A stretch of DNA of 64,000 nucleotides from Marvania coccoides (Eukaryota; Chlorophyta; Trebouxiophyceae; Chlorellales; Chlorellaceae). The notes under the pieces are model-generated. The model was not told the DNA's origin. It saw only the letters and a list, made by a program, of their open reading frames with translations, and did not search any database. How positions within the stretch are numbered: the first letter of the stretch is position 1; each line of letters starts with the position of its first letter. Of this stretch, positions 1 to 64,000 are shown piece by piece. Made by a program: the position numbers and the translations under genes. Where the stretch lies: assembly GCA_963854735.1 (NCBI GenBank), contig OY978107.1, positions 813,501-877,500 of the forward strand. Reading direction: 5' to 3'.

Positions 1-1955
1 CCGCTCCACCACAGGCAAGCAGCGGTGCAGGCTGAAAGCAGCAGTGCGAATTTTCTCACGAACGCTCGGTTCCAGCCTGGGAAACAGCGCATTCAGGTCG
101 TCAGGGGTACGGCGCCAGACAGACAGCATCGTGCGCTCTAGCCAAGGGCAGTTGTTTGGAATCAGGGGCCATTAGCGGAAGCCAGCAGTCAGCAGCGTTG
201 CACAGGCTTCTGCCACGTTCACGTTGTCGTGCGCAGTCCACCTGAAATCGTCATAAAACCTCGCTGCCGCCTCAATTAAGCACTCTGCAGTAGCCACGTG
301 GCCATTAGCGGCAGCGAAATACAGCGGAGGCTTAAATTGGTCGTTTTTGCTGTTCACATCGGTCCCAGTCTTTTGATAAGAGACGTCACAACAGCTGTCG
401 CTCCAGCTCCAGCGGCGGGGTGCAGCGGGCAATTGCCCCGGGCGCTCCGTGCCTTCACATTGGCGCCCTTTTCCAGCAGAAATTCCACTGCTTCCACTCT
501 TGGCAGCTGCATGCAGAGGCAGCTTCCCTTTCCGGTCTCGGGAGCCAAGCTCTGCTCCTTTCTGTATGAGTACAGCAATCGCCTCCGCAGCTCCCGCCCT
601 AGCAGCGTGGTAGAGAGGCGTTCTCTGCCGTTTATCTCTCGCCTCAACGTTTGCTTTCCCTTGCTCAACCAGCAGCCGAATTGCGGGGACGTGGCCCCTG
701 GCAGCAGCCATGTGGAGTGCAGTGCGCATTGCATCGGTCGTCATAGCATTGGCATCGACCCCTGCTCTCAAAAGGATCTCCACCAACTCCATGTTGATCA
801 GATTTCCTTCCGCTTTGTCGACAGCCAAATGCAGGACGGTGCGTTCATTTTCTGCCGCAATGGTGGCGTCCGCGCCCGCTTGCAGCAGTGCACGAACAGC
901 CCCCACGTGCCCCTCCTCCACAGCGTATTGCAGTGCCGTAAACTCCTTCCTTCCGTCCTGGCCTGGTCAAGAACAGGGTTGGCCCGCAAAAGGCGCTCCA
1001 GGACCGCCTGATTTCCAGCTTCGGCAGCGCAATGTAGCGCGGTGTACTCCAAGAGCTCCACCCCTGCGTATTTCGGCACGTAGAGCGTCTCAGTGGCAGC
1101 TCCAGCCTCCAGGAGGCGGTCCAACACCGCAAAGTCGCCCACGTGAACAGCGAGGTACAACGCAGTGCTCTCTCCAGCGCATTTGACATCCAAATTAGCA
1201 CCACCTTTGATGAGGAGGTCCACAGCCTGGGCATGGCCGTTGAAGGCTGCCAAATGAAGCGGCATCCACGCGGTTGCATCTACGTCTTCTTTGCCTTTGA
1301 TGTTCACATCCGCACCTCCTTCCAGCAGCGCTCCAATCGCGTGGCAGTGTCCCTGGAGCGCGGCGCAGGCCAGCGGGGCCAGTTCTGCGTCGTCGTCCCT
1401 GCCCATTGCGTTGACGTCAGCACCAGCAAAAATTAATGCCTGCACAGCCGCAAAGTGACAGCGAAGCGCTGCCAGGTGCAGGGCCGTATACTCCGTACCA
1501 CCCAGCCGTGCGTTCTTGTCCGCCCCGGCAGTGAGGAGGGCGGCGATGACTGCGGCGTTTCCGTTGATTGCAGCGAAGTGCAAAGGCTTTCCAAAGAGTC
1601 CCGCTTCCTTGTCTGCACACGCGGAAATCAGCGCATCAACTACACCAAAGTGGCCGTTGATGCACGCATAGTGAAGAGGGCGCATGCCCCGGATGTCCTC
1701 CGCTTCCTTGTCAGCATTGGCGTTGAGAAGCAGCTGCACAGCTGGATTGCCCAAATCGCAGGCTATGTGGAGGGCAGTGAGGCCATTGCTCTTCGTTTTT
1801 GCCTCGGTGTCATGGCCACCAGCCAGCAGCTGGGCCGTCAGATCCAACTCTCCAGATTTAACAGCAATGAGCAAGGCGGTGCAATCTTGTTCTGGAAGAA
1901 ATGCAATTTCAGACTGCACGGGGTGCGATATATCAGCAATTTCGATGCCGTCCAT
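1..1955 (-). pseudogene. Ankyrin-repeat protein gene, frameshifted and cut by the window edge
   Basis: Intronless gene starting at the ATG at 1955-1953. At least ten ankyrin repeats follow (recurring TALHxAAxxGHxxxVxxLLxxGADxN), a fold that binds protein partners. The repeat series continues across three reading frames: the frame changes near 950, near 515 and near 362, and each change restores the ankyrin register exactly. An in-frame TAA at 172-174 is followed by 57 open codons that run off the window (ending around SVREKIRTAAFSLHRC), which look like the natural C-terminal region. Seen: three single-base-type shifts and one nonsense codon, all in the 3' half, while the first 330 codons are clean. 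Inferred: a recently disabled member of a large algal ankyrin family, or a region with indel assembly errors. The partner and role of the protein are unknown. Confidence 0.75.
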
Positions 1956-2552
1956 GAGAAGGTCCCAAATTTTTCACACATTTTGTTTTTTTTGCTTGTT
2001 CGCTTTTAGGCCTGTCCAAAGCTTGGTGGGAGCTTTGCCTGTGAACAGCTGTGTATTTCTATTATTTTAAAATGTTATTTGTTGCAGCTAGGCTCAAATT
2101 TATTGTCGCCAAGGTCAGGAACGATCATGTTTCTTTTGAGAGCTTCTCAAAGGTTTTGCATGCATTAGCTTCCATGCTCTCTAAGACGCGGATCTCGACG
2201 GCGGAATAAATAAGATCTTCAGAAATTGCAGCCCAGACTGTTTCCCAGCCATTGACGCCAGCGCCACTGCTTGGTGCGCAATCCAGTACGTGCTTTCTTG
2301 CCATCTCTTAGTCCCCAAAACATCCATTATCACTAAATTTCTTAAAAAAGCAACATCACAGCAACAAAATGCGTTTCGTAAAATGCTCAAAATCCTTTCC
2401 TTTTTCGTCAGGCTTTTCTACCTGTTTCTTTGAGAGCCTGCATGCAAAAAATGCAACAACAAAAAAACTATATTTATAACTTCAAAGAAACGGATAGTAA
2501 GCTGTCTATTCCCCCCTTCCTTTAAACACGCGCACTCTCCATTCTCCATGAC

Positions 2553-3240
2553 CTAAAAGTAAAATTGTGAGTAGGCCACGTTCCTGCGCATGTGCTGCAC
2601 CCTCTGAGGGTCAGCCGTGCACGCTGCGCACACGCAAGGCGACAAATCCATCACATCCTCGTCATATTCCGCACCTCCTGCCGGGAAGAGGCGTTCAGGG
2701 CGGCCCCGTTTCCAACCCAATAGCCAAGGATGTTGCTGTGGTGGATTAGGAGGGAAATGTGCCTCACGATGGCGCAGGCGTTGTTGCTTGGGCGGTACCC
2801 CGCGCGAAGGGAAGGATGCGCAGCGAGAGCGGCCTATCGGCGCTGGTGAATGTTTGTTGTTCATGTCAAACGAGTAAAACGGTTTGATGTTTTGTTCGGA
2901 GTGGTAGATAGAGCCGACCAGCTACATTGATCAGTATTAAAACATAAAAAATACAGGAAAGTCACGAAATTTTCATTAATTTCGTTAAAAAGCGTCCTTG
3001 CAAAAAACTGTTTCTTCTCGCCAGGGATGCTTTGTAGCAGCCGCAGCAGGGACTTCGCCGCAAGGAACGCGTCACCGGCGACCGGGGCAGGTGGCATACC
3101 GCGAGGCCCAGCCGTATTCTGCGGCCCGGAAGATGATCTCCGTTGTTTCCATTAGTCTGGTCGGTTTCCCGCATGGAGGCCGGTCGGGCCGCCTGCGAGG
3201 GCCCAAACGTGCGTGTGCACCTGCCCTATTTTCCATGAAT
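2553..3240 (-). other. Possible small gene or exons, unresolved
   Basis: Two GC-rich patches suggest coding on the minus strand. The first, 2553-2864, is a 103-codon frame from an ATG at 2864; its last ~40 codons (ending VAYSQFYF, with two Cys-x-Cys/Cys-x-x-Cys pairs) look protein-like, and a CAG acceptor sits just before them near 2690. The second, about 2990-3150, encodes fragments such as AAKSLLRLLQSIPGEKKQFF. I could not join the two with consistent splice phases, and I recognise no family. The rest of 1956-3419 is AT-rich with no clear gene. Confidence 0.25.
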
Positions 3241-3419
3241 CGGATGGGAAGGCTGTGGCGGCGCTAGCCGAAATAATATCGCAGGCGCAGGCAGATGAGT
3301 GAAGGCTGCAATCTGATTAGCAAGAATACGAATGAAAACCTGCTACTTTGTATTCATGCTCCCTTTTATTTTTAACCAGTTTTTATAATTTCAAATGCTT
3401 GTTAATAGCACAAGAAAGT

Positions 3420-5094
<1,675 letters not shown>

Positions 5095-5444
5095 TGTGGA
5101 GGGGTCTGCTGCAAAATGTGATCGACGGCAGTGCTACGTGACGTTGTTTTTAGCGGGTTTGCAGCTGAAGAGCAATATAAAAAGCGTGTGCAGCAAAGGG
5201 ATTGGTTGTTCAAGTTGCAATTGGACAGTCAGGCTCGTTCACCTGTATTGTGAAAGCTTGCAAAAGTATTTCAAATATTAAATAAATTTAATAAGCTACT
5301 AAACAGCCCCCGAATTTGCTTATTTTTTTCCATCAAGTGGAAAGCCGAAGACTGGCTGCTCTGGGCCATTTCCGAGCCTGTTCAGCTCTAAATCACTACG
5401 TTAAATTGCTATCAAACCCTGGTGCTCGCTCATAGACGCCGGCG
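5095..5444. promoter_or_regulatory. Divergent promoter region TRMT61A / GluRS
   Basis: The 350 bp between the two start codons must hold both promoters. The sequence is AT-rich with no clear shared motif that I can name. Both genes act on tRNA, so co-regulation is possible but is only inferred. Confidence 0.55.
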
Positions 5445-8400
5445 ATGGCAGCCATCAACGCAGGCTCGATGCCCAAGCTCACATTTTCGGCTGGCAACCC
5501 CCCGCTGGCCATTCTGGCTGCAGCCAAGCTCGCTGGCGCTGCCCTGGATATCAGCGCCGATGCCAAGCTCCCCAGGGACGTCCAGCCCGTCCTCGCCTTC
5601 CCCACTGGGTAAGCAAATCAAATCATCCCATCTTTTTCATAGAAAAAATGTAGCTCATTATCATTTCCAACTGCAAATCAGGGACGAGCTGACTGGCACC
5701 GCCAACGTGGTGCGCTTCCTGGCCCGCGCCTGCCCCGACTCCCGGCTCTACCCTGCTGACCCTCTGGCCGCCTGCCAAGTCGACGCATTCATCGACTTTT
5801 CCATCGCGCAGCTGGTGTCTGGGGTGGGGCTGGAATCCACCTGCGCCTCCCTGGACTCTTACCTCTCCATGCGCACCTTCCTGGTGGGCCATTCTGCCAC
5901 TTTGGCCGACGCCGTGGCCTGGGGCGCCCTGCAGCAAGCTTCCATGTGGATGAAGCTGCGCAAGCAGTTCCCGCACCTGCTGCGCTGGCACGAGTTCTTC
6001 GGCGGGTTGCCCGCGGTGGCCGAGGTGCTTGGGGCGTGGTCGGGCAAGAAGGGCGGGGGCAAAGCGCCGGCAGCGGCAACCAGCTCTGCAGCCGGAGGAG
6101 ACGGCAAGCGCAAGGTGAGGAAGGAATCAGGTTTATTTGTATTTTTACCAGCAATTTAGCAGACTTTCATTTCTGGCGTGCAAGGGTATTATCTTTAAAA
6201 AAAATTACATATATATATGCTGAAAATACACTTTTTTTGGTTTTTTTTAAATGCAATTTTGCATGCGGATGGCAGTTTCAGCAACAAACTGCCGCCCCCT
6301 CTCTTTTCCTCACCTCCTCCCCCTCTTTGAACCCATTCTCTCTGTGCTTCAACAAAACTATCACCGTTCTTTCAGGTCATTGTGGGCTCTTTTGACGTCG
6401 ATCTCAAAGGTGCAGAGATGGGCAAAGTGGTCACCCGCTTCCCGCCCGAGCCTTCCGGCTACCTCCACATTGGCCACGCCAAAGCCGCCATCCTGAACCA
6501 GGAAATCGCGAATCTATACAATGGTAAAGTGCTGGTTCGCTTTGACGACACCAACCCCTCTAAAGAGAAGGACGAGTACGTGGAGAACATCATCGACGAC
6601 ATCAAACGCCTGGGGCTTAAGTTTGAGAGCATCACCTACACCTCAGACTACTTTCCCCAGCTGGCAGACTGCGTTGAAAAGTTAATCCAGTCGGGGCACG
6701 TGTACGCTGATGACACGCCCGTAGAGGAGATGCGAGACCAGCGGATGCACGGGGTGGAAAGCGCCCGGCGGGGTCGCAGCGTCGAGGAGACGTTGAGGGT
6801 GTGGGGCGAGATGGGTGAAGGCAGCGAGGAGGGGCGGAAAAATTGCCTGCGCGTGAAGATGGATATGACGGCGGCGAACAAGGCGCTGCGGGACCCGGTG
6901 GTGTACCGGTGCAATGCCACGCACCACTGGCGCACCGGGCACACGTACAAGGTGAGAGGGGAGAGGGAAGGAAATTCTTAGAAATTTTCATGAATTTACG
7001 CTTTGGGAAGCAGAAAGCAATTTGTGCGTGTTTTTAATCAGCTCTTTATGACTGTTATTTACCGGTGCAATTTTTGAAATGCTGCTTATCTAAAATTTCG
7101 AGTTGCTGCATTGACGAACCTCACTCTTGCTTCCCCGCTTTTTTTCTTTACTGGCCGCTCACTTTTCCCCATCCATTATATCTCTCGTTGCCACCTTCTG
7201 TTTTATCTGCATCATTCACACACTAACCCCCACCCCCCCTCTCCCTCTGCAGTGCTACCCCACTTACGACTTTGCCTGCCCCTTTGTGGACGCCATCGAG
7301 GGGGTCACCCACGCCCTGCGCACCTCCGAGTACAAGGACAGAGAGCCGCAGTACTACTGGATGCTCAAGCTGCAGCAGGGGGTGTGGCCCTCGCTGCCTC
7401 AGGTGCACATCTGGGACTACTCCCGTCTGTCCTTTATCTTCACGGTGCTGTCGAAGAGGAAGCTGACGTGGTTTGTGGAGAAGGGGATGGTGGACGGGTG
7501 GGCGGACCCGCGGATGCCCACTGTGCAGGGCATGCTGCGGCGGGGACTGACGGTGAGGCAGCGAGAGCAACAACATTTTTTTTAATGCATTTAGTATATT
7601 GGCACGTCTTGAGTTGGATTGCAGAAATCAGAAAGATAACTACTTGAACCATGTTGGCGCATATATAAATGCCGCTTTTATTGTCTCTATGTTTGTATTC
7701 ATTATTTATTTTTCGCCAATCTTCTTTCTCACCTTCACTCGGGCGTTCAAAAATTCATAAATATTTTTGCTACCTTCACCACCCAACCTCTTCTTCTCCC
7801 CGCCTCCCCCTCATTCTAGTCAATCTTCCTCCACCTATAATGCAGGTCGAGGCCCTGCGCGAGTTCATTCTCTTCCAGGGCGCCTCCAAGAATGTCACCT
7901 ACCAGGAGTGGGACAAAATCTGGGCCTTCAACAAAAAGATCATTGACCCCGTCTGCCCCCGCCACACCGCGGTGGAGACGCAGGGCCGCGTGCCCGTGGC
8001 GCTGACCGGCGCGCCAAACCCCCCTCAGGAGGCTGAAATCCCGCGCCATGTGAAAAACCCGGCAGTGGGCACCAAGAAGCAGCTCAGGTCCAACGTAAGA
8101 TTCTAAAATTCATGAGCTCGGTTTACAAATTTTCTGGTATTTTGGGGTTTTTTATTTTCGCCCTCGAAACGTCCCGATTTTTTTTCATTGGGATTTTTTT
8201 CTCCCCCCCCCCCATCCTTTGCAGTCGCTGTGGCTGGACCAGGTGGACGCCGCGGTGCTCACAGAAGGCGACGAGTTCACGCTCATGGGGTGGGGCAACG
8301 CCATCGTCGAGAAGGTGCACCGCGCCTCTCCAGAGGGCCCCGTCACCAAAATTGAGGCTCGGCTGCACCTAGAGGGCGACTTCAAGAAGACCAAGCTCAA

Positions 8401-8864
8401 GCTGACGTGGCTGGCAGACTCCCCCGAGCTGCCTGCGGTGGAGATGAACCACTTTGGGTACCTCATCACCAAGCGCAAGCTGGAGGAAGCTGACACCTTT
8501 GAGGAGTTTGTCAACCACGATTCGGTGAGTGAAATCGCAGTTTTAACTGTTATTTTTTTATTTTTGCAAATTTTATCTGGCAAAAAAAATTGTTTGAATC
8601 TTTAATTTTCAGATAGTTTTACTCCTTCTCACCCCTCCTCTTTTCTTTTCTATTTACCAATTGCAGCGCACCGTGACCATGGCCGTGGGCGACGCCAACC
8701 TGCGCTCCCTCCCCAAGGGCGAGATTCTGCAGCTGGAGCGCAAGGGCTACTTCATCATTGATGTCCCCTTTGACCCCTCCCAGCCAGGCAAGCCCATAGT
8801 CATGTTCAACATCCCCGATGGACGCACCAAGACCATGATGGGAGGGGACTCAGGCGTGGCTTGA
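5445..8864 (+). CDS. Glutamyl-tRNA synthetase, cytosolic (archaeal/eukaryotic type)
   Basis: Charges tRNA-Glu with glutamate in the cytosol. Seven exons: 5445-5608, 5682-6114, 6376-6951, 7253-7552, 7846-8094, 8225-8524, 8667-8864; all introns are GT-AG, phases agree, and the product is 739 aa. An N-terminal GST-like domain (about residues 1-180, with [16 protein letters not shown] and AVAWGALQQ) would dock to partner synthetases or cofactors, as in yeast and animals. A lysine/alanine linker leads into the catalytic core with the class I HIGH motif ([12 protein letters not shown], about 225-236) and a KMSKS-type loop (LSKRKL, about 457-462). The end ([17 protein letters not shown]) is the conserved beta-barrel anticodon-binding region of the class Ic GluRS/GlnRS group. 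GlnRS is the alternative, but the GST-like N-terminus fits GluRS better. Start chosen at the first ATG of the GST-like frame. Confidence 0.92.
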
Positions 8865-9284
8865 TTCAATTACAGCGCTGCCAAGGGGGGGGGAGAGAGA
8901 GAGAGAGCGTGCGGGGGATGATGGTTGGATTGCGTCGGGCTGCAGCAGTTATACAAATACGGGTGCGATTATTATTTAATATATTTTATTTTACGCCTAC
9001 CTCTGTTTTTTAATTCATGTCTAACTCGAGAAATGCTTGGTTGAGAGAGAGCCTTAGAAAAATGCGACACCAGGTTCATCGGCATCGCCAGAAGTCGCGG
9101 GGGGCAGGACGTTTCTTTCTTCAGCCTGGGTGCCCACCTCCCCTTCTCTCATTCCATTAACTCTTCTCCGTTATCCCCCGATTATCTATGAACAAGATAA
9201 CACTTCATTTTTACTGGCTTACAAAAATTCTATGTTCTATGCTCCCCCCTCCACACTCCTCCAACTTTCCTCCCTGCGCTCATC

Positions 9285-10987
9285 TCATCGCAGCCCCGCC
9301 TCTGCCCACTGCCTCCACAGGGCCTGCAGCCTCCGCGTGCACCCCTTCAACTCCAGCTCCTCCAACCGCCGCAGCGCCTCCGCCCCGCCATCAGCCGGCA
9401 CCCTCACTCGAAAATTATCCCACGGCTCGTGCACAGGGGGCATGTCCAGCTTCGTTCGAATCTGCACCAGCTGTTGACTCAACGCCGCCGCTGCCGCCCC
9501 CTCCGGCGAGCTCAGCGCCAGTTGAGCGCGTTTCGGCTTCACCTCAGCCGCCCGTTCAATCGCTGCCTCCAGGCTGCCATACTGCAAAATGAGGTTCTTG
9601 GCTGTGACTTTCCCGATCCCAGCCACTCCGGGAACGTTGTCGGAGGAGTCTCCCATCAAGGCCAGTACATCGACAAACTGCTCCGGCTGCAGCCCTTCAA
9701 ACTCTTCGATGAAATTCTCTGTGGTGTACGGCCGCAGCGCGTACTTTGAGAGCTTGCTGAGCACGCCCGCCGCGGCCTCCGCTTCGATGGCGGCCTTGCG
9801 CGGGGGGCGCAGCAGGATGAGCCCAGGGCGCAGCAGCTGGAAAAAATCTTTGTCAGGGGAGGCGATGGCCACCGCCATGCCGTCATCAACGCCTCGGATA
9901 GAAAGTGTGCCTACACATTATTTGAGTGCACTGGCTATTAGTTAATAAAGGCATTCTTAGGGCAGCGGGGGGCTGTAAGGGGAGCGGCGTGCTGCGAAAG
10001 AAAAAAATGAATGCAACAACTAAGGAAGAAAGTTTTGGGCTCTCCTCACCTATTACGTCATCTGCTTCGACCCCAGGCACACACAGCTCCGCCACCCCCA
10101 TCGCCCGCAGGATCTCCCTCAGCTTGGGCACCGCAGCCTTCACCTCGGGAGGGGTGTCAGGGCGATGGCCCTGCAGATCCAGTAAAAAAAAAATTAAATG
10201 TATAAATAAATGAACATTAAAAGGGGAAGAATGATTACAAGCTGCACTGTCATAGCAAAATATCGAAGTTAAAAATCTCCAAAGAGGAAAAAAAACAAAT
10301 TGTAGCTCTGGCGGCATGAGCTGTAAAAACGATGAGAAATGAACCCACCTTGTACCCGCTGAACAGCTCGTGCCGGAAGGTCTTCCCGGAGGCGTCAAAC
10401 ACCACCGCCAAGTGGGTCGGGCGGGGCTGCAGCTCCATGAGCGAAATGAAGGTGGAAAGAAACCCAAACAGCACGGTGGTGTCCTCCCCCTGGTGGGTGC
10501 GGAGGCGGTGGTCAGCGGAGAAGGCGAAGTGGGAGCGGTATATCAACGCCATGGCGTCAGTCAAGATCATACTGATGACAAGAGAAGAAAGAATTGAACG
10601 TGTTGAAACGACAAGGAGGTGGGCTGTACAACTGGAAGTGAATTAACTGAGCATCTGGATTCATTACCGTGCGTTTGTCGACTTGGCTTGCGCCGCCAGA
10701 ACTTTGCCGTTGCTGGGGAATCCGATGGGAGGCGGCAGACCTTCTTTTCCGGCCATTCCTTGCGATGCCGCCACGCTCATGGGCCTTCTTTGCTCAACGA
10801 CAACGCTGCACGGAAGTTTCGGGGCGCACGAGAAGGATCTCCATCCCCTGCGCAGCGGCTGCTCCAGGCTGCTGCTTGCCCCCAACGCCGCTGCTGGCGG
10901 TAAAATGCTTCTAGGGCGAGCTCCTAGTGCACAATGTCGAAGCGCCGCAGTATCCATTATTTTGAAGCAACCGCGAAGCGCGCTCAT
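9285..10987 (-). CDS. Organelle-targeted 5'-3' exonuclease, DNA polymerase I N-domain family
   Basis: Flap/5'-3' exonuclease related to the N-terminal domain of bacterial Pol I, used in plants for organellar DNA replication and repair and RNA-primer removal. Four exons: 10987-10668, 10571-10349, 10170-10050, 9910-9285; GT-AG with consistent phases; 429 aa. Exon 1 encodes a basic, Ala/Ser/Arg-rich N-terminus of about 106 residues typical of a transit peptide (plastid or mitochondrial). The nuclease core shows LTDAMALIYRSHFAF, VVFDASGKTFRHELFSGYK, the acidic cluster VPGVEADDVIGTL, SPDKDFFQLL, and the helix-hairpin-helix LMGDSSDNVPGVAGIGKVTA. No polymerase or 3'-5' exonuclease domain follows, so it is a stand-alone exonuclease. 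TTACA (TGTAA on this strand) lies 62 nt past the stop. The 412 bp upstream (10988-11399) hold only AT-rich sequence. Confidence 0.9.
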
Positions 10988-11399
10988 TCACTTGGCGGAG
11001 CGGAAAGTCATGCGAAAATTTGGATTAAATTATATACTTGCGAAGCTGAAATGTTATTCACAAGCGCATTGACCAGCGGTTATTATTTTGAATTGTTTTT
11101 TTTTATATTGTCTAATTTCAGAATTTAAAAAGGCAACTGCGCTGGTTTGTTAAAGGCAGTGCTCCGTCGCCAACTGGCATTGAGCAAACTCCTTTTCATG
11201 CGCTCACAAGTCAAAACATACAGATGGTATCATATAGCACGCTTGATTCAATTACAGCGTCGCCGATTGCATGCATAAATATCATATTTTCATTCGCTCA
11301 TCCACCGTCGCCGCCTCCCAAGCCCACTATCCGTTTGAATCCTTCTTTAAAATCGCTAGTTTACACGTGAATACCATTACATCAAAACTAAAGAGCTGG

Positions 11400-11995
11400 T
11401 CACTCTTCCGCTGCACCCTTCCCTCCGTCTCCTTCTCCTGCTAAAGCTGCTGCCGGCACGTCAAACAAACTTTTCTTCAGTCCTAGCTTTTTCAGCAGCA
11501 CGTCAGCCTCCTCAAGAGTCTGCCTCTCCAGCGCCGCCAGCTCGTTCAGCTCCTCGCATGCCTCCTTCACTGCCTTCCCCAGCGGCGTGTTGCTGGTCAT
11601 GGCATCGCGGTAGGTGCCTGGAATCTGAAGTTTGAAAGGAGAAAAAGAAAAAAGAAAAAAAGTGAGGAATACCATGTGCGTACATAGACACGGTATTTCG
11701 AAATGAGGAAACAAAGAACAAACCTACCTCGTAATCGTCCTCCGGCAGCAGGCCTTGAGGCTTTAAAAAAACGATGGTGCGGCGGTGAGAAAAACATTGA
11801 GAAAAAAAACGGGGCGCTTTTTGAACCACAATTTACCTCATCGGCAGGGGATGTGCCTTCGGTTTGGGCTCGGGCTGCAAGCAACTGGCGCCTGGCGAGG
11901 CGCGCAGGTTGTGGGCGTGCAGAACATGCGATTGCGATGCGATTTAATTGGACTGCGCCCCAGCGAGGGGCGGGGCAGCTCAGGCGCGCGTACAT
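11400..11995 (-). CDS. Small predicted plastid protein, family not recognised
   Basis: Three exons: 11995-11837, 11760-11728, 11624-11400; GT-AG, phase 0 throughout, 138 aa. The first ~45 residues are rich in Arg, Ala, Ser and Cys with almost no acid (ARLSCPAPRWG...LARRQLLAARAQ), as in algal plastid transit peptides. The mature part starts with an acidic/proline segment (PQGLLPEDDYEIPGTYRDAM) and then a long amphipathic helix (KAVKEACEELNELAALER...EADVLLKKLGLK). I do not recognise it; a small thylakoid or stromal assembly factor is possible but unproven. An in-frame ATG 54 nt further upstream (12049) is an alternative start. TTACA at 11361-11365 supplies a TGTAA signal 35 nt past the stop. 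Confidence 0.65.
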
Positions 11996-12849
11996 GGCTA
12001 TTTTTTTTAATTTACTCTTTGCAAACAAAATAGGTTGCGGAAACAGCACTTTTCATGGTGGGCCGACCGTGCTATGCTTCGAGGTGAGGTCTACATGGAA
12101 CTTTTCGCTACCCCGATTAAGTTCGATTATATTTTCACGGACTTCATCGCAGCGCAATGACAGGCTTGGGCAGATGCTGGCGCAGTTCAAACCGCCAATG
12201 GGCGGCCTCAGCCCACCATGCTTGAAATTTTCCGACGACCTGCCGTCACCGCTGCTTGCTATTTTATTAAGAGAACCCTTTGATTTGACCACACCAGATC
12301 GCAGCAAAAATTCAAGAGCAGATAAAAAAGTGGTCCACAGTGCCATCGAAGGTTTTACTAATAAACGCTTTTCACTTTTTCAAGCAAAAAATGTCAGAGT
12401 TTGCTAAAACGATAAAAGCGCCTTGTCGCAAGGATTGAAAAATTTGCAAGGGGATGCACTATCTCATCAAACCATCGTTTGATGATATAAAAATAAAGAG
12501 TAGGATATCAGGAAATATAACACAGAAGAAAACCCTAAAGTTTTGGAACAATTATTTTAAGTGTAACAATTACGCCAGACCTGGCGTACTTGAAAAGACT
12601 ATATCACACAAGAAACTTATTCTTATTGGATAAAAATCATACGTATAATGTGCTGATCGGCGAAGAGATCGCGCCACCGAAAAAATATGCCAAGGGAGGT
12701 ACTTTTTTGGAGTAATCGAGTAAATTTGTTAAACCATTGGGCTCTCCTGAGTAGAAGGATAAAAGGAAAGAAAAGACGACAGTTGGGCGTCTGAACCTTG
12801 AAAAAAAATCAGAAGGGGTGTAAGGGGGAAAAGGGATGTGCAAGCAGAT
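11996..12849. other. Intergenic, no gene seen
   Basis: AT-rich spacer between the tail of the membrane-protein gene and the start of the small plastid gene. No convincing frame, RNA gene or repeat was seen. Confidence 0.5.
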
Positions 12850-14165
12850 TCAGATATAAAGGATAATCAGATGAATGGCTTCATGGAGGGCCACGAGTGC
12901 AATGAGAGAAAATGCAACGTCAAAAATTAGGCGGAATGGCAGCGAGTTCAAGCACGGCCACCCTCCACGCCAGAGCAGCCAGTTTTGGCGCCAGTTTTCC
13001 TCCAGTGTGGCGCACACCAGGAGGGGCACGATCGCGCCCACAAAAACCTGCGCAAATTAGAAAATTTGACGAGAGCACAATCCTTAGCCTCGGCGGAATT
13101 ATACTTAAAAAAACAGAGAAATTGTACTGTACTATTATACTAGTCCATGCATTGCAGTCCTCCACGCATGGAGGAGAGAAAGTCGCAGCGGGCTGCAATG
13201 CACCTCTCTCCTCGCGCTTTAATACACTGGATTTGTCATTTTCTTACCAGGAACACGATGTATACGGTGGCACAGGCCTTCCACGGTTCCATCTCCCCCC
13301 TTTTGTCATTCCCAAAATTTGCGGAAAACACCCACAGCCGGGACAAAGCACCCAACTTCACCACCGTTGCCTTTGCGCACTCGCCCAGTTCGCTCACTTT
13401 CCCACAGAACGAAAAGCACGTCGCCATCCCACTGTGCGCTGCTGTGGCCGCGCTGAGTGGGATCTGCACGCAATACATGCATCAAATATTGAGAAAGGCA
13501 GAAAACCCAAAAACAAAGCAAAACTCCTATTTGCACGCGTACCATCCAGATTTGGTGCACCAGGGGGAGCTGGTACGCTATGGCTTGGCAGAAGACGTAA
13601 GCGATTTTACCTGCCACAGGAGAGAAGAAGATTTGGAAGGCTCTAGGGTGAGAAGAAGTTCCAGCCGCGCCTTTTTCTACTTAGAAAACGTGCTACCAAA
13701 ACTTACTGTACTGCGAACTGATGACAGTTGTCGGGCAAAACACTTGCGTCGGCGGCGCCCAAATGCTGTCGCTTGCGGGGGCGACGACGGTGTGGACGAG
13801 CACCAAACGGATCAATCGCAGGAAAATGAGGGTTGGGATGCGGTTGCGCTCGTAGGATTTTTTGTATCTCCTCTGGTAAGCGAGCGTTCCCGCCGACAAC
13901 AGCGCTTGAATTGCCAGCCAGCTGTAGCCGACGACTCCCGGGTTCTGCCACCGCATGATGAGGCTGAGCGCCCAGATCATGAGGCTGATGGTCCACACCG
14001 TGTCTCCAGTGAGGAAAAGCCTGTTGAAAGCCCTTTCGCGCCATTCCTGCGGGAGGTTGAACAATTGGGGACATTGGTGGCAGTTGATGGGACTTGTGAG
14101 CGGGCGGCCTCTACTGGCAGCTGTATACACGTACTTGTTCAAGGAGAGGGGCCTGGAAGCGCAGC
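12850..14165 (-). CDS. Polytopic membrane protein, unknown function
   Basis: Exons on the minus strand: about 14150-13707 (5' end uncertain), 13610-13543, 13463-13248, 13047-12850; the three introns are GT-AG with agreeing phases. About 300 aa. Hydrophobic segments recur: TVWTISLMIWALSLIM, GYSWLAIQALLSAGTLAY, LIFLRLIRLVLVHTVVAP, VYIVFLVFVGAIVPLLVC and LIFDVAFSLIALVALHEA, so five to seven membrane spans are likely. The N-terminal part has INCHQCPQLFNLP. No catalytic motif or known transporter signature is visible. The first exon has no ATG in frame before a stop; a short upstream exon ending before the TTCCAG near 14150 is likely but not located. I infer an algal lineage-specific membrane protein. 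The span 14171-14518 upstream shows nothing else. Confidence 0.6.
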
Positions 14166-14518
14166 ATTAAGTCCATGCTCGCTGCGGTCATTTCCGATGT
14201 GCCGAGCGTTGTTCAAACTATGGGCAAAAATAAAATAAAAGGCTCGGTTGCTGGCCTCAATAAGATAGCCACATCATTTCCAGGCAAATAAAATTACAAG
14301 GGCCGCATCCATGTGGACCTGCACTCTTTGAATTAAAGATGCAGCCGATTAAACTCCTCAAATTTGCCTGGCATGGAAAAGAGATCCTCTAGAAGCGCTT
14401 GCAAAAGCCTCAGCCTAGAGAATTTTTACGAAACAATTTACGAAAGAGGCGGGGGTATCATCTCAGGTCATATCAAATCTCTCGTGGTACTCCTACTACA
14501 TGACCCCCACGGGCCCCT

Positions 14519-15596
14519 TCATCGTTTCTTGTACTGGCACGCCCGCAGCGCGGGCCACTCCACCACCTTCCGCGCCCCCCCTTTCGTTCCCCGCCCCTTC
14601 CGCCCTTGAAACTCCAGCAACAAAAAATGCGAGTTGCTGACGTCCCGCCGCTTCAAATCGAACCCCAGCTTCCCCACAGCTGCCACAAACTCCTCCAGCA
14701 CGCTCTTCCCGCCCTCATCCATGAACCTGCTCTGCACCTCGGCGACCCACAGCCACCCCGTCTGCGTCAGCACCCTCGAAGCCTCCTCGATGAAAGCGCC
14801 GTAGTCGGTGCCCATTAAAGAAAGGCAGAACACGGCGGCATCCACTGTATGCGTCTCCAACGGAAGCGCCGCCATATTGCACGCCACCACGCCGGGCGCG
14901 GTGGCTATCAAGTCGAAGGAGTGCACGGTTTGAGCGACAGAAGCAGCTAGCGTTGCGTCGCCGCAGCCGAGGTCAGCCACGCGCCAGGAGGGCGGGCGGG
15001 AGGCCAGCCAGGAGATGGCGACATCCACGGGCTTCAGGGGCCACCCTTTGATTTGTTCCCGGAAGCCTGCATGGCGGAATATAGAGAATGGAAGTGAGAA
15101 GAGAGCGTTGAATATTCGGCGGAATTGAGGGCAAACAGCAGGCAAAGGAGTGACAAAAGGTGGAGATGCATGTTTTAGAGATGGAGAAAGGAAGAAAAAA
15201 ATTAAAAAAAAAACAGCATTTCGTCGTACCTTCATGGTATTGTTCAAAGAGAGCGGGGTTGTGGCCCATCAGCTCTAAGGCCTCTCCTCCGCCGGTGGTG
15301 TAGAGCTGCTCGTTCAGCCACCGGAACTGGCCGCCCTGCAACTTCTGCCGCATCTTCTGGAGCACGCCGCCGCTTTTAGGTTTGCTTGCTTTTGGTGCAG
15401 CGGCGGCGGCGGTGGGGCGGGGTGAAAGAGTCGGCTTGGGCGGCGCAGAGCTTCCCGCGGACTTCTCTCCCGATTTTAACTTCATTTTCTTCTTCTTTGA
15501 GTCGCCGCGCACGCCTTGAAGTCGCGGATTTGCTTTTGTTGCATCTTTATTAGTCTTGCGCTGCTGCTGCTTTTCGTGTTTGTGCGGGGATTTCAT
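14519..15596 (-). CDS. RRP8: Ribosomal RNA-processing protein 8 (25S/28S rRNA m1A methyltransferase)
   Basis: Nucleolar SAM-dependent methyltransferase that makes the m1A in helix 25.1 of the large-subunit rRNA (A645 in yeast). Two exons: 15596-15230 and 15066-14519, one GT-AG phase-1 intron, 304 aa. The first ~75 residues are lysine-rich (nucleolar targeting). The conserved core follows: GGQFRWLNEQLYTTGG, NPALFEQYHEGFREQ, WPLKPVDVAISWL, SAM motif I VADLGCGDATLA, FDLIA, CNMAALPLETHTVDAAVFCL, SLMGTDYGAFIEEASRVL, and the end WVAEVQSRF...FDLKRRDVSNSHFLLLEF. All hallmark RRP8 blocks are present in order. ATG at 15596-15594 is the first in frame. It is divergent from the PRAF-like gene 305 bp away. 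Confidence 0.95.
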
Positions 15597-15900
15597 TTAA
15601 GGGGCGTATTGTTCGAATTGTAAAAATTTAAAAAGAGTGATAACTATCTGAATTATTTTTGGAATTTCCGAAATTAAAACAGGGCTGAAATGCGTTTTTC
15701 GGCGCCACCAGAATTTGTCTCGGTTGCAGACACAGCAGCTCGTTAAATAAATGCACAAATTATTACATGTAGACTGGCAGCGGTGATCAGTTCTGGCAGC
15801 CAAAATAAATCCGCAATAAAATTGAAATTTGATCACTTATTGTTTTCGCCTCCGACGCCTTGATGGCACCTTTTATAGCGCAACCCAATTGAAATAAACC
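15597..15900. promoter_or_regulatory. Divergent promoter region RRP8 / PRAF-like gene
   Basis: 304 bp between the two start codons, AT-rich, containing whatever drives both genes. No individual element can be named with confidence. Confidence 0.5.
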
Positions 15901-18900
15901 ATGAGCGTGTCTTCACCCACGGGTTCAATGCGGGTGCGTTCTGTTGATTATACTCGTCACTTTTGTTAGTCGTCTTTCATTCCAAAAGTGTGCCTCACTC
16001 CCATTCCCTCACCTCTCAGGCGGACTTCCAGCAGTCCAGCTTCTTCCCTGCCCCGCCCCCTGGCCCCTCCTCCACCCGGGACGCCAGTTCCGACGAGGAG
16101 CTGCTCACCGCCCTTCGAAAGGGCTCGTTCCTGCTGAAACACGGCCGCCAGGGGCGCCCAAAGGTGCACTTTTTCAGGCTGGTTGCCAACGACGCTGAGC
16201 TGCGGTGGCGCAGCGCCTCTGGGTCGGTTCGTGCCGTGCCTTTGGGCGCTGTCAACAGTATTATTTCAGGGCAGTCGACTGATTCTTTCCGCCGCCACCC
16301 TCTGCGCGAGCCTTCGGCCTCGTTTTCGCTGTGCTACTCCGACGGCCCGAGTGCCGCGCGAACCCTGGACCTCACGTGCAAAGACAGGGAGCAGCGCGAC
16401 CTGTGGGCGGGAGGTCTCAGAGTGGCGGTGGCAAAATCGGCGGAAGCGGCGCTTGCGCCTGCCGCAGCGCCCCCCCTGGACGCAAACGCCGGCGCAGGGG
16501 CGCCTGGGGACCTGTTCATGTGGGGGTGCGCAGACCGCCGTGGCAGCATGCGCCCAGATGACGCAATTTCGTCATTTTCGTCGAGCAGCGGCGACCCTTG
16601 GCCAAAATCGTTGACCCCGGTATCAGTACCTGGCAACACGTCGCTGGACGCGGCCTCCGTGGCGGTGGGGCGGCGGCACGCCGCCATTGTGTCCGCAGAG
16701 GGCGGGCTTTACGTAATTGGCGAGGGGCGGGGAGGAAAGTTGGGGCGGGGACACGACGCGCCTGCTGCGACCGCGCAGCGCCTCCAGCACGACCTGCTGC
16801 CGTCGGTGATTGCTACCGCGTGCGGGGACGACTACACCGCCGCCATCGCGGGCGACGGGCAGCTGTTTGCCTGGGGGCGCCTCCCGGGGGCTGAAACTGC
16901 CGCTGTGACAATCCCCACCCCCGTGAGAGGGGGGCTAGCGGACGTGGCGGTGTGCCAAGTGTCGTGTGGGCCCTTCCATGCGGCGGCGGTGGCAGTTGAT
17001 GGCCGGCTGTTCACTTGGGGCGAGGGGTTTGGTGGCAAATTAGGGCACAGCGATCAATTGCCTCGGCCCCACCCAGCGCAGGTGGAAGCCCTGCGGTCGA
17101 TGCCGGTACTGCAGGTGGCGTGCGGGGTGTGGCACACCGCGGCCATTGCGCTGGAGCCCCCCGGGCTGCCGCTTTCTCCAGCGCATCATTTCAACGGCTG
17201 CAGCGGTGGTGGTGCCGCCGCCGGTGCGCCCTCCTCCCCTCTCGGCGCAGTTCCTCCCATCGACGAGTCCCGGGCGATGCTGGCGGCACCCGCAGACGCC
17301 CCTTGCTCCCCTCCCAGCGCCGTCAACGGCCTGGCAACCACCCCTAGCCGGGGCGCTGGCGCTGCTGGCGGTGTTTTTTCTTTCCACCAGCACCGCCGCA
17401 CCAGCAGCTCTTTGAGCGGCGGTGGGGGCGGGGAGGGTGCCTATCAGGAAGGCCGAGGCGGGACGCTGTACACCTGGGGAGGGATAAACGAAGCTGTCGC
17501 ATTCGGGGATGGCGGCAGTGGCGGCGGAGGAGTTGGGCAGCGGCGAGACAGCAACAAGGGGTGCTTGGGGCATGGTGAAGTCGACTTGTACTGCGGGCAA
17601 TTACTGCCGGTTCGAGTGGGGGGTGGTTTAGATGGCAAGTCTGTGCGCCACGTGGCGGCTGGGCTGCACCTGACGGTGGCAGTGACGACAGCAGGAGGGG
17701 TGTATCAAATGGGGGCTACCGGAGCATCCGTGGGGGGCAAGGTGCGCTGTTAATTGAATTAGATCAAGTAATTACTGATTGAATGCCTGATGCTAGTCTT
17801 CGGGAAATTGACGGGATGTTTTTGTTTTATTTTTTTGTCTTAATTTTGTTTCTAAAGGTGGTGGCGCCCTGGGAGGGCGCGCCCAGCCCCGAGGTGGTGC
17901 GAGGATTGCTGGCCGGGCACTTTGCTGACGCTGTGGCCTGTGGGATGCACCACGCTGTGGTGGTGGCGAGGGCGATGGATAAAAAGATGGGGCGGCCGCT
18001 GGACGGCGGTGAGAAATAGAATTAAATGGCATTTATTTATTTAATAATGCATTACAACTAGCTCTCAAAGTAACTGTAGCATTTAAAAGTGCAGCCATAT
18101 CTGATCTTGCTGTTTTTTTGTGCTGTTCAACATTTATTTATATATATGAAGATTCTCATTTCATCTTACTCAACTTTTCTGTGTTTACTCTTTTATTCGC
18201 AATGCAGGAGCGACTGCGGTGTTTACGTGGGGGAGGGGGTCTGAGGGGCAGCTGGGCACCGGCAGGTGGGAGGATGCCCCATCTCCTGTGGCAGTGGAGG
18301 GCCTTCGGGGGCGGAGGGTGATAGCGGTTGCTTGCGGAGGGGCCACCACTGCGGTGGTGTGCGAACATGACGTGAAGAAGTTCGAAGATGTACGCGTATA
18401 CTAAAACCCCAACATTTCCGTGCATTTGTATTGAATACAACAGTGTTATTTTCGTATGAATTAAATTTATTTTTGGAACTATTTGCAGGTGGAGGGAGGA
18501 AAAGAGAGCGCGGACGCCGCCACAAAGGCGTTCCTTGCGCTGCTGGACCAGCGCAAGGGGGAAAAAGCGGCGGTGGGCGCCTCCAACAGCGGCGATCTTC
18601 ACCACCATAGCGGCGGTGGCAGCAGCGCCTTCCGAGCCTTCAGTTTCTCCTCTGGAGGGTCCGCCAAGGCCGCAGGCCCGCCCAACCTGGGCCGTTTCAG
18701 CTCGTCTTCCTTCCAAAGCAGTGCGGGGGGCAGCGTGCACGGCGCTTCTCAGTTTCATCGAGACAGCTCCGCCTCAACCGCTGCTGCAGGGGGAACTGCA
18801 GGGACAGGAGGAGCTCGTCCGATCGTCATCTCCTTGGCGGGTCCTTCTGCGCTCACCTCCTCCCATCGCAGCTTCTCCAGCTACCGCAGAGCATGGAGCG

Positions 18901-21481
18901 GCCGTTCCCTCTCCGCCTTCCCGCCTGCCTCTGATCTGGGCTCTGCGGGGTCGTTGGGCCTGCGTTCAGACGTCACTGCGGACGACAATCAGTTGGCAAG
19001 CGGTTGTGCGCCGGGAGGGCATCAGCAGGGTGGATTCCCGGGGATGCGGCGCTCCGCTTCAGCTGCCGCCGAAAGAGGGGGAGGGGGGGAAAGAGGGGGG
19101 GCGGGGGTCCCGTCAGGCGCACCCTCACTGGGTGCGATATCGCCTGCGTCCAGCAGCGCCGCGTTGGGGGCGGGGGGCGGGGGTGGAGCTGCATCTGTTT
19201 CATCTCTGCAGCTCCACAGGGAAGGGGGACACTCCTACCACTCCCAAAGCCAGCAGAGGTCGGTTATTTAACGAATTCGTCTTTATGGATGCAGTAATAT
19301 CTCATTCCACATGCACCTTCTTTCCTTTTGGCTCTCGTTTTCGCCTTGGCTTGCATTTCTTCGTGCTCGTGTCTTCGTTCGCTTATAAAATACCATTTCA
19401 ATGTTGTTCTTTCTTCCTTATAAACCTTCGCAGGAGCTGGCAGCATGACACCAACGACGATGCCCACAGCGTCTCCAGCGTTGCCTCCCTGCAGCAAGAA
19501 CTCCACGAAAAAGGGCGCCACATCGTCAGGCTGGAGCACCGCCTGGACCAGCTGCTGCTACAGCGCCGCTCTGCTGCTGCGGCAGTGGGGGCAGCAGCAG
19601 CAGAAGGCGTAGGCGGCGCAGAGGCAGGGGCGAAGCCCGCCGAGGAGCGCCTGCGGAGACGTGTAGCGGCCGAGGCGGAGCAGTACCGGGAGTCTCTGCG
19701 GCGGGCCAGCTCAGACGGGGGGGCTTTAAGCCCGTTGAGCGGTGGCGGCAGTGGAACTGCGGCTGGCTTATTAGTGCAGCAACAGCAGAGATCGGGAGCA
19801 GCAGCAGCAACGGTGCAGCACCCTCAACAACGGGGAGCTCGTACTTTCCGCAGCGGGTCTGCCAGTGGTAGTGTCCCTGGTGGGAGTGTTGGTGTTGCTC
19901 CTCCTCTGCTGGCTGACGGTGGGGCTTCTCAGCTGGAGAGCGAGATGGCGGAGGCCGCGACGCGCGCCATGGAGACGCTTTTGCAGCGCAAGCAGGAGGA
20001 GCTGGAGCTTCAGCGCTCCCAGCTGGCTGCCTGGGAGGCGGCGCTGAGGGGCCGAGAGGCGGCGCTGGCGGAGCGGCAAGCGGCGCTGCAGGGAGCAGGG
20101 GCGCCGCTGGAGTCGGTGCCTGAAGCGCCGATGCCGGAGGAGTGGACAGAGGAGCTGGAGGAGGTGAGAGGAAAACAATATTCCAATATATATTTTGTTC
20201 GTCGCCGTTTTTATAATGAATGAATCAGCATGAATGCTTTAGCGCTGTTGTATTATGACTAATCCATGCTATTTTTACTTCACACCCATGAAATGATATC
20301 TTTAATTTTCCCCCTTTCTTTCTTTCTTTCTTTCTGCAGGGCGTGGTTGCCACATTTGTCGGTTCAGGCGGCCTCCCAGGCGCAGACCCCCGCCTCAAGC
20401 GCATCCGCTTCTCAAAGACCTTGTTCACCACAGACTCGGCAGCGCAGTGGTACGAGGACAACGCCCACCGGCTGCAGGCCCTGCGCGATCGCAGCACCAG
20501 TGGCAGCGGCAGGCTACACAGCGGAGCGCTGCTGGCTGCAGAGTCGTCCCATGAAGGCAGCAGCGGCGTTGGCATGGCGCCCTCAGTTTCTGCCGCTGTA
20601 GGACAGCAGCGGCCAAAGGTGGCGCACGGCAGGTGAGCGACAACCATTTTTTTTTTAATTCATTTTGTCGCCCCCTCCCCCCCCCCCCCCCCCCCCATAT
20701 ACATTTATCACTTTTATTATACATTCTCTTATTCTTCCGCTTCCCTTTTCCTTTTTCTCGCAGGATGACCAGCACCAATCTATCCTTCGACGCAAGAGAG
20801 CTGGCCCAGCTGCATGCCTCGCTCCACAGCGAACCACCGCAGCAGCAACAGCCCTCCAGAAAGGCGATGCACCACCAGGTCCCTGCAGCAGCTGGCCTGG
20901 GCGAAAAAGAAAGAATAGACGGCAACAGCTGGGGCGATACTCGTGGCGCCAGCGTCAGCGGCTCAGCAACCCCAAAATTTGGCAGCCCGGAGAAACATAT
21001 GATATATCTGGAACGCGGTGCAGAAACCACCACCGGAGCCGCCGAGACTTCACCCTTTGCTGCAGAAGCCACGCTCTCAAGTGCGGCGGCAGCGGCAGCC
21101 GCTGAGCTGTTTCCTGGCGCTGGTGATGGAGCCAATGGCGCCATGGGGTCGCCCAGTGAACTATCCATGCGATCAGCGACTTCTGGAGAGCATGGAGCCG
21201 GCGGCGGCGGCGACAACAACGCTGAAATATCTTCACCGCTGCCGGCACCTCCCCCGTCGATTACGCCGCACTCAGAGGTTGACCTGCGGTCGCATGTGCT
21301 GCAAAACTCTTCACCTACACCTTCCCCAGTACATGAAACGGTTGATGCTGCAGCGGCATCTGAGGCGGCGGAGCAGCTCGAGGCTTCTGGGGGGGTGCTG
21401 CGGTTTATGGTGGGAAAGCTGACGCGTGGCTTCTCTCGCATGTCCCCCACGCCTTCTTCTCCCGGCCTTCTTCATGAATGA
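15901..21481 (+). CDS. PH - RCC1 repeats - coiled coil - BRX protein (PRAF-like)
   Basis: Eight exons: 15901-15933, 16020-17741, 17858-18008, 18208-18389, 18489-19258, 19434-20163, 20340-20632, 20764-21481; GT-AG, phases agree, 1532 aa. The start is a tiny 11-codon exon that splices in frame into the PH domain (about residues 36-151, with LLTALRKGSFLLKHG to DLWAGGLRVAVAK). RCC1 propeller blades follow (repeated LFxWGxGxxGxLGxG and HTAAIA/HAAAVA; about 175-695), then a Ser/Gly-rich region, a coiled coil (ASLQQELHEKGRHIVRLEH; later long Glu/Arg/Ala helix) and a BRX domain (EWTEELEEGVVATF, RLKRIRFSKTLFTTD, QWYEDNAHRL; about 1190-1245). This is the order of plant PRAF proteins (phosphoinositide-binding, polarity/trafficking, Rab or Rop GEF-like) but with no FYVE zinc finger. 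The last ~280 residues are low-complexity. TGTAA at 21504. Confidence 0.88.
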
Positions 21482-21699
21482 TGCAGCGGTTTGCTCGGTT
21501 TTTTGTAATCAGTTTCAATCTGCTTTCATCGTTAACGGGATAAATGAATATTGTTTTGACACGCAATGCTAGTCTAATATCCTGTTTCTTTTTGTATTTG
21601 ACAGTTACTGCGGTTTACCTTTATACAATTATATTTTGCTCTACCAAAATTTAAATGCATGAATGTATATGAATAGTTTATTTTACATATTATATTAAT

Positions 21700-22256
21700 G
21701 TGAATTGACTGCTCAGCCAGCTAGCTTGACACGTGGGCAATCCCTGCCAGCATATCGATATCCATCCTACCCAGCTTGTGCCCTTTGTACGGCTTGGCAG
21801 GCAGCTCTTCAAGGTTCCCGCTCCCCCCCCATCATCTCCTTCCAGGTGTCCGTCTGCTACGCCCCCGAATCCCCCGTAAAGGACGCTCCTGCGCTAATGG
21901 GAGCCATCAAAGCTGCCTACCATGGTGGATGAGGGCGCGGCCGCGGTGGTGGAGCGCTGCCACAGCCTGGGGATGATGGGGGGGCGCAGGCGCTGATGAA
22001 TGGCGATCCAGGAGAGAGAGATGGCCAACCTGCCTTTTTGCTATCCCTCGTGCACAAGGTCACGGTTACAACGAACGAAGAGACCTCGCAGCTGATCCTC
22101 GCAGGCGCCAAATTCCTGAGCATTGAGAGCCGCAGCCCTGCACACGCTGAGGCTCAATTGAAAGAGTTTTTTCCTGCCAAAGTGTTTTTCGAAGACCTGC
22201 GAAGGGGAAGGGCAGAAGGGGCGGGAAATGAGCAGAAAAAATACAATAAATCTTAA
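21700..22256 (+). pseudogene. Broken gene of unknown family
   Basis: Coding-like sequence follows an acceptor near 21846 (VSVCYAPESPVKDAPALMGAIKAAY), moves to another frame at about 21922 (DEGAAAVVERCHSLGMM) and returns to the first frame near 21990 (AQALMNGDPGERDGQPAFLL ... SIESRSPAHAEAQLKEFF ... stop at 22254). Two compensating shifts and a TGA at 21930 interrupt it. No family is recognised, and no upstream coding exon was found. The span 22257-22706 has no further gene. Confidence 0.45.
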
Positions 22257-22706
22257 AGAAGCGTTATACTCGAGTGTGGCACTGGTTCATGGAAGAGGAT
22301 GGACTTATTTAGGTCTTTTTGCGAATCAAGTTCGAAATAAAGATTGCAAATAATTGAGAACCTGCAATGCCAATGCGGCCGGGTGTGCAACACGTCACGC
22401 ACTATTGCTGCAACAGAACGCCCATTTCGTTCCTTGGAGTGCCACATGGGGCTGGCTGTCGACGTAACTTAATTCAAAACATTTTTAGTTCCGGACGTGA
22501 TCAACTCAAGAGTGGGGCCATTTCATGTTGGGAAGCTGGTATTTTGAGAAGAAATAGCTTTGAAATGTCGCTTGAACAGCAAATACCTTAGTGAAAATTT
22601 GTGCGCAAAATAAATTCACGGGTTTTCATTTTTTTTCACTCCCTGCAAAACAGGCAGCCATTAAACAAATACATTAAATTTCATATAAATGAATTAATCC
22701 AGCGCC

Positions 22707-23721
22707 ATGACGTCCCCCCTGCTGGACAACGTCGCCCCTCCCCTGCCAGAAGCAGATGAACCCGAAGCCAGGCGACCTTGGTGGAGGTGCGACACGCGCT
22801 CTCACTTCTCCTAATATCCTCTCCTCACAACACCCTAAATATCGGCTCCTTCTTTGGCGCAATGCCCTTTGCAGGCTGGGCGACCGATGGAAGAACGCTG
22901 GGCCGCTGTGGCCTCGCCGCAGGCCAGAGCCGGAGCCTCCCTCTCCCTCAGGCTACCTCACCCTCATCCCCCTCTCTGACGCCCGCCTCCAGCCCCGCGA
23001 CACCCGCCTCACCGCCGCGTTTCTCCTCCTTTTCGCGTTTTCCGTTGCCGCCGTCGTCTTTGTGTTGGTGCCGCGCTCAGTCTCGGTGGGAGAGATTTCA
23101 GTGGCCGCGGATCGCATGAGCTGGAACACGTCAAAAGCCTCCTACCAGCTGCGTCTCGTAGCCACCATCCCGGTCAATAATCCCAACTACCTGGGCGCCT
23201 CCATCAGCGGGGATCTGCGAGTGTTTTTTTACTCGGCAGAAGCGGGCTCAGGAGAGCTGGGCCAGGTGCGGCTGCCCCCACGCGCGCTGCCCAAGGACCT
23301 GCGCGTTAAGATCGACGCGTCGGACGTGCCGTCTGACTACATTCTTTCCATTTTGAGCCAGTGCTCAACGTTTCCAGAGGTGCTGGTGTTCTTTTTGAAG
23401 GGCCGGCTGCAGGCCAAGTACCTGTGGATGCACCAGCGGCTGACCACCATCGATACCTACTTTATGATCAACTGCCGCGATGGAGGGACAGACACCGACG
23501 ACGATGAGGGCGACGAAAACGAAATTGACGGCCGTGGCGGTGGCGACGCTTATTTGCGGGAGTTGATGAAAAAGAAAGCAGTGCGAGTGCAGTGGAAGGA
23601 GGTGGAAGAAGAGGAGGGCGAGGTGGTGGAAAAGAAGCGGAACAGAGAGGGAAAGAGCGGTGGCGGCGATGGCAGGAGGGAGGAGAAGCGACCAAGGCCG
23701 AAGAAGCATACGAAAGAATGA
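22707..23721 (+). CDS. TMEM106-family LEA2-like membrane protein
   Basis: Two exons: 22707-22786 and 22875-23721, GT-AG, 308 aa. The match to animal TMEM106 (type II lysosomal/endosomal glycoproteins with a luminal LEA2-like beta fold) is clear in order and spacing. It has a cytosolic N-tail, GYLTLIPLSDARLQPRDTRL (animal: YIPLSDxRLxPRRTKL), one membrane span (AAFLLLFAFSVAAVVFVLV) immediately followed by PRSVSV, then the beta-rich domain with IPVNNPNYLGASISG, DYILSILSQC and TTIDTYFMINC. After the usual end (MINC) there is an extra tail of about 75 residues, very rich in Glu, Lys, Arg and Asp, not seen in animal homologues. Function in algae is unknown; by homology the protein may act in acidic compartments. 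TGTAA at 23753. Confidence 0.87.
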
Positions 23722-23914
23722 ATGAATACACAGCGTATTTCTATTTCTTGTTTGTAAAATTACCAATGATTTGGGGTTCAGCAGGGGTAATATAAACGAG
23801 CTTTCAGTTGAATTATAAAATCTAAGTTAGTCCTGGCTTCACATTTATATTCATTTGAAAAAGGTGGAAAAAGTAACGAGGTGCCATTTACATGTCCAAC
23901 TATACTAGAGAGAT

Positions 23915-24965
23915 TCACACGCCTGGTTTCAGCCCTGCGAAAATGCCCTTGACCTGCTCTGCCAGCGTCGGCGCGGGCCCGGGCTGCGAAACCAGCTCCA
24001 TGGTGACGCGAGAGGCTGCTGGGTCTGAGAGTGCTGCGGCACAGACAGCGGCGACGTCGGCACGAGGCACCGACCCTGAAGAACGATCTCCCTGGGCTGC
24101 AAAGATTTAGGAAGGAGAGAATAATTAAGATGAATGAAAGTCATATATCAGGAAGAACAAATATTGGATGAAAATCTGGGGAAAATCAGGTAGCAATGCA
24201 TAATATAAAAAAAATGCTGTGTATTTTATGTACCTGCCACGAGCTTGCGCTGCCCTCCCGGGGCTTCTGTGAGTCCTCCCGGCCGCACCACGGTGTAGGG
24301 CACCCCGCTGGCTCTCAGCGCTTCCTCCCCCGCGAACTTTGCGTCCATGAGGCCCCATCGAAAAGTGCTGAGCATGATCCTCACGGGGTGCCACAAGTTG
24401 TGCGGAGACACCAAGCATGACGAAACCAGCACCACAGGGCCATTTCCATTCGTTGCTTTCACCGCCTCTGCCGTGTTGATTACTCCCTGAGAAGGATGAA
24501 CAAAAAAACACCCAATTTTTTCCATCATTCTGTCGAAGAAAAGCTGGGGAAGCATGGGTGTGGCTAACATTAAGCGCAAAATGCATTATAATGGCAGTGG
24601 TTTAGGTGTTATGTTACCTGGGTGTCTACCGATTTTGCGCTGAAATAGCCGGTGCCGCTGGCTGCAAAAATGACGCCGCCGTCAGCGCCAGCCACAGCCG
24701 AACGGAGGCTGGCAGGGTCTGTGACGTCGCCAGCGACCACCTCCACGCTGCCAGGCCCCGCTGCGTCAGCGAAAGTGTCTTTGTACTTGTCGGGAGAGCG
24801 CACCACAGCCCTGGGAGGGATGAAACTGGAGCGGTGAAGAGCAGATTACTTTCAGAGAAAAATGACTGGCGCTTACTTTACTGCGTATCCCTTTTCGACA
24901 AGTGCTTTTACGCACTCGTGGCCTGTGCGCCCCCCAGCGCCAAGCACACACGCTGTCTTCGGCAT
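23915..24965 (-). CDS. NAD(P)-binding atypical short-chain dehydrogenase (NmrA/SDR-a like)
   Basis: Four exons: 24965-24877, 24810-24618, 24486-24234, 24096-23915; GT-AG, phases agree, 238 aa. The N-terminal Rossmann motif is KTACVLGAGGRTGHECVKAL (TGxxGRTG type), followed by VVRSPDKYKDTF, VEVVAGDVTDPASLRSAVAG, GVIFAASGTGYFSAKSVDTQ, VINTAEAVK, VVLVSSCLV, a YTVVRPGGLTE block and SVPRADVAAVCAAALSDP. These are the blocks of plant plastid and cytosolic At5g02240/TIC62-like NAD(P)-binding proteins. The classical catalytic YxxxK is absent, as usual for this atypical group, so the protein may sense redox state or bind a partner rather than catalyse. No clear transit peptide. TGTAA (TTACA at 23888) 23 nt past the stop. 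Divergent from BCKDHB. Confidence 0.87.
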
Positions 24966-25341
24966 CCTTTTTATTTTTCCTTTGGTAAACGCGTCGCTGT
25001 TGGAACTGTTCAAAGAAGGTATCGGTGGTTTGAAGTGCTTGCGAGTATAATAAAATTTAAAAAGTAACACTGGACGGCCTGAATATAGCCTCGTCTTCAA
25101 ATCAAGCCAAAGCAGGAACACTCAAAATCTGCAGTAGCTTTTTTGTTTTTGTTTTCATTGCATTGAAAAGGGAAAAAAAAACACGGTTTTGCAAGGGGGC
25201 GAACTATCTCTGAAGCCCGCTTGCTGAAACTAAGAATACGTTTTGAGTGATCTGATATGTTTTTTTGAACGATCTCTCGCTTCCGCACGTCTCTGCTTTG
25301 CCGCAATCCCCCTTCCGACATCTCAATAATCTCAGCGCTTT
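24966..25341. promoter_or_regulatory. Divergent promoter region SDR / BCKDH E1-beta
   Basis: 376 bp between start codons. It is AT-rich and no nameable element is seen. Confidence 0.5.
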
Positions 25342-26668
25342 ATGTTTCGAGCTGGAGCTGCCCTTCTAGAAGCTGTCGGTGGCTCGTTGCAGCCGAGAAC
25401 ATGTCAGCAACTCGACATCTCACGCCTGTTCGCGGCCGCGCAGCTGCAGCGGTACGCAACAGCTACTGCACCGTCCCAAAAACAGCAGGCCACGCCGGCG
25501 ACGTCTCCCTCTGAGGGCACGGAGACCAAGGAGATGAATTTCTGCTCGGCGGTGAACGCTGCGCTGCACACTTTCATGGCCTCAAACGACAAGTGAGCGC
25601 TGTAAATTACGAAGAAAAAGGAGAAAATAAACCTGATTCCAGCCACAGTTTACCTGCCCTCAACTTAAAAATGTGGAAAACACTCTCCGCAGAGTGCGGA
25701 GTCTAAATCTCTCGATATCTTTTCATTCATATGCACATTTTTATTCTTTTTGTAGGGCCCTTGTGCTGGGCGAGGACGTGGCCTTTGGCGGTGTTTTTCG
25801 CTGCACCGTCGGGCTCCTGGAGCGCTTCGGGCGGCGGCGCGTGTTCAACACACCCCTCGCGGAGCAGGGCATCGTGGGTTTCTCGGTCGGAGCCGCCGCA
25901 GAGGGTTGTTTTCCGGTCGCTGAGATTCAATTTGCCGACTATATCTTCCCTGCCTTTGATCAGATCACCAACGAGGCGGCAAAGTATCGGTACCGCTCTG
26001 GGGGCGCGTACGACGTGGGGGGCCTCACAATTCGCGCCCCCTACGGCGCTGTGGGGCATGGAGGGCACTATCACTCTCAGTCGCCCGAAGCTTTCTTCAC
26101 GCACATTCCCGGGATCAAAGTGGTCATGCCAAGCGGACCAGCGGAAGCCAAGGGCCTGCTGCTGGCAGCTGCACGGGACCCCAACCCTGTGGTGTTCTTT
26201 GAGGCCAAGATGCTGTACCGCACGGCCAGCGAGGCAGTGCGCACCGCCGATTACGAGATTCCGCTGGGGCAGGCGCGGGTGGCGGGGGAGGGCACCGACG
26301 TGACCGTAGTGGCATGGGGGCAGCAGGTGGTGGTGGCGGAGATGGCGGCCAGAGAGGTGGCGGAGAGTGACGGCATCAGCTGCGAGGTGGTAGACCTGAG
26401 GACGCTGCTCCCCTGGGACGCAGACACGGTGGCCGCGTCTGTGGAGAAGACGGGGCGGCTGGTGGTGACCCATGAGGCCCCGCTCACCAGCGGCTTTGGG
26501 GCTGAGGTTGTGTCGACGATAGCACATCGATGCTTCTGGAGCCTGCAGGCCCCGCCGGTGCGGGTGGCAGGCTGGGACACGCCATTTCCGCTGATCTACG
26601 AGCCGGTGTACCTGCCCACGGCGCGCAGGCTGGCGGACGCCATTCGGCAGAGCGTGGCAGCTGCGTAA
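25342..26668 (+). CDS. BCKDHB: Branched-chain 2-oxoacid dehydrogenase E1 beta subunit, mitochondrial
   Basis: Beta subunit of the thiamine-diphosphate-dependent E1 of the branched-chain 2-oxoacid dehydrogenase complex, which degrades the keto acids of Leu, Ile and Val in the mitochondrial matrix. Two exons: 25342-25592 and 25756-26668, 387 aa. A Ser/Gln/Arg-rich leader of about 60 residues fits a mitochondrial presequence. Core: [107 protein letters not shown], and near the end [18 protein letters not shown]. The [13 protein letters not shown] block separates it from pyruvate dehydrogenase E1 beta (which has HSQ(C/S)FAAW). The partner E1 alpha and E2 genes are not in the window. TGTAA at 26712. 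Confidence 0.95.
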
Positions 26669-27621
26669 ATGGGGTTTTATGACAATTCAAATATTGAACG
26701 AATGGATACTTTGTAACAACGTTCTGGACGGCAGCAAACCTCGGCGGCGGCGTAATAAAAATACAAATAAAAAAATGCCACAATGCTTCTTTCGCGCTGA
26801 ACATAATGGTGACCTGGTTTAAAGTAGATGGATATGTACAACTGGCTGCTGTCGCGCCGACCCAACAGTAGAGATGCCGCCTCAGGATGCAGTGCCCCGT
26901 GCAGTGCTGCTCGTGAACATATTCATATTGCATGTGATTACTAATTTACGCAGATCATTGTCCCCTTTAAGCCCTAAAACGCAGCATTTTGCAAGAGTCT
27001 TCCTCTTTTTCCCCTCGTTGTTTTAGCCCAAAAGCGACAGGAGGATGAGCAGCAGCTGCTGCGTTTATGGATTAAAGAGCGCCTGCGTTCCCACACCACA
27101 CCACTCCCCAAAACTCGCTTTTCCCCTCCCCACTGGAAAAAAAAAAGTCAAAAAGTCGCAGCATGGCGAAGCATCGCGCCCTGGTTCGTGGCCAAAATTT
27201 TTTGGTTTTGGAAAAGCACATTTTTTGAGCGCAAAAGTGCATTCCCTATAATAGAAATAAATAATCAATAATAATAACAATAGCGAGTCAGCACGCATTC
27301 TTCATCCAACGACCACTCCTCTATTTCGCAAACGGTGCGTCCGCTGCCGTGTTCAATCGCATGTTCCACGGCTTGCAACCACCGCCCGGCCCCAACCACT
27401 GCTGCCCCTCCCAAAGGCGGCAGCTTTTCGGCGCTCATCGCGGTTCCGCACCGTCACGCCTCCCCTGATTTTTAACCTCGAACTTTTCGATTGTTTCGCA
27501 GATCGACACAGCTTCTTCCAAACCCAACCCCAACGCGCGACCGCCAGCCAACCGCACTGACCCTCTTTTACTCTACACGTATCTCGACGCCCGGCGCCGA
27601 ACCCTCCGTGCCCGCACACTC
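26669..27621. other. Intergenic region and likely promoter of the CCT gene
   Basis: About 950 bp with no gene. The stretch from about 27300 to 27620 is GC-rich and CpG-rich without a sustained reading frame; it probably holds the promoter and 5' UTR of the CCT gene. Confidence 0.5.
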
Positions 27622-29156
27622 ATGCACTCCCCGGGGATGAATCCCTCAATCAAATATCACAATAGGTGCGTGTTTGCACCGCGGTTTACCCCCATTCCCC
27701 CACTTAATACCATACACTAACATAATTGTCTTGTTCGCAGTCCCGCCGTGGCCGATGGCGGCCTGAGGTGCTATCCAGCAGAAGACCCATATCCCTGCGA
27801 CATCGACGTGTTCCCCTCCTCAATGCAGCTCGAGTCGGGGCAAGAGGACTTGCGCGACCTGTTGCAGGAGATGCGGGACGGCTCCCGCCCCTGGACCGCG
27901 GACGGCGGCCCCTCCTTTGGCGAGTTTGAGGCCGGGATGATGCCTGGCACCACCGCCCAGTGGGGCAGCGGCATGCAGGGCTTCTGCGCCCCCTCTGAGG
28001 CCGCCGCGATGGCGCAGCATATGACAGACACTGCGGGAACGCCCTTCCACCCCGCGTACATGGGCGGAATGCCGTTTGCACCCCCCCAAGACGGCAACAA
28101 CGCCGCCGCCGCAGCAGGGCAGCCCGCCCCCATGGCCTACGCCCCCCAGTACGCCGTGCGGCCGCCCCCGCAGTGGCAGACGCTCTCGTCGTTTCCGCAG
28201 CAGCAGGGCATGGCAGGGCCACCCCCAGGCGCAGTAATGTACTGCAGCATGCCGCCGTCTGCCAACCACCCAGCATTTGCCGGCGCCCCCATGGTGGTGC
28301 CTCCCGGCTACGCCTACAGCTACGGCTTCCCTGGCTCGGGCATGGGTCAGATGCCCATGCAGATGCAGGGCTTCGCGCCGCCTCCAGGCATGGCCATGCA
28401 GGCTCCGCCGCAATCGCAGCAAGTGGGCGGACCCGCCTTCCCTATGGCCTGCACCTTTGTTTTTCCGCCTGGCGTCATGCACATGCAGCAGAGCATGGCT
28501 GCTGCCGCAAGGCAACAGCAGCAGCCGGCAGCGACAGGGCTGACTGGCCGTGCTCACTCGCTGCACTCCGCAGGCGCCACCAGTGGCGACGAGGGGGCGC
28601 CCACCCCGCCGCGCAAGACCGCCAGCTCTTCGGAGTCCGGGGGCCAGGGCGTGCAGGTGGTGCCAGAGGTGACGATGTCGCGACAGCACTCAGTGGTGCA
28701 GCAGCAGTGCGGGCTGTCTCTCCCCCAGGTGAGAATTTATTTAATTTATATGTTTAACGCATTTTTTTCTGTCATCTACTGGTTTTATTCAATCTCTTTA
28801 TAAACTCGCGTTGTTTCTCACCCTTTCCATCCCCACTTTTACCTGTGTTCCGCTTGCAGGTGGACGCTGGTCGGTACGGCGGCACACATGTCATGATGAT
28901 GCCGTACGGGCGCGAGGTGGTGCTGATGCGGCAGGCCGTGCCCTCCATCACAGGCCGCCAGGCCAGCCTTGAGCGGTATCGCGAGAAGAAAGCACGGCGC
29001 TCGTACTCCAAAAACATCCGATACCACATGAGGAAAGTCAACGCAGACCGCCGCCCCCGGGTCAAAGGGAGGTTCATCAAGGCCTGCGAGGTGGCGGAGG
29101 CCGCCGAGCTCATGAACAATGAAATGCCTGTGGCAGACGGCGACGTCAGCTCATGA
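27622..29156 (+). CDS. CCT-domain transcriptional regulator
   Basis: Three exons: 27622-27665, 27741-28728, 28860-29156; GT-AG, 442 aa. The C-terminal CCT domain (about residues 377-418) is complete: RQASLERYREKKARRSYSKN followed by IRYHMRKVNADRRPRVKGRF. CCT domains occur in plant CONSTANS, PRR/TOC1 and related nuclear proteins and bind NF-Y subunits and DNA. The remainder is low-complexity: Pro, Met, Gly, Gln and Ala-rich, with no B-box zinc fingers and no receiver domain, so this is a CMF-type (CCT only) protein. A conserved-looking acidic N-terminal segment (EDPYPCDIDVFPSSMQL) could be an activation motif. The start uses a 15-codon first exon. No direct clue to target genes; light, circadian or nutrient control are the known themes of the family. 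Confidence 0.88.
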
Positions 29157-29238
29157 AAATATGTAGCAACGCTGCTGCACTGGCAGGTATAGTAAGTAGT
29201 ATTGTATCAGTAATAGTAGTTTTCATTATTATTTGAGA

Positions 29239-29259
29239 TTGCCCCCCAAAGGGGGGCAA
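29239..29259 (+). promoter_or_regulatory. Short perfect hairpin in the CCT gene 3' UTR
   Basis: TTGCCCCCC, loop AAA, GGGGGGCAA: a 9-bp stem 83 nt after the CCT stop codon. It could be an RNA stability element. Function not known. Confidence 0.5.
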
Positions 29260-30891
29260 GTATTTTTTGATATGGATACTGATAACTAATCATGAAAATA
29301 TTCAGCAGAGAGTGATGTGCTGTGCCCATGCCAACCATAGTATCCTTTGCCCTCCCCTCATGACTCTCCCCCCACGTTCACGATGCAAACACATATAAAA
29401 AGGAATTTATTAGTTTTTTTCTTTGTTTTTCTCTTGCCACCCCCTTTTTTTCATTCCCGTTCCATATCGTTAGATTCTTAACCTTTCGTTTGGTTCTTTA
29501 TACCCTCTCTTATTAGATTCTTTTTGTTTTTTCATCTCTGTTCTTTATTGGGGCATTGCGCATTTGGAAGAACTGCCTGATACATGTACAACTCGTTTCT
29601 GCCTGGCGATGTTTTTCTTGACTCCTTCCTTCCCCCGTCCCGCCTCATGATAGATAGGAGGAGGGACGGGGTTGTTCGCACGTGCCCTCTTCACGTTCAG
29701 ATTCATTTGTTTTTTCTTTTATTCGTTTTTGATTTCTTTCTTTATGATTTCTTTTGCCCCACCAACGAACGGCCTCGCCTCATTCATTTATTTTTGCTGC
29801 TTCTCCAATGAGCCTGTGCACTGTGATTGATTGCCCGCCCTGCGTGGCGCCCATGCTAGTTTTTTTTATACATGCCCACCGGCTTGCCGAGAGAACTGCG
29901 CCTTTTTGTGTTTCCATTGCTGCCAACCGACAAATCAGATGACTTTCTATCTGTACTCCCTTTTGTTCTTGCCACAACACCAACGACGCGCCTTTCTGCT
30001 CCTTGCGATTCTCGATTCTTTCATCAGGGGGGCTCCCCTCTGCCCGCTAGCGAGTGGGGCGGGCCCCCTCTCGATGGCATTTTTCATCTGTCTGTCTGTT
30101 CCCTTTTTTTATTCATTCACCACCAAAGACATGCCATGACGATTCGGCAATCCCTGACACCTTTTCCTCCTTCATTCTTTGGCGTACCCATCGCCCTCTT
30201 CTTGTATTGTTGTGTAAATGCCCCGATTATTTGAGTAGTATTTATAGTTGAGTAGAGCTGCTAGCAGAGAGAGAGCAAGAGCTGGAAGGGCGGGCATAGT
30301 TGACTGAAAGAGGAGAATTGCAATGGAAATAAATGCAGAGCCATGCAGTGTCCCAGTTTTGACCCATGGCGTGGCCCGCAAGGTCATGCGCGATAGCTGC
30401 TAAGGAGCAGCAGTGGGAGGGGGCTCCAGAAGCCCCCAGCCATCGTCAAAGTAGTAGAACGGTGGTGTGCGTGGCTGTCGCTATTCCAGCGAGCCACTGA
30501 TTTGTTGGGCGGTTGAGGACTGCGTCAAGATGTTACACCAGCAGGGTCGGCGTGTGCACACGTGCACGTAAAAAAAAAGAACCCCGTACGACAAGAGCGG
30601 CGGGGATGTCTCGACAATGGTTGCTTGCATGAGTGCGGGGCTAGGCCGGAGGGAGTAGCTACTCCCTTGGCCCAGCAATCATGGGCAGCATGGGGCCGCA
30701 TTACGCAGACGAGGTTGCTGTCGCCAAAGGTAGAGTTGTGAGGAACCGACATCGCGCGTCTCAAAGAAATTCTACACTGGCCTGCCGCTTGATTGGGCAA
30801 CGCCACCGTTCTACGTTGCCTCGTGTGCGCCAGGCAGCTTGTTGCGGGATTTGATGGCGATTTCGGGGGCTTGCCTCATCTTGAATACCTT
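29260..30891. other. Long intergenic region, pyrimidine-rich
   Basis: No gene recognised. 29350-30230 is T/C-rich on the plus strand and probably includes the 3' UTR of the CCT gene. A perfect 18-bp palindrome (AGGGAGTAGCTACTCCCT) lies at 30650-30667, flanked by GGCC on both sides. Confidence 0.5.
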
Positions 30892-32458
30892 TCAAATACG
30901 CCGGTTGTCCCACTGCGTTTGAAACTCAGTGCCCGTCCCTTCCGCGGAAGGTCGCCCAGGCGTCACCCACCCCAGGACTTCATCCCCAAACACATAATTC
31001 ACGTTGGCGTGCCAGTCGCCTAAATCCCAGGGGTGCGCCCCGCTGCGCCCAGCGCCTACCCCCTCTGCCGCTGCCGCCGCGTTCAGCTTGGCCGCCACCC
31101 CCTCGTGGTGCTCAATCTGCAGGAAAGAATAAGAAAAAAAATGCCGTATTATTGTTTGTTTTAACCGAGAGTGAATTTATTTGCGAAGCGAGAATAAATC
31201 GTTGAAAGCCGCCGTACAGAGGGGGCATGGCAGCGCTATGAAGGCTGAAACAAAAACAAAAAAAATGGAACAAATTCAAGGTAGAAAAAAAAATTGTTTT
31301 CCCGTACCGTTGTTTTGTTGTGGGCTAGTAGGTGGCAATTCCACACCAACAGCGTGACCAGTGAGAGGCATAGGGGCACAGCAATCGCAGTGGCCGTCAA
31401 CTGCACCAATGCATGCGCCCAGAAAGGCCCTACCCACCCCACTCGTCGCCCCACAGTCAAGCGAAGAGAATCTGCCGCTGCCGCTCCCTCAATACCATCA
31501 ATGCCGCTGCTGCTGCTGTCATCAGTGACGGCACTGCCTATTGCAGCGGCAGTGGACTTGTCGGCGAGCCTCTCTGCCTCGGTGTCCCACCCCAGCGACA
31601 ACTGCACCAACGCAGCGTTGAGCCCCAGGAGCAAGAAAGTAGCATGGGCGGCGGCCAGCGCCAGGTAGAGCGCCATTTGAAAAAATGCGCGGTAGTTGCC
31701 GTGGCCCACGCAGTTGTTGATCCACACGCAGTGGTGGTCCATTCTGAGGGAGAGGGGGAAAGCAAGCAACTAGTAATAAACGGGAGGAGCTACTTTTTTT
31801 AATAAAAAGGAGGAGCTACTTCTTCTAATAGCCAGCCGACTTTGCCCTGAGAAATTCGAAAAAGCCGTGGCAAGAAAAATCAACAGCACGCCCTTTAGCT
31901 GCATATTTCTCACCTCAGCACGCAGCGGCGACACCGCCGGCAGTGGTGGGTGCGCGGGGGCTTTGGCCCATCGCATTTTTGGCACCACCGCTGAGCCCCG
32001 CTGCGCTTCACGTGGAGCACCGCTGCAGAGGCCTCAGGGTCGGGGGTCCAATCTTTAGGCACAGCCCCCGGGTCGCAGAACACACAGGTGAGGTAGGAAG
32101 CCACCCCCAGCAGCGTGAACGTGGTCAGGCCGAGCAGGTGGGTGGCGCCTGAGGTTGTGTAGGGACGATGGTAAGTGAAGATCTGGAGGAATGGAGGGGG
32201 TGGAAACACAGTGAGGCGTTTGATACCGCTTTACAATGAGTAAAAGCTGCCGTTAGAGCTGGCAAGAAGCCTGCGGTGGGGATTTTAGTGATCATGCCAA
32301 GGAAACGAGTCTCAAGCGCGCACCACATTGAACAGCGCCGTTGCGTAGATGAACGCGATGACGCCGAGCACGCTGCCGACGACTCGGTCCACCTTGCGTG
32401 CTTCAGCTTCGGGCGGGCTTTGTTCAACTGCCTCATCGCTAATTCCCACTTTTTTCAT
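30892..32458 (-). CDS. DHHC-type protein S-palmitoyltransferase
   Basis: Attaches palmitate to cysteines of membrane-associated proteins at Golgi, ER or plasma membrane. Four exons: 32458-32324, 32182-31914, 31743-31308, 31116-30892; GT-AG, phases agree, 354 aa. Two N-terminal membrane spans (VVGSVLGVIAFIYATALF; LLGLTTFTLLGVASYLTCVF) lead into the DPG motif (FCDPGAVP) and the cysteine-rich domain (CQKCDGPKPPRTHHCRRCRR, then DHHCVWINNCVG with the catalytic Cys at about 140). Two more spans follow, then the TTxE motif (HNKTTIEHHE) and VNYVFGDEVLGWVTP near the C-terminus. All family landmarks are present. An Asp/Ser/Ala-rich luminal loop with a GIDGIEG segment between spans 3 and 4 is longer than usual. 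The start codon lies only 118 bp from the stop codon of the upstream MIC60 gene on the same strand. Confidence 0.94.
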
Positions 32459-32576
32459 CTTAGCTCGTGCTCTTCCGACAGATGTGCAGTAGTTTCATGG
32501 CACTCAACTTTACTTCTATTTAAAAAATTGTCGAATTCCTTAGAAAAAAAGAAGAATTCGTCAACAGATTTTTTTC

Positions 32577-35093
32577 TTATGCCAGGCTGGCCGTGGCTGT
32601 GGCCGCATGGGCCTCCACCAGGCTGGCCGTCATCTCCGCCACGGCCCGCGCCCGTGCTGCAGCCACCCAATCCTTCACCGCCGTTGCCGCCGCCGTGCCC
32701 TCCGCCGCCGCCTCCAGCTTTTCAGCAGCTTCCTTCAGCCGCCCCCTCACCAGTTCGACTTCCACCCCAGCCAACGCGGCTTCAATCCCGCCGCCAGGCA
32801 GCGCAGATGCCAGCGGCTCCCGCTCCTTCACCCTCATTGCAGCAAACAGCTTTGCCGCTGCAGCCGCCATCATGCCGCCCCTGCCCGCAGGCAGCGCCGC
32901 CAGCTCCCGCGCCGCGCGTTCCACCGAGGGGAACTCTTTCGACAGCTGCTCGCGGGTGGGTACCGCCACCCCCTTGGGGAGCGCCCCAACAGCCGCGCCA
33001 ATCAACGCGTCTCCGCCCGCCGCTTTTTTCAAATACTCCGCAGCTGCGTCCAGCTTCTGCCCCTTGTCCAGCGCGGAACGCAGACTAAACGCCCCCTGCG
33101 CCAGCGCGTGCGCCGCTACGCCGCCCCTCGCTTCATCAGCCCTCTTCTCCAGGGCACTCACCAACGCGCCCAGCTTCATTCTGACGTCGTCGATGGCAGC
33201 CTGGCGCTCCAGGCGCTCTCTCACTGTGAACTGCGCGTGAGCGTTGGCCAGCGCCTCCGCCTGCTCCGCCATCTTGCGGTCATGCACCTGCTCGGCGGCC
33301 TGGAGCGCTTTGGCAACGACGGAGCGGAGGCGCTCTGCGGTGGCGACGGCGGCGGCGCGAGCGGCGTCCGCCTCGGCGCGGCCTTCCGCGGCGACGCGCT
33401 CTGCGGCGGACAGCTCCTGGCGCACGTGCTGTGCCGCGCGGGTGAGCAGAGCACCTAAAGCCTCAGCGTCGGACTCGGCTTGCCTGTAAGTCAAGAAATG
33501 AGAAGGAAGTCGTTTAGTTGTGGAAAGGGTAGGAAACAGATAGATTCTATCAAGCTTGTTTGTTGTTCAAAGGCTGCATGCTATTGGAGACAGAAATCAA
33601 GGGTTCTTAGGAAAGCAAATAATCGTAAAAACCAACAACAGATAACCTGATGTTCCACTTTTATTGCATTTCTCACTTGTGCCGCGATGCGTACTCGTCC
33701 CAGTCGTCGCCGGGACCTCTCCCCCTCTTGGCCGCATATGCCAGCAGCCCCGCTGCCGTGACGTCTGCCGTGATGCCCAGCAGGCGCAGCACGTCAGGGC
33801 TCACCCCCGCAGCACGCGCAGCAGCCTCCGCCAGTTCCTCGGACATCTCCACCAGCGGGGGAGGCGGCGGGGCCTCGGGCACGGCAGTCACCCCTGCCCC
33901 CGCCGCTGCCGCCTTTCTTTTTGAGGGCGTCATAGCTTCGACGCCCTTGGGCGCCTTGGCGATGTCGCTGATCACCGACTCGGCGGCGTCGGAGGCGATG
34001 GCGGTGGAGATGGCCACCTGGGCCGCCTGAGGAAGGGAAAAAGCGGAGTCGTGAGAGAGGAGAAAAAGAGCTTAAATCGGTGGAATGAACGCACGAAAGT
34101 TGGTAGATTTGAAAGATATGCACAGTAGTTGGCCGAACAGCATGTAATATTTCATAAAAATAAAATAAAATTTACTCAAAAAACTAAAAACCTGCCTGCA
34201 AATTTTCGTCCACCCGCTCCTTAGCAACCTCAGCAGCAGCAGCAGCAGCAGCAGGGCCGCCAGCGGGCGGTTGTGGGGCCACCGCGGCATAGTCCTCCTG
34301 CACCAGCTGCTCCGCTGGCTTGTTAAACACATCTTCAATCATGCCCAGCACTTCTCTGCTGTCAACAATCAAAGGCGGCCCTTCTTCCTCCTTGGGAGGG
34401 CCTCCCCCTGCCGCAGGCTCCTCTCCAGCACCCGCTCTATCCTCTGCAGCACCCTGGGGTTCAGCGTCAGCGTCAACAGCAGCAGCAGAAGAAAGCGGCG
34501 GCAGCTCGTGTTTGTCGGAAAACTCTGGCTCCTCTGAAAGCTCAGAAGGCGTTGCGCCTGCCTCCGCCTGGAAGGTGTCCCCTTGCTGCGGTGGCAGCTG
34601 CGTGGGGTCGCCGTCCATTGCAGCGCCTTTGCCGCCGGCAGCGTCGCCGCTGCTGTTTGAGGTCAGGGTATAGGAAAGCACGCCTGCCCCCGCTATGCCT
34701 GCTGCCAGGAGCCGCACGTCCGCAGGGAAGCTGGGGTGAAGCTCCCATTTGGAAGAGCCGCCACCAGCCTGGGCTGCTGCCACTCCTCCAGTTGCAGTTG
34801 CTGCTGCTGCTCCTCCTGGCGCGGCGTTGGCAGGTTGAGAGGCAGGGGAAGGCTTGGACTGATGGCGGACGTAGCCGTGGCCAGTTTTGTGCGCATCGGC
34901 GGATTTGGGTTCGTGCTGCGTGCGGGAGAGGGCGATGGGGGCAGGCGTGCATAAAAAAAAACGATGAGTGATCAAAATGAAGTCGAGAAGGGAAAGCGAT
35001 CCTCACATGTTTGCAGCTTTGCCGTGAACTTGTGATGTTCCTTTTCAGCAGGGTCAGCGCCCGTTTGCTGGATGATCGCGAGCGCACGAACAT
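32577..35093 (-). CDS. MIC60: MICOS complex subunit MIC60 (mitofilin)
   Basis: Core organiser of crista junctions in the inner mitochondrial membrane. Four exons: 35093-35007, 34915-34196, 34026-33677, 33483-32577; 687 aa with consistent phases. Exon 1 is a classical presequence (MFVRSRSSSKRALTLLKRN). A single membrane span follows (DVRLLAAGIAGAGVLSYTL), then an acidic, Pro/Ala-rich intermembrane region, a long Ala/Glu/Arg coiled coil (residues about 390-500) and the mitofilin signature domain (LDAAAEYLKKAAGG, KEFPSVERAARELAALP, VELVRGRLKEAAEKLEAAAE, VKDWVAAARARAVAEM). Intron 2 begins GC (AG|GCAGGT) instead of GT; no in-phase GT donor exists. Plant and algal MIC60 proteins also vary strongly outside the C-terminal domain, as here. 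Confidence 0.88.
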
Positions 35094-35928
35094 ATGATTT
35101 GATTTCAACTCGTCAATCGATGATGTTTCCAAAGGAGTTAATTGGGTTTCGAGATGTGGGATGAGATGGTATAAATTAAAAACGATACAAATAACAAGCT
35201 TATGATTTCGGGTGAATGAGGTTTTGAAAAATGTGCCCTTAAAATTCTTCATTCTTCGGGCTGCTGCTTGGGGAGAAGCCTGAGAAAAGACGAGGTCTGT
35301 GCACCACCCGCCATCGGTTGAGGAGGTAATCTAGGTGCCTGGGAACTGCGGTTGAGAGAGAAGAGAGTCTGCCGCTGCCAGCAGTTGAGGCGGTGGTGGT
35401 GTAAAAAGGGGAGGGTGGGGCAAAGGGGTTTAGTGTTTGCAGGCATGCGACACAGGCATGTAAACATAGGCCTAGAAGGGGACTCTGGTACTTCCCGATC
35501 TGCCCTCGGGGGAGTGCCCCTGGGCGATGGAGCGGCGGCAGGATGGGTCTGGGGATTTAAAAAGACTGGGATGATTGATTGAATGGAATGGGAAAATACT
35601 GAAACGATTGCACAATTAAGCTGCTGCAATATAGTAAGAGAGAGAATTAGGGCGGAAAAAGGGTCAATTTCATTTTGTCAGCGCTGCAACAAAATGGCAA
35701 AATAATAAGGGTACATAAAGTCAATAGTGGATTTAGAATATATTGATGCACATGCATCGTGCATATAGAAATGAATGGTAGCAATAATAATGAATAAATT
35801 GACTGGAAAAAAAAAGAGATATCAATGGGTGCATGCATGGGGTGTTTAGGGGCCATTTAAAGACGTATTCATCGAGTTATAGTCAAATTTATCAAATATC
35901 AAGCGCTGGAAGAGGCAAGAGGCACGCG
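35094..35928. other. Intergenic region between MIC60 and the amine oxidase
   Basis: No convincing gene. Contains one copy of a short dispersed repeat at about 35480-35545. A 126-codon open frame on the minus strand (35249-35629) has no recognisable protein character. Confidence 0.5.
35480..35545 (-). repeat. Dispersed ~65-bp repeat, copy 1
   Basis: Read on the minus strand this reads CTGCCGCCGCTCCATCGCCC, then AGGGGCACTCCCCCGAGGGC, AGATCGGG and TACCAGAGT. Nearly the same series is found on the plus strand at 60112-60175 inside a helicase intron. Confidence 0.75.
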
Positions 35929-38108
35929 TCAGTTTGCCGCCAACTTCAATTTCTCAGCCACCGCTTGCGCAGCGTCCTTGCCGGCAACGATGGCACCTTC
36001 GTAGAAGCCTGGCCACCTGCTGCTGGACTCGGTGCCCGCCCAGTGGATTCTGCCCACTGGAGGGGTGAGCGCCGCTCCATAGTGGGTCCAGCCGCCGGTC
36101 GGCATCACGCTGCAGGAAGGTAAAGCAGCACATTTATGTTACGTAATAGTTTGTGCTCAAAACGCGAACATAAAAGTTGATTAGTATTCAAAACGGCATA
36201 CTTGCAATTTTGAAAAAATGCATGCTGCGCAGTGAGAGAATGATCGCCAGGCTGATCAACAAATCAACAGTGCGCATTTTTCATCTTTTCAAACGCTGGA
36301 TGCACCGCCAGCCGAGTCCTAGCTATCGATAGGTACATAAAAATGCATTTCAATGAAGAATAAATTAACCAACACAACTTGCCTGGAGTAGGCGCCGCCA
36401 ACAAAGGCTTCGTCGGTCCACGCCTTTTCCAAAAACTGCAGAGGCTTGGCCGCATCAGGGCCGTACATGCTGGCAAACCCCTGCAGGACGTTGGTTTTCC
36501 GCCCCTTGGGGGTCAGAGACCAAGGCTGGGCGGCGTCGATGTCGGTGAAGGTGGCCAAAATGCCGACGCCTGCGGCGTTGCCGGCAGACGGAGGAGGGCT
36601 GATGTCGTATGCCAGGCGCACCGTGTTGGTCCTCTCTGGCTGCAACACAAATGACTTTGCCCAGGAGGAGGAGGAGGAGGAGGAGGAGGAGGAGGAGGAG
36701 GAGGAGGAGGAGGAGGAAGAAACGTTGCGCCAAAAAGGGGAGCGGTACAAAGCAATGCATTTGACCACGGTGCCCATGGCCATGTGCTGGGAGAGCTGCT
36801 CCCGCAGCGCCGGCATGGCGGGGGAGTAGCGAATGCGGCCAGCCAGGTGCGGCGGCATAGCCACAATGGCAAATTTTGCCGTCACTTCAACTCCATTCTC
36901 AGTTTCAACTGCGAGGAGGCTGCCGTTGCCCTGGGTGATGGTGCGCACGGGCGACCCCAGCACAATTTTTCCGCCGCCCCTCTCCACGTCTGCCGCCAGC
37001 AGCGCTGGCAGCTGCCCTGCTGCGCCCGCGATGAGCCATTTTTCGGGGCTGTCGGGCTGCGGCGCTGCAGCCAGCTGGCGGGCAATGTGGAGCACGGAGG
37101 TCCAGGAAGGGGCGCTGTTGGTGGCGCCCTGCGTGCGGGCCGCCAGCGCCATCATCGCGCGCGCCATCTCGCTGTTGGTCTCATTCTTCAGCCACGCATC
37201 AAACGTCGTTGCGTCCAGCTCTAGCGCATTGGGTGTCAACCAAGGGTGCGCCACGTTCACGCTGTCGGACACCCGCCTCAGCGCTGTCATCACCCGGATC
37301 AGCTCGCGCACGTCTCCCTTGAGCGCAGCAGGCGCAGCAGACAGCGCAGATTCGAACGCCTCGGGGGACTCCACGTCACCCGGGCGGGGCATGAGCATGC
37401 AGTCCCAGCAGGTGCCGTTGGTGACTATCTCGTGGCCCCTCCACAGCAGTCGATACTCTCCTAGGTTGTGGGCAGAGGGGTACAGCTGCAGGTTGTACTC
37501 CCTGAGCACCGCCAAGAAGGCGGTGTGCGTGGGGCCCACCCACTGGCCACCTGCTCGCAAGTGGCAGGTACCCATTTCAAACATTCTTCTTTAGTATGTT
37601 AATATAAGCAGTATTGTGAAATCATCAAGCACATTAAGAAGTAAAAAAACAAAACTAAAGTCCAATGGGGATGACTGAAGGGCGATCCTAAAAAGAACGC
37701 TGCTGGCATTTCGGTAAAAACTTTCTTTTTATAGAGAGGCAATACGCCACTCAACCGAGCATGGCGTTCGAGGTTTGATACTGAAATTTGATTGACACGC
37801 CAGAATTGAAGGACATTTTTGGGGGAATGAACCGGTGGAGTGCTTTTCTTCTCACCTTCGTCCACCCAGATGGGGGAGGCGGTCTGGGTGAGAGCCTGGG
37901 CGCGGAGGGAGCGGCCGCCCAGGCGGTCCATGGCCTCCAGAACCACCACGCTGTGGCCAGCTTGCGCCAGCTGTTTGGCAGCAATGAGCCCGCTGACGCC
38001 AGCACCGACAATGACAACGTCGGCGTTGTAAGCAGGCTGTTCGCCCCATATTCGTGAACTTAGAGCAACGGTGAGCGTGAGCAGCAGCTGCAAGCCATTT
38101 GCAACCAT
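35929..38108 (-). CDS. Flavin-containing amine oxidase (MAO/PAO-like), secreted or organellar
   Basis: FAD-dependent oxidase of amines or polyamines. Three exons: 38108-37856, 37550-36383, 36109-35929; 533 aa. A signal-peptide-like N-terminus ([13 protein letters not shown]) precedes the FAD dinucleotide-binding motif ([20 protein letters not shown] and [13 protein letters not shown]). The second exon starts with [10 protein letters not shown], and the C-terminal FAD motif is [20 protein letters not shown] followed by [12 protein letters not shown]. These are monoamine-oxidase-type signatures. The lysine typical near the flavin (FExGTCHLR-like context in other PAOs) cannot be judged by eye. 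Intron 2 is a GC-AG intron with perfect donor AG|GCAAGT; the joined codon reads S-V-M-P-T-G-G-W, as expected. A run of about 20 serines sits between FWRN-V and WAKSF, encoded by a GGA/TCC repeat (36664-36719). Substrate is unknown. Confidence 0.9.
36664..36719. repeat. (GGA/TCC)n trinucleotide repeat inside the amine oxidase exon
   Basis: About 18 uninterrupted GAG-type units on the plus strand, read as serine codons on the coding strand. Frame is kept because the unit is three bases. Confidence 0.95.
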
Positions 38109-38775
38109 TTGTTTTGGGTGATCTTTTTATCTGAATATTTTTATTAGACCAAAAAGTGGGAGGATGGAGGGTGCAGGCAAACAATTTCAGTTCAGCACGC
38201 TGCCAAGGTCAAGTCTTTGGCCTGAAATGCTGCAAACTGACAAGGATGAGGAGCATTTTGTTGTAAGGTTTCGTTCTTGGAGGTGGTGTCGGGGGAAATT
38301 TCCAGTAATAATAACCAAAGACACATCAATTTTATTATTATTTAGTGAGAAGGTGTTATTTGCCTCTTCTTTTGCTGCAGCTTCCGAAACCCTATTTTTA
38401 TTTTTCAAAACTGTTGATCACTTTTTGCTTCTCTCTCTCGTTGAATCCACCGCAATCAGCTATCTAACAAAATTATACAGAATCCTGGTACCAGCAATGC
38501 CTCTTTTGCGACTTGAGTTGGTTTAATTTAGTTTTCCGACGGCCCTGCAGCTGGTCACCAATTGTCACTTGCCAGCGCAGCACCAGGCCACCAAATGAAG
38601 CGGCGCAACGATCTAGCTATCTAGCAAAGCCACGCAGTCCACCGTGCCTCTTCTGGCACTGGCGTTGGTTTAGTTCTAGCGGCAGCCTTCCAGCCGCTCC
38701 TTCAACCAGGCCTCCAACCAGGCCATCGAATGAAGCAACACTACACCTCTATCTTGTAGTGTATAGCTGGATCTC
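38109..38775. promoter_or_regulatory. Divergent promoter region amine oxidase / alpha-beta hydrolase with degenerate tandem duplication
   Basis: 667 bp between start codons. From about 38495 to 38757 two units of roughly 130 bp resemble each other: each begins GCCTCTT..G and has TTGGTTTA, a Gly/Cys-rich middle with CCAGGCC, then AATGAAGC and a pyrimidine end (TCTAGCTATCTAGCAA versus TCTATCTTGTAG). Confidence 0.55.
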
Positions 38776-40047
38776 ATGGTAGCAGCACCGTCAGCAGCAG
38801 CGGCGGCACCTCTGCTGCCTGCCACAGGCCAGCTGACCCGTCCACGCCCCTGCGCCGCCGCCGTCACCATTAAATTCCGCTGCATCCCCAGCCCTACCCC
38901 CGAACGAGGAACAGTGGTGTTTTTGCCAGGCAAGCGATTCCTCTGACGTCATTTTTGATGCATTTTGTGTTCAGCTACTTTCGTGGCTGTTCTGGTCGCC
39001 AGGCCAGAGCGTTTAAACATTTCAAACACGCCGTCTTCTCTGAAAAGACACTATGTTGCCTATCATGCGGCCTACAATGCCCCGATTTGGTTTGCTTTCA
39101 ATTTGGCTCACCCCATGTCTACTTCTATTTTTTTATATTGTTCCCTCGTTTCTGTTCTTTGCTTGTTCACCATTCCTAGACTATTTCTTGCTTGAATAAA
39201 ATAAAAAAAAACTTGTTTTGACTTGCACTCCATCTGTGCCCTGGTGTGCCGACTTTCGACCCCAATACCAATGTTTCTTAGCTTCTCCACGCTTGCTGTA
39301 CTTTCAGGGCTGCTGAGCGACTGGAACGGCGGAAAAGCGCGCGTGGCGGAGCTGGAAGCCACCAAACACGGCCTCAGCTACCTCGCCTGCCACTACGAAG
39401 GCCACGGCAGCGGTGCAGCCGCCTCGTCAGGCAGCGTGGCAGACTCGCTCAGTATCGTGGAATGGAGGGATGACGTGATCGCTGTAGTGGATGCCACAGC
39501 CCCACACGACGCACGCATCATTGTCGTGGGCAGCTCCCTGGGTGCGTGGCTGGCTCTGCACGTGGCGGCAGCGAGGCCGGAACGGGTGCACGCCGCAGTG
39601 CTGCTGGCGCCCGCTGTGGACACAACGCAGTTGTGGAAAACCTACGAAACGGTGACATCTACGGATGGGAACCAAGACGGTAGCGTGTCATGGGTGCGCA
39701 TCCCTTCTAAGTACGTGGCAGGTGGCGGCATCTTCTTGAGGCGGGAGGCGGTAGAGGACGCAAATCGCAACTTGTCGCTGCTGGAGGGGGCGGCGGGGGC
39801 GGAAAGGGCGCGAAACGTGCGGTGCGCGGTGTACGTGATGCTGGGGGAGCGCGATGACGTGGTGCCGGCGAGCGCAGGGGGGCTGCTGCAGAGGGCCTTG
39901 GTGCGTGCGAAATGCGTGGAGGTGGAGGTGAGAGAGGGAGGAGACCACCGGCTGTCGAGGCCGGAGGATCTAGAGCGGCTGAGGGAGGCGCTGGGGAGGG
40001 CTGCTGGCTTCTGCTCAGTGAGCTGTTCGGTCTCAACGTCAAACTGA
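38776..40047 (+). CDS. Alpha/beta hydrolase (ABHD10-like)
   Basis: Serine hydrolase of the alpha/beta fold, closest by eye to ABHD10/palmitoyl-thioesterase-like proteins. Two exons: 38776-38929 and 39308-40047, 297 aa. Exon 1 has an Ala/Pro-rich leader that may target plastid or mitochondrion and ends in the first core strand GTVVFLPG. Exon 2 continues LLSDWNGGKARVAELEA, LACHYEGHGSGA, the nucleophile elbow IVVGSSLGAWLALHVA (GxSxG), the acid region VMLGERDDVVP and the catalytic His in REGGDHRLSRPEDLERL. The intron starts GC (CCAG|GCAAG), which alone restores FLPGLLSDWNGG; no GT donor works. AATAAA follows at about 40063. Confidence 0.86.
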
Positions 40048-40084
40048 AATTTGAAATTAAAATAAAACGGCTGGTCGAATAGCC

Positions 40085-40485
40085 CCCAAAGCGCACGCGG
40101 TGCGTCTGCAAGAGGCACACGCACTGAGCTCGTCAGCCATGCCGTGCTCCATTTGCAAATTGTTGTTGGAAGCGCCGACCGCAGCAACGCTGGAGTCTTG
40201 AACAACGGGATCTGGCGGTGCAAAGCGGTGTGAAGCTGCCTGAGCGCGGGCTTTAATGGATTTCCATACATGCTCTCTCAATTCCCCAAGTGCGCCGTGC
40301 AGGTGCTTCTTGCACCCCAATCTGATTAAATTCAAGAAATTTTGGGGCGGGCAGGCGGATCCAGGAGGGATGAGCACCCGCCTAGTCCTGCGCTCTGCTG
40401 TTACCTGGCTGCGAATTTTACGGCCACTTACTCTTAATGGAGTCGCCCAGCGCGGCCATGAAGACCTCTGCGCTGCGCCGTGCAC
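40085..40485 (+). repeat. Inverted copy A of the upstream region of the 1039-aa gene
   Basis: About 400 bp that match, in reverse orientation and with scattered substitutions, 52655-53055. Examples: GTGCAAGAAGCACCTGCACG, CCGCCTGCCCGCCCC and GGTCTTCATGGCCGCGCTGG are shared. Together with 40985-41126 it forms a partial second copy of the 5' end of that gene. Confidence 0.9.
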
Positions 40486-40984
40486 AACTTTTTAACTATA
40501 ACAACTGACTAAAAAACCCAAATACTGCTTTTTTTCCAGCCTGTGGTTTTTCGTGGTTTGTTCGTCGCTTCTCCATGTGCATTTCATCTGTACCTTTTCT
40601 CTTCCATGCATCTTATACAGCCTTACCTTTCTATTTTTCACTTTATCGAATTTTTTTGGCGCAACTGGGTTTTGCGCCTAATCCTTTTTACATCTCCCAT
40701 TCGCCACATTCTCTCTCCTTGTCCGAAATTGTTGGCTCCTTTGGCTGTCTTGGAAACCTTACTAACGTCAGCAACACACACTTCGCGGATTTGCAGGTAA
40801 ACAGGGTTTTGACATCTTCATTGATTTGCTTATGAAACTCTTCGAAGGAGCCACAGTTTTCGGACCCAATCATTTATTTAAAATAGTATACGTCGCATCT
40901 CGTGAGCTCCCCTAGCTTCTGCCTCGGGTTCTTAACGGGAATGGTTAAATTACTGCATAGCATCTGCTGCAGCCCCGCCAGTTC

Positions 40985-41126
40985 CAAGGCAAACCATGAC
41001 TGCATGCAGCAGCCCTTTTGAGGCTCACTTTGATTTCGAAGAAAATGTAAACAAACTGCAGGCGATGATTGAAGGGATGCAAGTCGAGCATGGGACAAGT
41101 AAACAACCTAGGCAGCGTGCGCACTG
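40985..41126 (+). pseudogene. Truncated paralogue of exon 1 of the 1039-aa gene
   Basis: An ATG at 40999 opens a 33-codon exon (CSSPFEAHF, NVNKLQAM, EGM, VEHG) colinear with exon 1 at 52513-52415. Differences are in-frame substitutions (for example LTDN to FEEN and MKV to MQV), which suggests an old copy that evolved as protein. The splice donor GTAAGT of the intact gene is ACAAGT here, so it probably cannot splice. Homology ends at about 41127, exactly where the foldback hairpin begins. Nothing else of the 1039-aa gene follows. The segment between the two homologous blocks (40486-40984) is unrelated to the 52-kb locus and shows no gene. Confidence 0.75.
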
Positions 41127-41730
41127 CCTTCAATAGGTATCAATTAAAGTATAAGAAGCAATCCAGCTTTAAAAATGCAGAATTACGCAACAAGCTTTGC
41201 TCTCGACTTTGCTCTCGACTTTGAGCAAGTCCCCACGTAGGGTGCACCGAGAGCCCTCCCTCCCGCGCGGCTTTCCTCGTCTCGAAAAAACAACTGGGCG
41301 GCCGCCTCATTTCCCCCATAAATAAATTTAGTTATTCTAACAGCATATGCTGTTGCCCCGCCAGTACCAAGGTCACCGCTGAATGTAAAAAACCCGTTTA
41401 TTTTAGGCTCGTTTTTTATTTTCTTGAAATAAAAAACGAGCCTAAAATAAACGGGTTTTTTACATTCAGCGGTGACCTTGGTACTGGCGGGGCAACAGCA
41501 TATGCTGTTAGAATAACTAAATTTATTTATGGGGGAAATGAGGCGGCCGCCCAGTTGTTTTTTCGAGACGAGGAAAGCCGCGCGGGAGGGAGGGCTCATG
41601 CATGCACGCATGGGGCTCTCGGTGCACCCCACGTGGGGACTTGTCGAGAGCAAAGTTTGTTGCGTATTCTGCATTTTTAAAGCTGGATTGCTTCTTATAC
41701 TTTAATACTTTAATTGATACCTATTGAAGC
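41127..41730. repeat. 600-bp foldback element (near-perfect inverted repeat)
   Basis: Two arms of about 300 bp are reverse complements of each other around a 4-base centre (CTTG near 41425). Outer ends read TTCAATAGGTATCAATTAAA and its complement; inner ends read AATAAAAAACGAGCC. The arms differ only by a few short indels (an extra TTTAATAC and a CATGCATGCACG insertion on the right, a duplicated GCTCTCGACTTT on the left). Each arm contains AACAGCATATGCTGTT, itself a palindrome. There is no coding capacity. Transcription would give a very long double-stranded RNA; as DNA it resembles a foldback transposon or a palindromic duplication. Confidence 0.95.
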
Positions 41731-41759
41731 ATGTCAGCCTGGTTTCAGAGCTAATTGAC

Positions 41760-42365
41760 AGAGTTTGCCATGGCTGAGGCCGTGGGCGAAGTGTGTTTCA
41801 CCCGGGCACGGGCCCTCCTGGGTAGCTTTGAGGGAACCAGTTGGCGCTGATGAGCTCCAGAGCGACATTATAGAGAGAGAAGCTCTAAAGAATCGCCTGG
41901 CTTTGGCTGGCTCAGGTTTCAGGTTTTACACGGCAACATACATACATACATTGCAGGTTTGCAAAGGTAAATTGGTTTTCTCTTTATAATTTCTTCATTC
42001 AGACCTAAGGGCTCTATTTGGCTGCATATTACCCTTTCATGTTGCAGCGGTGGCAGGAAAGTGCCGGCGGGGCGGATGATGATTCCTTCTATGGTACATA
42101 CATACATACATACATTACAGGTATAAAGTAGGTACATACATACATACATTACAGGTTTAAAGTCCGCACACGGTAGCAATTTTTCATATAGCAATGCGTG
42201 AATCCTACCCATCTTTATTCCCTGACGCGCCATCTTCTTCTTCCTCTTCCCCTTCTTCTCCTCCGAATCTTTTTCAATTTTTGCAGCAAGCTCCGAAGCA
42301 GGTTGCTTCTTTCATTAAAGCCAGCCATGACGCTGGCGAGTACGAGAAGCTGCGTGGTTGGACAT
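41760..42365 (+). pseudogene. Gene remnant on both sides of the CATA elements
   Basis: A protein-like segment (ADELQSDIIEREALKNRLALAG, about 41848-41915) ends near a possible donor, and about 370 bp later an acceptor TTTTTGCAG leads into QAPKQVASFIKASHDAGEYE KLRGWT and a stop at 42361-42363. The intervening sequence holds CATA-repeat elements. No complete gene could be assembled and no family is recognised. Confidence 0.35.
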
Positions 42366-42588
42366 AAGCTTTTCTTTTCTTTTCCTTCGTTTTTCTTTTC
42401 TCTGTTTCTTTTAGCGTTTGGTTTTTCTTTGGTCTTTCTTAATTTATTACATTAAATTCTCATTTTACCATTTTCATTCATAAAATTTTTTTATTATTTC
42501 TGCTTGCACTTCGGTGCCAGTCTGCTATGTTGCCTTAGTTGCTTCTTTGTGCGGACTTTAAACCTGTAATGTACGTATGTATGTATGA
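42131..42588. mobile_element. Small element with 38-bp terminal inverted repeats ending in CATA repeats
   Basis: Left end 42131-42169 is (GTACATACATACATACAT)TACAGGTTTAAAGTCCGCAC; the right end 42549-42587 is its reverse complement with one mismatch. Additional terminal-like motifs, CATA repeats joined to TTACAGGT or TTGCAGGTTTGCAAAG, are at 41935-41962 and 42095-42127. A degenerate copy of the end (TACATACAAAGGTTACAGGG, TTTACAGTCCG) is at 59548-59582. No transposase is encoded. Either a MITE-like element or a repeat-associated duplication. Confidence 0.6.
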
Positions 42589-42763
42589 TGAGTTCGCCGG
42601 AGTGCAAATTTGGCAGGGCGGCGAAACTGAACAAGAGCATCGCTTTGGTGTCTCCTTTCGCATCCTTTTTTATGTTTTAATCACAGCTAACCAGTTCACT
42701 GGGCGAAGGATTTGATGAAAGCCAGTCTGCGCGTCCATGATGGAAACACCGTAGCTCCATGCA

Positions 42764-42962
42764 TGCATACATACATACATACATACATACATACATACAT
42801 ACATACATACATACATACATACATACATACATACATACATACATACATACATACATACATACATACATACATACATACATACATACATACATACATACAT
42901 ACATACATACATACATACATACATACATACATACATACATACATACATACATACATACATAC
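42764..42962. repeat. (CATA)n microsatellite, about 49 units
   Basis: Uninterrupted tetranucleotide array. Long open frames through it on both strands are artefacts of the repeat. Confidence 0.98.
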
Positions 42963-43054
42963 ACGTCACGCGAGACTCGAGGGCCTCAGTGGGTGAACAA
43001 GCGCGGGGCTGCGGCCGTTGGCCTTTGAATTAATTAACTGCATTTCATCTACTA

Positions 43055-43935
43055 TTAGAGTTTAATCATTTCATCACTGTAAAATCCAGGACACAAAATG
43101 AGCTGCAATTGGAACAAACGGTGGCTGTTTCCTGAACTGCTGGGGAGCCAAGAGGCAAATGGTGCCTTTCTCGAGCACTGCTTGGCAAGCTCATCATTTC
43201 GTTGGTCACAAAGTCGGAGGAGTTGAATGCAGACCTTGAGGTTGGGCATATAGAGCTGCTGCGGCCGGTCCCCTTCCATCAGCTGTCCAGTTCGACCAGG
43301 GAACCATTTTGATAGCATGCTGCGCAGCATCTTGCCCTGCGCAGTGCGTTCAGGCCTCTCTGACTGCTCCTCCGCTGACGAGCTGTTGAAGTTCAACTGG
43401 TACCCCTTTTCCAGCCAGTCCAGGAGCTGCTTAGCTTCTTGATCTTGCCCAGCTCCTCTACATATAGCTGCCAGGCATGAATAATAGCGAACAGCTCGCA
43501 GGAAAATAAATTTCTTGATTCCAATCAGCAATTTCTGCTCTCCTTTTCTGGAACTCTTCTAAAGTGATGCCTTGCTGTATCTGCCGGAACAGGTCAAAGG
43601 TTTGCTCAACCCTGGCTGGCGCTGTTTCTACAAACCGAATAGCTGTGCCGTCAATCTGGATACCTGTGTGCCACGGTTTTAGTCCAAGCTCTTCGACCCA
43701 TGATGGGTTTAATGGCCTTAATGGGTATCACTCCTTCCAGGTTGCCTTACTGTGTGTCATCTCTGGGTGCACGGAAGGGTACTCACTGATTCCAGGTGCT
43801 TCTCCTGATATTTGCTGTGCCAGCTCCGCTGCACTGAAAGGATAATATTCTTCCCATTCCTCTCCAGCGAATTCTTCTGGGAATTCGGAAGGTTCAGCCT
43901 CTGCATCAATCAGCTCCCAAACACTAGAATCCCTA
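43055..43935 (-). pseudogene. Decayed gene with a TPR/PPR-like segment
   Basis: From about 43930 down, one frame reads ELIDAEAEPSEFPEEFAGEE, EYYPFSAAELAQQISGEA, PSVHPEMTHSKATWKE, an in-frame TGA near 43710, then PSWVEELGLKPWHTGIQIDG, RFVETAPARVEQTFDLFRQI and EEFQKRRAEIADW. Near 43490 the frame shifts to AVRYYSCLAAICRGAGQDQE, AKQLLDWLEKGYQLNF and YMPNLKVCIQLLRLCDQRND before the stop. The last part has the spacing of helical-repeat proteins (TPR/PPR), but the match is weak. A stop plus a frameshift indicates decay. Confidence 0.5.
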
Positions 43936-44080
43936 CATTTTTCAAATGGGATAACTTTCAGGCATCGTGCGCTAAATTTATATTCTGATTACAAACAAAC
44001 TGGGAATTATAAACTTCGTTCAAGGCTCGCTAGCCCACTTGAAAGTAAATTTTATTAATTTCGACAACTGCTTAGCACAG
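43936..44080. other. Short spacer
   Basis: AT-rich sequence with no feature seen. Confidence 0.4.
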
Positions 44081-45589
44081 CTAACTGCTCACTTTTGAAC
44101 AGAACTTTGCACCGAAGGCCTGGAACTCTAGAGGCGGCCCGCCCGTCCTGCCGCCACCGTTGTGCACGCCACTGCGTACCCCAGACGGCAGGGAAGGCAC
44201 GAACTGCGTCCCCTGCGAGTTCCAGTCGTGTTGGTACCTGCAGACGAGGCCCTGGTCTTGGCGCGTGCAGCGCCCGTCTACCACATAGCGGCAGAACTAC
44301 TGGGACGCCGTGCTAGCACGACCGGGAGCTCGCGGAGCGCTGCGGACGTCAGCCAATCCCTTCAGCTTTAGGAGGGATTTCTGCTCCTTGTAGAAGTCCT
44401 CCCACAACTTGTCGGTGAGGTCCTTCACGTCGGCTGAGAATGCGGCCAGCGTGTTATGGTCCAGCTTGGACTCAGCGTGAGCTGCCATCTTCTTGTTGAG
44501 CTGGCGCTTCATATGGGCAAGGTTTTCCTGGATGTAGTGGATGGAGCCGACGGTGGCAGAAAAATCTTCGACAGCAGCCGCCATGTCGACGAGCTGGTTG
44601 AGGACCGTGCTGGTTTGCATCGCCAGGGCCGGCTTGTGCAGGAAGCGCAGAGCGTCGTGGAAGGCTGACTGCAGTTTCCCGCTCTGCTGAATGGTCCGGA
44701 GGCCTGCATCTTTGAGGCAGTGGATGTAGTTCTTGACCTTGCTGCTGAGGATCTCGTTTGTAAAGGTGAAGACGGCGCACGCCGAGAAGGACAGGCTGGA
44801 GGGTGCGTCGCCGTCTACTGCCTGCATTTAAAAAAGGTAAATTTATATTAATGAATGAATGGAAAATGAGGCTCAGGAAGACGTTGGGCAGTGATGAAAA
44901 CTTGAACTGGCTGATTCAGCTGAAGATGTTGATCAGCTATCTCTTTTTTAATTATTCTGGTCAAATTTTGGGGACGCTGGCCCACAACTACAACAACGGA
45001 GGGCCTGAAAATCCCTCCTACATCAGGTTGTGGGGACGCTGGCCCACGACCATAACAACTGAGGGCTTGACTATCCCTTCTACAACAAATTGTGGGGACG
45101 CTGGCCCACAACCACGACTAGTATCCCAACTCTGGGATTTCTTCACTCAAATTGTTCCACGTTGCGCAGCCTGCGCTGCATTTCCCTCTGGGAAGCCGTG
45201 TCGTTAGTGAACTCCTCGATGGGCTCCTGCACATGGAAGCCAATCTCCGGCTGGATGGAAGGGAGAAGCCATGGCAGAGGAACGGTGGCGGTCTGGAATA
45301 TGCGATTGACGTGGGCGACAGTAGAGGCATCCCGGGCTTGCTTGGGAGTGGGTTCCGCGGCGATAATCAACTCGCTGGGCACTGTCACGCATGTCACAGT
45401 GAATTCCACGTTGTCTAGCTTTGCGGTCAGGTGGGCATCGTAAGCCAGCTTCTCCGTCGGTGCCGGGGCCTTGGAAATGCGCCCCTTTGCCGCTCCCAAG
45501 GTTATCGGCTCCGCAAAAGCTTCCTTTTTCAATTCTACAACGACGTAGACCTCATCGTCGACGGCAAACGAAGGTGTTGAGGTGGACAT
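44081..45589 (-). CDS. Unknown two-exon protein; in-frame TAG before a CCCH-like extension
   Basis: Exon 1 45589-45161 (143 codons) and exon 2 from 44821, joined in phase 0 by a weak GT donor (AAC|GTGGAA) and a GCAG acceptor. A TAG at 44297-44299 closes a 317-aa product. The N-terminal half is beta-like (DDEVYVVVELKKEAF, DNVEFTVTCVTVPSELII). Exon 2 is helical (FHDALRFLHKPALAMQT, IQENLAHMKRQLNKKMAAHA, VKDLTDKLWEDFYKEQKSLL). The same frame stays open past the TAG for 71 codons, with FCRYVVDGRCTRQDQGLVCR-YQH, a C-x7-C-x8-C-x3-H pattern close to CCCH zinc fingers. I do not recognise the family. The sequence is either a gene with a nonsense mutation, a short and a long form by readthrough, or a stop just before an unrelated tail. 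It lies in the mobile island, but its exons are well preserved. Confidence 0.55.
44966..45117. repeat. 62-bp minisatellite, about 2.5 units, in an intron
   Basis: GGGGACGCTGGCCCACAAC recurs at 44970, 45032 and 45094 at an exact 62-bp spacing, with a variable middle (ACTGAGGGCTTGACTATCCC-like). It lies in the intron of the unknown 44-45 kb gene. Confidence 0.9.
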
Positions 45590-46169
45590 TTTCTAAGATG
45601 TCGGAAAAAAAATGTTTTTAGGTGTGGAAAAAAAGGGCCAAAAGTTAGCGAGGCCACCGCTACTTGTCCGCCGTTAATTTTCTTTTGTTTCCAAGTGCTG
45701 TTCCAGGCCTTCCCAGGCCTTTTCTCCGACGCTGCACTTCTGGTCTTTCCAACCAGGGAGTAACCGAAATGATACAAGGAGTTCAAATTTGAGGAATGGG
45801 GGATAATGCACATATGCGATGCTGAATTTATTGTTATAAGTTATACAATAATGGCGTGAGAGACCTCTTCGGCTGAGACTGCGGGGGGGCACGTCAGGCA
45901 GTGCCATACACATTATGGCATTTCGTTCTACTCGGTCGGCACTCGTTTCCTCGCAATTTTATTGTTGAAACATCCTCGCAAACCAAGTTGTCCCACCTTT
46001 TTGCCTGATAAAATGCTGCAATGCGGCAACACAAAATTCGCTAATGAAATGCAATTTATGCTGCTCGACTGATTTTTTTATGGCCTTATCAATTCAAAAC
46101 ATTAATCAAACGGCCAATAATTGCGAACAGTAGAGCCCCTCTAATATAGTGGAAAATTTGAAAAATGTC
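45590..46169. other. Intergenic, no gene seen
   Basis: AT-rich sequence upstream of the unknown two-exon gene, presumably including its promoter. No repeat or RNA gene recognised. Confidence 0.4.
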
Positions 46170-46533
46170 AGCTTTTCAAAAGCCACCAGCTGGCACTGCC
46201 GCTTTTCCACAGTTCCGGCAGTCCCTCGCCGTTTCCTTGGTGGAGGTCAGCCCAGTGCTGCGCCAGTTGCAATTGATAAACCTCGCCGGCCCCGACTCCA
46301 CCACAATCTGATTATAATGAAGCGACCGAGGAACCGTTGGAGAGTACAACGGCCGATGGGGTGCCTGTAAGCTGGCACCGCAGTTTGGATGAGATTCCAG
46401 CGGGCGAGGATGCGCCTCCAACGCTGTATCTTGCTCATGAATTTCTCGATGCCCTGCCAGTGCCGCCGTTGGGGGACTCGGGAAGGCAGGGGCCAGAGCC
46501 TTACATTGTGGGCGACGGTGCGGTATCGGCGTA
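46170..46533 (+). pseudogene. NDUFAF7 (MidA-type methyltransferase) exon fragment, frameshifted
   Basis: NDUFAF7 methylates a complex I subunit in mitochondria. Here only two blocks are left. After a TTTTCCACAG acceptor (46212) the frame reads FRQSLAVSLVEVSPVLRQLQ; a one-base shift near 46308 and a stop break it. The other frame continues ATEEPLESTTADGVPVSWHR, SLDEIPAGEDAPPTLYLAHE and FLDALPV, matching the order VSPxLxxLQ ... G(I/V)P(I/V)SWxR ... YLAHEFxDxLPV of the family. After LPV the sequence diverges. N-terminal SAM-binding and C-terminal parts are missing. A dead fragment within the mobile island. Confidence 0.7.
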
Positions 46534-46768
46534 ATGTTGTATCCATACGCCCCAGTACCTGAGGTTGATCCCACGGATGGAAGGGGGTACCCCGCCTTAT
46601 TGTGGCGGTGGGAGTGGCACGTCGGCTTGCACCAACCTTGGTAGTAGACGGTGCAACCATGTAAAATTTTGAAATCGTTGCCAGTCTTCCCAAGAAAACG
46701 ATCGCGAGGTAACTAACACCTCTTCCATGTTTAACACGAGGGACCCCCCCCCCACAAAAAAAAATGAT

Positions 46769-46848
46769 TATTAGCACCACGCTACTACCAACTGAGCTAA
46801 GGGAGCGTTATTTGCTCCCTACAGGGCTTGAACCTATGACCTTGGCGT
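46769..46848 (-). tRNA. Circularly permuted tRNA-Ile (anticodon AAU)
   Basis: On the minus strand the 3' half comes first (46848-46813: ACGCCAAGGTC, T-arm ATAGG-TTCAAGC-CCTGT, acceptor AGGGAGC, discriminator A). A 6-base spacer AATAAC (46812-46807) follows, then the 5' half (46806-46769: acceptor GCTCCCT, TA, D-arm GCTC-AGTTGGTAG-TAGC, anticodon stem TGGTG, loop CTAATA). Joined at the usual 37/38 splice point, the halves give a full 74-nt cloverleaf: 7/7 acceptor pairs, T-stem 5/5 (one G-T), anticodon stem 5/5 (one G-T), and a D-stem with one mismatch at 13-22. The loop CTAATAA places AAT as anticodon, and the sequence otherwise matches eukaryotic tRNA-Ile(AAU). Nine Ts (46764-46756) after the 5' half form a Pol III terminator. 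No matching second half lies outside. Confidence 0.9.
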
Positions 46849-46879
46849 TCCATACATGGTCATCACCGAAGCGATTGAC

Positions 46880-47239
46880 TGTTGAACTGGTTGAAGTGGA
46901 GAAAGTGCTGCACCTGTATCGAGGAGGTTCTTTTCTTCTGTTCCTGTCTGATTTTCTTAAGAAAAATACAGCGTGTCTTGTTTGATTCATCATGTTTCCA
47001 GATCTCTCTGGCGTTTTTTTTTACCATTTTGCATTCTCACCTTGAAAACGGCACGGCTTTGTCGTGCATGACACATTCGCTTCTTCTTCATCTCGCCGCC
47101 GCTGCCTTGGGTACCAACATTTCTCCGTCCCCAGCGAGTCTAACGCACCCACGGGGGCAGGGGGAGGACTGTTGATGTACTTAGCCGCCGAAATGGGCCC
47201 TGCGCACGTTTGGCGGGAGTCTAGCACGGCGCTCTGGGT
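46880..47239. other. Spacer in the mobile island
   Basis: Contains short in-frame scraps without family character. The part near 47180-47239 may be the decayed upstream region of the reverse transcriptase element. Confidence 0.35.
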
Positions 47240-48007
47240 GGAGATCAGCGCCCCGCCCTCCATGGACCGCCCTTCACGCCGGCTGAGCTCGAAGACACGG
47301 CTCTGAAGATGCGCACCAGCAAGACCTACGCAGGCGACCTCCGGCCGGAGGTGCTGCGCGCCCTGATGCCAGCGCTGGCAGAATCGCTGGCGGCGCTGTT
47401 CAACGCCTGTGTACGCCTGGGTGGCCTACAGCGCGAGTGGACCTGGGGGTACATCACCCCCATCCACAAGCCAGGCGGCGACGTGCACGAGCCGGGGGAC
47501 TACAGGCCCATCACGGTGGGCACCCTGCTGGCTCGGCTTTTCGCCTCAGCGCTGAACACGCGCCTGGTAGACTGGGCAGAGGCGGCGGGGGTGCGTGCGC
47601 AAGGGCATGCGGTTTTCGGCCGGGGAGGCGGTGCGCGGACCAGATCTTCGTGCCGGGCGATGCTGGAGCTGCAGCAGCGGGCGATGGAGAAAACGCCATT
47701 GTTCGTCTGTTTTGTTGACTTTCGGAAGGCGTACGACTCCGTCCCGCAAGAGAAGCTCTGGGGGAAGCTGCAGGCGGCTGGCGTGGGGGGCTGGTTGATG
47801 CGCGCCATCCAGACGCTGTATGCAGATATCCCTGTCTGCGTGAAAGGCGACACTGGATTCACGGCCACTTTCCCGTGCCTGGTGGGCCTGCGCCAGGGCT
47901 TCCCCCTCGGTCCCACAGTTTTGGGGATGTACGTGGACGACCTGGAGCGCGCGGAGCTAGCTGCGGCTGGGGTAGACCTATACGATTTGTGGCAGCAAGT
48001 CTGGTAA
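47240..48007 (+). mobile_element. Non-LTR (LINE) retrotransposon fragment, reverse transcriptase part
   Basis: An open frame reads PFTPAELEDTALKMRTSKTY, PEVLRALMPALAESLAALFN, WTWGYITPIHKPGGDVHEPG, DYRPITVGTLLARLFASALN, LFVCFVDFRKAYDSVPQEKL and GLRQGFPLGPTVLGMYVDDL: the fingers and palm motifs of LINE reverse transcriptases (PIHKxGD, YRPI, DFRKAYDSV, LRQGxPLxP). It stops soon after, before the FxDD catalytic box, and no endonuclease domain is readable upstream. The element is truncated and inactive. The RQGFPLGP block deviates from the usual RQGCPLSP. Confidence 0.85.
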
Positions 48008-48316
48008 AACTCTCAGAGCTAGAAATACCGGTATATTAGATAAAATCACGATTTTCGTCGCGGAACTCACCGGTGTTGATTCCCTTTTTTCCTTCTTATA
48101 TCAAATTAGATAGAGTCGCGACGACGGTGAAAAATAGAATCCTGCTTTTCAGAGGAGCTGAGCCTCTTTGTTCAGAACGGGGGTCGTGGACGTGAACGAC
48201 AAGGCGTATGGTGGAATCACACGGCTGCACGAAGTCAATTTTGTCGTGGTGGGATTTTACAGTGTTGGCGTATCAGTCATAATCTTCAGTTCCAATTCTA
48301 TTCCAGTCAATTCGTT

Positions 48317-49314
48317 TCAAGTCAAGTCAATAACTTCGTCTTCATCGTCCGTCATAGCTACGTGGGCCGTCGACGTTCCAGCGCCGGTGGGAGGAGGCGG
48401 CGCTGACGATGGGCCCTGGTGCTCCGACTGGGCCGCGACCGCGGCGATGCCAGCCCTGCTGCGCCGATACCGAACACTCTTTTTTTTGGAAGTCGAGCTA
48501 GTGCCGTCCACGCCTCCGTGCTTCGTCGCATGGAGACCGAATGCTGACTCCGGCCGCTCCTGCTCGCCCTTGGTCTTTGCCGCCTTCTGCGGGGGAGCGG
48601 CAGTGGCGGGGGTCGTTGTGACCTCCATGGGCCGCGGCAGTGCAGGGGGCATCGGCGGAGCGTCTGCAAAAAAACGAGAATTAAAGGAGGTACAGGAAAC
48701 GTGTGTCAGCGGCGCTGGGAAGAATAAGAATTCGGCGTTAAACACATTTGTTGGGACCCAAGTAGACGTTCTATGCTACCCAGAGCGACAACTGCTCTCC
48801 ATAAGTATCGAAATACATAAAACCCAGATTGAAAAATCCAAATAAATTGTGGAGAAGAAAGGAAAAAAGCAAAAGTTAAATGCAGCGAGAGAAAGGAGCG
48901 GGTACCTCTGCGGTAGCCGCCAGGGACCCATCCAGCGCCTTCGACACCGCCACCACTGGCAGCGCATTCTGGTAGTCGCACCGATCCCTGCACAGCGACC
49001 ATCGCAACCTCCAGCTGCGCCATGCCGATGGTGCCACCGCCGCCCAGCTGCATGCAAACAAGGAGGAGGTGAGGAATGCCTTCTTTGCCAAATTTTGAAA
49101 TTATAGACGATTGGAGCAAAATAATAAAATTGAATTAAAGCTCTCGGTAGGAGCTTACATGCTGGCGGCCGCCAGGGGGGCCGGCAACAGCGGCGGTCAC
49201 CCGGACTGGTGCTGCCTTTGCCAAAGCGGCCGTGCTCGGCAGAAAGCCGCAAGCGTCTTCGTCCTCGTCAGACTCCGCGACCGTCTGTCCCCTGGGGCGC
49301 TTGCCACCATGGCT

Positions 49315-49353
<39 letters not shown>

Positions 49354-52300
49354 GGCGGCGGCTAGGTGAGCGCGCTGCGCCGGGTGGTTGGGCAAATGGG
49401 CGCCTGCAGCGTCGTCGCGGCGCGCGGAACCAACCCCTAAGGTCACATGGCTGGTGGCGAGGCTGCCCAGGAGCCCACCGCCCCGGCCGTCGCTGGCGCT
49501 GCCGCTGGCGAAGGTATCTGCAGCGCCACCCTTCCGGACTCCCTGCAGCTCATTCGGAGGCAGATAATCTTGGTTAGATAAACTTGTACAATACAATTCA
49601 ATTGCTGTGTAAAAAAAAAAAAGTAGGGCATTCCTGCCAACGCACCTGTCCTGGGAAGCGAGATGCAGAGCCGGCAGCAGCTCTGTCGCTGCCTGGGGCC
49701 GCAGAACGCTGCATGTCGGCAGCGCCGCCGCGCCCTCCGCCACGCCCTCCGCCGCGCATGCCGCTGCCACGCGCGCCCCCGCGCCCGCGGCCGAGGTTGG
49801 CCCCAGAGCCGGTGCCGCCGCTGCGGCCGCTGCCGCCGATGCCCCGCCCCTGCACTCAGAAACCCATTCAAAGAAGGGAAACGGTGAGGCGATGGTTTGT
49901 AGATTGGTATTGGCGCAGATAGTCGAGCGCAAAGGTCCAGAGGCACATCGGGGTGAAGAATGGATTGAAATATGAAAGCACCGGGAGAGGCAAAATCATG
50001 AACACAAATAGCTTTCTCTACCCCCCTCAATTTGCAGCAAAAACCTAATTCTGAGTGCGACAGGGAAAGCATGCATGAAAAGAAGCAATTCTATGCAGTT
50101 ACAAGGAAGAACCAGGCCATGTTTCACTACGCACCTGGAGCGGGGGGGCGCCGCCGCTGCCGGCCGCAGCAGTAGCCGCAGGCTGGCCGAGGAGAGGGAG
50201 AGGGGGGCGTTGCGCGGCTGCGGCTGCCGCTGCGGCCGCAACACCGCCGTGGTGGTGCCCACCGCCAGCGCCAGCAGCGCTGCTAGTGCCCGCCTGAAAT
50301 AAACGGGGGAAAAAAATAAACAAATGAATCATATGGCCATACTACAACTAATTAATAAGATACACAAAGGAAAGAAAGAATGGAAAAGTACGGCATCAAA
50401 ACTCTTTCATAGTACGGCACACCCAGATGGCATGCTTCTAGGGAATGAATTCATGCAAAACACTTAGAAGAAGATGGCGAAGAAGACGAAATGTGAAGTG
50501 AAAATACATAAAATATGCGCACCTCGTCCGACTCCACGTCCGCTGCTGCCGCCTCGTACTCAAAGCCGACCTCGTTCAGATACTTGGCCACGGCACCGTT
50601 TCTGCTGTGCCTTCTGAATGTGTGGGCTACACCGCTGAAATTCCGCCTGGAGAATTTGTCTTCCTTTGCGTGACCCTTCTCTGCCGCCAGCACGTTACGC
50701 CGCGCCACCACAGGATCGTCAGAATGGTTGTTGACCCTGGGATCTGCGGACGACTCGGGCCACCTCGTCAGCATCTGCGCGACAGAGGATCGGGAGCCTT
50801 GCAAAAGCGTGCAGAGGAGGTAGAGAGCATGCAGCTGAGCGGGCGGGTACCCGCGGATGGGAGAGTTGTCCCACAGCTGCAGCTCTCCGTATACGGGGTG
50901 CCGGGTTTCCGTGTACATCGCGACGACGATGCTGTCGATGAGCGGCATGATGGCAACCGTCTCGAAGAAGTAAACCTCTGTGCGGTACGTGCGGTCCTTC
51001 ATCTTCTCGTCCTCGCGGCGCCGCGCCGTGGCGTAGGCCGATTTGGAGTCGTTCACCTTGCACGTGACGATGTACGGGAACATCTCGCGGGTGATGGGGT
51101 GGAAGCCAGCTGCCTCCAGGTGGGCCTCGGTGCTGGCGAGCAGGGACTCCAGCGAAAATTCGAGGTTCTTGGACGCAGCCGTGCCGCCCTTGCCGCGGTC
51201 CTCTTTCTCCTTTCGGGCACCCTCCGCGCTGGCCTCTGCCCTCGACTTTCTGGCTGCCGCGCTGGCCAGCCCGCCCAGCCGGCCAAACTCCGAGAGCATG
51301 GCTGTCAGCTCATCAGAGTCGGTGGGGTCGATGCCATTGGCCTCGGCGACCCTTATGATCAAGGAGTTGGCCGCATTGGCGGTGGGGTCGTCTGCCGCGG
51401 CCCTGACCATGCCCTGCCCGAGAACGCCAAAGCCGGCGCGCATGAGCGGGAGCACCTTGGGCAGGCGGCGCTGGAGGCGGTCTGTGAGGTCCGCCACGGT
51501 GACGCCCGGGGTGAATGCGGCGGTGGCGCTTGCGAAAAGAACAGGGAAGTTCTCTCGGAAGCCGGCGTCGCCAAGGAGCTTGTCCTGGAGGATGCAGAGG
51601 TGCGGCAGCAGAAAGATGCGCCCCTCGCGGAAGCCGGTCTTGACGTTGGAGGTGTCAAGGTGCTCGCCGTAGACCTCGTGACACCTAGTGGGGAGGGTGC
51701 GCAAGAAGCAGCGCATGGCCTCCTTGCCGGTGGCGATGGCGATGGCCTTGAATCCAGCTTGGTGGAGGGCCCAGAAGGTGAACTCCACCAGGATGTCGGC
51801 CGCGCGCTCAAGGTTGGCAGTTTTGAGCCGCTGCCGGCAGTGCTCCCTGGCGTTGGTTGCGCCAGCGCACTGCGGCGTGCGGTCGAGCTGTATCCCCGGG
51901 AACATCGGGGTGGCCAGCAGCTGGCACGCGGCGCCAAATCCCGAGACGGTGCCCGCCAGCTCGCAGAAGCTCTCGAAGGTGGCGTCCTTCAGCAGAGCGC
52001 CTGCCAGCGCAACCATAAGATTGCGCACGGTGGTGCACACCTTGCCTCCGAACTCAGCCAGCAGGGCAGCGAACAGCACCTCGCGCTTCTTCGGGCAGTT
52101 TGCGAGGATCACAAGGATCCATCGCACGTCGCCCTCAGTTGCGGTCATCAGTCCCGCCCGGAGGAGCTCGCGGTTCTCCGCACCGTCCCAGCAGGCGATG
52201 ACCAAGCCCTCGCCCAGGGACCTGTACCGCTCGTGCATATCCATGCATGCGTCGAAAACGGCTGTCCTCGCGGCCCCTGGGTCGCCCTGGCTGGCGCAGA

Positions 52301-52513
52301 GGATGGGCTGCAGTGAGGAGAGAGGGAGAAAAAAAAAATTAATTTCGGAGAGAGAAAATCGCCAAAAATCTCGCCGCAAAGCACGCGCGCACGCTGCCTA
52401 GGTTGTTCACTTACCCCATGCTCGACTTTCATCCCTTCAACCATCGCCTGCAGTTTGTTTACATTATCTGTGAGGTCAAAATGAGCCTCAAAAGGGCTGC
52501 TGCATGTAGTCAT
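48317..52513 (-). CDS. Large unknown protein: helical domain, RGG box, C-terminal SUMO-interacting motif
   Basis: Seven exons: 52513-52415, 52307-50523, 50293-50135, 49849-49646, 49542-49159, 49047-48906, 48663-48317; every intron is GT-AG, every phase agrees, 1039 aa, so the gene is intact. Residues 1-630 form a helical, well-composed domain (ENRELLRAGLMTATEGDVRW, FPYIVTCKVNDSKSAYATAR, FFETVAIMPLIDSIVVAMYT, LQLWDNSPIRGYPPAQLHAL) that I do not recognise. Exon 3 is Ala/His-rich and exon 4 is an RGG box (RGGARGSGMRGGGRGGGRGG), a typical RNA-binding tail. Exon 5 has poly-Ala (49318-49353), a basic patch KRPRGQ and an acidic SDEDEDA. The protein ends DDEDEVIDLT, a textbook SUMO-interacting motif. 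I infer a nuclear RNA- or chromatin-associated protein. A partial inverted paralogue is at 40-41 kb, so it belongs to a duplicating family. TGTAA (TTACA at 48257) follows the stop. Confidence 0.82.
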
Positions 52514-52559
52514 GGTTGGATATCAACACCGACTAATTTAAGAACATTTATATTCATTC

Positions 52560-52605
52560 ATGAGTGCAAGGTTTCAAGGTTGCAAGGTTGCAAGGTTTCA
52601 AGGTT
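52560..52605. repeat. Short tandem repeat (TTTCAAGG / TTGCAAGG units)
   Basis: GCAAGGTTTCAAGGTTGCAA-type units of 8 bp repeat five times directly upstream of the first exon of the 1039-aa gene. The unit is absent from the inverted copy at 40 kb. Confidence 0.85.
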
Positions 52606-52654
52606 TCTGGCGCATAGGGTGGCAAAAGAATGAAGAAAGGGACACCACGAGATG

Positions 52655-53055
52655 CATCAGCGCACAGGTCTTCATGGCCGCGCTGGGCGACTCCATTAAG
52701 AGTAAGTGGCCGTATAATTCGCAGCCAGGTAACAGCAGAGCCCAGGACTAGGCGGGTGCACATCCCTTCTGGATCCGCCTGCCCGCCCCAAAATTTCTTG
52801 AATTTAATCAGATTGGGGTGCAAGAAGCACCTGCACGGCGCACTTGGGGCATTGAGAGAGCATGTATGGAAATCCGTTAAAGCCTGCGCTCAGGCAGCTT
52901 CACACCGCTTTGCACCGCCAGATCCCGTCGTTCTTCAAGACTCCAGCGTTGCTGCGGTCGGCGCTTCCAACATCAATTTGCAAATGGAGCACGGCATGGC
53001 TGACGAGCTCAGTGCGTGTGCCTCTTGCAGACGCACCGCGTGCGCTTTGCAAGGC
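52655..53055 (-). repeat. Upstream region of the 1039-aa gene, copy B of the inverted duplication
   Basis: Matches 40085-40485 in reverse orientation. The distance to the exon-1 ATG differs between copies (about 140 bp here, about 510 bp at 40 kb). It probably includes promoter or 5' UTR. Confidence 0.9.
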
Positions 53056-53072
53056 GGAGAGCTGTTTCTAGC

Positions 53073-53528
53073 TTATAGCATGGCGCTGCTGTGTCGTACA
53101 TTCCCAGGAACTGCGGTTGATCCGGCTGGGTAGAAGGGGCCCTCCGCCTTGTTTTGTACGGTGAAGGGGGGTGGCATCTTGCGGGTCTCTTTAGGGTTAC
53201 CCTCTGTAGTAGACGTTACAACAATTTGAAAACACGAAAATCTGTAAATATTTAAATAGTGGGAAAGAATGGAAGTAATGCACGCATATATTTTGCAGTT
53301 TGCTAATGATTTTTTTCCTGTTATCGTTCTCCTCCTCACGCTCCATGCAAGCCGTTTCTGCCGAGCGATGCATCCAGAATGAGCTCCCACCTTCTGCACG
53401 TCCAGCCCCTCCACCCCCTTGTCATGCGCCACCCGCTTCAGCTGCATCCTTGTCAGGCACTCCAGCTCAGCACTACCCCTCGTCCTTTGACTAGCCCCCG
53501 CTTTCTCCTCCATCGCCACTGCCACCAT
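53073..53528 (-). other. Possible exon, unresolved
   Basis: A 60-residue patch (VAMEEKAGASQRTRGSAELE, CLTRMQLKRVAHDKGVEGLD, VQKVGAHSG) on the minus strand looks protein-like; it lies just upstream of the duplicated block and could be a 5' exon of the 1039-aa gene or an independent remnant. No joining exon was found. The rest of 53056-53700 has no gene. Confidence 0.25.
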
Positions 53529-53700
53529 CGCATTTTCCTCGCTCCTCCAGGACTAAACGTGTGCTGCAGTCAATGTAAAAATTTACAACCATTCATGCAA
53601 AACATAAAATAAGTTACTCCTAAAGAACAGGGGGTTTTGCGTTTCGAATGTGAAAAAAAACAGCCCCCCCCCCCCCGCCACCACCACCTCCTCCTCATAT

Positions 53701-56700
53701 CTAGCTGTTCCTCAGCTGCTTCAGCCGCTTTTTGTAGTCCTCAAATGTGCCGTGGAATGCGGACACTTTGCCGCCCTCTACCGCCCACAATTCGTCTACA
53801 GTGGCCTCGATGAGGTGCTGGTCATGCGACACCATCAGCACCCCGCCCTTGAACTCCACAAGCCCAGCCACCAGCGCGTCGATGGCGTCGATGTCCAGGT
53901 GATTGCTGGGCTCGTCCAGCAGCAGGATGTGGGGCTTGGTCCAGGTCACGCGTGCCAGGGCGACGCGGCTCTTCTGCCCGCCGCTGAGGGTGTACATGGC
54001 CTGCGAGGCGAGGTCGGCATTGACGCCAAAGGCAGCCAGGTGCGCCCTGCACGAGGGGGGGTGGAGAGAGTTTTTTTTTAAATAGAAAAGAAGGGGGGAA
54101 GGGACGCATTTTTTTGAACACAAACCGCTCGCGCGGCCTCCCCCACTTTCAATTCCTACCTGTGCACGGGCTCCTTGGCGTCGGGGAAGCATTTTGCAAA
54201 GTAGCCCAGCGGCGTCAGCGCCAGGTCCAGCCCGTCCACGTGGTGCTGGCTGAACACTGCCAGGCGCAGCTTGTTGGAGCGGTACGCGTGCCCCTTGGTG
54301 GGCTGCAGCTTCCCCGAGATCAGCCCCAGCAGCGTCGACTTTCCGATGCCGTTGGGCCCCACGATGGCCAGGCGGGACCCCATGTCAATGCCAAAATTCA
54401 GGTCGCTGAAAAGCTCAGGGGAGTCGGGACTGTAGCGGAAGGACACGTCGGTGAAGGAGATGACGGGGGGCCCCACTGGGTCTGGGGGCGCTGGGAATTT
54501 GAAGAGGTAGTCTGGGTCGAGTGCGACCTCCGCCACCTCGGCCATACGCTCCAGCGCCTTGATGCGGGACTGCACCAGCGCGGCGCGGTTAGCGTTGAAC
54601 CTGCGGTAAGGTTTGGGGGGGAAGAGGGGTTGGTTGGTTGAATGGGGGGGAAAGGGGTTTGGCGGGAAAAAATGTGTCGGGGAAGAATCAAAAGATATTT
54701 CGAAGTGAGAAGAGGATAACGCAACGAACTCGAGGACAGTCAGCATGGCAGAAATATAACAAAAAAATGGGTAAAAAAACTAAACAAAGGAAAAGACCTC
54801 AAGGGGGAGACGATAAATCGACCCTAAACAAAATAATAAACGTAATATTGAGAGTTTAAACTCAGCACAGAAATAGGGAAACACAGGTCACGCGTAGCGG
54901 GGTTCAAGACAGACAAAAACAGCACACTCGGATTAGAAAATATATAATTGTAAAGATAAACGCAACGTAAAAACAGGGCTCCGCCGTGACAAGCCTGCTC
55001 GCAAAGTTCACAAAATAATAATATGGCTGTCTCAGATATGCCTCCAATTAGAATAGAAAAGGGCACCAAAAAAACTCAAAGTTGTTTCCAAAACAGGAGA
55101 CGAAATTTGTATGGCATTCCCTAGCCACGCTGTTGTAATCTTATTTTCAAAAAACACCCATCACATTTGCCACCCCTCCCCAAACCCACCTAAATCTGTC
55201 GATGAACGCCTGCATGTGCGCCCGCCGCGCCGCCACGCCCTCTGCCGCCGCGGCCGCGCAGCGCTGCCGCTCCTTGGCCGTCTTTTCAAAAATGTCGTAG
55301 TTGCCGCGGTAGGCCACCAGCGTGCGGTTGTGCAGGTGCAGTACGTCGGTGCACACCTCGTTGAGAAACTCTCTGGCGTGGGAGACCACCACCACCGTCT
55401 TGGGCCACTTCAGCAGGTAATCTGCAGCCGGGTAATTTAGGAGAGGAGAGAGGGCGTTAGAAGGAAGGTTGGTAAGAATTATGCGTCTTCATATGCCCCC
55501 AGTGAACTTCGAGAGAGCGTAATCAAGTTCGTCTTGTTTTAGAAGAACAAAGAGACCCACGAGAACGAAAGAATGGAAAAAGAAAACCTGGTGTAGGAAT
55601 AAAGCTGAAAGCTTTCAGCTTTATTATCACTTAAGTGATAATAAACAAACAAACGGGTAGGAATCAAGCTGAGAAGAAGAAGAATAAAAAAACTGAAACT
55701 GAAACTGAAACTGAAACTGAAACTGAAACTGAAACTGAAACTGAAACTGAAACTGAAACTGAAACTGAAACTGAAACTGAAACTGAAACTGAAACTGAAA
55801 CTGAAACTGAAACTGAAACTGAAACTGAAACTGAAACAGTTCTAGATACACTCCGCCGCCGCCCAGCCTCCCAGGGCAGCATGTCCAAATAATACCAGAA
55901 TTTCGGGCGAGCGATACAAAACCACACATGGTATATGCTGGTGAAGAAAGACTTAAAACCTCTCTCACCTTGCAGCCACAGCACCGCGTGCAGGTCCAGG
56001 TGATTTGTGGGCTCATCCAGCAGCAGCAGGTCTGGCTGCACGAACAGCGCCCGCGCCAGCGCCACCCGCATGCGCCACCCGCCAGACAGGCTGGACGTGG
56101 GCCTGGCCTGCATGCCTGGGTCGAACGAAAGCCCCGCCAGGATGGCCGACGCGCGCGCCTCCGCGCCAAACGCGTCGATGTCGTGCAACCGCCGCGCCAC
56201 CGCCTCCAGCCGCCCAGCCGGCGCCGCAGGGTCCTTCATCAGCTCGGCCTCCTCCGCCATCAGCCGCATGCGCTCTGTGTCGCACGACATCACCGTCTCC
56301 AGCGCTGAAATGCCGTCGCCAGACACCTCCTGCTCCACGTGAAGCACCTGGCAGTTGGGGGGCAACCCGGGGAGCTGCCGGGCAGCCAGGGCCCGAAGCA
56401 TGGTGGTTTTCCCCGAGCCGTTGCGCCCCACCAGGCCGTACCGCCGGCCGTAGGTCAGCGTAACGTCGGCATCTGAAATGAGCTCTGCGCCGCCGTTGCT
56501 CACGCAGATGGAGCGCAGGTGGATGTCTCGCACCGCGGGGCCGCCCGCGTTGCGCAGCACCTCCACGGTGTGCCCGTTGAGCGCCTCCTGGGCCGCCGCC
56601 TGGTGCGCCTCCAGCGCCGCGCGCGCCGCGCGCTCCGCCTTGTCGTTGGCGCGCTTGATCTTGGCGGCGTCCTTCTCGCTCATCAGCGAAAAGTCTGCCT

Positions 56701-57218
56701 CGTCGTACTCGCGAAACACCCCTTGGATGAGGTGCTTGCCGGACACCAGGTCAGAGGGGTGGAGGTTGATCTGGGTGAGGGAGTCCATGACAACGGGGCC
56801 GCTCTCTAGGGCGCGGAAGCCGGAGGAGGGGGCGGTGGTCACGCCGTTGGTGCATTCTAGCCGCAGGGCGGACCGCAGGCGGCGGCAGAGGTCGTGGGCA
56901 GCAGCGTCGTCTGCAGCGCACCCACCTTCGACCTGTTTTCGTTTTTCAAGTAGTGAAGTACAATGGGGTGGTGTGTTAGCTCTTCTGTATCGATGCGCAA
57001 CAGAAAGCACCAAACCTGAACTAAAAAATGATACAATTTTGAACTTTTTTTCTACGCACCAGCAGCGGCCCGATGGCCTCCAGCGCTTCTTCTGCGTCCT
57101 CTCCAAAGTCAAACTCCTCGTCCTCCAGGATGCTCACGACGTAGTTCAAGACATCTCCGTCGAGGGTGCCCACCACGCCTGTTATAAGGAATTGCAGCGA
57201 CGTGAGCGTGCTGGGCAT
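53701..57218 (-). CDS. ABCF3: ABC-F ATPase, ABCF3/GCN20 type
   Basis: Soluble twin-ATPase without membrane domain, acting on ribosomes; yeast GCN20 works with GCN1 to activate GCN2 under amino-acid starvation. Five exons: 57218-57060, 56932-55969, 55421-55190, 54600-54160, 54046-53701; GT-AG, 713 aa, close to the usual ~710. The N-terminal PWI-like domain typical of ABCF3 is present (GVVGTLDGDVLNYVVSILED and FGEDAEEALEAIGPLL), then the first ATPase (Walker A GRNGSGKT about 222-229, signature SLSGGWRMRVALARALF, Walker B LLLLDEPTNHLD), the linker (HMQAFIDRFRFNANRAALVQ), and the second ATPase (GPNGIGKS about 533-540, TLSGGQKSRVALARV, ILLLDEPSNHLD, VSHDQHLI). Intron 2 carries the hexanucleotide array and palindromes. 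TTACA at 53583 provides a TGTAA 114 nt after the stop. Confidence 0.95.
55598..55644. repeat. Two overlapping perfect palindromes
   Basis: 28 bp centred on AGCTGAAAGCTTTCAGCT (55598-55625) and 24 bp TTATTATCAC/TTAAGTGATAATAA (55621-55644) abut inside ABCF3 intron 2, directly next to the hexanucleotide array. Confidence 0.9.
55691..55838. repeat. (GAAACT)n hexanucleotide array, about 24 units
   Basis: Uninterrupted hexamer repeat in the ABCF3 intron. Long open frames through it are artefacts. Confidence 0.97.
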
Positions 57219-57655
57219 GCAAATAAAAAAAAAACAAGACGCAACGCACTTTTTACCGCCGCCTCCACGTCTACAGCACGCATAATTCAAAGTGATTTCA
57301 CTTGACAAGGTGACGGCATGCCCGGGGACCCTTCGAAGACGCAATGTAATGTTATTAGCGTATAAATAATGTATGCAGATGCCAAAAACAGCTCAAATGA
57401 GCCACGAAATGCTACCGTCCAAAACGAAAATTTGGACGGACGAAAAATGTGTTTTGGGGAGATGTGCGCTGCGCTTTTGCTCTTAATACATTCTGGGTAT
57501 TGTTCTTAGGCCATCTATCCACCCCGTCCATCACGCGCGCTTGTCTTTGCAATACTTTTAATTATAGATCTCGTCAAATTTCCTTGGCCTTGCGTGTCGC
57601 CGTGGGGCAGACGCCCCACCCTTGTTTCTGACTTGAAAGAAATCTCATTTTTGAA
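57219..57655. promoter_or_regulatory. Divergent promoter region ABCF3 / SMARCAL1-like
   Basis: 437 bp between start codons; no specific element identified. A CGTCCAAAACGAAAATTTGG-ACG near-palindrome lies at 57416-57441. Confidence 0.5.
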
Positions 57656-60600
57656 ATGAACAGCACTCCCATCACGGAACCTCCTCCCCGCTGCGTGTGC
57701 GGCATCCCATCGCGCCTGAGAGAAGTCCTCACCAACAACTCACCCAACAAGGGCCGGTGAGTCCTCTTCCTTGCGGCTCATTCATTGAGAACGCAAACAG
57801 CCAAAATCACCCAATTCACTCCTCCCTGCATCGCTTTTCAGGTGGTTTTATGGCTGCGCTCGTTGGACTCCCGCCAGCAACGACCACTGCACGTTTTTCC
57901 AGTGGGTGGGGCCCCCTCAGCCTCCACGCACCACCCCCCAGCCCTCTCCCCAGCCCTCTCCGCCCACCACTGGCCCTCGCGCCGCAGCGCCGCCTTCAAA
58001 TTTGGCATCTCGGGTGGCAGGGCTGCGCCCCAGGGCCCTGCAGTTCAGCGGCACCCCCGCAGTCGCCGTGACCCTGGAGATCGTGAGCAGGACGCACTTT
58101 GGCGCCAAGTACCCCTTCGCAAAGGCGCTCAACGGCTTCATTAGGTAAGAAGAGTTTTTTTCTTTCTTTCTCTTTCTCTTTCCCTTTCTCTTTCTCTTTC
58201 ATGTGGCCATTGCGTACTCCGGTTGGGATGTTTTATGCTCGTTGAAGAGTCCCTAGGGGGGGGAATGGCAGTATATTAGGTGTTTCCTTCATCACTCGTT
58301 GTTTTGACTTTTGTCCATGATGCACTGCGTTTGCACCAGTTTTATTTATGGGTTTTGGAATTTTTGTTCTCTCCTAATCTGCTTGGTATATCACTTGAAA
58401 CGAACGCCTGCAATTATCCCTTTTTCAACTGCATTACCAGTTTGTATGATAGGGTTTCCTATCGTTGTGGAATTTTGCCCCAAAACGTCACTTTCTTAGT
58501 GTGTTTCTTCCGTGTTTTGCCTTCACTACAGCCAAGTGCTGCACCGTTTCTGTTTGTGTTCGGGGTATCGACGATTCTTAACAGGGCTCAAATCCCTTTT
58601 TTGTTTAAATTAAAATACCGAAACTAATAAAAGTGTGCTCTGCCTTCATTTTGTTTTTGTAGGAGCCTGCCTGTGGAGCCGCGCTGGAACCCCTCTGTCC
58701 GCGCCTGGGTCTTCCCCCTGCACCACTACGAGGCGGTGCTGCACTTCCTGCGCAACGGGAGTCCCGTGCCGCTCGCCGTGCACCCCATCCCGTCACTAAC
58801 GCTGGCAAGGGCCAGAGGAGAGCCCCTCTCCCCGACAGCGCCGTCTGTTGCTGCTCAACCCCACGCCTCTCCCCAACAGCGGCAACAGCAACAGCACCTT
58901 CCAAGTGCTGCTGCTGCGGCTGGCCCGACTGCTTTCGCTTCGCCGCAGCAGCAGCAGTACGCTTCGCCCTCCCGCCCCAACCGCACCTCCCCCGACGAGG
59001 TCAACGCGCGGTACCACCGCCTGCCGCAGGAGGTGCTGAGGAAGCTGTACAGCTTCCAGAGGGCGGCGGTGAGGTTCGGGCTGGCGCGGGGGGGGCGTAT
59101 TCTGCTGGCTGACGACATGGGGCTGGGCAAGACGGTGCAGGCGCTGGCTCTGGCGGCGTGCTACGCGCCGGAGGACTGGCCGTTGCTGATAGTGACGCCT
59201 GCCACGATGAAGCTCGTCTGGCAGGAGGCCGTGCGCGCGTGGGTGCCTGCGGCGCACCAGCCGGCGCCCGAGAACCTTCTGGTGCTCAAAGACGCCCGCA
59301 GCGCCACGGAGAAGCTGGCGCAGATGGCCAAGCTGCCTGCGGCGGAGCCTCGTGTGGTTATTGCGAGTTACGACACAGCCAAGATGGTGATGCAGTCGCT
59401 GCTGGCCCTGGGCGCGCGCACCATCATTTGCGACGAAAGCCACCAGATGAAGAGCTTCAACTCGCAGCGCACCAAAGCCATGGTGCAGCTGGTGGGCGCC
59501 GCCCGCAGGGCCATCTTTCTGTCAGGTGAGATCGGGTACAAAATATATACATACAAAGGTTACAGGGTTTACAGTCCGTGCATAAAGGCAACCAAGGTCC
59601 TGTAGTAGTAGATTGGCACGCTAGTGAAAAAAAGCAGTGCGTATGGGGGGGTGGGGTGGGGTGGGGGAGCCTAAACAAATGCGCAAACACGTACTGCTTT
59701 CTCCCCCCACATTTATGCTATAATAACTTTGCGGACATATAGTATTTGGGTGCTCACCGCTCCCCCAAAAGCCTTTCAGTTATCTCAGCGTTCTTTCTTC
59801 CGGGTTTCCTTTTCTTTCTCCATGGCAGGCACCCCTGCGCTGTCGCGACCCGTCGAGCTGTACCCCCAGGTCAACATGCTGCGCCCTGGGCTGCTGGGCA
59901 GCATGGAGGAGTACGGCATGCGGTACTGTGCGGGCAAACAGGCCGCCAACCCTCAGTTTGCTACCTATAAAGGGATGGACTTCAGGGGCGCCTCGTGCGT
60001 GGAGGAGCTGCGGGTGCTGCTGGAGAGCGAGGTCCTGCTGCGGCGCACCAAGCAGCAGGTCAGTTTTTTTGTTGTTGTCTTTTGAAAAGTACTTGGAAAT
60101 TCCCAGAGCGACCTGCCACCGCTCGATCTCCCAGGGGCACTCCCCCGAGGGCAGATCGGGTACCAGAGTTCCTGGCCTGGCGCTGGAACCTACCTGAGTT
60201 AGAAATTACCTGCGCGCCCTAAAAAGAAAAGTATTTGAGGGGGAGGGAAAAAAAAAAAAGGCCGTTTATCCAAGCATCTACCAATAATCAGCTACCGCTT
60301 TATATATCTTTCTTCTCCAAAATTACATTTCTTAAGAAATCGAATTATTGTATTATTTGTACGCAGGTGCTCAAGGAGCTGCCGGAGAAATTCCGCAAGC
60401 GCATTCCCATCGAGGCCAAGGGCGCTGCCCACCTCGCCCGGCTGGCAGAGACCAAGGCCGTCATGGCAGACGTTGAGCGCGCGGTGGATTTGGGCACCCT
60501 GAACCGTGATGCTGCCGACCGCGAGCGCAGGCGCCTGGTGACTGAGCTCTTTCGCAGGAGTGGCCCTGCCAAGGTGGAGGACGTGCAGGAGCATGTGTGG

Positions 60601-61182
60601 GCGCTGTTGGAAGCTGGGGAGAAGGTCATCGTGTTTGCGCACCACCAGGAGGTCAGTTTTAGTTTTTTTTTACCGGAGTTTCTGGTCTGGCGTTTGAGCG
60701 TACTGAGTAGGGGTATTCCTTTCCTCCTTGCCGTTCTTTTTTATTTCTACGGCATAAATTACCAAGTATTTCTTCCGATCTCCGTCATCGTCATCTATCC
60801 ACTGCTTTCCAGGTGCTGGATGCGCTGGAGGAGAAGCTCAGCCTGGGCAGCGCCGACTCTGAAGAAGAACACGCAGCAGCACAGCCCGGCCCAGCCACCC
60901 CTCCAGGCGCCAAAAAGCGAACAAAGAGCAGCAGCAGCAGTGATGGGCCTGCCAAACGGGTGGTGCGCATCGACGGCAACGTCGCCAACGAGCGGCGCAT
61001 GGCGGCAGTGGACGCTTTTCAGAGCGACCCGCGGGTGAAGATAGCGCTGCTGTCCATCACTGCTGCGGGGCAGGGGATCACGCTGACGGAGGCCACCGTG
61101 GTGGTGTTCGCGGAGCTGTGGTGGAACCCAGGGTCGCTTATCCAGGCAGAAGGTAAGGAAGAAAGAAAGAAATAAATAAATA

Positions 61183-61258
<76 letters not shown>

Positions 61259-61823
61259 ACGCTACTTGATTAATTGATTGTTAATTGATTGATTCTAAAA
61301 CCGTTAATTTTAGCTTTTGCCTCAGTTGATACTTAAATGAATCCATTTTTCACTCATTTTTTCACTCCCGCTCCCTCTCTCTCTTTGCGGTGTAGATCGC
61401 GCGCACCGCCTGGGGCAGCGCGACCAGCTGAAAATCCACTACATGACGGCGGAGGGCACCGCCGACGACCTCATGTGGCGGATAGTCAAGGACAAACTGT
61501 GCGTGGTCAGCTCGGTGCTGGGCGGCAGGTCTTCGATTTTTTCTTCCATGCAGTTGGCCTCCTCGGCGGAAGAGCACTATGTCAGGGCGGTGGCGCAGAC
61601 CCAGAGCCAGCATGTGGAAGAGGTGGGTCCATCGGGGGTGCAGCCCCACCGCCAGCAGCAGCAGCAGCAGGCGCAGCAAGAGTCGCAGCGGCCTCCTCTG
61701 CAGCGGCGGCAAAGGCAGAAGCAGCATCAGGCAACCCCAGAGGTGATTGTGATCGACAGCTTGTCGAACGCCACCACCGTGGTGGCGGGGCAGGAGGAAG
61801 AGGGGGAGGAGTGTGAGAGCTGA
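57656..61823 (+). CDS. SNF2 annealing helicase with zf-GRF and HARP domains (SMARCAL1-like)
   Basis: ATP-driven remodeller that re-anneals RPA-coated DNA at stalled forks. Seven exons: 57656-57756, 57842-58144, 58663-59525, 59829-60058, 60367-60651, 60813-61152, 61396-61823; GT-AG, 849 aa. The N-terminus is a zf-GRF zinc finger (RCVCGIPSRL, NSPNKGRWFYGCAR, HCTFFQWV), which binds single-stranded DNA, replacing the RPA-binding motif of animal SMARCAL1. A HARP domain follows (AVTLEIVSRTHFGAKYPF, WNPSVRAWVFPLHHYEAVLH), then SNF2 motifs: Q-like LYSFQRAAVRFGL, I DDMGLGKT (about 285-292), Ia LIVTPATMKLVW, II DESH (about 392-395), then VLLRRTKQQ, KVIVFAHHQE, LLSITAAGQGITLTEA and DRAHRLGQ. The C-terminus is Gln-rich and has EVIVIDS, a possible SUMO-interacting motif. 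TGTAA at 61983. Confidence 0.93.
60112..60175 (+). repeat. Dispersed ~65-bp repeat, copy 2
   Basis: Inside helicase intron 4; matches 35480-35545 reversed (CCAGGGGCACTCCCCCGAGG, GCAGATCGGG, TACCAGAGT). A more diverged scrap (CGGAGTTTCTGGTCTGGCG) is at 60675-60693 in the next intron. Confidence 0.75.
61159..61259. repeat. (GAAA)n microsatellite in a helicase intron
   Basis: Nearly pure tetranucleotide repeat on the coding strand; located between exons 6 and 7. Confidence 0.95.
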
Positions 61824-62753
61824 TAGAAAAGACTACAGAGAGGCGTTCGTGAGTTAGCGTTCGTGAAGTTGACGGGCTTATATGAATGAATGCCGTCATT
61901 GCTTGAGCTTTGCATGCTGTTTTTATTGCAACGAATGTTTGACGGAAATGAATTGGCGCTCCGTGAATGCCAAAAAAATGCATGTAATGCTTTGACCTTA
62001 CTACGCCGGCTTATCGTGCTTTTACATAACCTAATCCGTTCAGGCCATGCCTTTCTCATTATTTATTATGCAGCTGGAGGTAGGTCCCTTGATCAAAGCA
62101 AGTTGGGCAGCAGCGCCAGCTGATATACGCTGCTAGAAAAAGGGTTTTTGCTGGGAAGAGCCATGCTTGATTCTTACTAGTGTTCGTCTCCTAACCAACC
62201 GCGTTTTCTGAAACGACCACTCAACCCTCTTGTCCTCGTCGGGTGATTTTATAGTTTATTCTGACCATCCGTCACGTGCCTCCATCCAGAGCACATAAAA
62301 AGCAAATTGCGCATGCGACGCTGAGAGTGTTTCAGCTCGCCCATGATGACTAAGTGGAGCTTAAATCTTAAATGCATTTCCTGCTTCAACGCCTGGTAGC
62401 ACCCTCTTTCGACGAAGTACATATCTCAAAACCATATATCGTTACACAAAAATTATTGGTAAGCATCAAATCGAACTCCTGCTTGGCAAATAAAATGCAG
62501 GTTACCAGCTAAAAATAAAAAAATAAAAAAAATGTGCGCGAGCCGGCGCTCATCAAAGCAGCGTGCAAGCATGATTCAAAAATAGCGGATTCTTTATCAT
62601 GGGAAAGACAGACGTGGGGGAAGAGTAGGAAAGTGCGGGTCATGTGGGGTTGCATCAGGACCATGATTCATATCTCGAATTTTCATTCAAAAAGAAATAA
62701 AAGGAGGGAAAAAAAATCCGTCGGCGCTCAGTGCCAGTGCAATGCACTGTAAT
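61824..62753. other. Intergenic between SMARCAL1-like gene and LHC
   Basis: About 930 bp, AT-rich, tail-to-tail. A possible T-loop-like string near 62470 does not extend to a tRNA. No gene seen. Confidence 0.5.
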
Positions 62754-63736
62754 TTACTGGAAGGTGGGGAAAAGGGCGGCATCCTGCTTGGGGATGTAGT
62801 CGCGCTCCACCAGCTCGCGCCAGATGGAGGTGTTCTTCTCCACGTCCTCCTGCGCGGCGAACGCCGCGATGGCGAGCATTGCCAGGCGGCCGTTGTTCAG
62901 CTCCTTGGTCTTCAGCTCGTACAGCGCATCCTCGTCGGCGGGGGCCAGGCCCAGGGGGTCGAAGCCGAGGTCTCCGGGGATGTAGTCGTCCTTGATCTGG
63001 TCGACGTCCTTGGGGTCGTTGTATCCGCGAGAGATGCGGTAGCCCTCGCAGATACCGATGCCCAGGAGCAGCACCTCCCAGAACTGGGAGAAGACGGTCT
63101 CGACTGCCTGGAAGCGGGCAAACGAGGAGTAGCCTCCAACACCGTTGAACAGGGGGTGGAACTCCTCAGCGACCACCCAGCCGAGCGCGGCGAGCATGGC
63201 CACGCGGCAGTGGGTGAGCTCGGCCTCGCGGTAGCGCTTGGCCTCGGACACGGTGAAGGTGGGGCTGTCGGTGAACTTCAGGGGGTCGAAGAAGCCTGCG
63301 GAGGTGGGGGTGGAGGGAATTGGGGAGGGTGAGACAGTGGTGCTGAGCGAGGTGTTGATATGGTGGGCCAGGAGAGTAGTAGAGAATGAAAAAATGGAAT
63401 AGAAGGTTCTGAAATGTTTGATAAAGGCAAAGCCTGAAGCAAATGCTCACCCATGGGGGCGGAGATGCCGGGCAGGGTCAACATGTAGTCCTTGCCGCCG
63501 GGGCTCTTGGACACGGATCCCTGCGGATGGACAATGGCAGAGGCTTTGTGGGTCAACAAAATTCTTGATCAGGCGTGGTAGAGACCGAGCGTGCGCGGGT
63601 CTGAGACGCCCCGCGGGGCGGCGCTGCAGTTGGTTCTTACCTTGGTGGATGCGGCGACGCGAACCTGGCGAGCAGGCTTGGCGGCCACGTTGGTGGGAGC
63701 GCCGAGGCACACGGTGCGGGTCATAGTAGCAGCCAT
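62754..63736 (-). CDS. Light-harvesting complex protein (LHCSR/FCP-like)
   Basis: Three-helix chlorophyll-binding thylakoid protein. Three exons: 63736-63641, 63520-63451, 63295-62754; GT-AG, 235 aa. Exon 1 is a transit peptide of green-algal type (MTRTVCLGAPTNVAAKPARQ, VRVAAS) with no ER signal segment. The mature part begins YMLTLPGISAPMGFFDPLKF. Helix 1 carries AKRYREAELTHCRVAMLAAL followed by GWVVAEEFHPLF, the middle helix is VFSQFWEVLLLGIGICEGYR, and helix 3 is preceded by PGDLGFDPLGLAP and reads TKELNNGRLAMLAIAAFAAQ. These features are nearest to stress-related LHCSR/LI818 and to stramenopile LHCX/FCP proteins rather than to Lhca/Lhcb. In helix 1 the usual ExxxHGR is ExxTHCR (Gly replaced by Cys). 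High codon bias and a purine-poor strand fit strong expression. Confidence 0.9.
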
Positions 63737-64000
63737 CTTGACGTGCAGGAGGGGATCGCGCACGGAAATAAAAATAAAGAGAAATGTGATTAATAAATAA
63801 GGTGCGAAGGAGAATGTGGGGTTGAAGGAAGGAGCACCAGGAGAACGAATCAACTCCTGGTGCTTCAATACAGCATTTCACGCAGCATGGTCAACCGGAA
63901 AATGACAGCCGCAAAGCTGAACCGAGCCTTCAAGGAACTGTTTTAATGAAGAATATATTCACTTTGGTCTTAAATTTTAATTTTGGGTGCTGGATTTGTT
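63737..64000 (-). promoter_or_regulatory. LHC promoter and 5' UTR
   Basis: 264 bp to the window edge, AT-rich. No light-responsive element can be assigned by eye. Confidence 0.5.

Follow-up and report, generated by a model that had tools for sequence, protein, structure and literature searches.

How is a tRNA gene to be understood whose 3' half stands upstream of its 5' half, and is such a gene the peculiarity of one place or part of a design that its genome uses more widely? The locus that raises this question lies in a 64,000-base stretch of DNA from the green alga Marvania coccoides, here called the window, which corresponds to C11:813501-877500 in a 22.46 Mb genome of 15 contigs. A first-pass annotation had described a tRNA-Ile(AAU) gene in circularly permuted form, which has a six-base AATAAC spacer, a T9 terminator of the RNA polymerase III type, perfect acceptor pairing and a complete cloverleaf. 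All of these features are borne out by the analysis described here.

Read along the minus strand, the locus starts with a leader (46849..46873), which is presumably cut off together with the trailer by the splicing endonuclease. The 3' half, ACGCCAAGGTCATAGGTTCAAGCCCTGTAGGGAGCA (46848-46813), comes first and comprises positions 38-73 with the T arm and the 3' strand of the acceptor stem. Within it, the motif search places a B-box-like T-arm motif, GGTTCAAGCCC (46824..46834, equal to C11:860324-860334), which thus comes to lie upstream of the A box. The intervening sequence AATAAC (46807..46812, 6 nt) separates the discriminator base A73 from G1, and CCA is not encoded. The 5' half, GCTCCCTTAGCTCAGTTGGTAGTAGCGTGGTGCTAATA (46806-46769), comes second and provides positions 1-37 with the D arm and the anticodon AAU. 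It is followed by ATCA (46768-46765) and by a run of nine Ts (46756..46764), the first of which is the fifth base past the 5' half and which is a probable RNA polymerase III terminator. Both halves are recognized in the sequence, by ARAGORN and by a covariance model, the 5' half additionally by its genome match, and the spacer by sequence and ARAGORN.

When the halves are rejoined they give a tRNA of 74 nt with seven of seven acceptor pairs. Of its 21 pairs in the model alignment, all but C13/U22 in the D stem are standard. As read from the sequence, the eukaryotic consensus positions T8, A14, G15:C48, G18G19, T33 and the T-loop TTCAA are kept. The halves share an AA at the junction, so the DNA places the cut at 36/37, 37/38 or 38/39, that is, within 2 nt of 37/38, which is the canonical place. 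With the 3' half upstream on the same strand, a 6-nt spacer, a complete cloverleaf, a junction at 37/38, a body devoid of internal T4 and a T-run behind it, the locus has the characteristics of a permuted gene of type II. No clear TATA box was seen by eye in the 60 nt upstream.

A permuted cloverleaf is still fully nested and can therefore be described by a covariance model. Such a model was trained on nine ordinary nuclear tRNAs of the same genome obtained in an RF00005 search (Val, Gln, eMet, Gly, Glu, Cys, Asp, Lys and Thr), leaving the window gene out. Across the 64,000 bases it returned a single match with E up to 10, namely tRNA-Ile(AAU), at 62.6 bits and an E-value of 1.3e-20, which for a match of this strength is rough according to the covariance tool's own warning. 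ARAGORN names Ile(aat) from the rejoined or circularized body and finds nothing in the linear one, while shuffled bodies gave 0 of 3000 calls (15 bodies, 200 shuffles each). Run over the whole window, with and without introns, ARAGORN reports no gene, and neither does Rfam give any match at gathering scores, as is expected of a permuted gene. The observation of a permuted tRNA-Ile(AAU) gene is thus confirmed.

Permuted tRNA genes across the genome

Does the cell have another tRNA-Ile(AAU)? A comparison of the rejoined 74-mer with the 22.46 Mb genome yields only the window locus, in two overlapping pieces (1-39 and 38-74) of 100% identity, and a 161-bp query from the locus likewise finds one copy. 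The RF00005 search, in which 63 of 454 candidates were scored, gave 61 matches, 52 of them on C14 and C15, presumably the two organelle genomes (mitochondrion and plastid); there is no Ile among the nine nuclear tRNAs that remain. The motif census described below adds no ordinary tRNA-Ile(AAU) gene either, although a second one of very different sequence could be missed by a census that follows one T-arm motif. An intron-containing locus, L099, is named Ser(tga) by ARAGORN but by reading of the sequence could be Ile(UAU). A plant initiator-Met probe found no match in the genome and is uninformative.

The census used the motif GGTTCRANYCC, which has 132 matches in the genome, 86 of them on the nuclear contigs C1-C13, and all 86 places were examined. 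Since the reversed pattern has 212 matches, the motif is not enriched and most of its places are chance. Two variants, AGTTCRANYCT and GGTTCRANRCC, were counted only and occur 105 and 121 times, with 125 and 233 matches for their controls. The permuted model was run on 89 loci (79 motif loci, the locus of the window gene and nine with ordinary tRNAs), which yielded 42 matches at E up to 10. Of these, 14 reach at least 36 bits, and the next score beneath them, 29.4 bits, is a half-match at an ordinary tRNA. The other 28 matches are all below 30 bits; many are half-matches of this same sort, and the remainder are short or chance pieces.

Thirteen of the 14 high-scoring matches are clear permuted genes, the window gene counted in. 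Besides Ile(AAU) they comprise Arg(UCG) (L049), Arg(CCG) (L105), Arg(CCU) (L050), Arg(UCU) (L108), Thr(CGU) (L038), Thr(UGU) (L097), Phe(GAA) (L077), Ala(CGC) (L084), Glu(CUC) (L041), Asn(GUU) (L072), Ser(GCU) (L059) and Leu(CAG) (L036), and these 12 sister genes are spread over C2, C3, C5, C6, C9, C11 and C13. In its circular mode ARAGORN names all 13 with the listed anticodons, compared with 0 of 15 bodies in linear form. A run of at least four Ts starting 3-9 nt past the 5' half is present in 13 of 13, as opposed to 4.7% of 20,000 random places; the Thr(UGU) gene also carries a T4 inside its spacer. That all 13 have their break at 37/38 follows from the model, which was built for that type only.

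Two further candidates were set aside. L048 (1487-1569) scores 36.7 bits and is called Glu(ttc) by circular ARAGORN, but lacks a nearby T-run and has a poor anticodon stem; it is perhaps a permuted pseudogene. L094, at 22.1 bits, has neither a nearby T-run nor an ARAGORN call.

Ten ordinary or intron-containing genes were found at the same 86 places. Val, eMet, Glu, Cys, Asp and Lys among them come from the RF00005 search, and four (L064, L089, L095 and L099) are seen by ARAGORN in intron mode only, which names them Thr, Arg, Gly and Ser, respectively; the long variable arms of L064 and L095 make these two look like Ser. A copy of tRNA-Lys consisting of the 3' half only (L090) was left out of this count. 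Permuted genes hence make up 13 of 23 tRNA genes reached through the motif, or 13 of 19 without the four intron-mode genes, and this share is rough since permuted and ordinary genes were called by different programs of unequal sensitivity. Linear ARAGORN, with and without introns, calls none of the 12 fetched sister loci, just as it calls nothing in the window: an ordinary tRNA finder overlooks permuted genes.

Partial copies, neighborhood and competing readings

Past the Ala(CGC) gene (L084 475-550) there is a tandem second 5' half together with its T-run, and past the Leu(CAG) gene (L036 1567-1700) the permuted unit occurs a second time, its 3' half truncated. On C8, about 5 kb from locus L016, L090 is a copy of an intron-containing tRNA-Lys(CUU) that lacks a 5' half: it starts in the anticodon stem and continues through the loop and the intron to the 3' half with its 3' flank. 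An extra 5' half past a permuted gene has been described in Ostreococcus lucimarinus (PMC4494063, consulted in part). The partial copies at Ala, Leu and Lys fit a model of duplication and loss. Retroposition, for which target-site duplications were sought as a sign, finds no support in the flanks: the longest common word has a mean length of 6.3 in a gene's own 100-nt flanks and 6.6 in crossed flanks.

Such partial duplications also lend something to the strongest rival reading, in which the window gene is a dead pseudogene, left over from an old tandem duplication of a tRNA of which the inner parts persist and the outer halves have decayed. The single mismatch in the D stem agrees with this, as does L048, a permuted-looking sequence without a terminator. 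Against it, both breaks fall within 2 nt of each other in the anticodon loop, 20 of 21 pairs are kept and the T9 is in place. No intact tRNA-Ile(AAU) was found that could have replaced it, and twelve genes of the same design, each a full tRNA when circularized, speak against decay. We consider this reading improbable.

Could the locus instead give rise to an RNA with a regulatory role outside translation, circular or hairpin-shaped and merely tRNA-like? The order of T arm, acceptor and D arm weakly resembles that of YrlA, a Y RNA-like family, which appears as a sub-threshold match at permissive Rfam settings. The score falls well short of membership (18.2 bits where 69 is the gathering score; E 0.45). 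The anticodon stem and loop are complete, the standard eukaryotic positions are kept and no other gene for this tRNA was found, all of which make the regulatory reading very unlikely. That chimeric or collapsed reads misordered the halves in the assembly is scarcely credible, and nothing was found in its favor: the break sits at the canonical splice site between flanks that differ from one another, and genes of this design are found at 12 more places, spread over seven contigs.

This leaves the reading that we prefer, with a probability of roughly 0.9: a working type II (37/38) permuted nuclear gene for the cytosolic tRNA-Ile(AAU), which is probably the cell's only source of that tRNA.

The gene was earlier placed in a transposon-rich island, which was offered as a possible clue to how so rare a gene might arise. 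This is partly borne out. An open reading frame with a reverse-transcriptase domain (47309..48007, plus strand; PF00078, E 3e-12) is close by, its start about 460 bp away, and a dispersed repeat (40531..40950, plus strand) is found at a distance of about 6 kb. The genome has 35 further stretches of this repeat, 33 of which share one common end (query 861-878) and vary at the other, like truncated LINE copies. Both are treated as neighbors only. The tie to rarity is not supported, as 12 more clear permuted genes exist elsewhere in the genome and the Ile(AAU) gene is accordingly not a lone rarity of this island.

Some other features of the surroundings may be recorded here. One copy of the dispersed repeat is close to a tRNA-Cys (C9:615795) and one lies between two tRNA-Lys copies (C8:770183). 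Inverted repeats at 40087-41122 and 52387-53049, of 121-276 nt and 91-98% complementary, stand 11-13 kb apart, with the permuted tRNA gene between them. A palindrome spanning roughly 600 bp (41128-41729) has 171-nt arms that are 100% complementary with 5 nt between them and further arms outside; at permissive settings it draws matches to microRNA families in Rfam, below gathering scores. Long, nearly pure microsatellites occur at 42758-42963 (CATA), 55690-55837 (AAACTG) and 61155-61259 (AAGA).

Transcription, splicing and the junction

How might a gene of this layout yield a tRNA? By analogy with other algae (Soma's 2014 review, PMC3978253, as far as consulted) and with what is generally established for tRNAs, RNA polymerase III would produce a single transcript of leader, 3' half, AATAAC, 5' half and trailer that stops in the T9. 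The two halves would fold into a cloverleaf with its open ends in the anticodon loop, where the Sen2/Sen34 splicing endonuclease would remove leader and trailer. A ligase would then join 37 to 38 and close the RNA into a circle, from which RNase P and tRNase Z would excise AATAAC. Addition of CCA and conversion of A34 to inosine would complete a tRNA-Ile that is presumably used in translation.

Homologues of the central enzymes are present in the genome. Two frames carry a tRNA_int_endo domain above the Pfam cut-off, and their closest PDB chains are Sen34 (best E 1.1e-13) and Sen2 (best E 1.3e-18). The Sen2 frame contains a GKR as well as a spaced pair of Tyr and His residues, in keeping with the active site. 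An RtcB homologue is spread over three adjacent stretches, like exons; the ligase search covered RtcB, which is a candidate for the ligase in use.

The first-pass annotation had also suggested that complementary flanks, ATGA in the leader and TCAT behind the 5' half, help to build the splice structure. Both motifs are there (46863-46860 and 46767-46764), and an ATGG in the leader (46853-46850) could pair with the same TCAT. A splice helix of this kind is not supported by the set as a whole, in which such pairing does not exceed chance. When RNA duplex energies of leader and trailer were calculated for the 13 genes, comparing own pairings with all cross-pairings, the own pairings were on average weaker than the mismatched ones at every trailer length (6 nt, p 0.79; 8 nt, p 0.87; 10 nt, p 0.86; 12 nt, p 0.60).

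With regard to a BHB or relaxed BHB motif at the junction, pairing of the leader with the anticodon loop was examined as well. Positions 32-37 of the loop, with or without the trailer, give p-values of 0.02-0.25 over 12 settings when tested against the leader. In a fixed register, a helix that starts 4 nt ahead of the 3' half reaches a sum of 34 compared with 22.8 in permutations (p 0.015); as the register was picked after inspection, this is to be taken as a lead. Runs of 4-7 pairs occur in four of the 13 genes, namely Leu(CAG), Arg(CCG), Arg(CCU) and Thr(CGU), and runs of three in another four, so that eight have at least three. Four have none, Ile(AAU) among these. Base 32 gave no signal, pairing with any of the leader positions -1 to -7 in at most eight of 13 genes.

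The order of the promoter elements raises a further question: which promoter is used? In the consulted parts of the same review, permuted genes are explained by transcription driven from an upstream TATA element, a TATA-like sequence is found upstream of most genes in Cyanidioschyzon merolae, and homologues of TFC1 and TFC3 are described as not identified in that alga (PMC3978253). The present genome differs from it in having candidates for both. A frame of 611 amino acids combines a B-block domain with a GTF3C1 winged helix, and one of 520 amino acids contains Tau95 and Tau95_N. In prokaryotic controls Tau95 had matches in 0 of 14 genomes and the B-block family in eight of 14, four of them above the cut-off, so that the second domain matters for the 611-residue assignment. 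Judged by these domains, TFIIIC is at least partly present in the host, and a genome can be rich in permuted genes without having lost it.

A wider reading would be that nuclear tRNA genes in this alga are more often permuted than arranged in any other way, essential single-copy genes included, and that a polymerase III that has kept TFIIIC reads genes with the B box upstream. We offer it tentatively, as something rather less than an even bet. If it is true, permutation does not require that TFIIIC be lost, and permuted genes would arise and spread through local duplication of halves that is still going on, as at the Ala and Leu genes. The host lends itself to asking which promoter is used, how permutation relates to TFIIIC loss, what the splicing enzyme needs at its junction and how the halves swap.

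Comparison with known hosts

The permuted tRNA genes of C. merolae were reportedly described by Soma et al. in 2007, and those of prasinophytes and chlorarachniophyte nucleomorphs are said to have been described by Maruyama et al. in 2010. Together with Thermofilum and, since 2025, Auxenochlorella these are known hosts. Apparently new are a permuted gene for Ile(AAU), the lineage, and how large a share the permuted genes make up.

Judged by its contigs, the host looks like a Marvania-type trebouxiophyte. C15 (99.9 kb) has frames that by their sequence we take to be cysA-like and FtsH-like. Among named proteins, the FtsH-like frame is closest to one of Marvania geminata, a trebouxiophyte of the Chlorellales, at 84% identity and 86% query coverage; two environmental proteins score higher. 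The GC content of C15 is 35.6-38.2% in four of six pieces examined, and C14 has two copies of trnS(tga). The literature, as far as consulted, gives a plastid GC content of 37.6-38.2% for Marvania and 32-33.4% for other members of the clade, and reports an extra mitochondrial trnS(tga) for M. coccoides (PMC11434904).

Auxenochlorella was missing from the hosts named in the first-pass annotation. It is the only trebouxiophyte for which we recognized a report of permuted tRNA genes, in a literature judged mostly by titles and abstract openings. According to the parts consulted, strain UTEX 250-A is a trebouxiophyte of the same NCBI family as Marvania with a small genome, and its ordinary tRNA search likewise returned an incomplete set (PMC12633428, PMC12636532). 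It is nevertheless a different alga, as shown by its GC content, which is 63.9% there (PMC12633428, in part) and on average about 55% in 30 sampled nuclear loci here, and in its organelles of 84.6 and 54.0 kb (same source), compared with contigs of 99.9 and 49.0 kb.

With prasinophytes and nucleomorphs our genes share the green lineage and a junction that is nearly always at 37/38 (PMC3978253 Table 1 and PMC4494063, both consulted in part), and Arg(TCT) and Asn(GTT) are also among the permuted genes listed for Ostreococcus tauri (PMC3978253, in part). The prasinophyte and nucleomorph genes in that table are mostly Ser, Leu, Cys and iMet, with at most six per genome, whereas ours are mainly class I tRNAs (four Arg, two Thr, Ile, Phe, Ala, Glu and Asn) with one Ser and one Leu.

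Across the 2014 table, as consulted, genomes have two to eleven permuted genes, the 11 of C. merolae being the largest set, no Ile is listed, and intervening sequences range from 1 to 74 nt (PMC3978253, Table 1). In C. merolae, too, the 3' half comes first, the spacer is short (7-74 nt there, 6 here), a T-run follows the 5' half and CCA is not encoded, and six of its 11 permuted genes break at 37/38; the 11 fall into four types, while the 13 clear genes found here are all 37/38, the type that our model sought (PMC3978253, in part). The layout that is rare elsewhere is common in this small green alga, with at least 13 genes, and the larger result is their share alongside a TFIIIC of which at least part is present.
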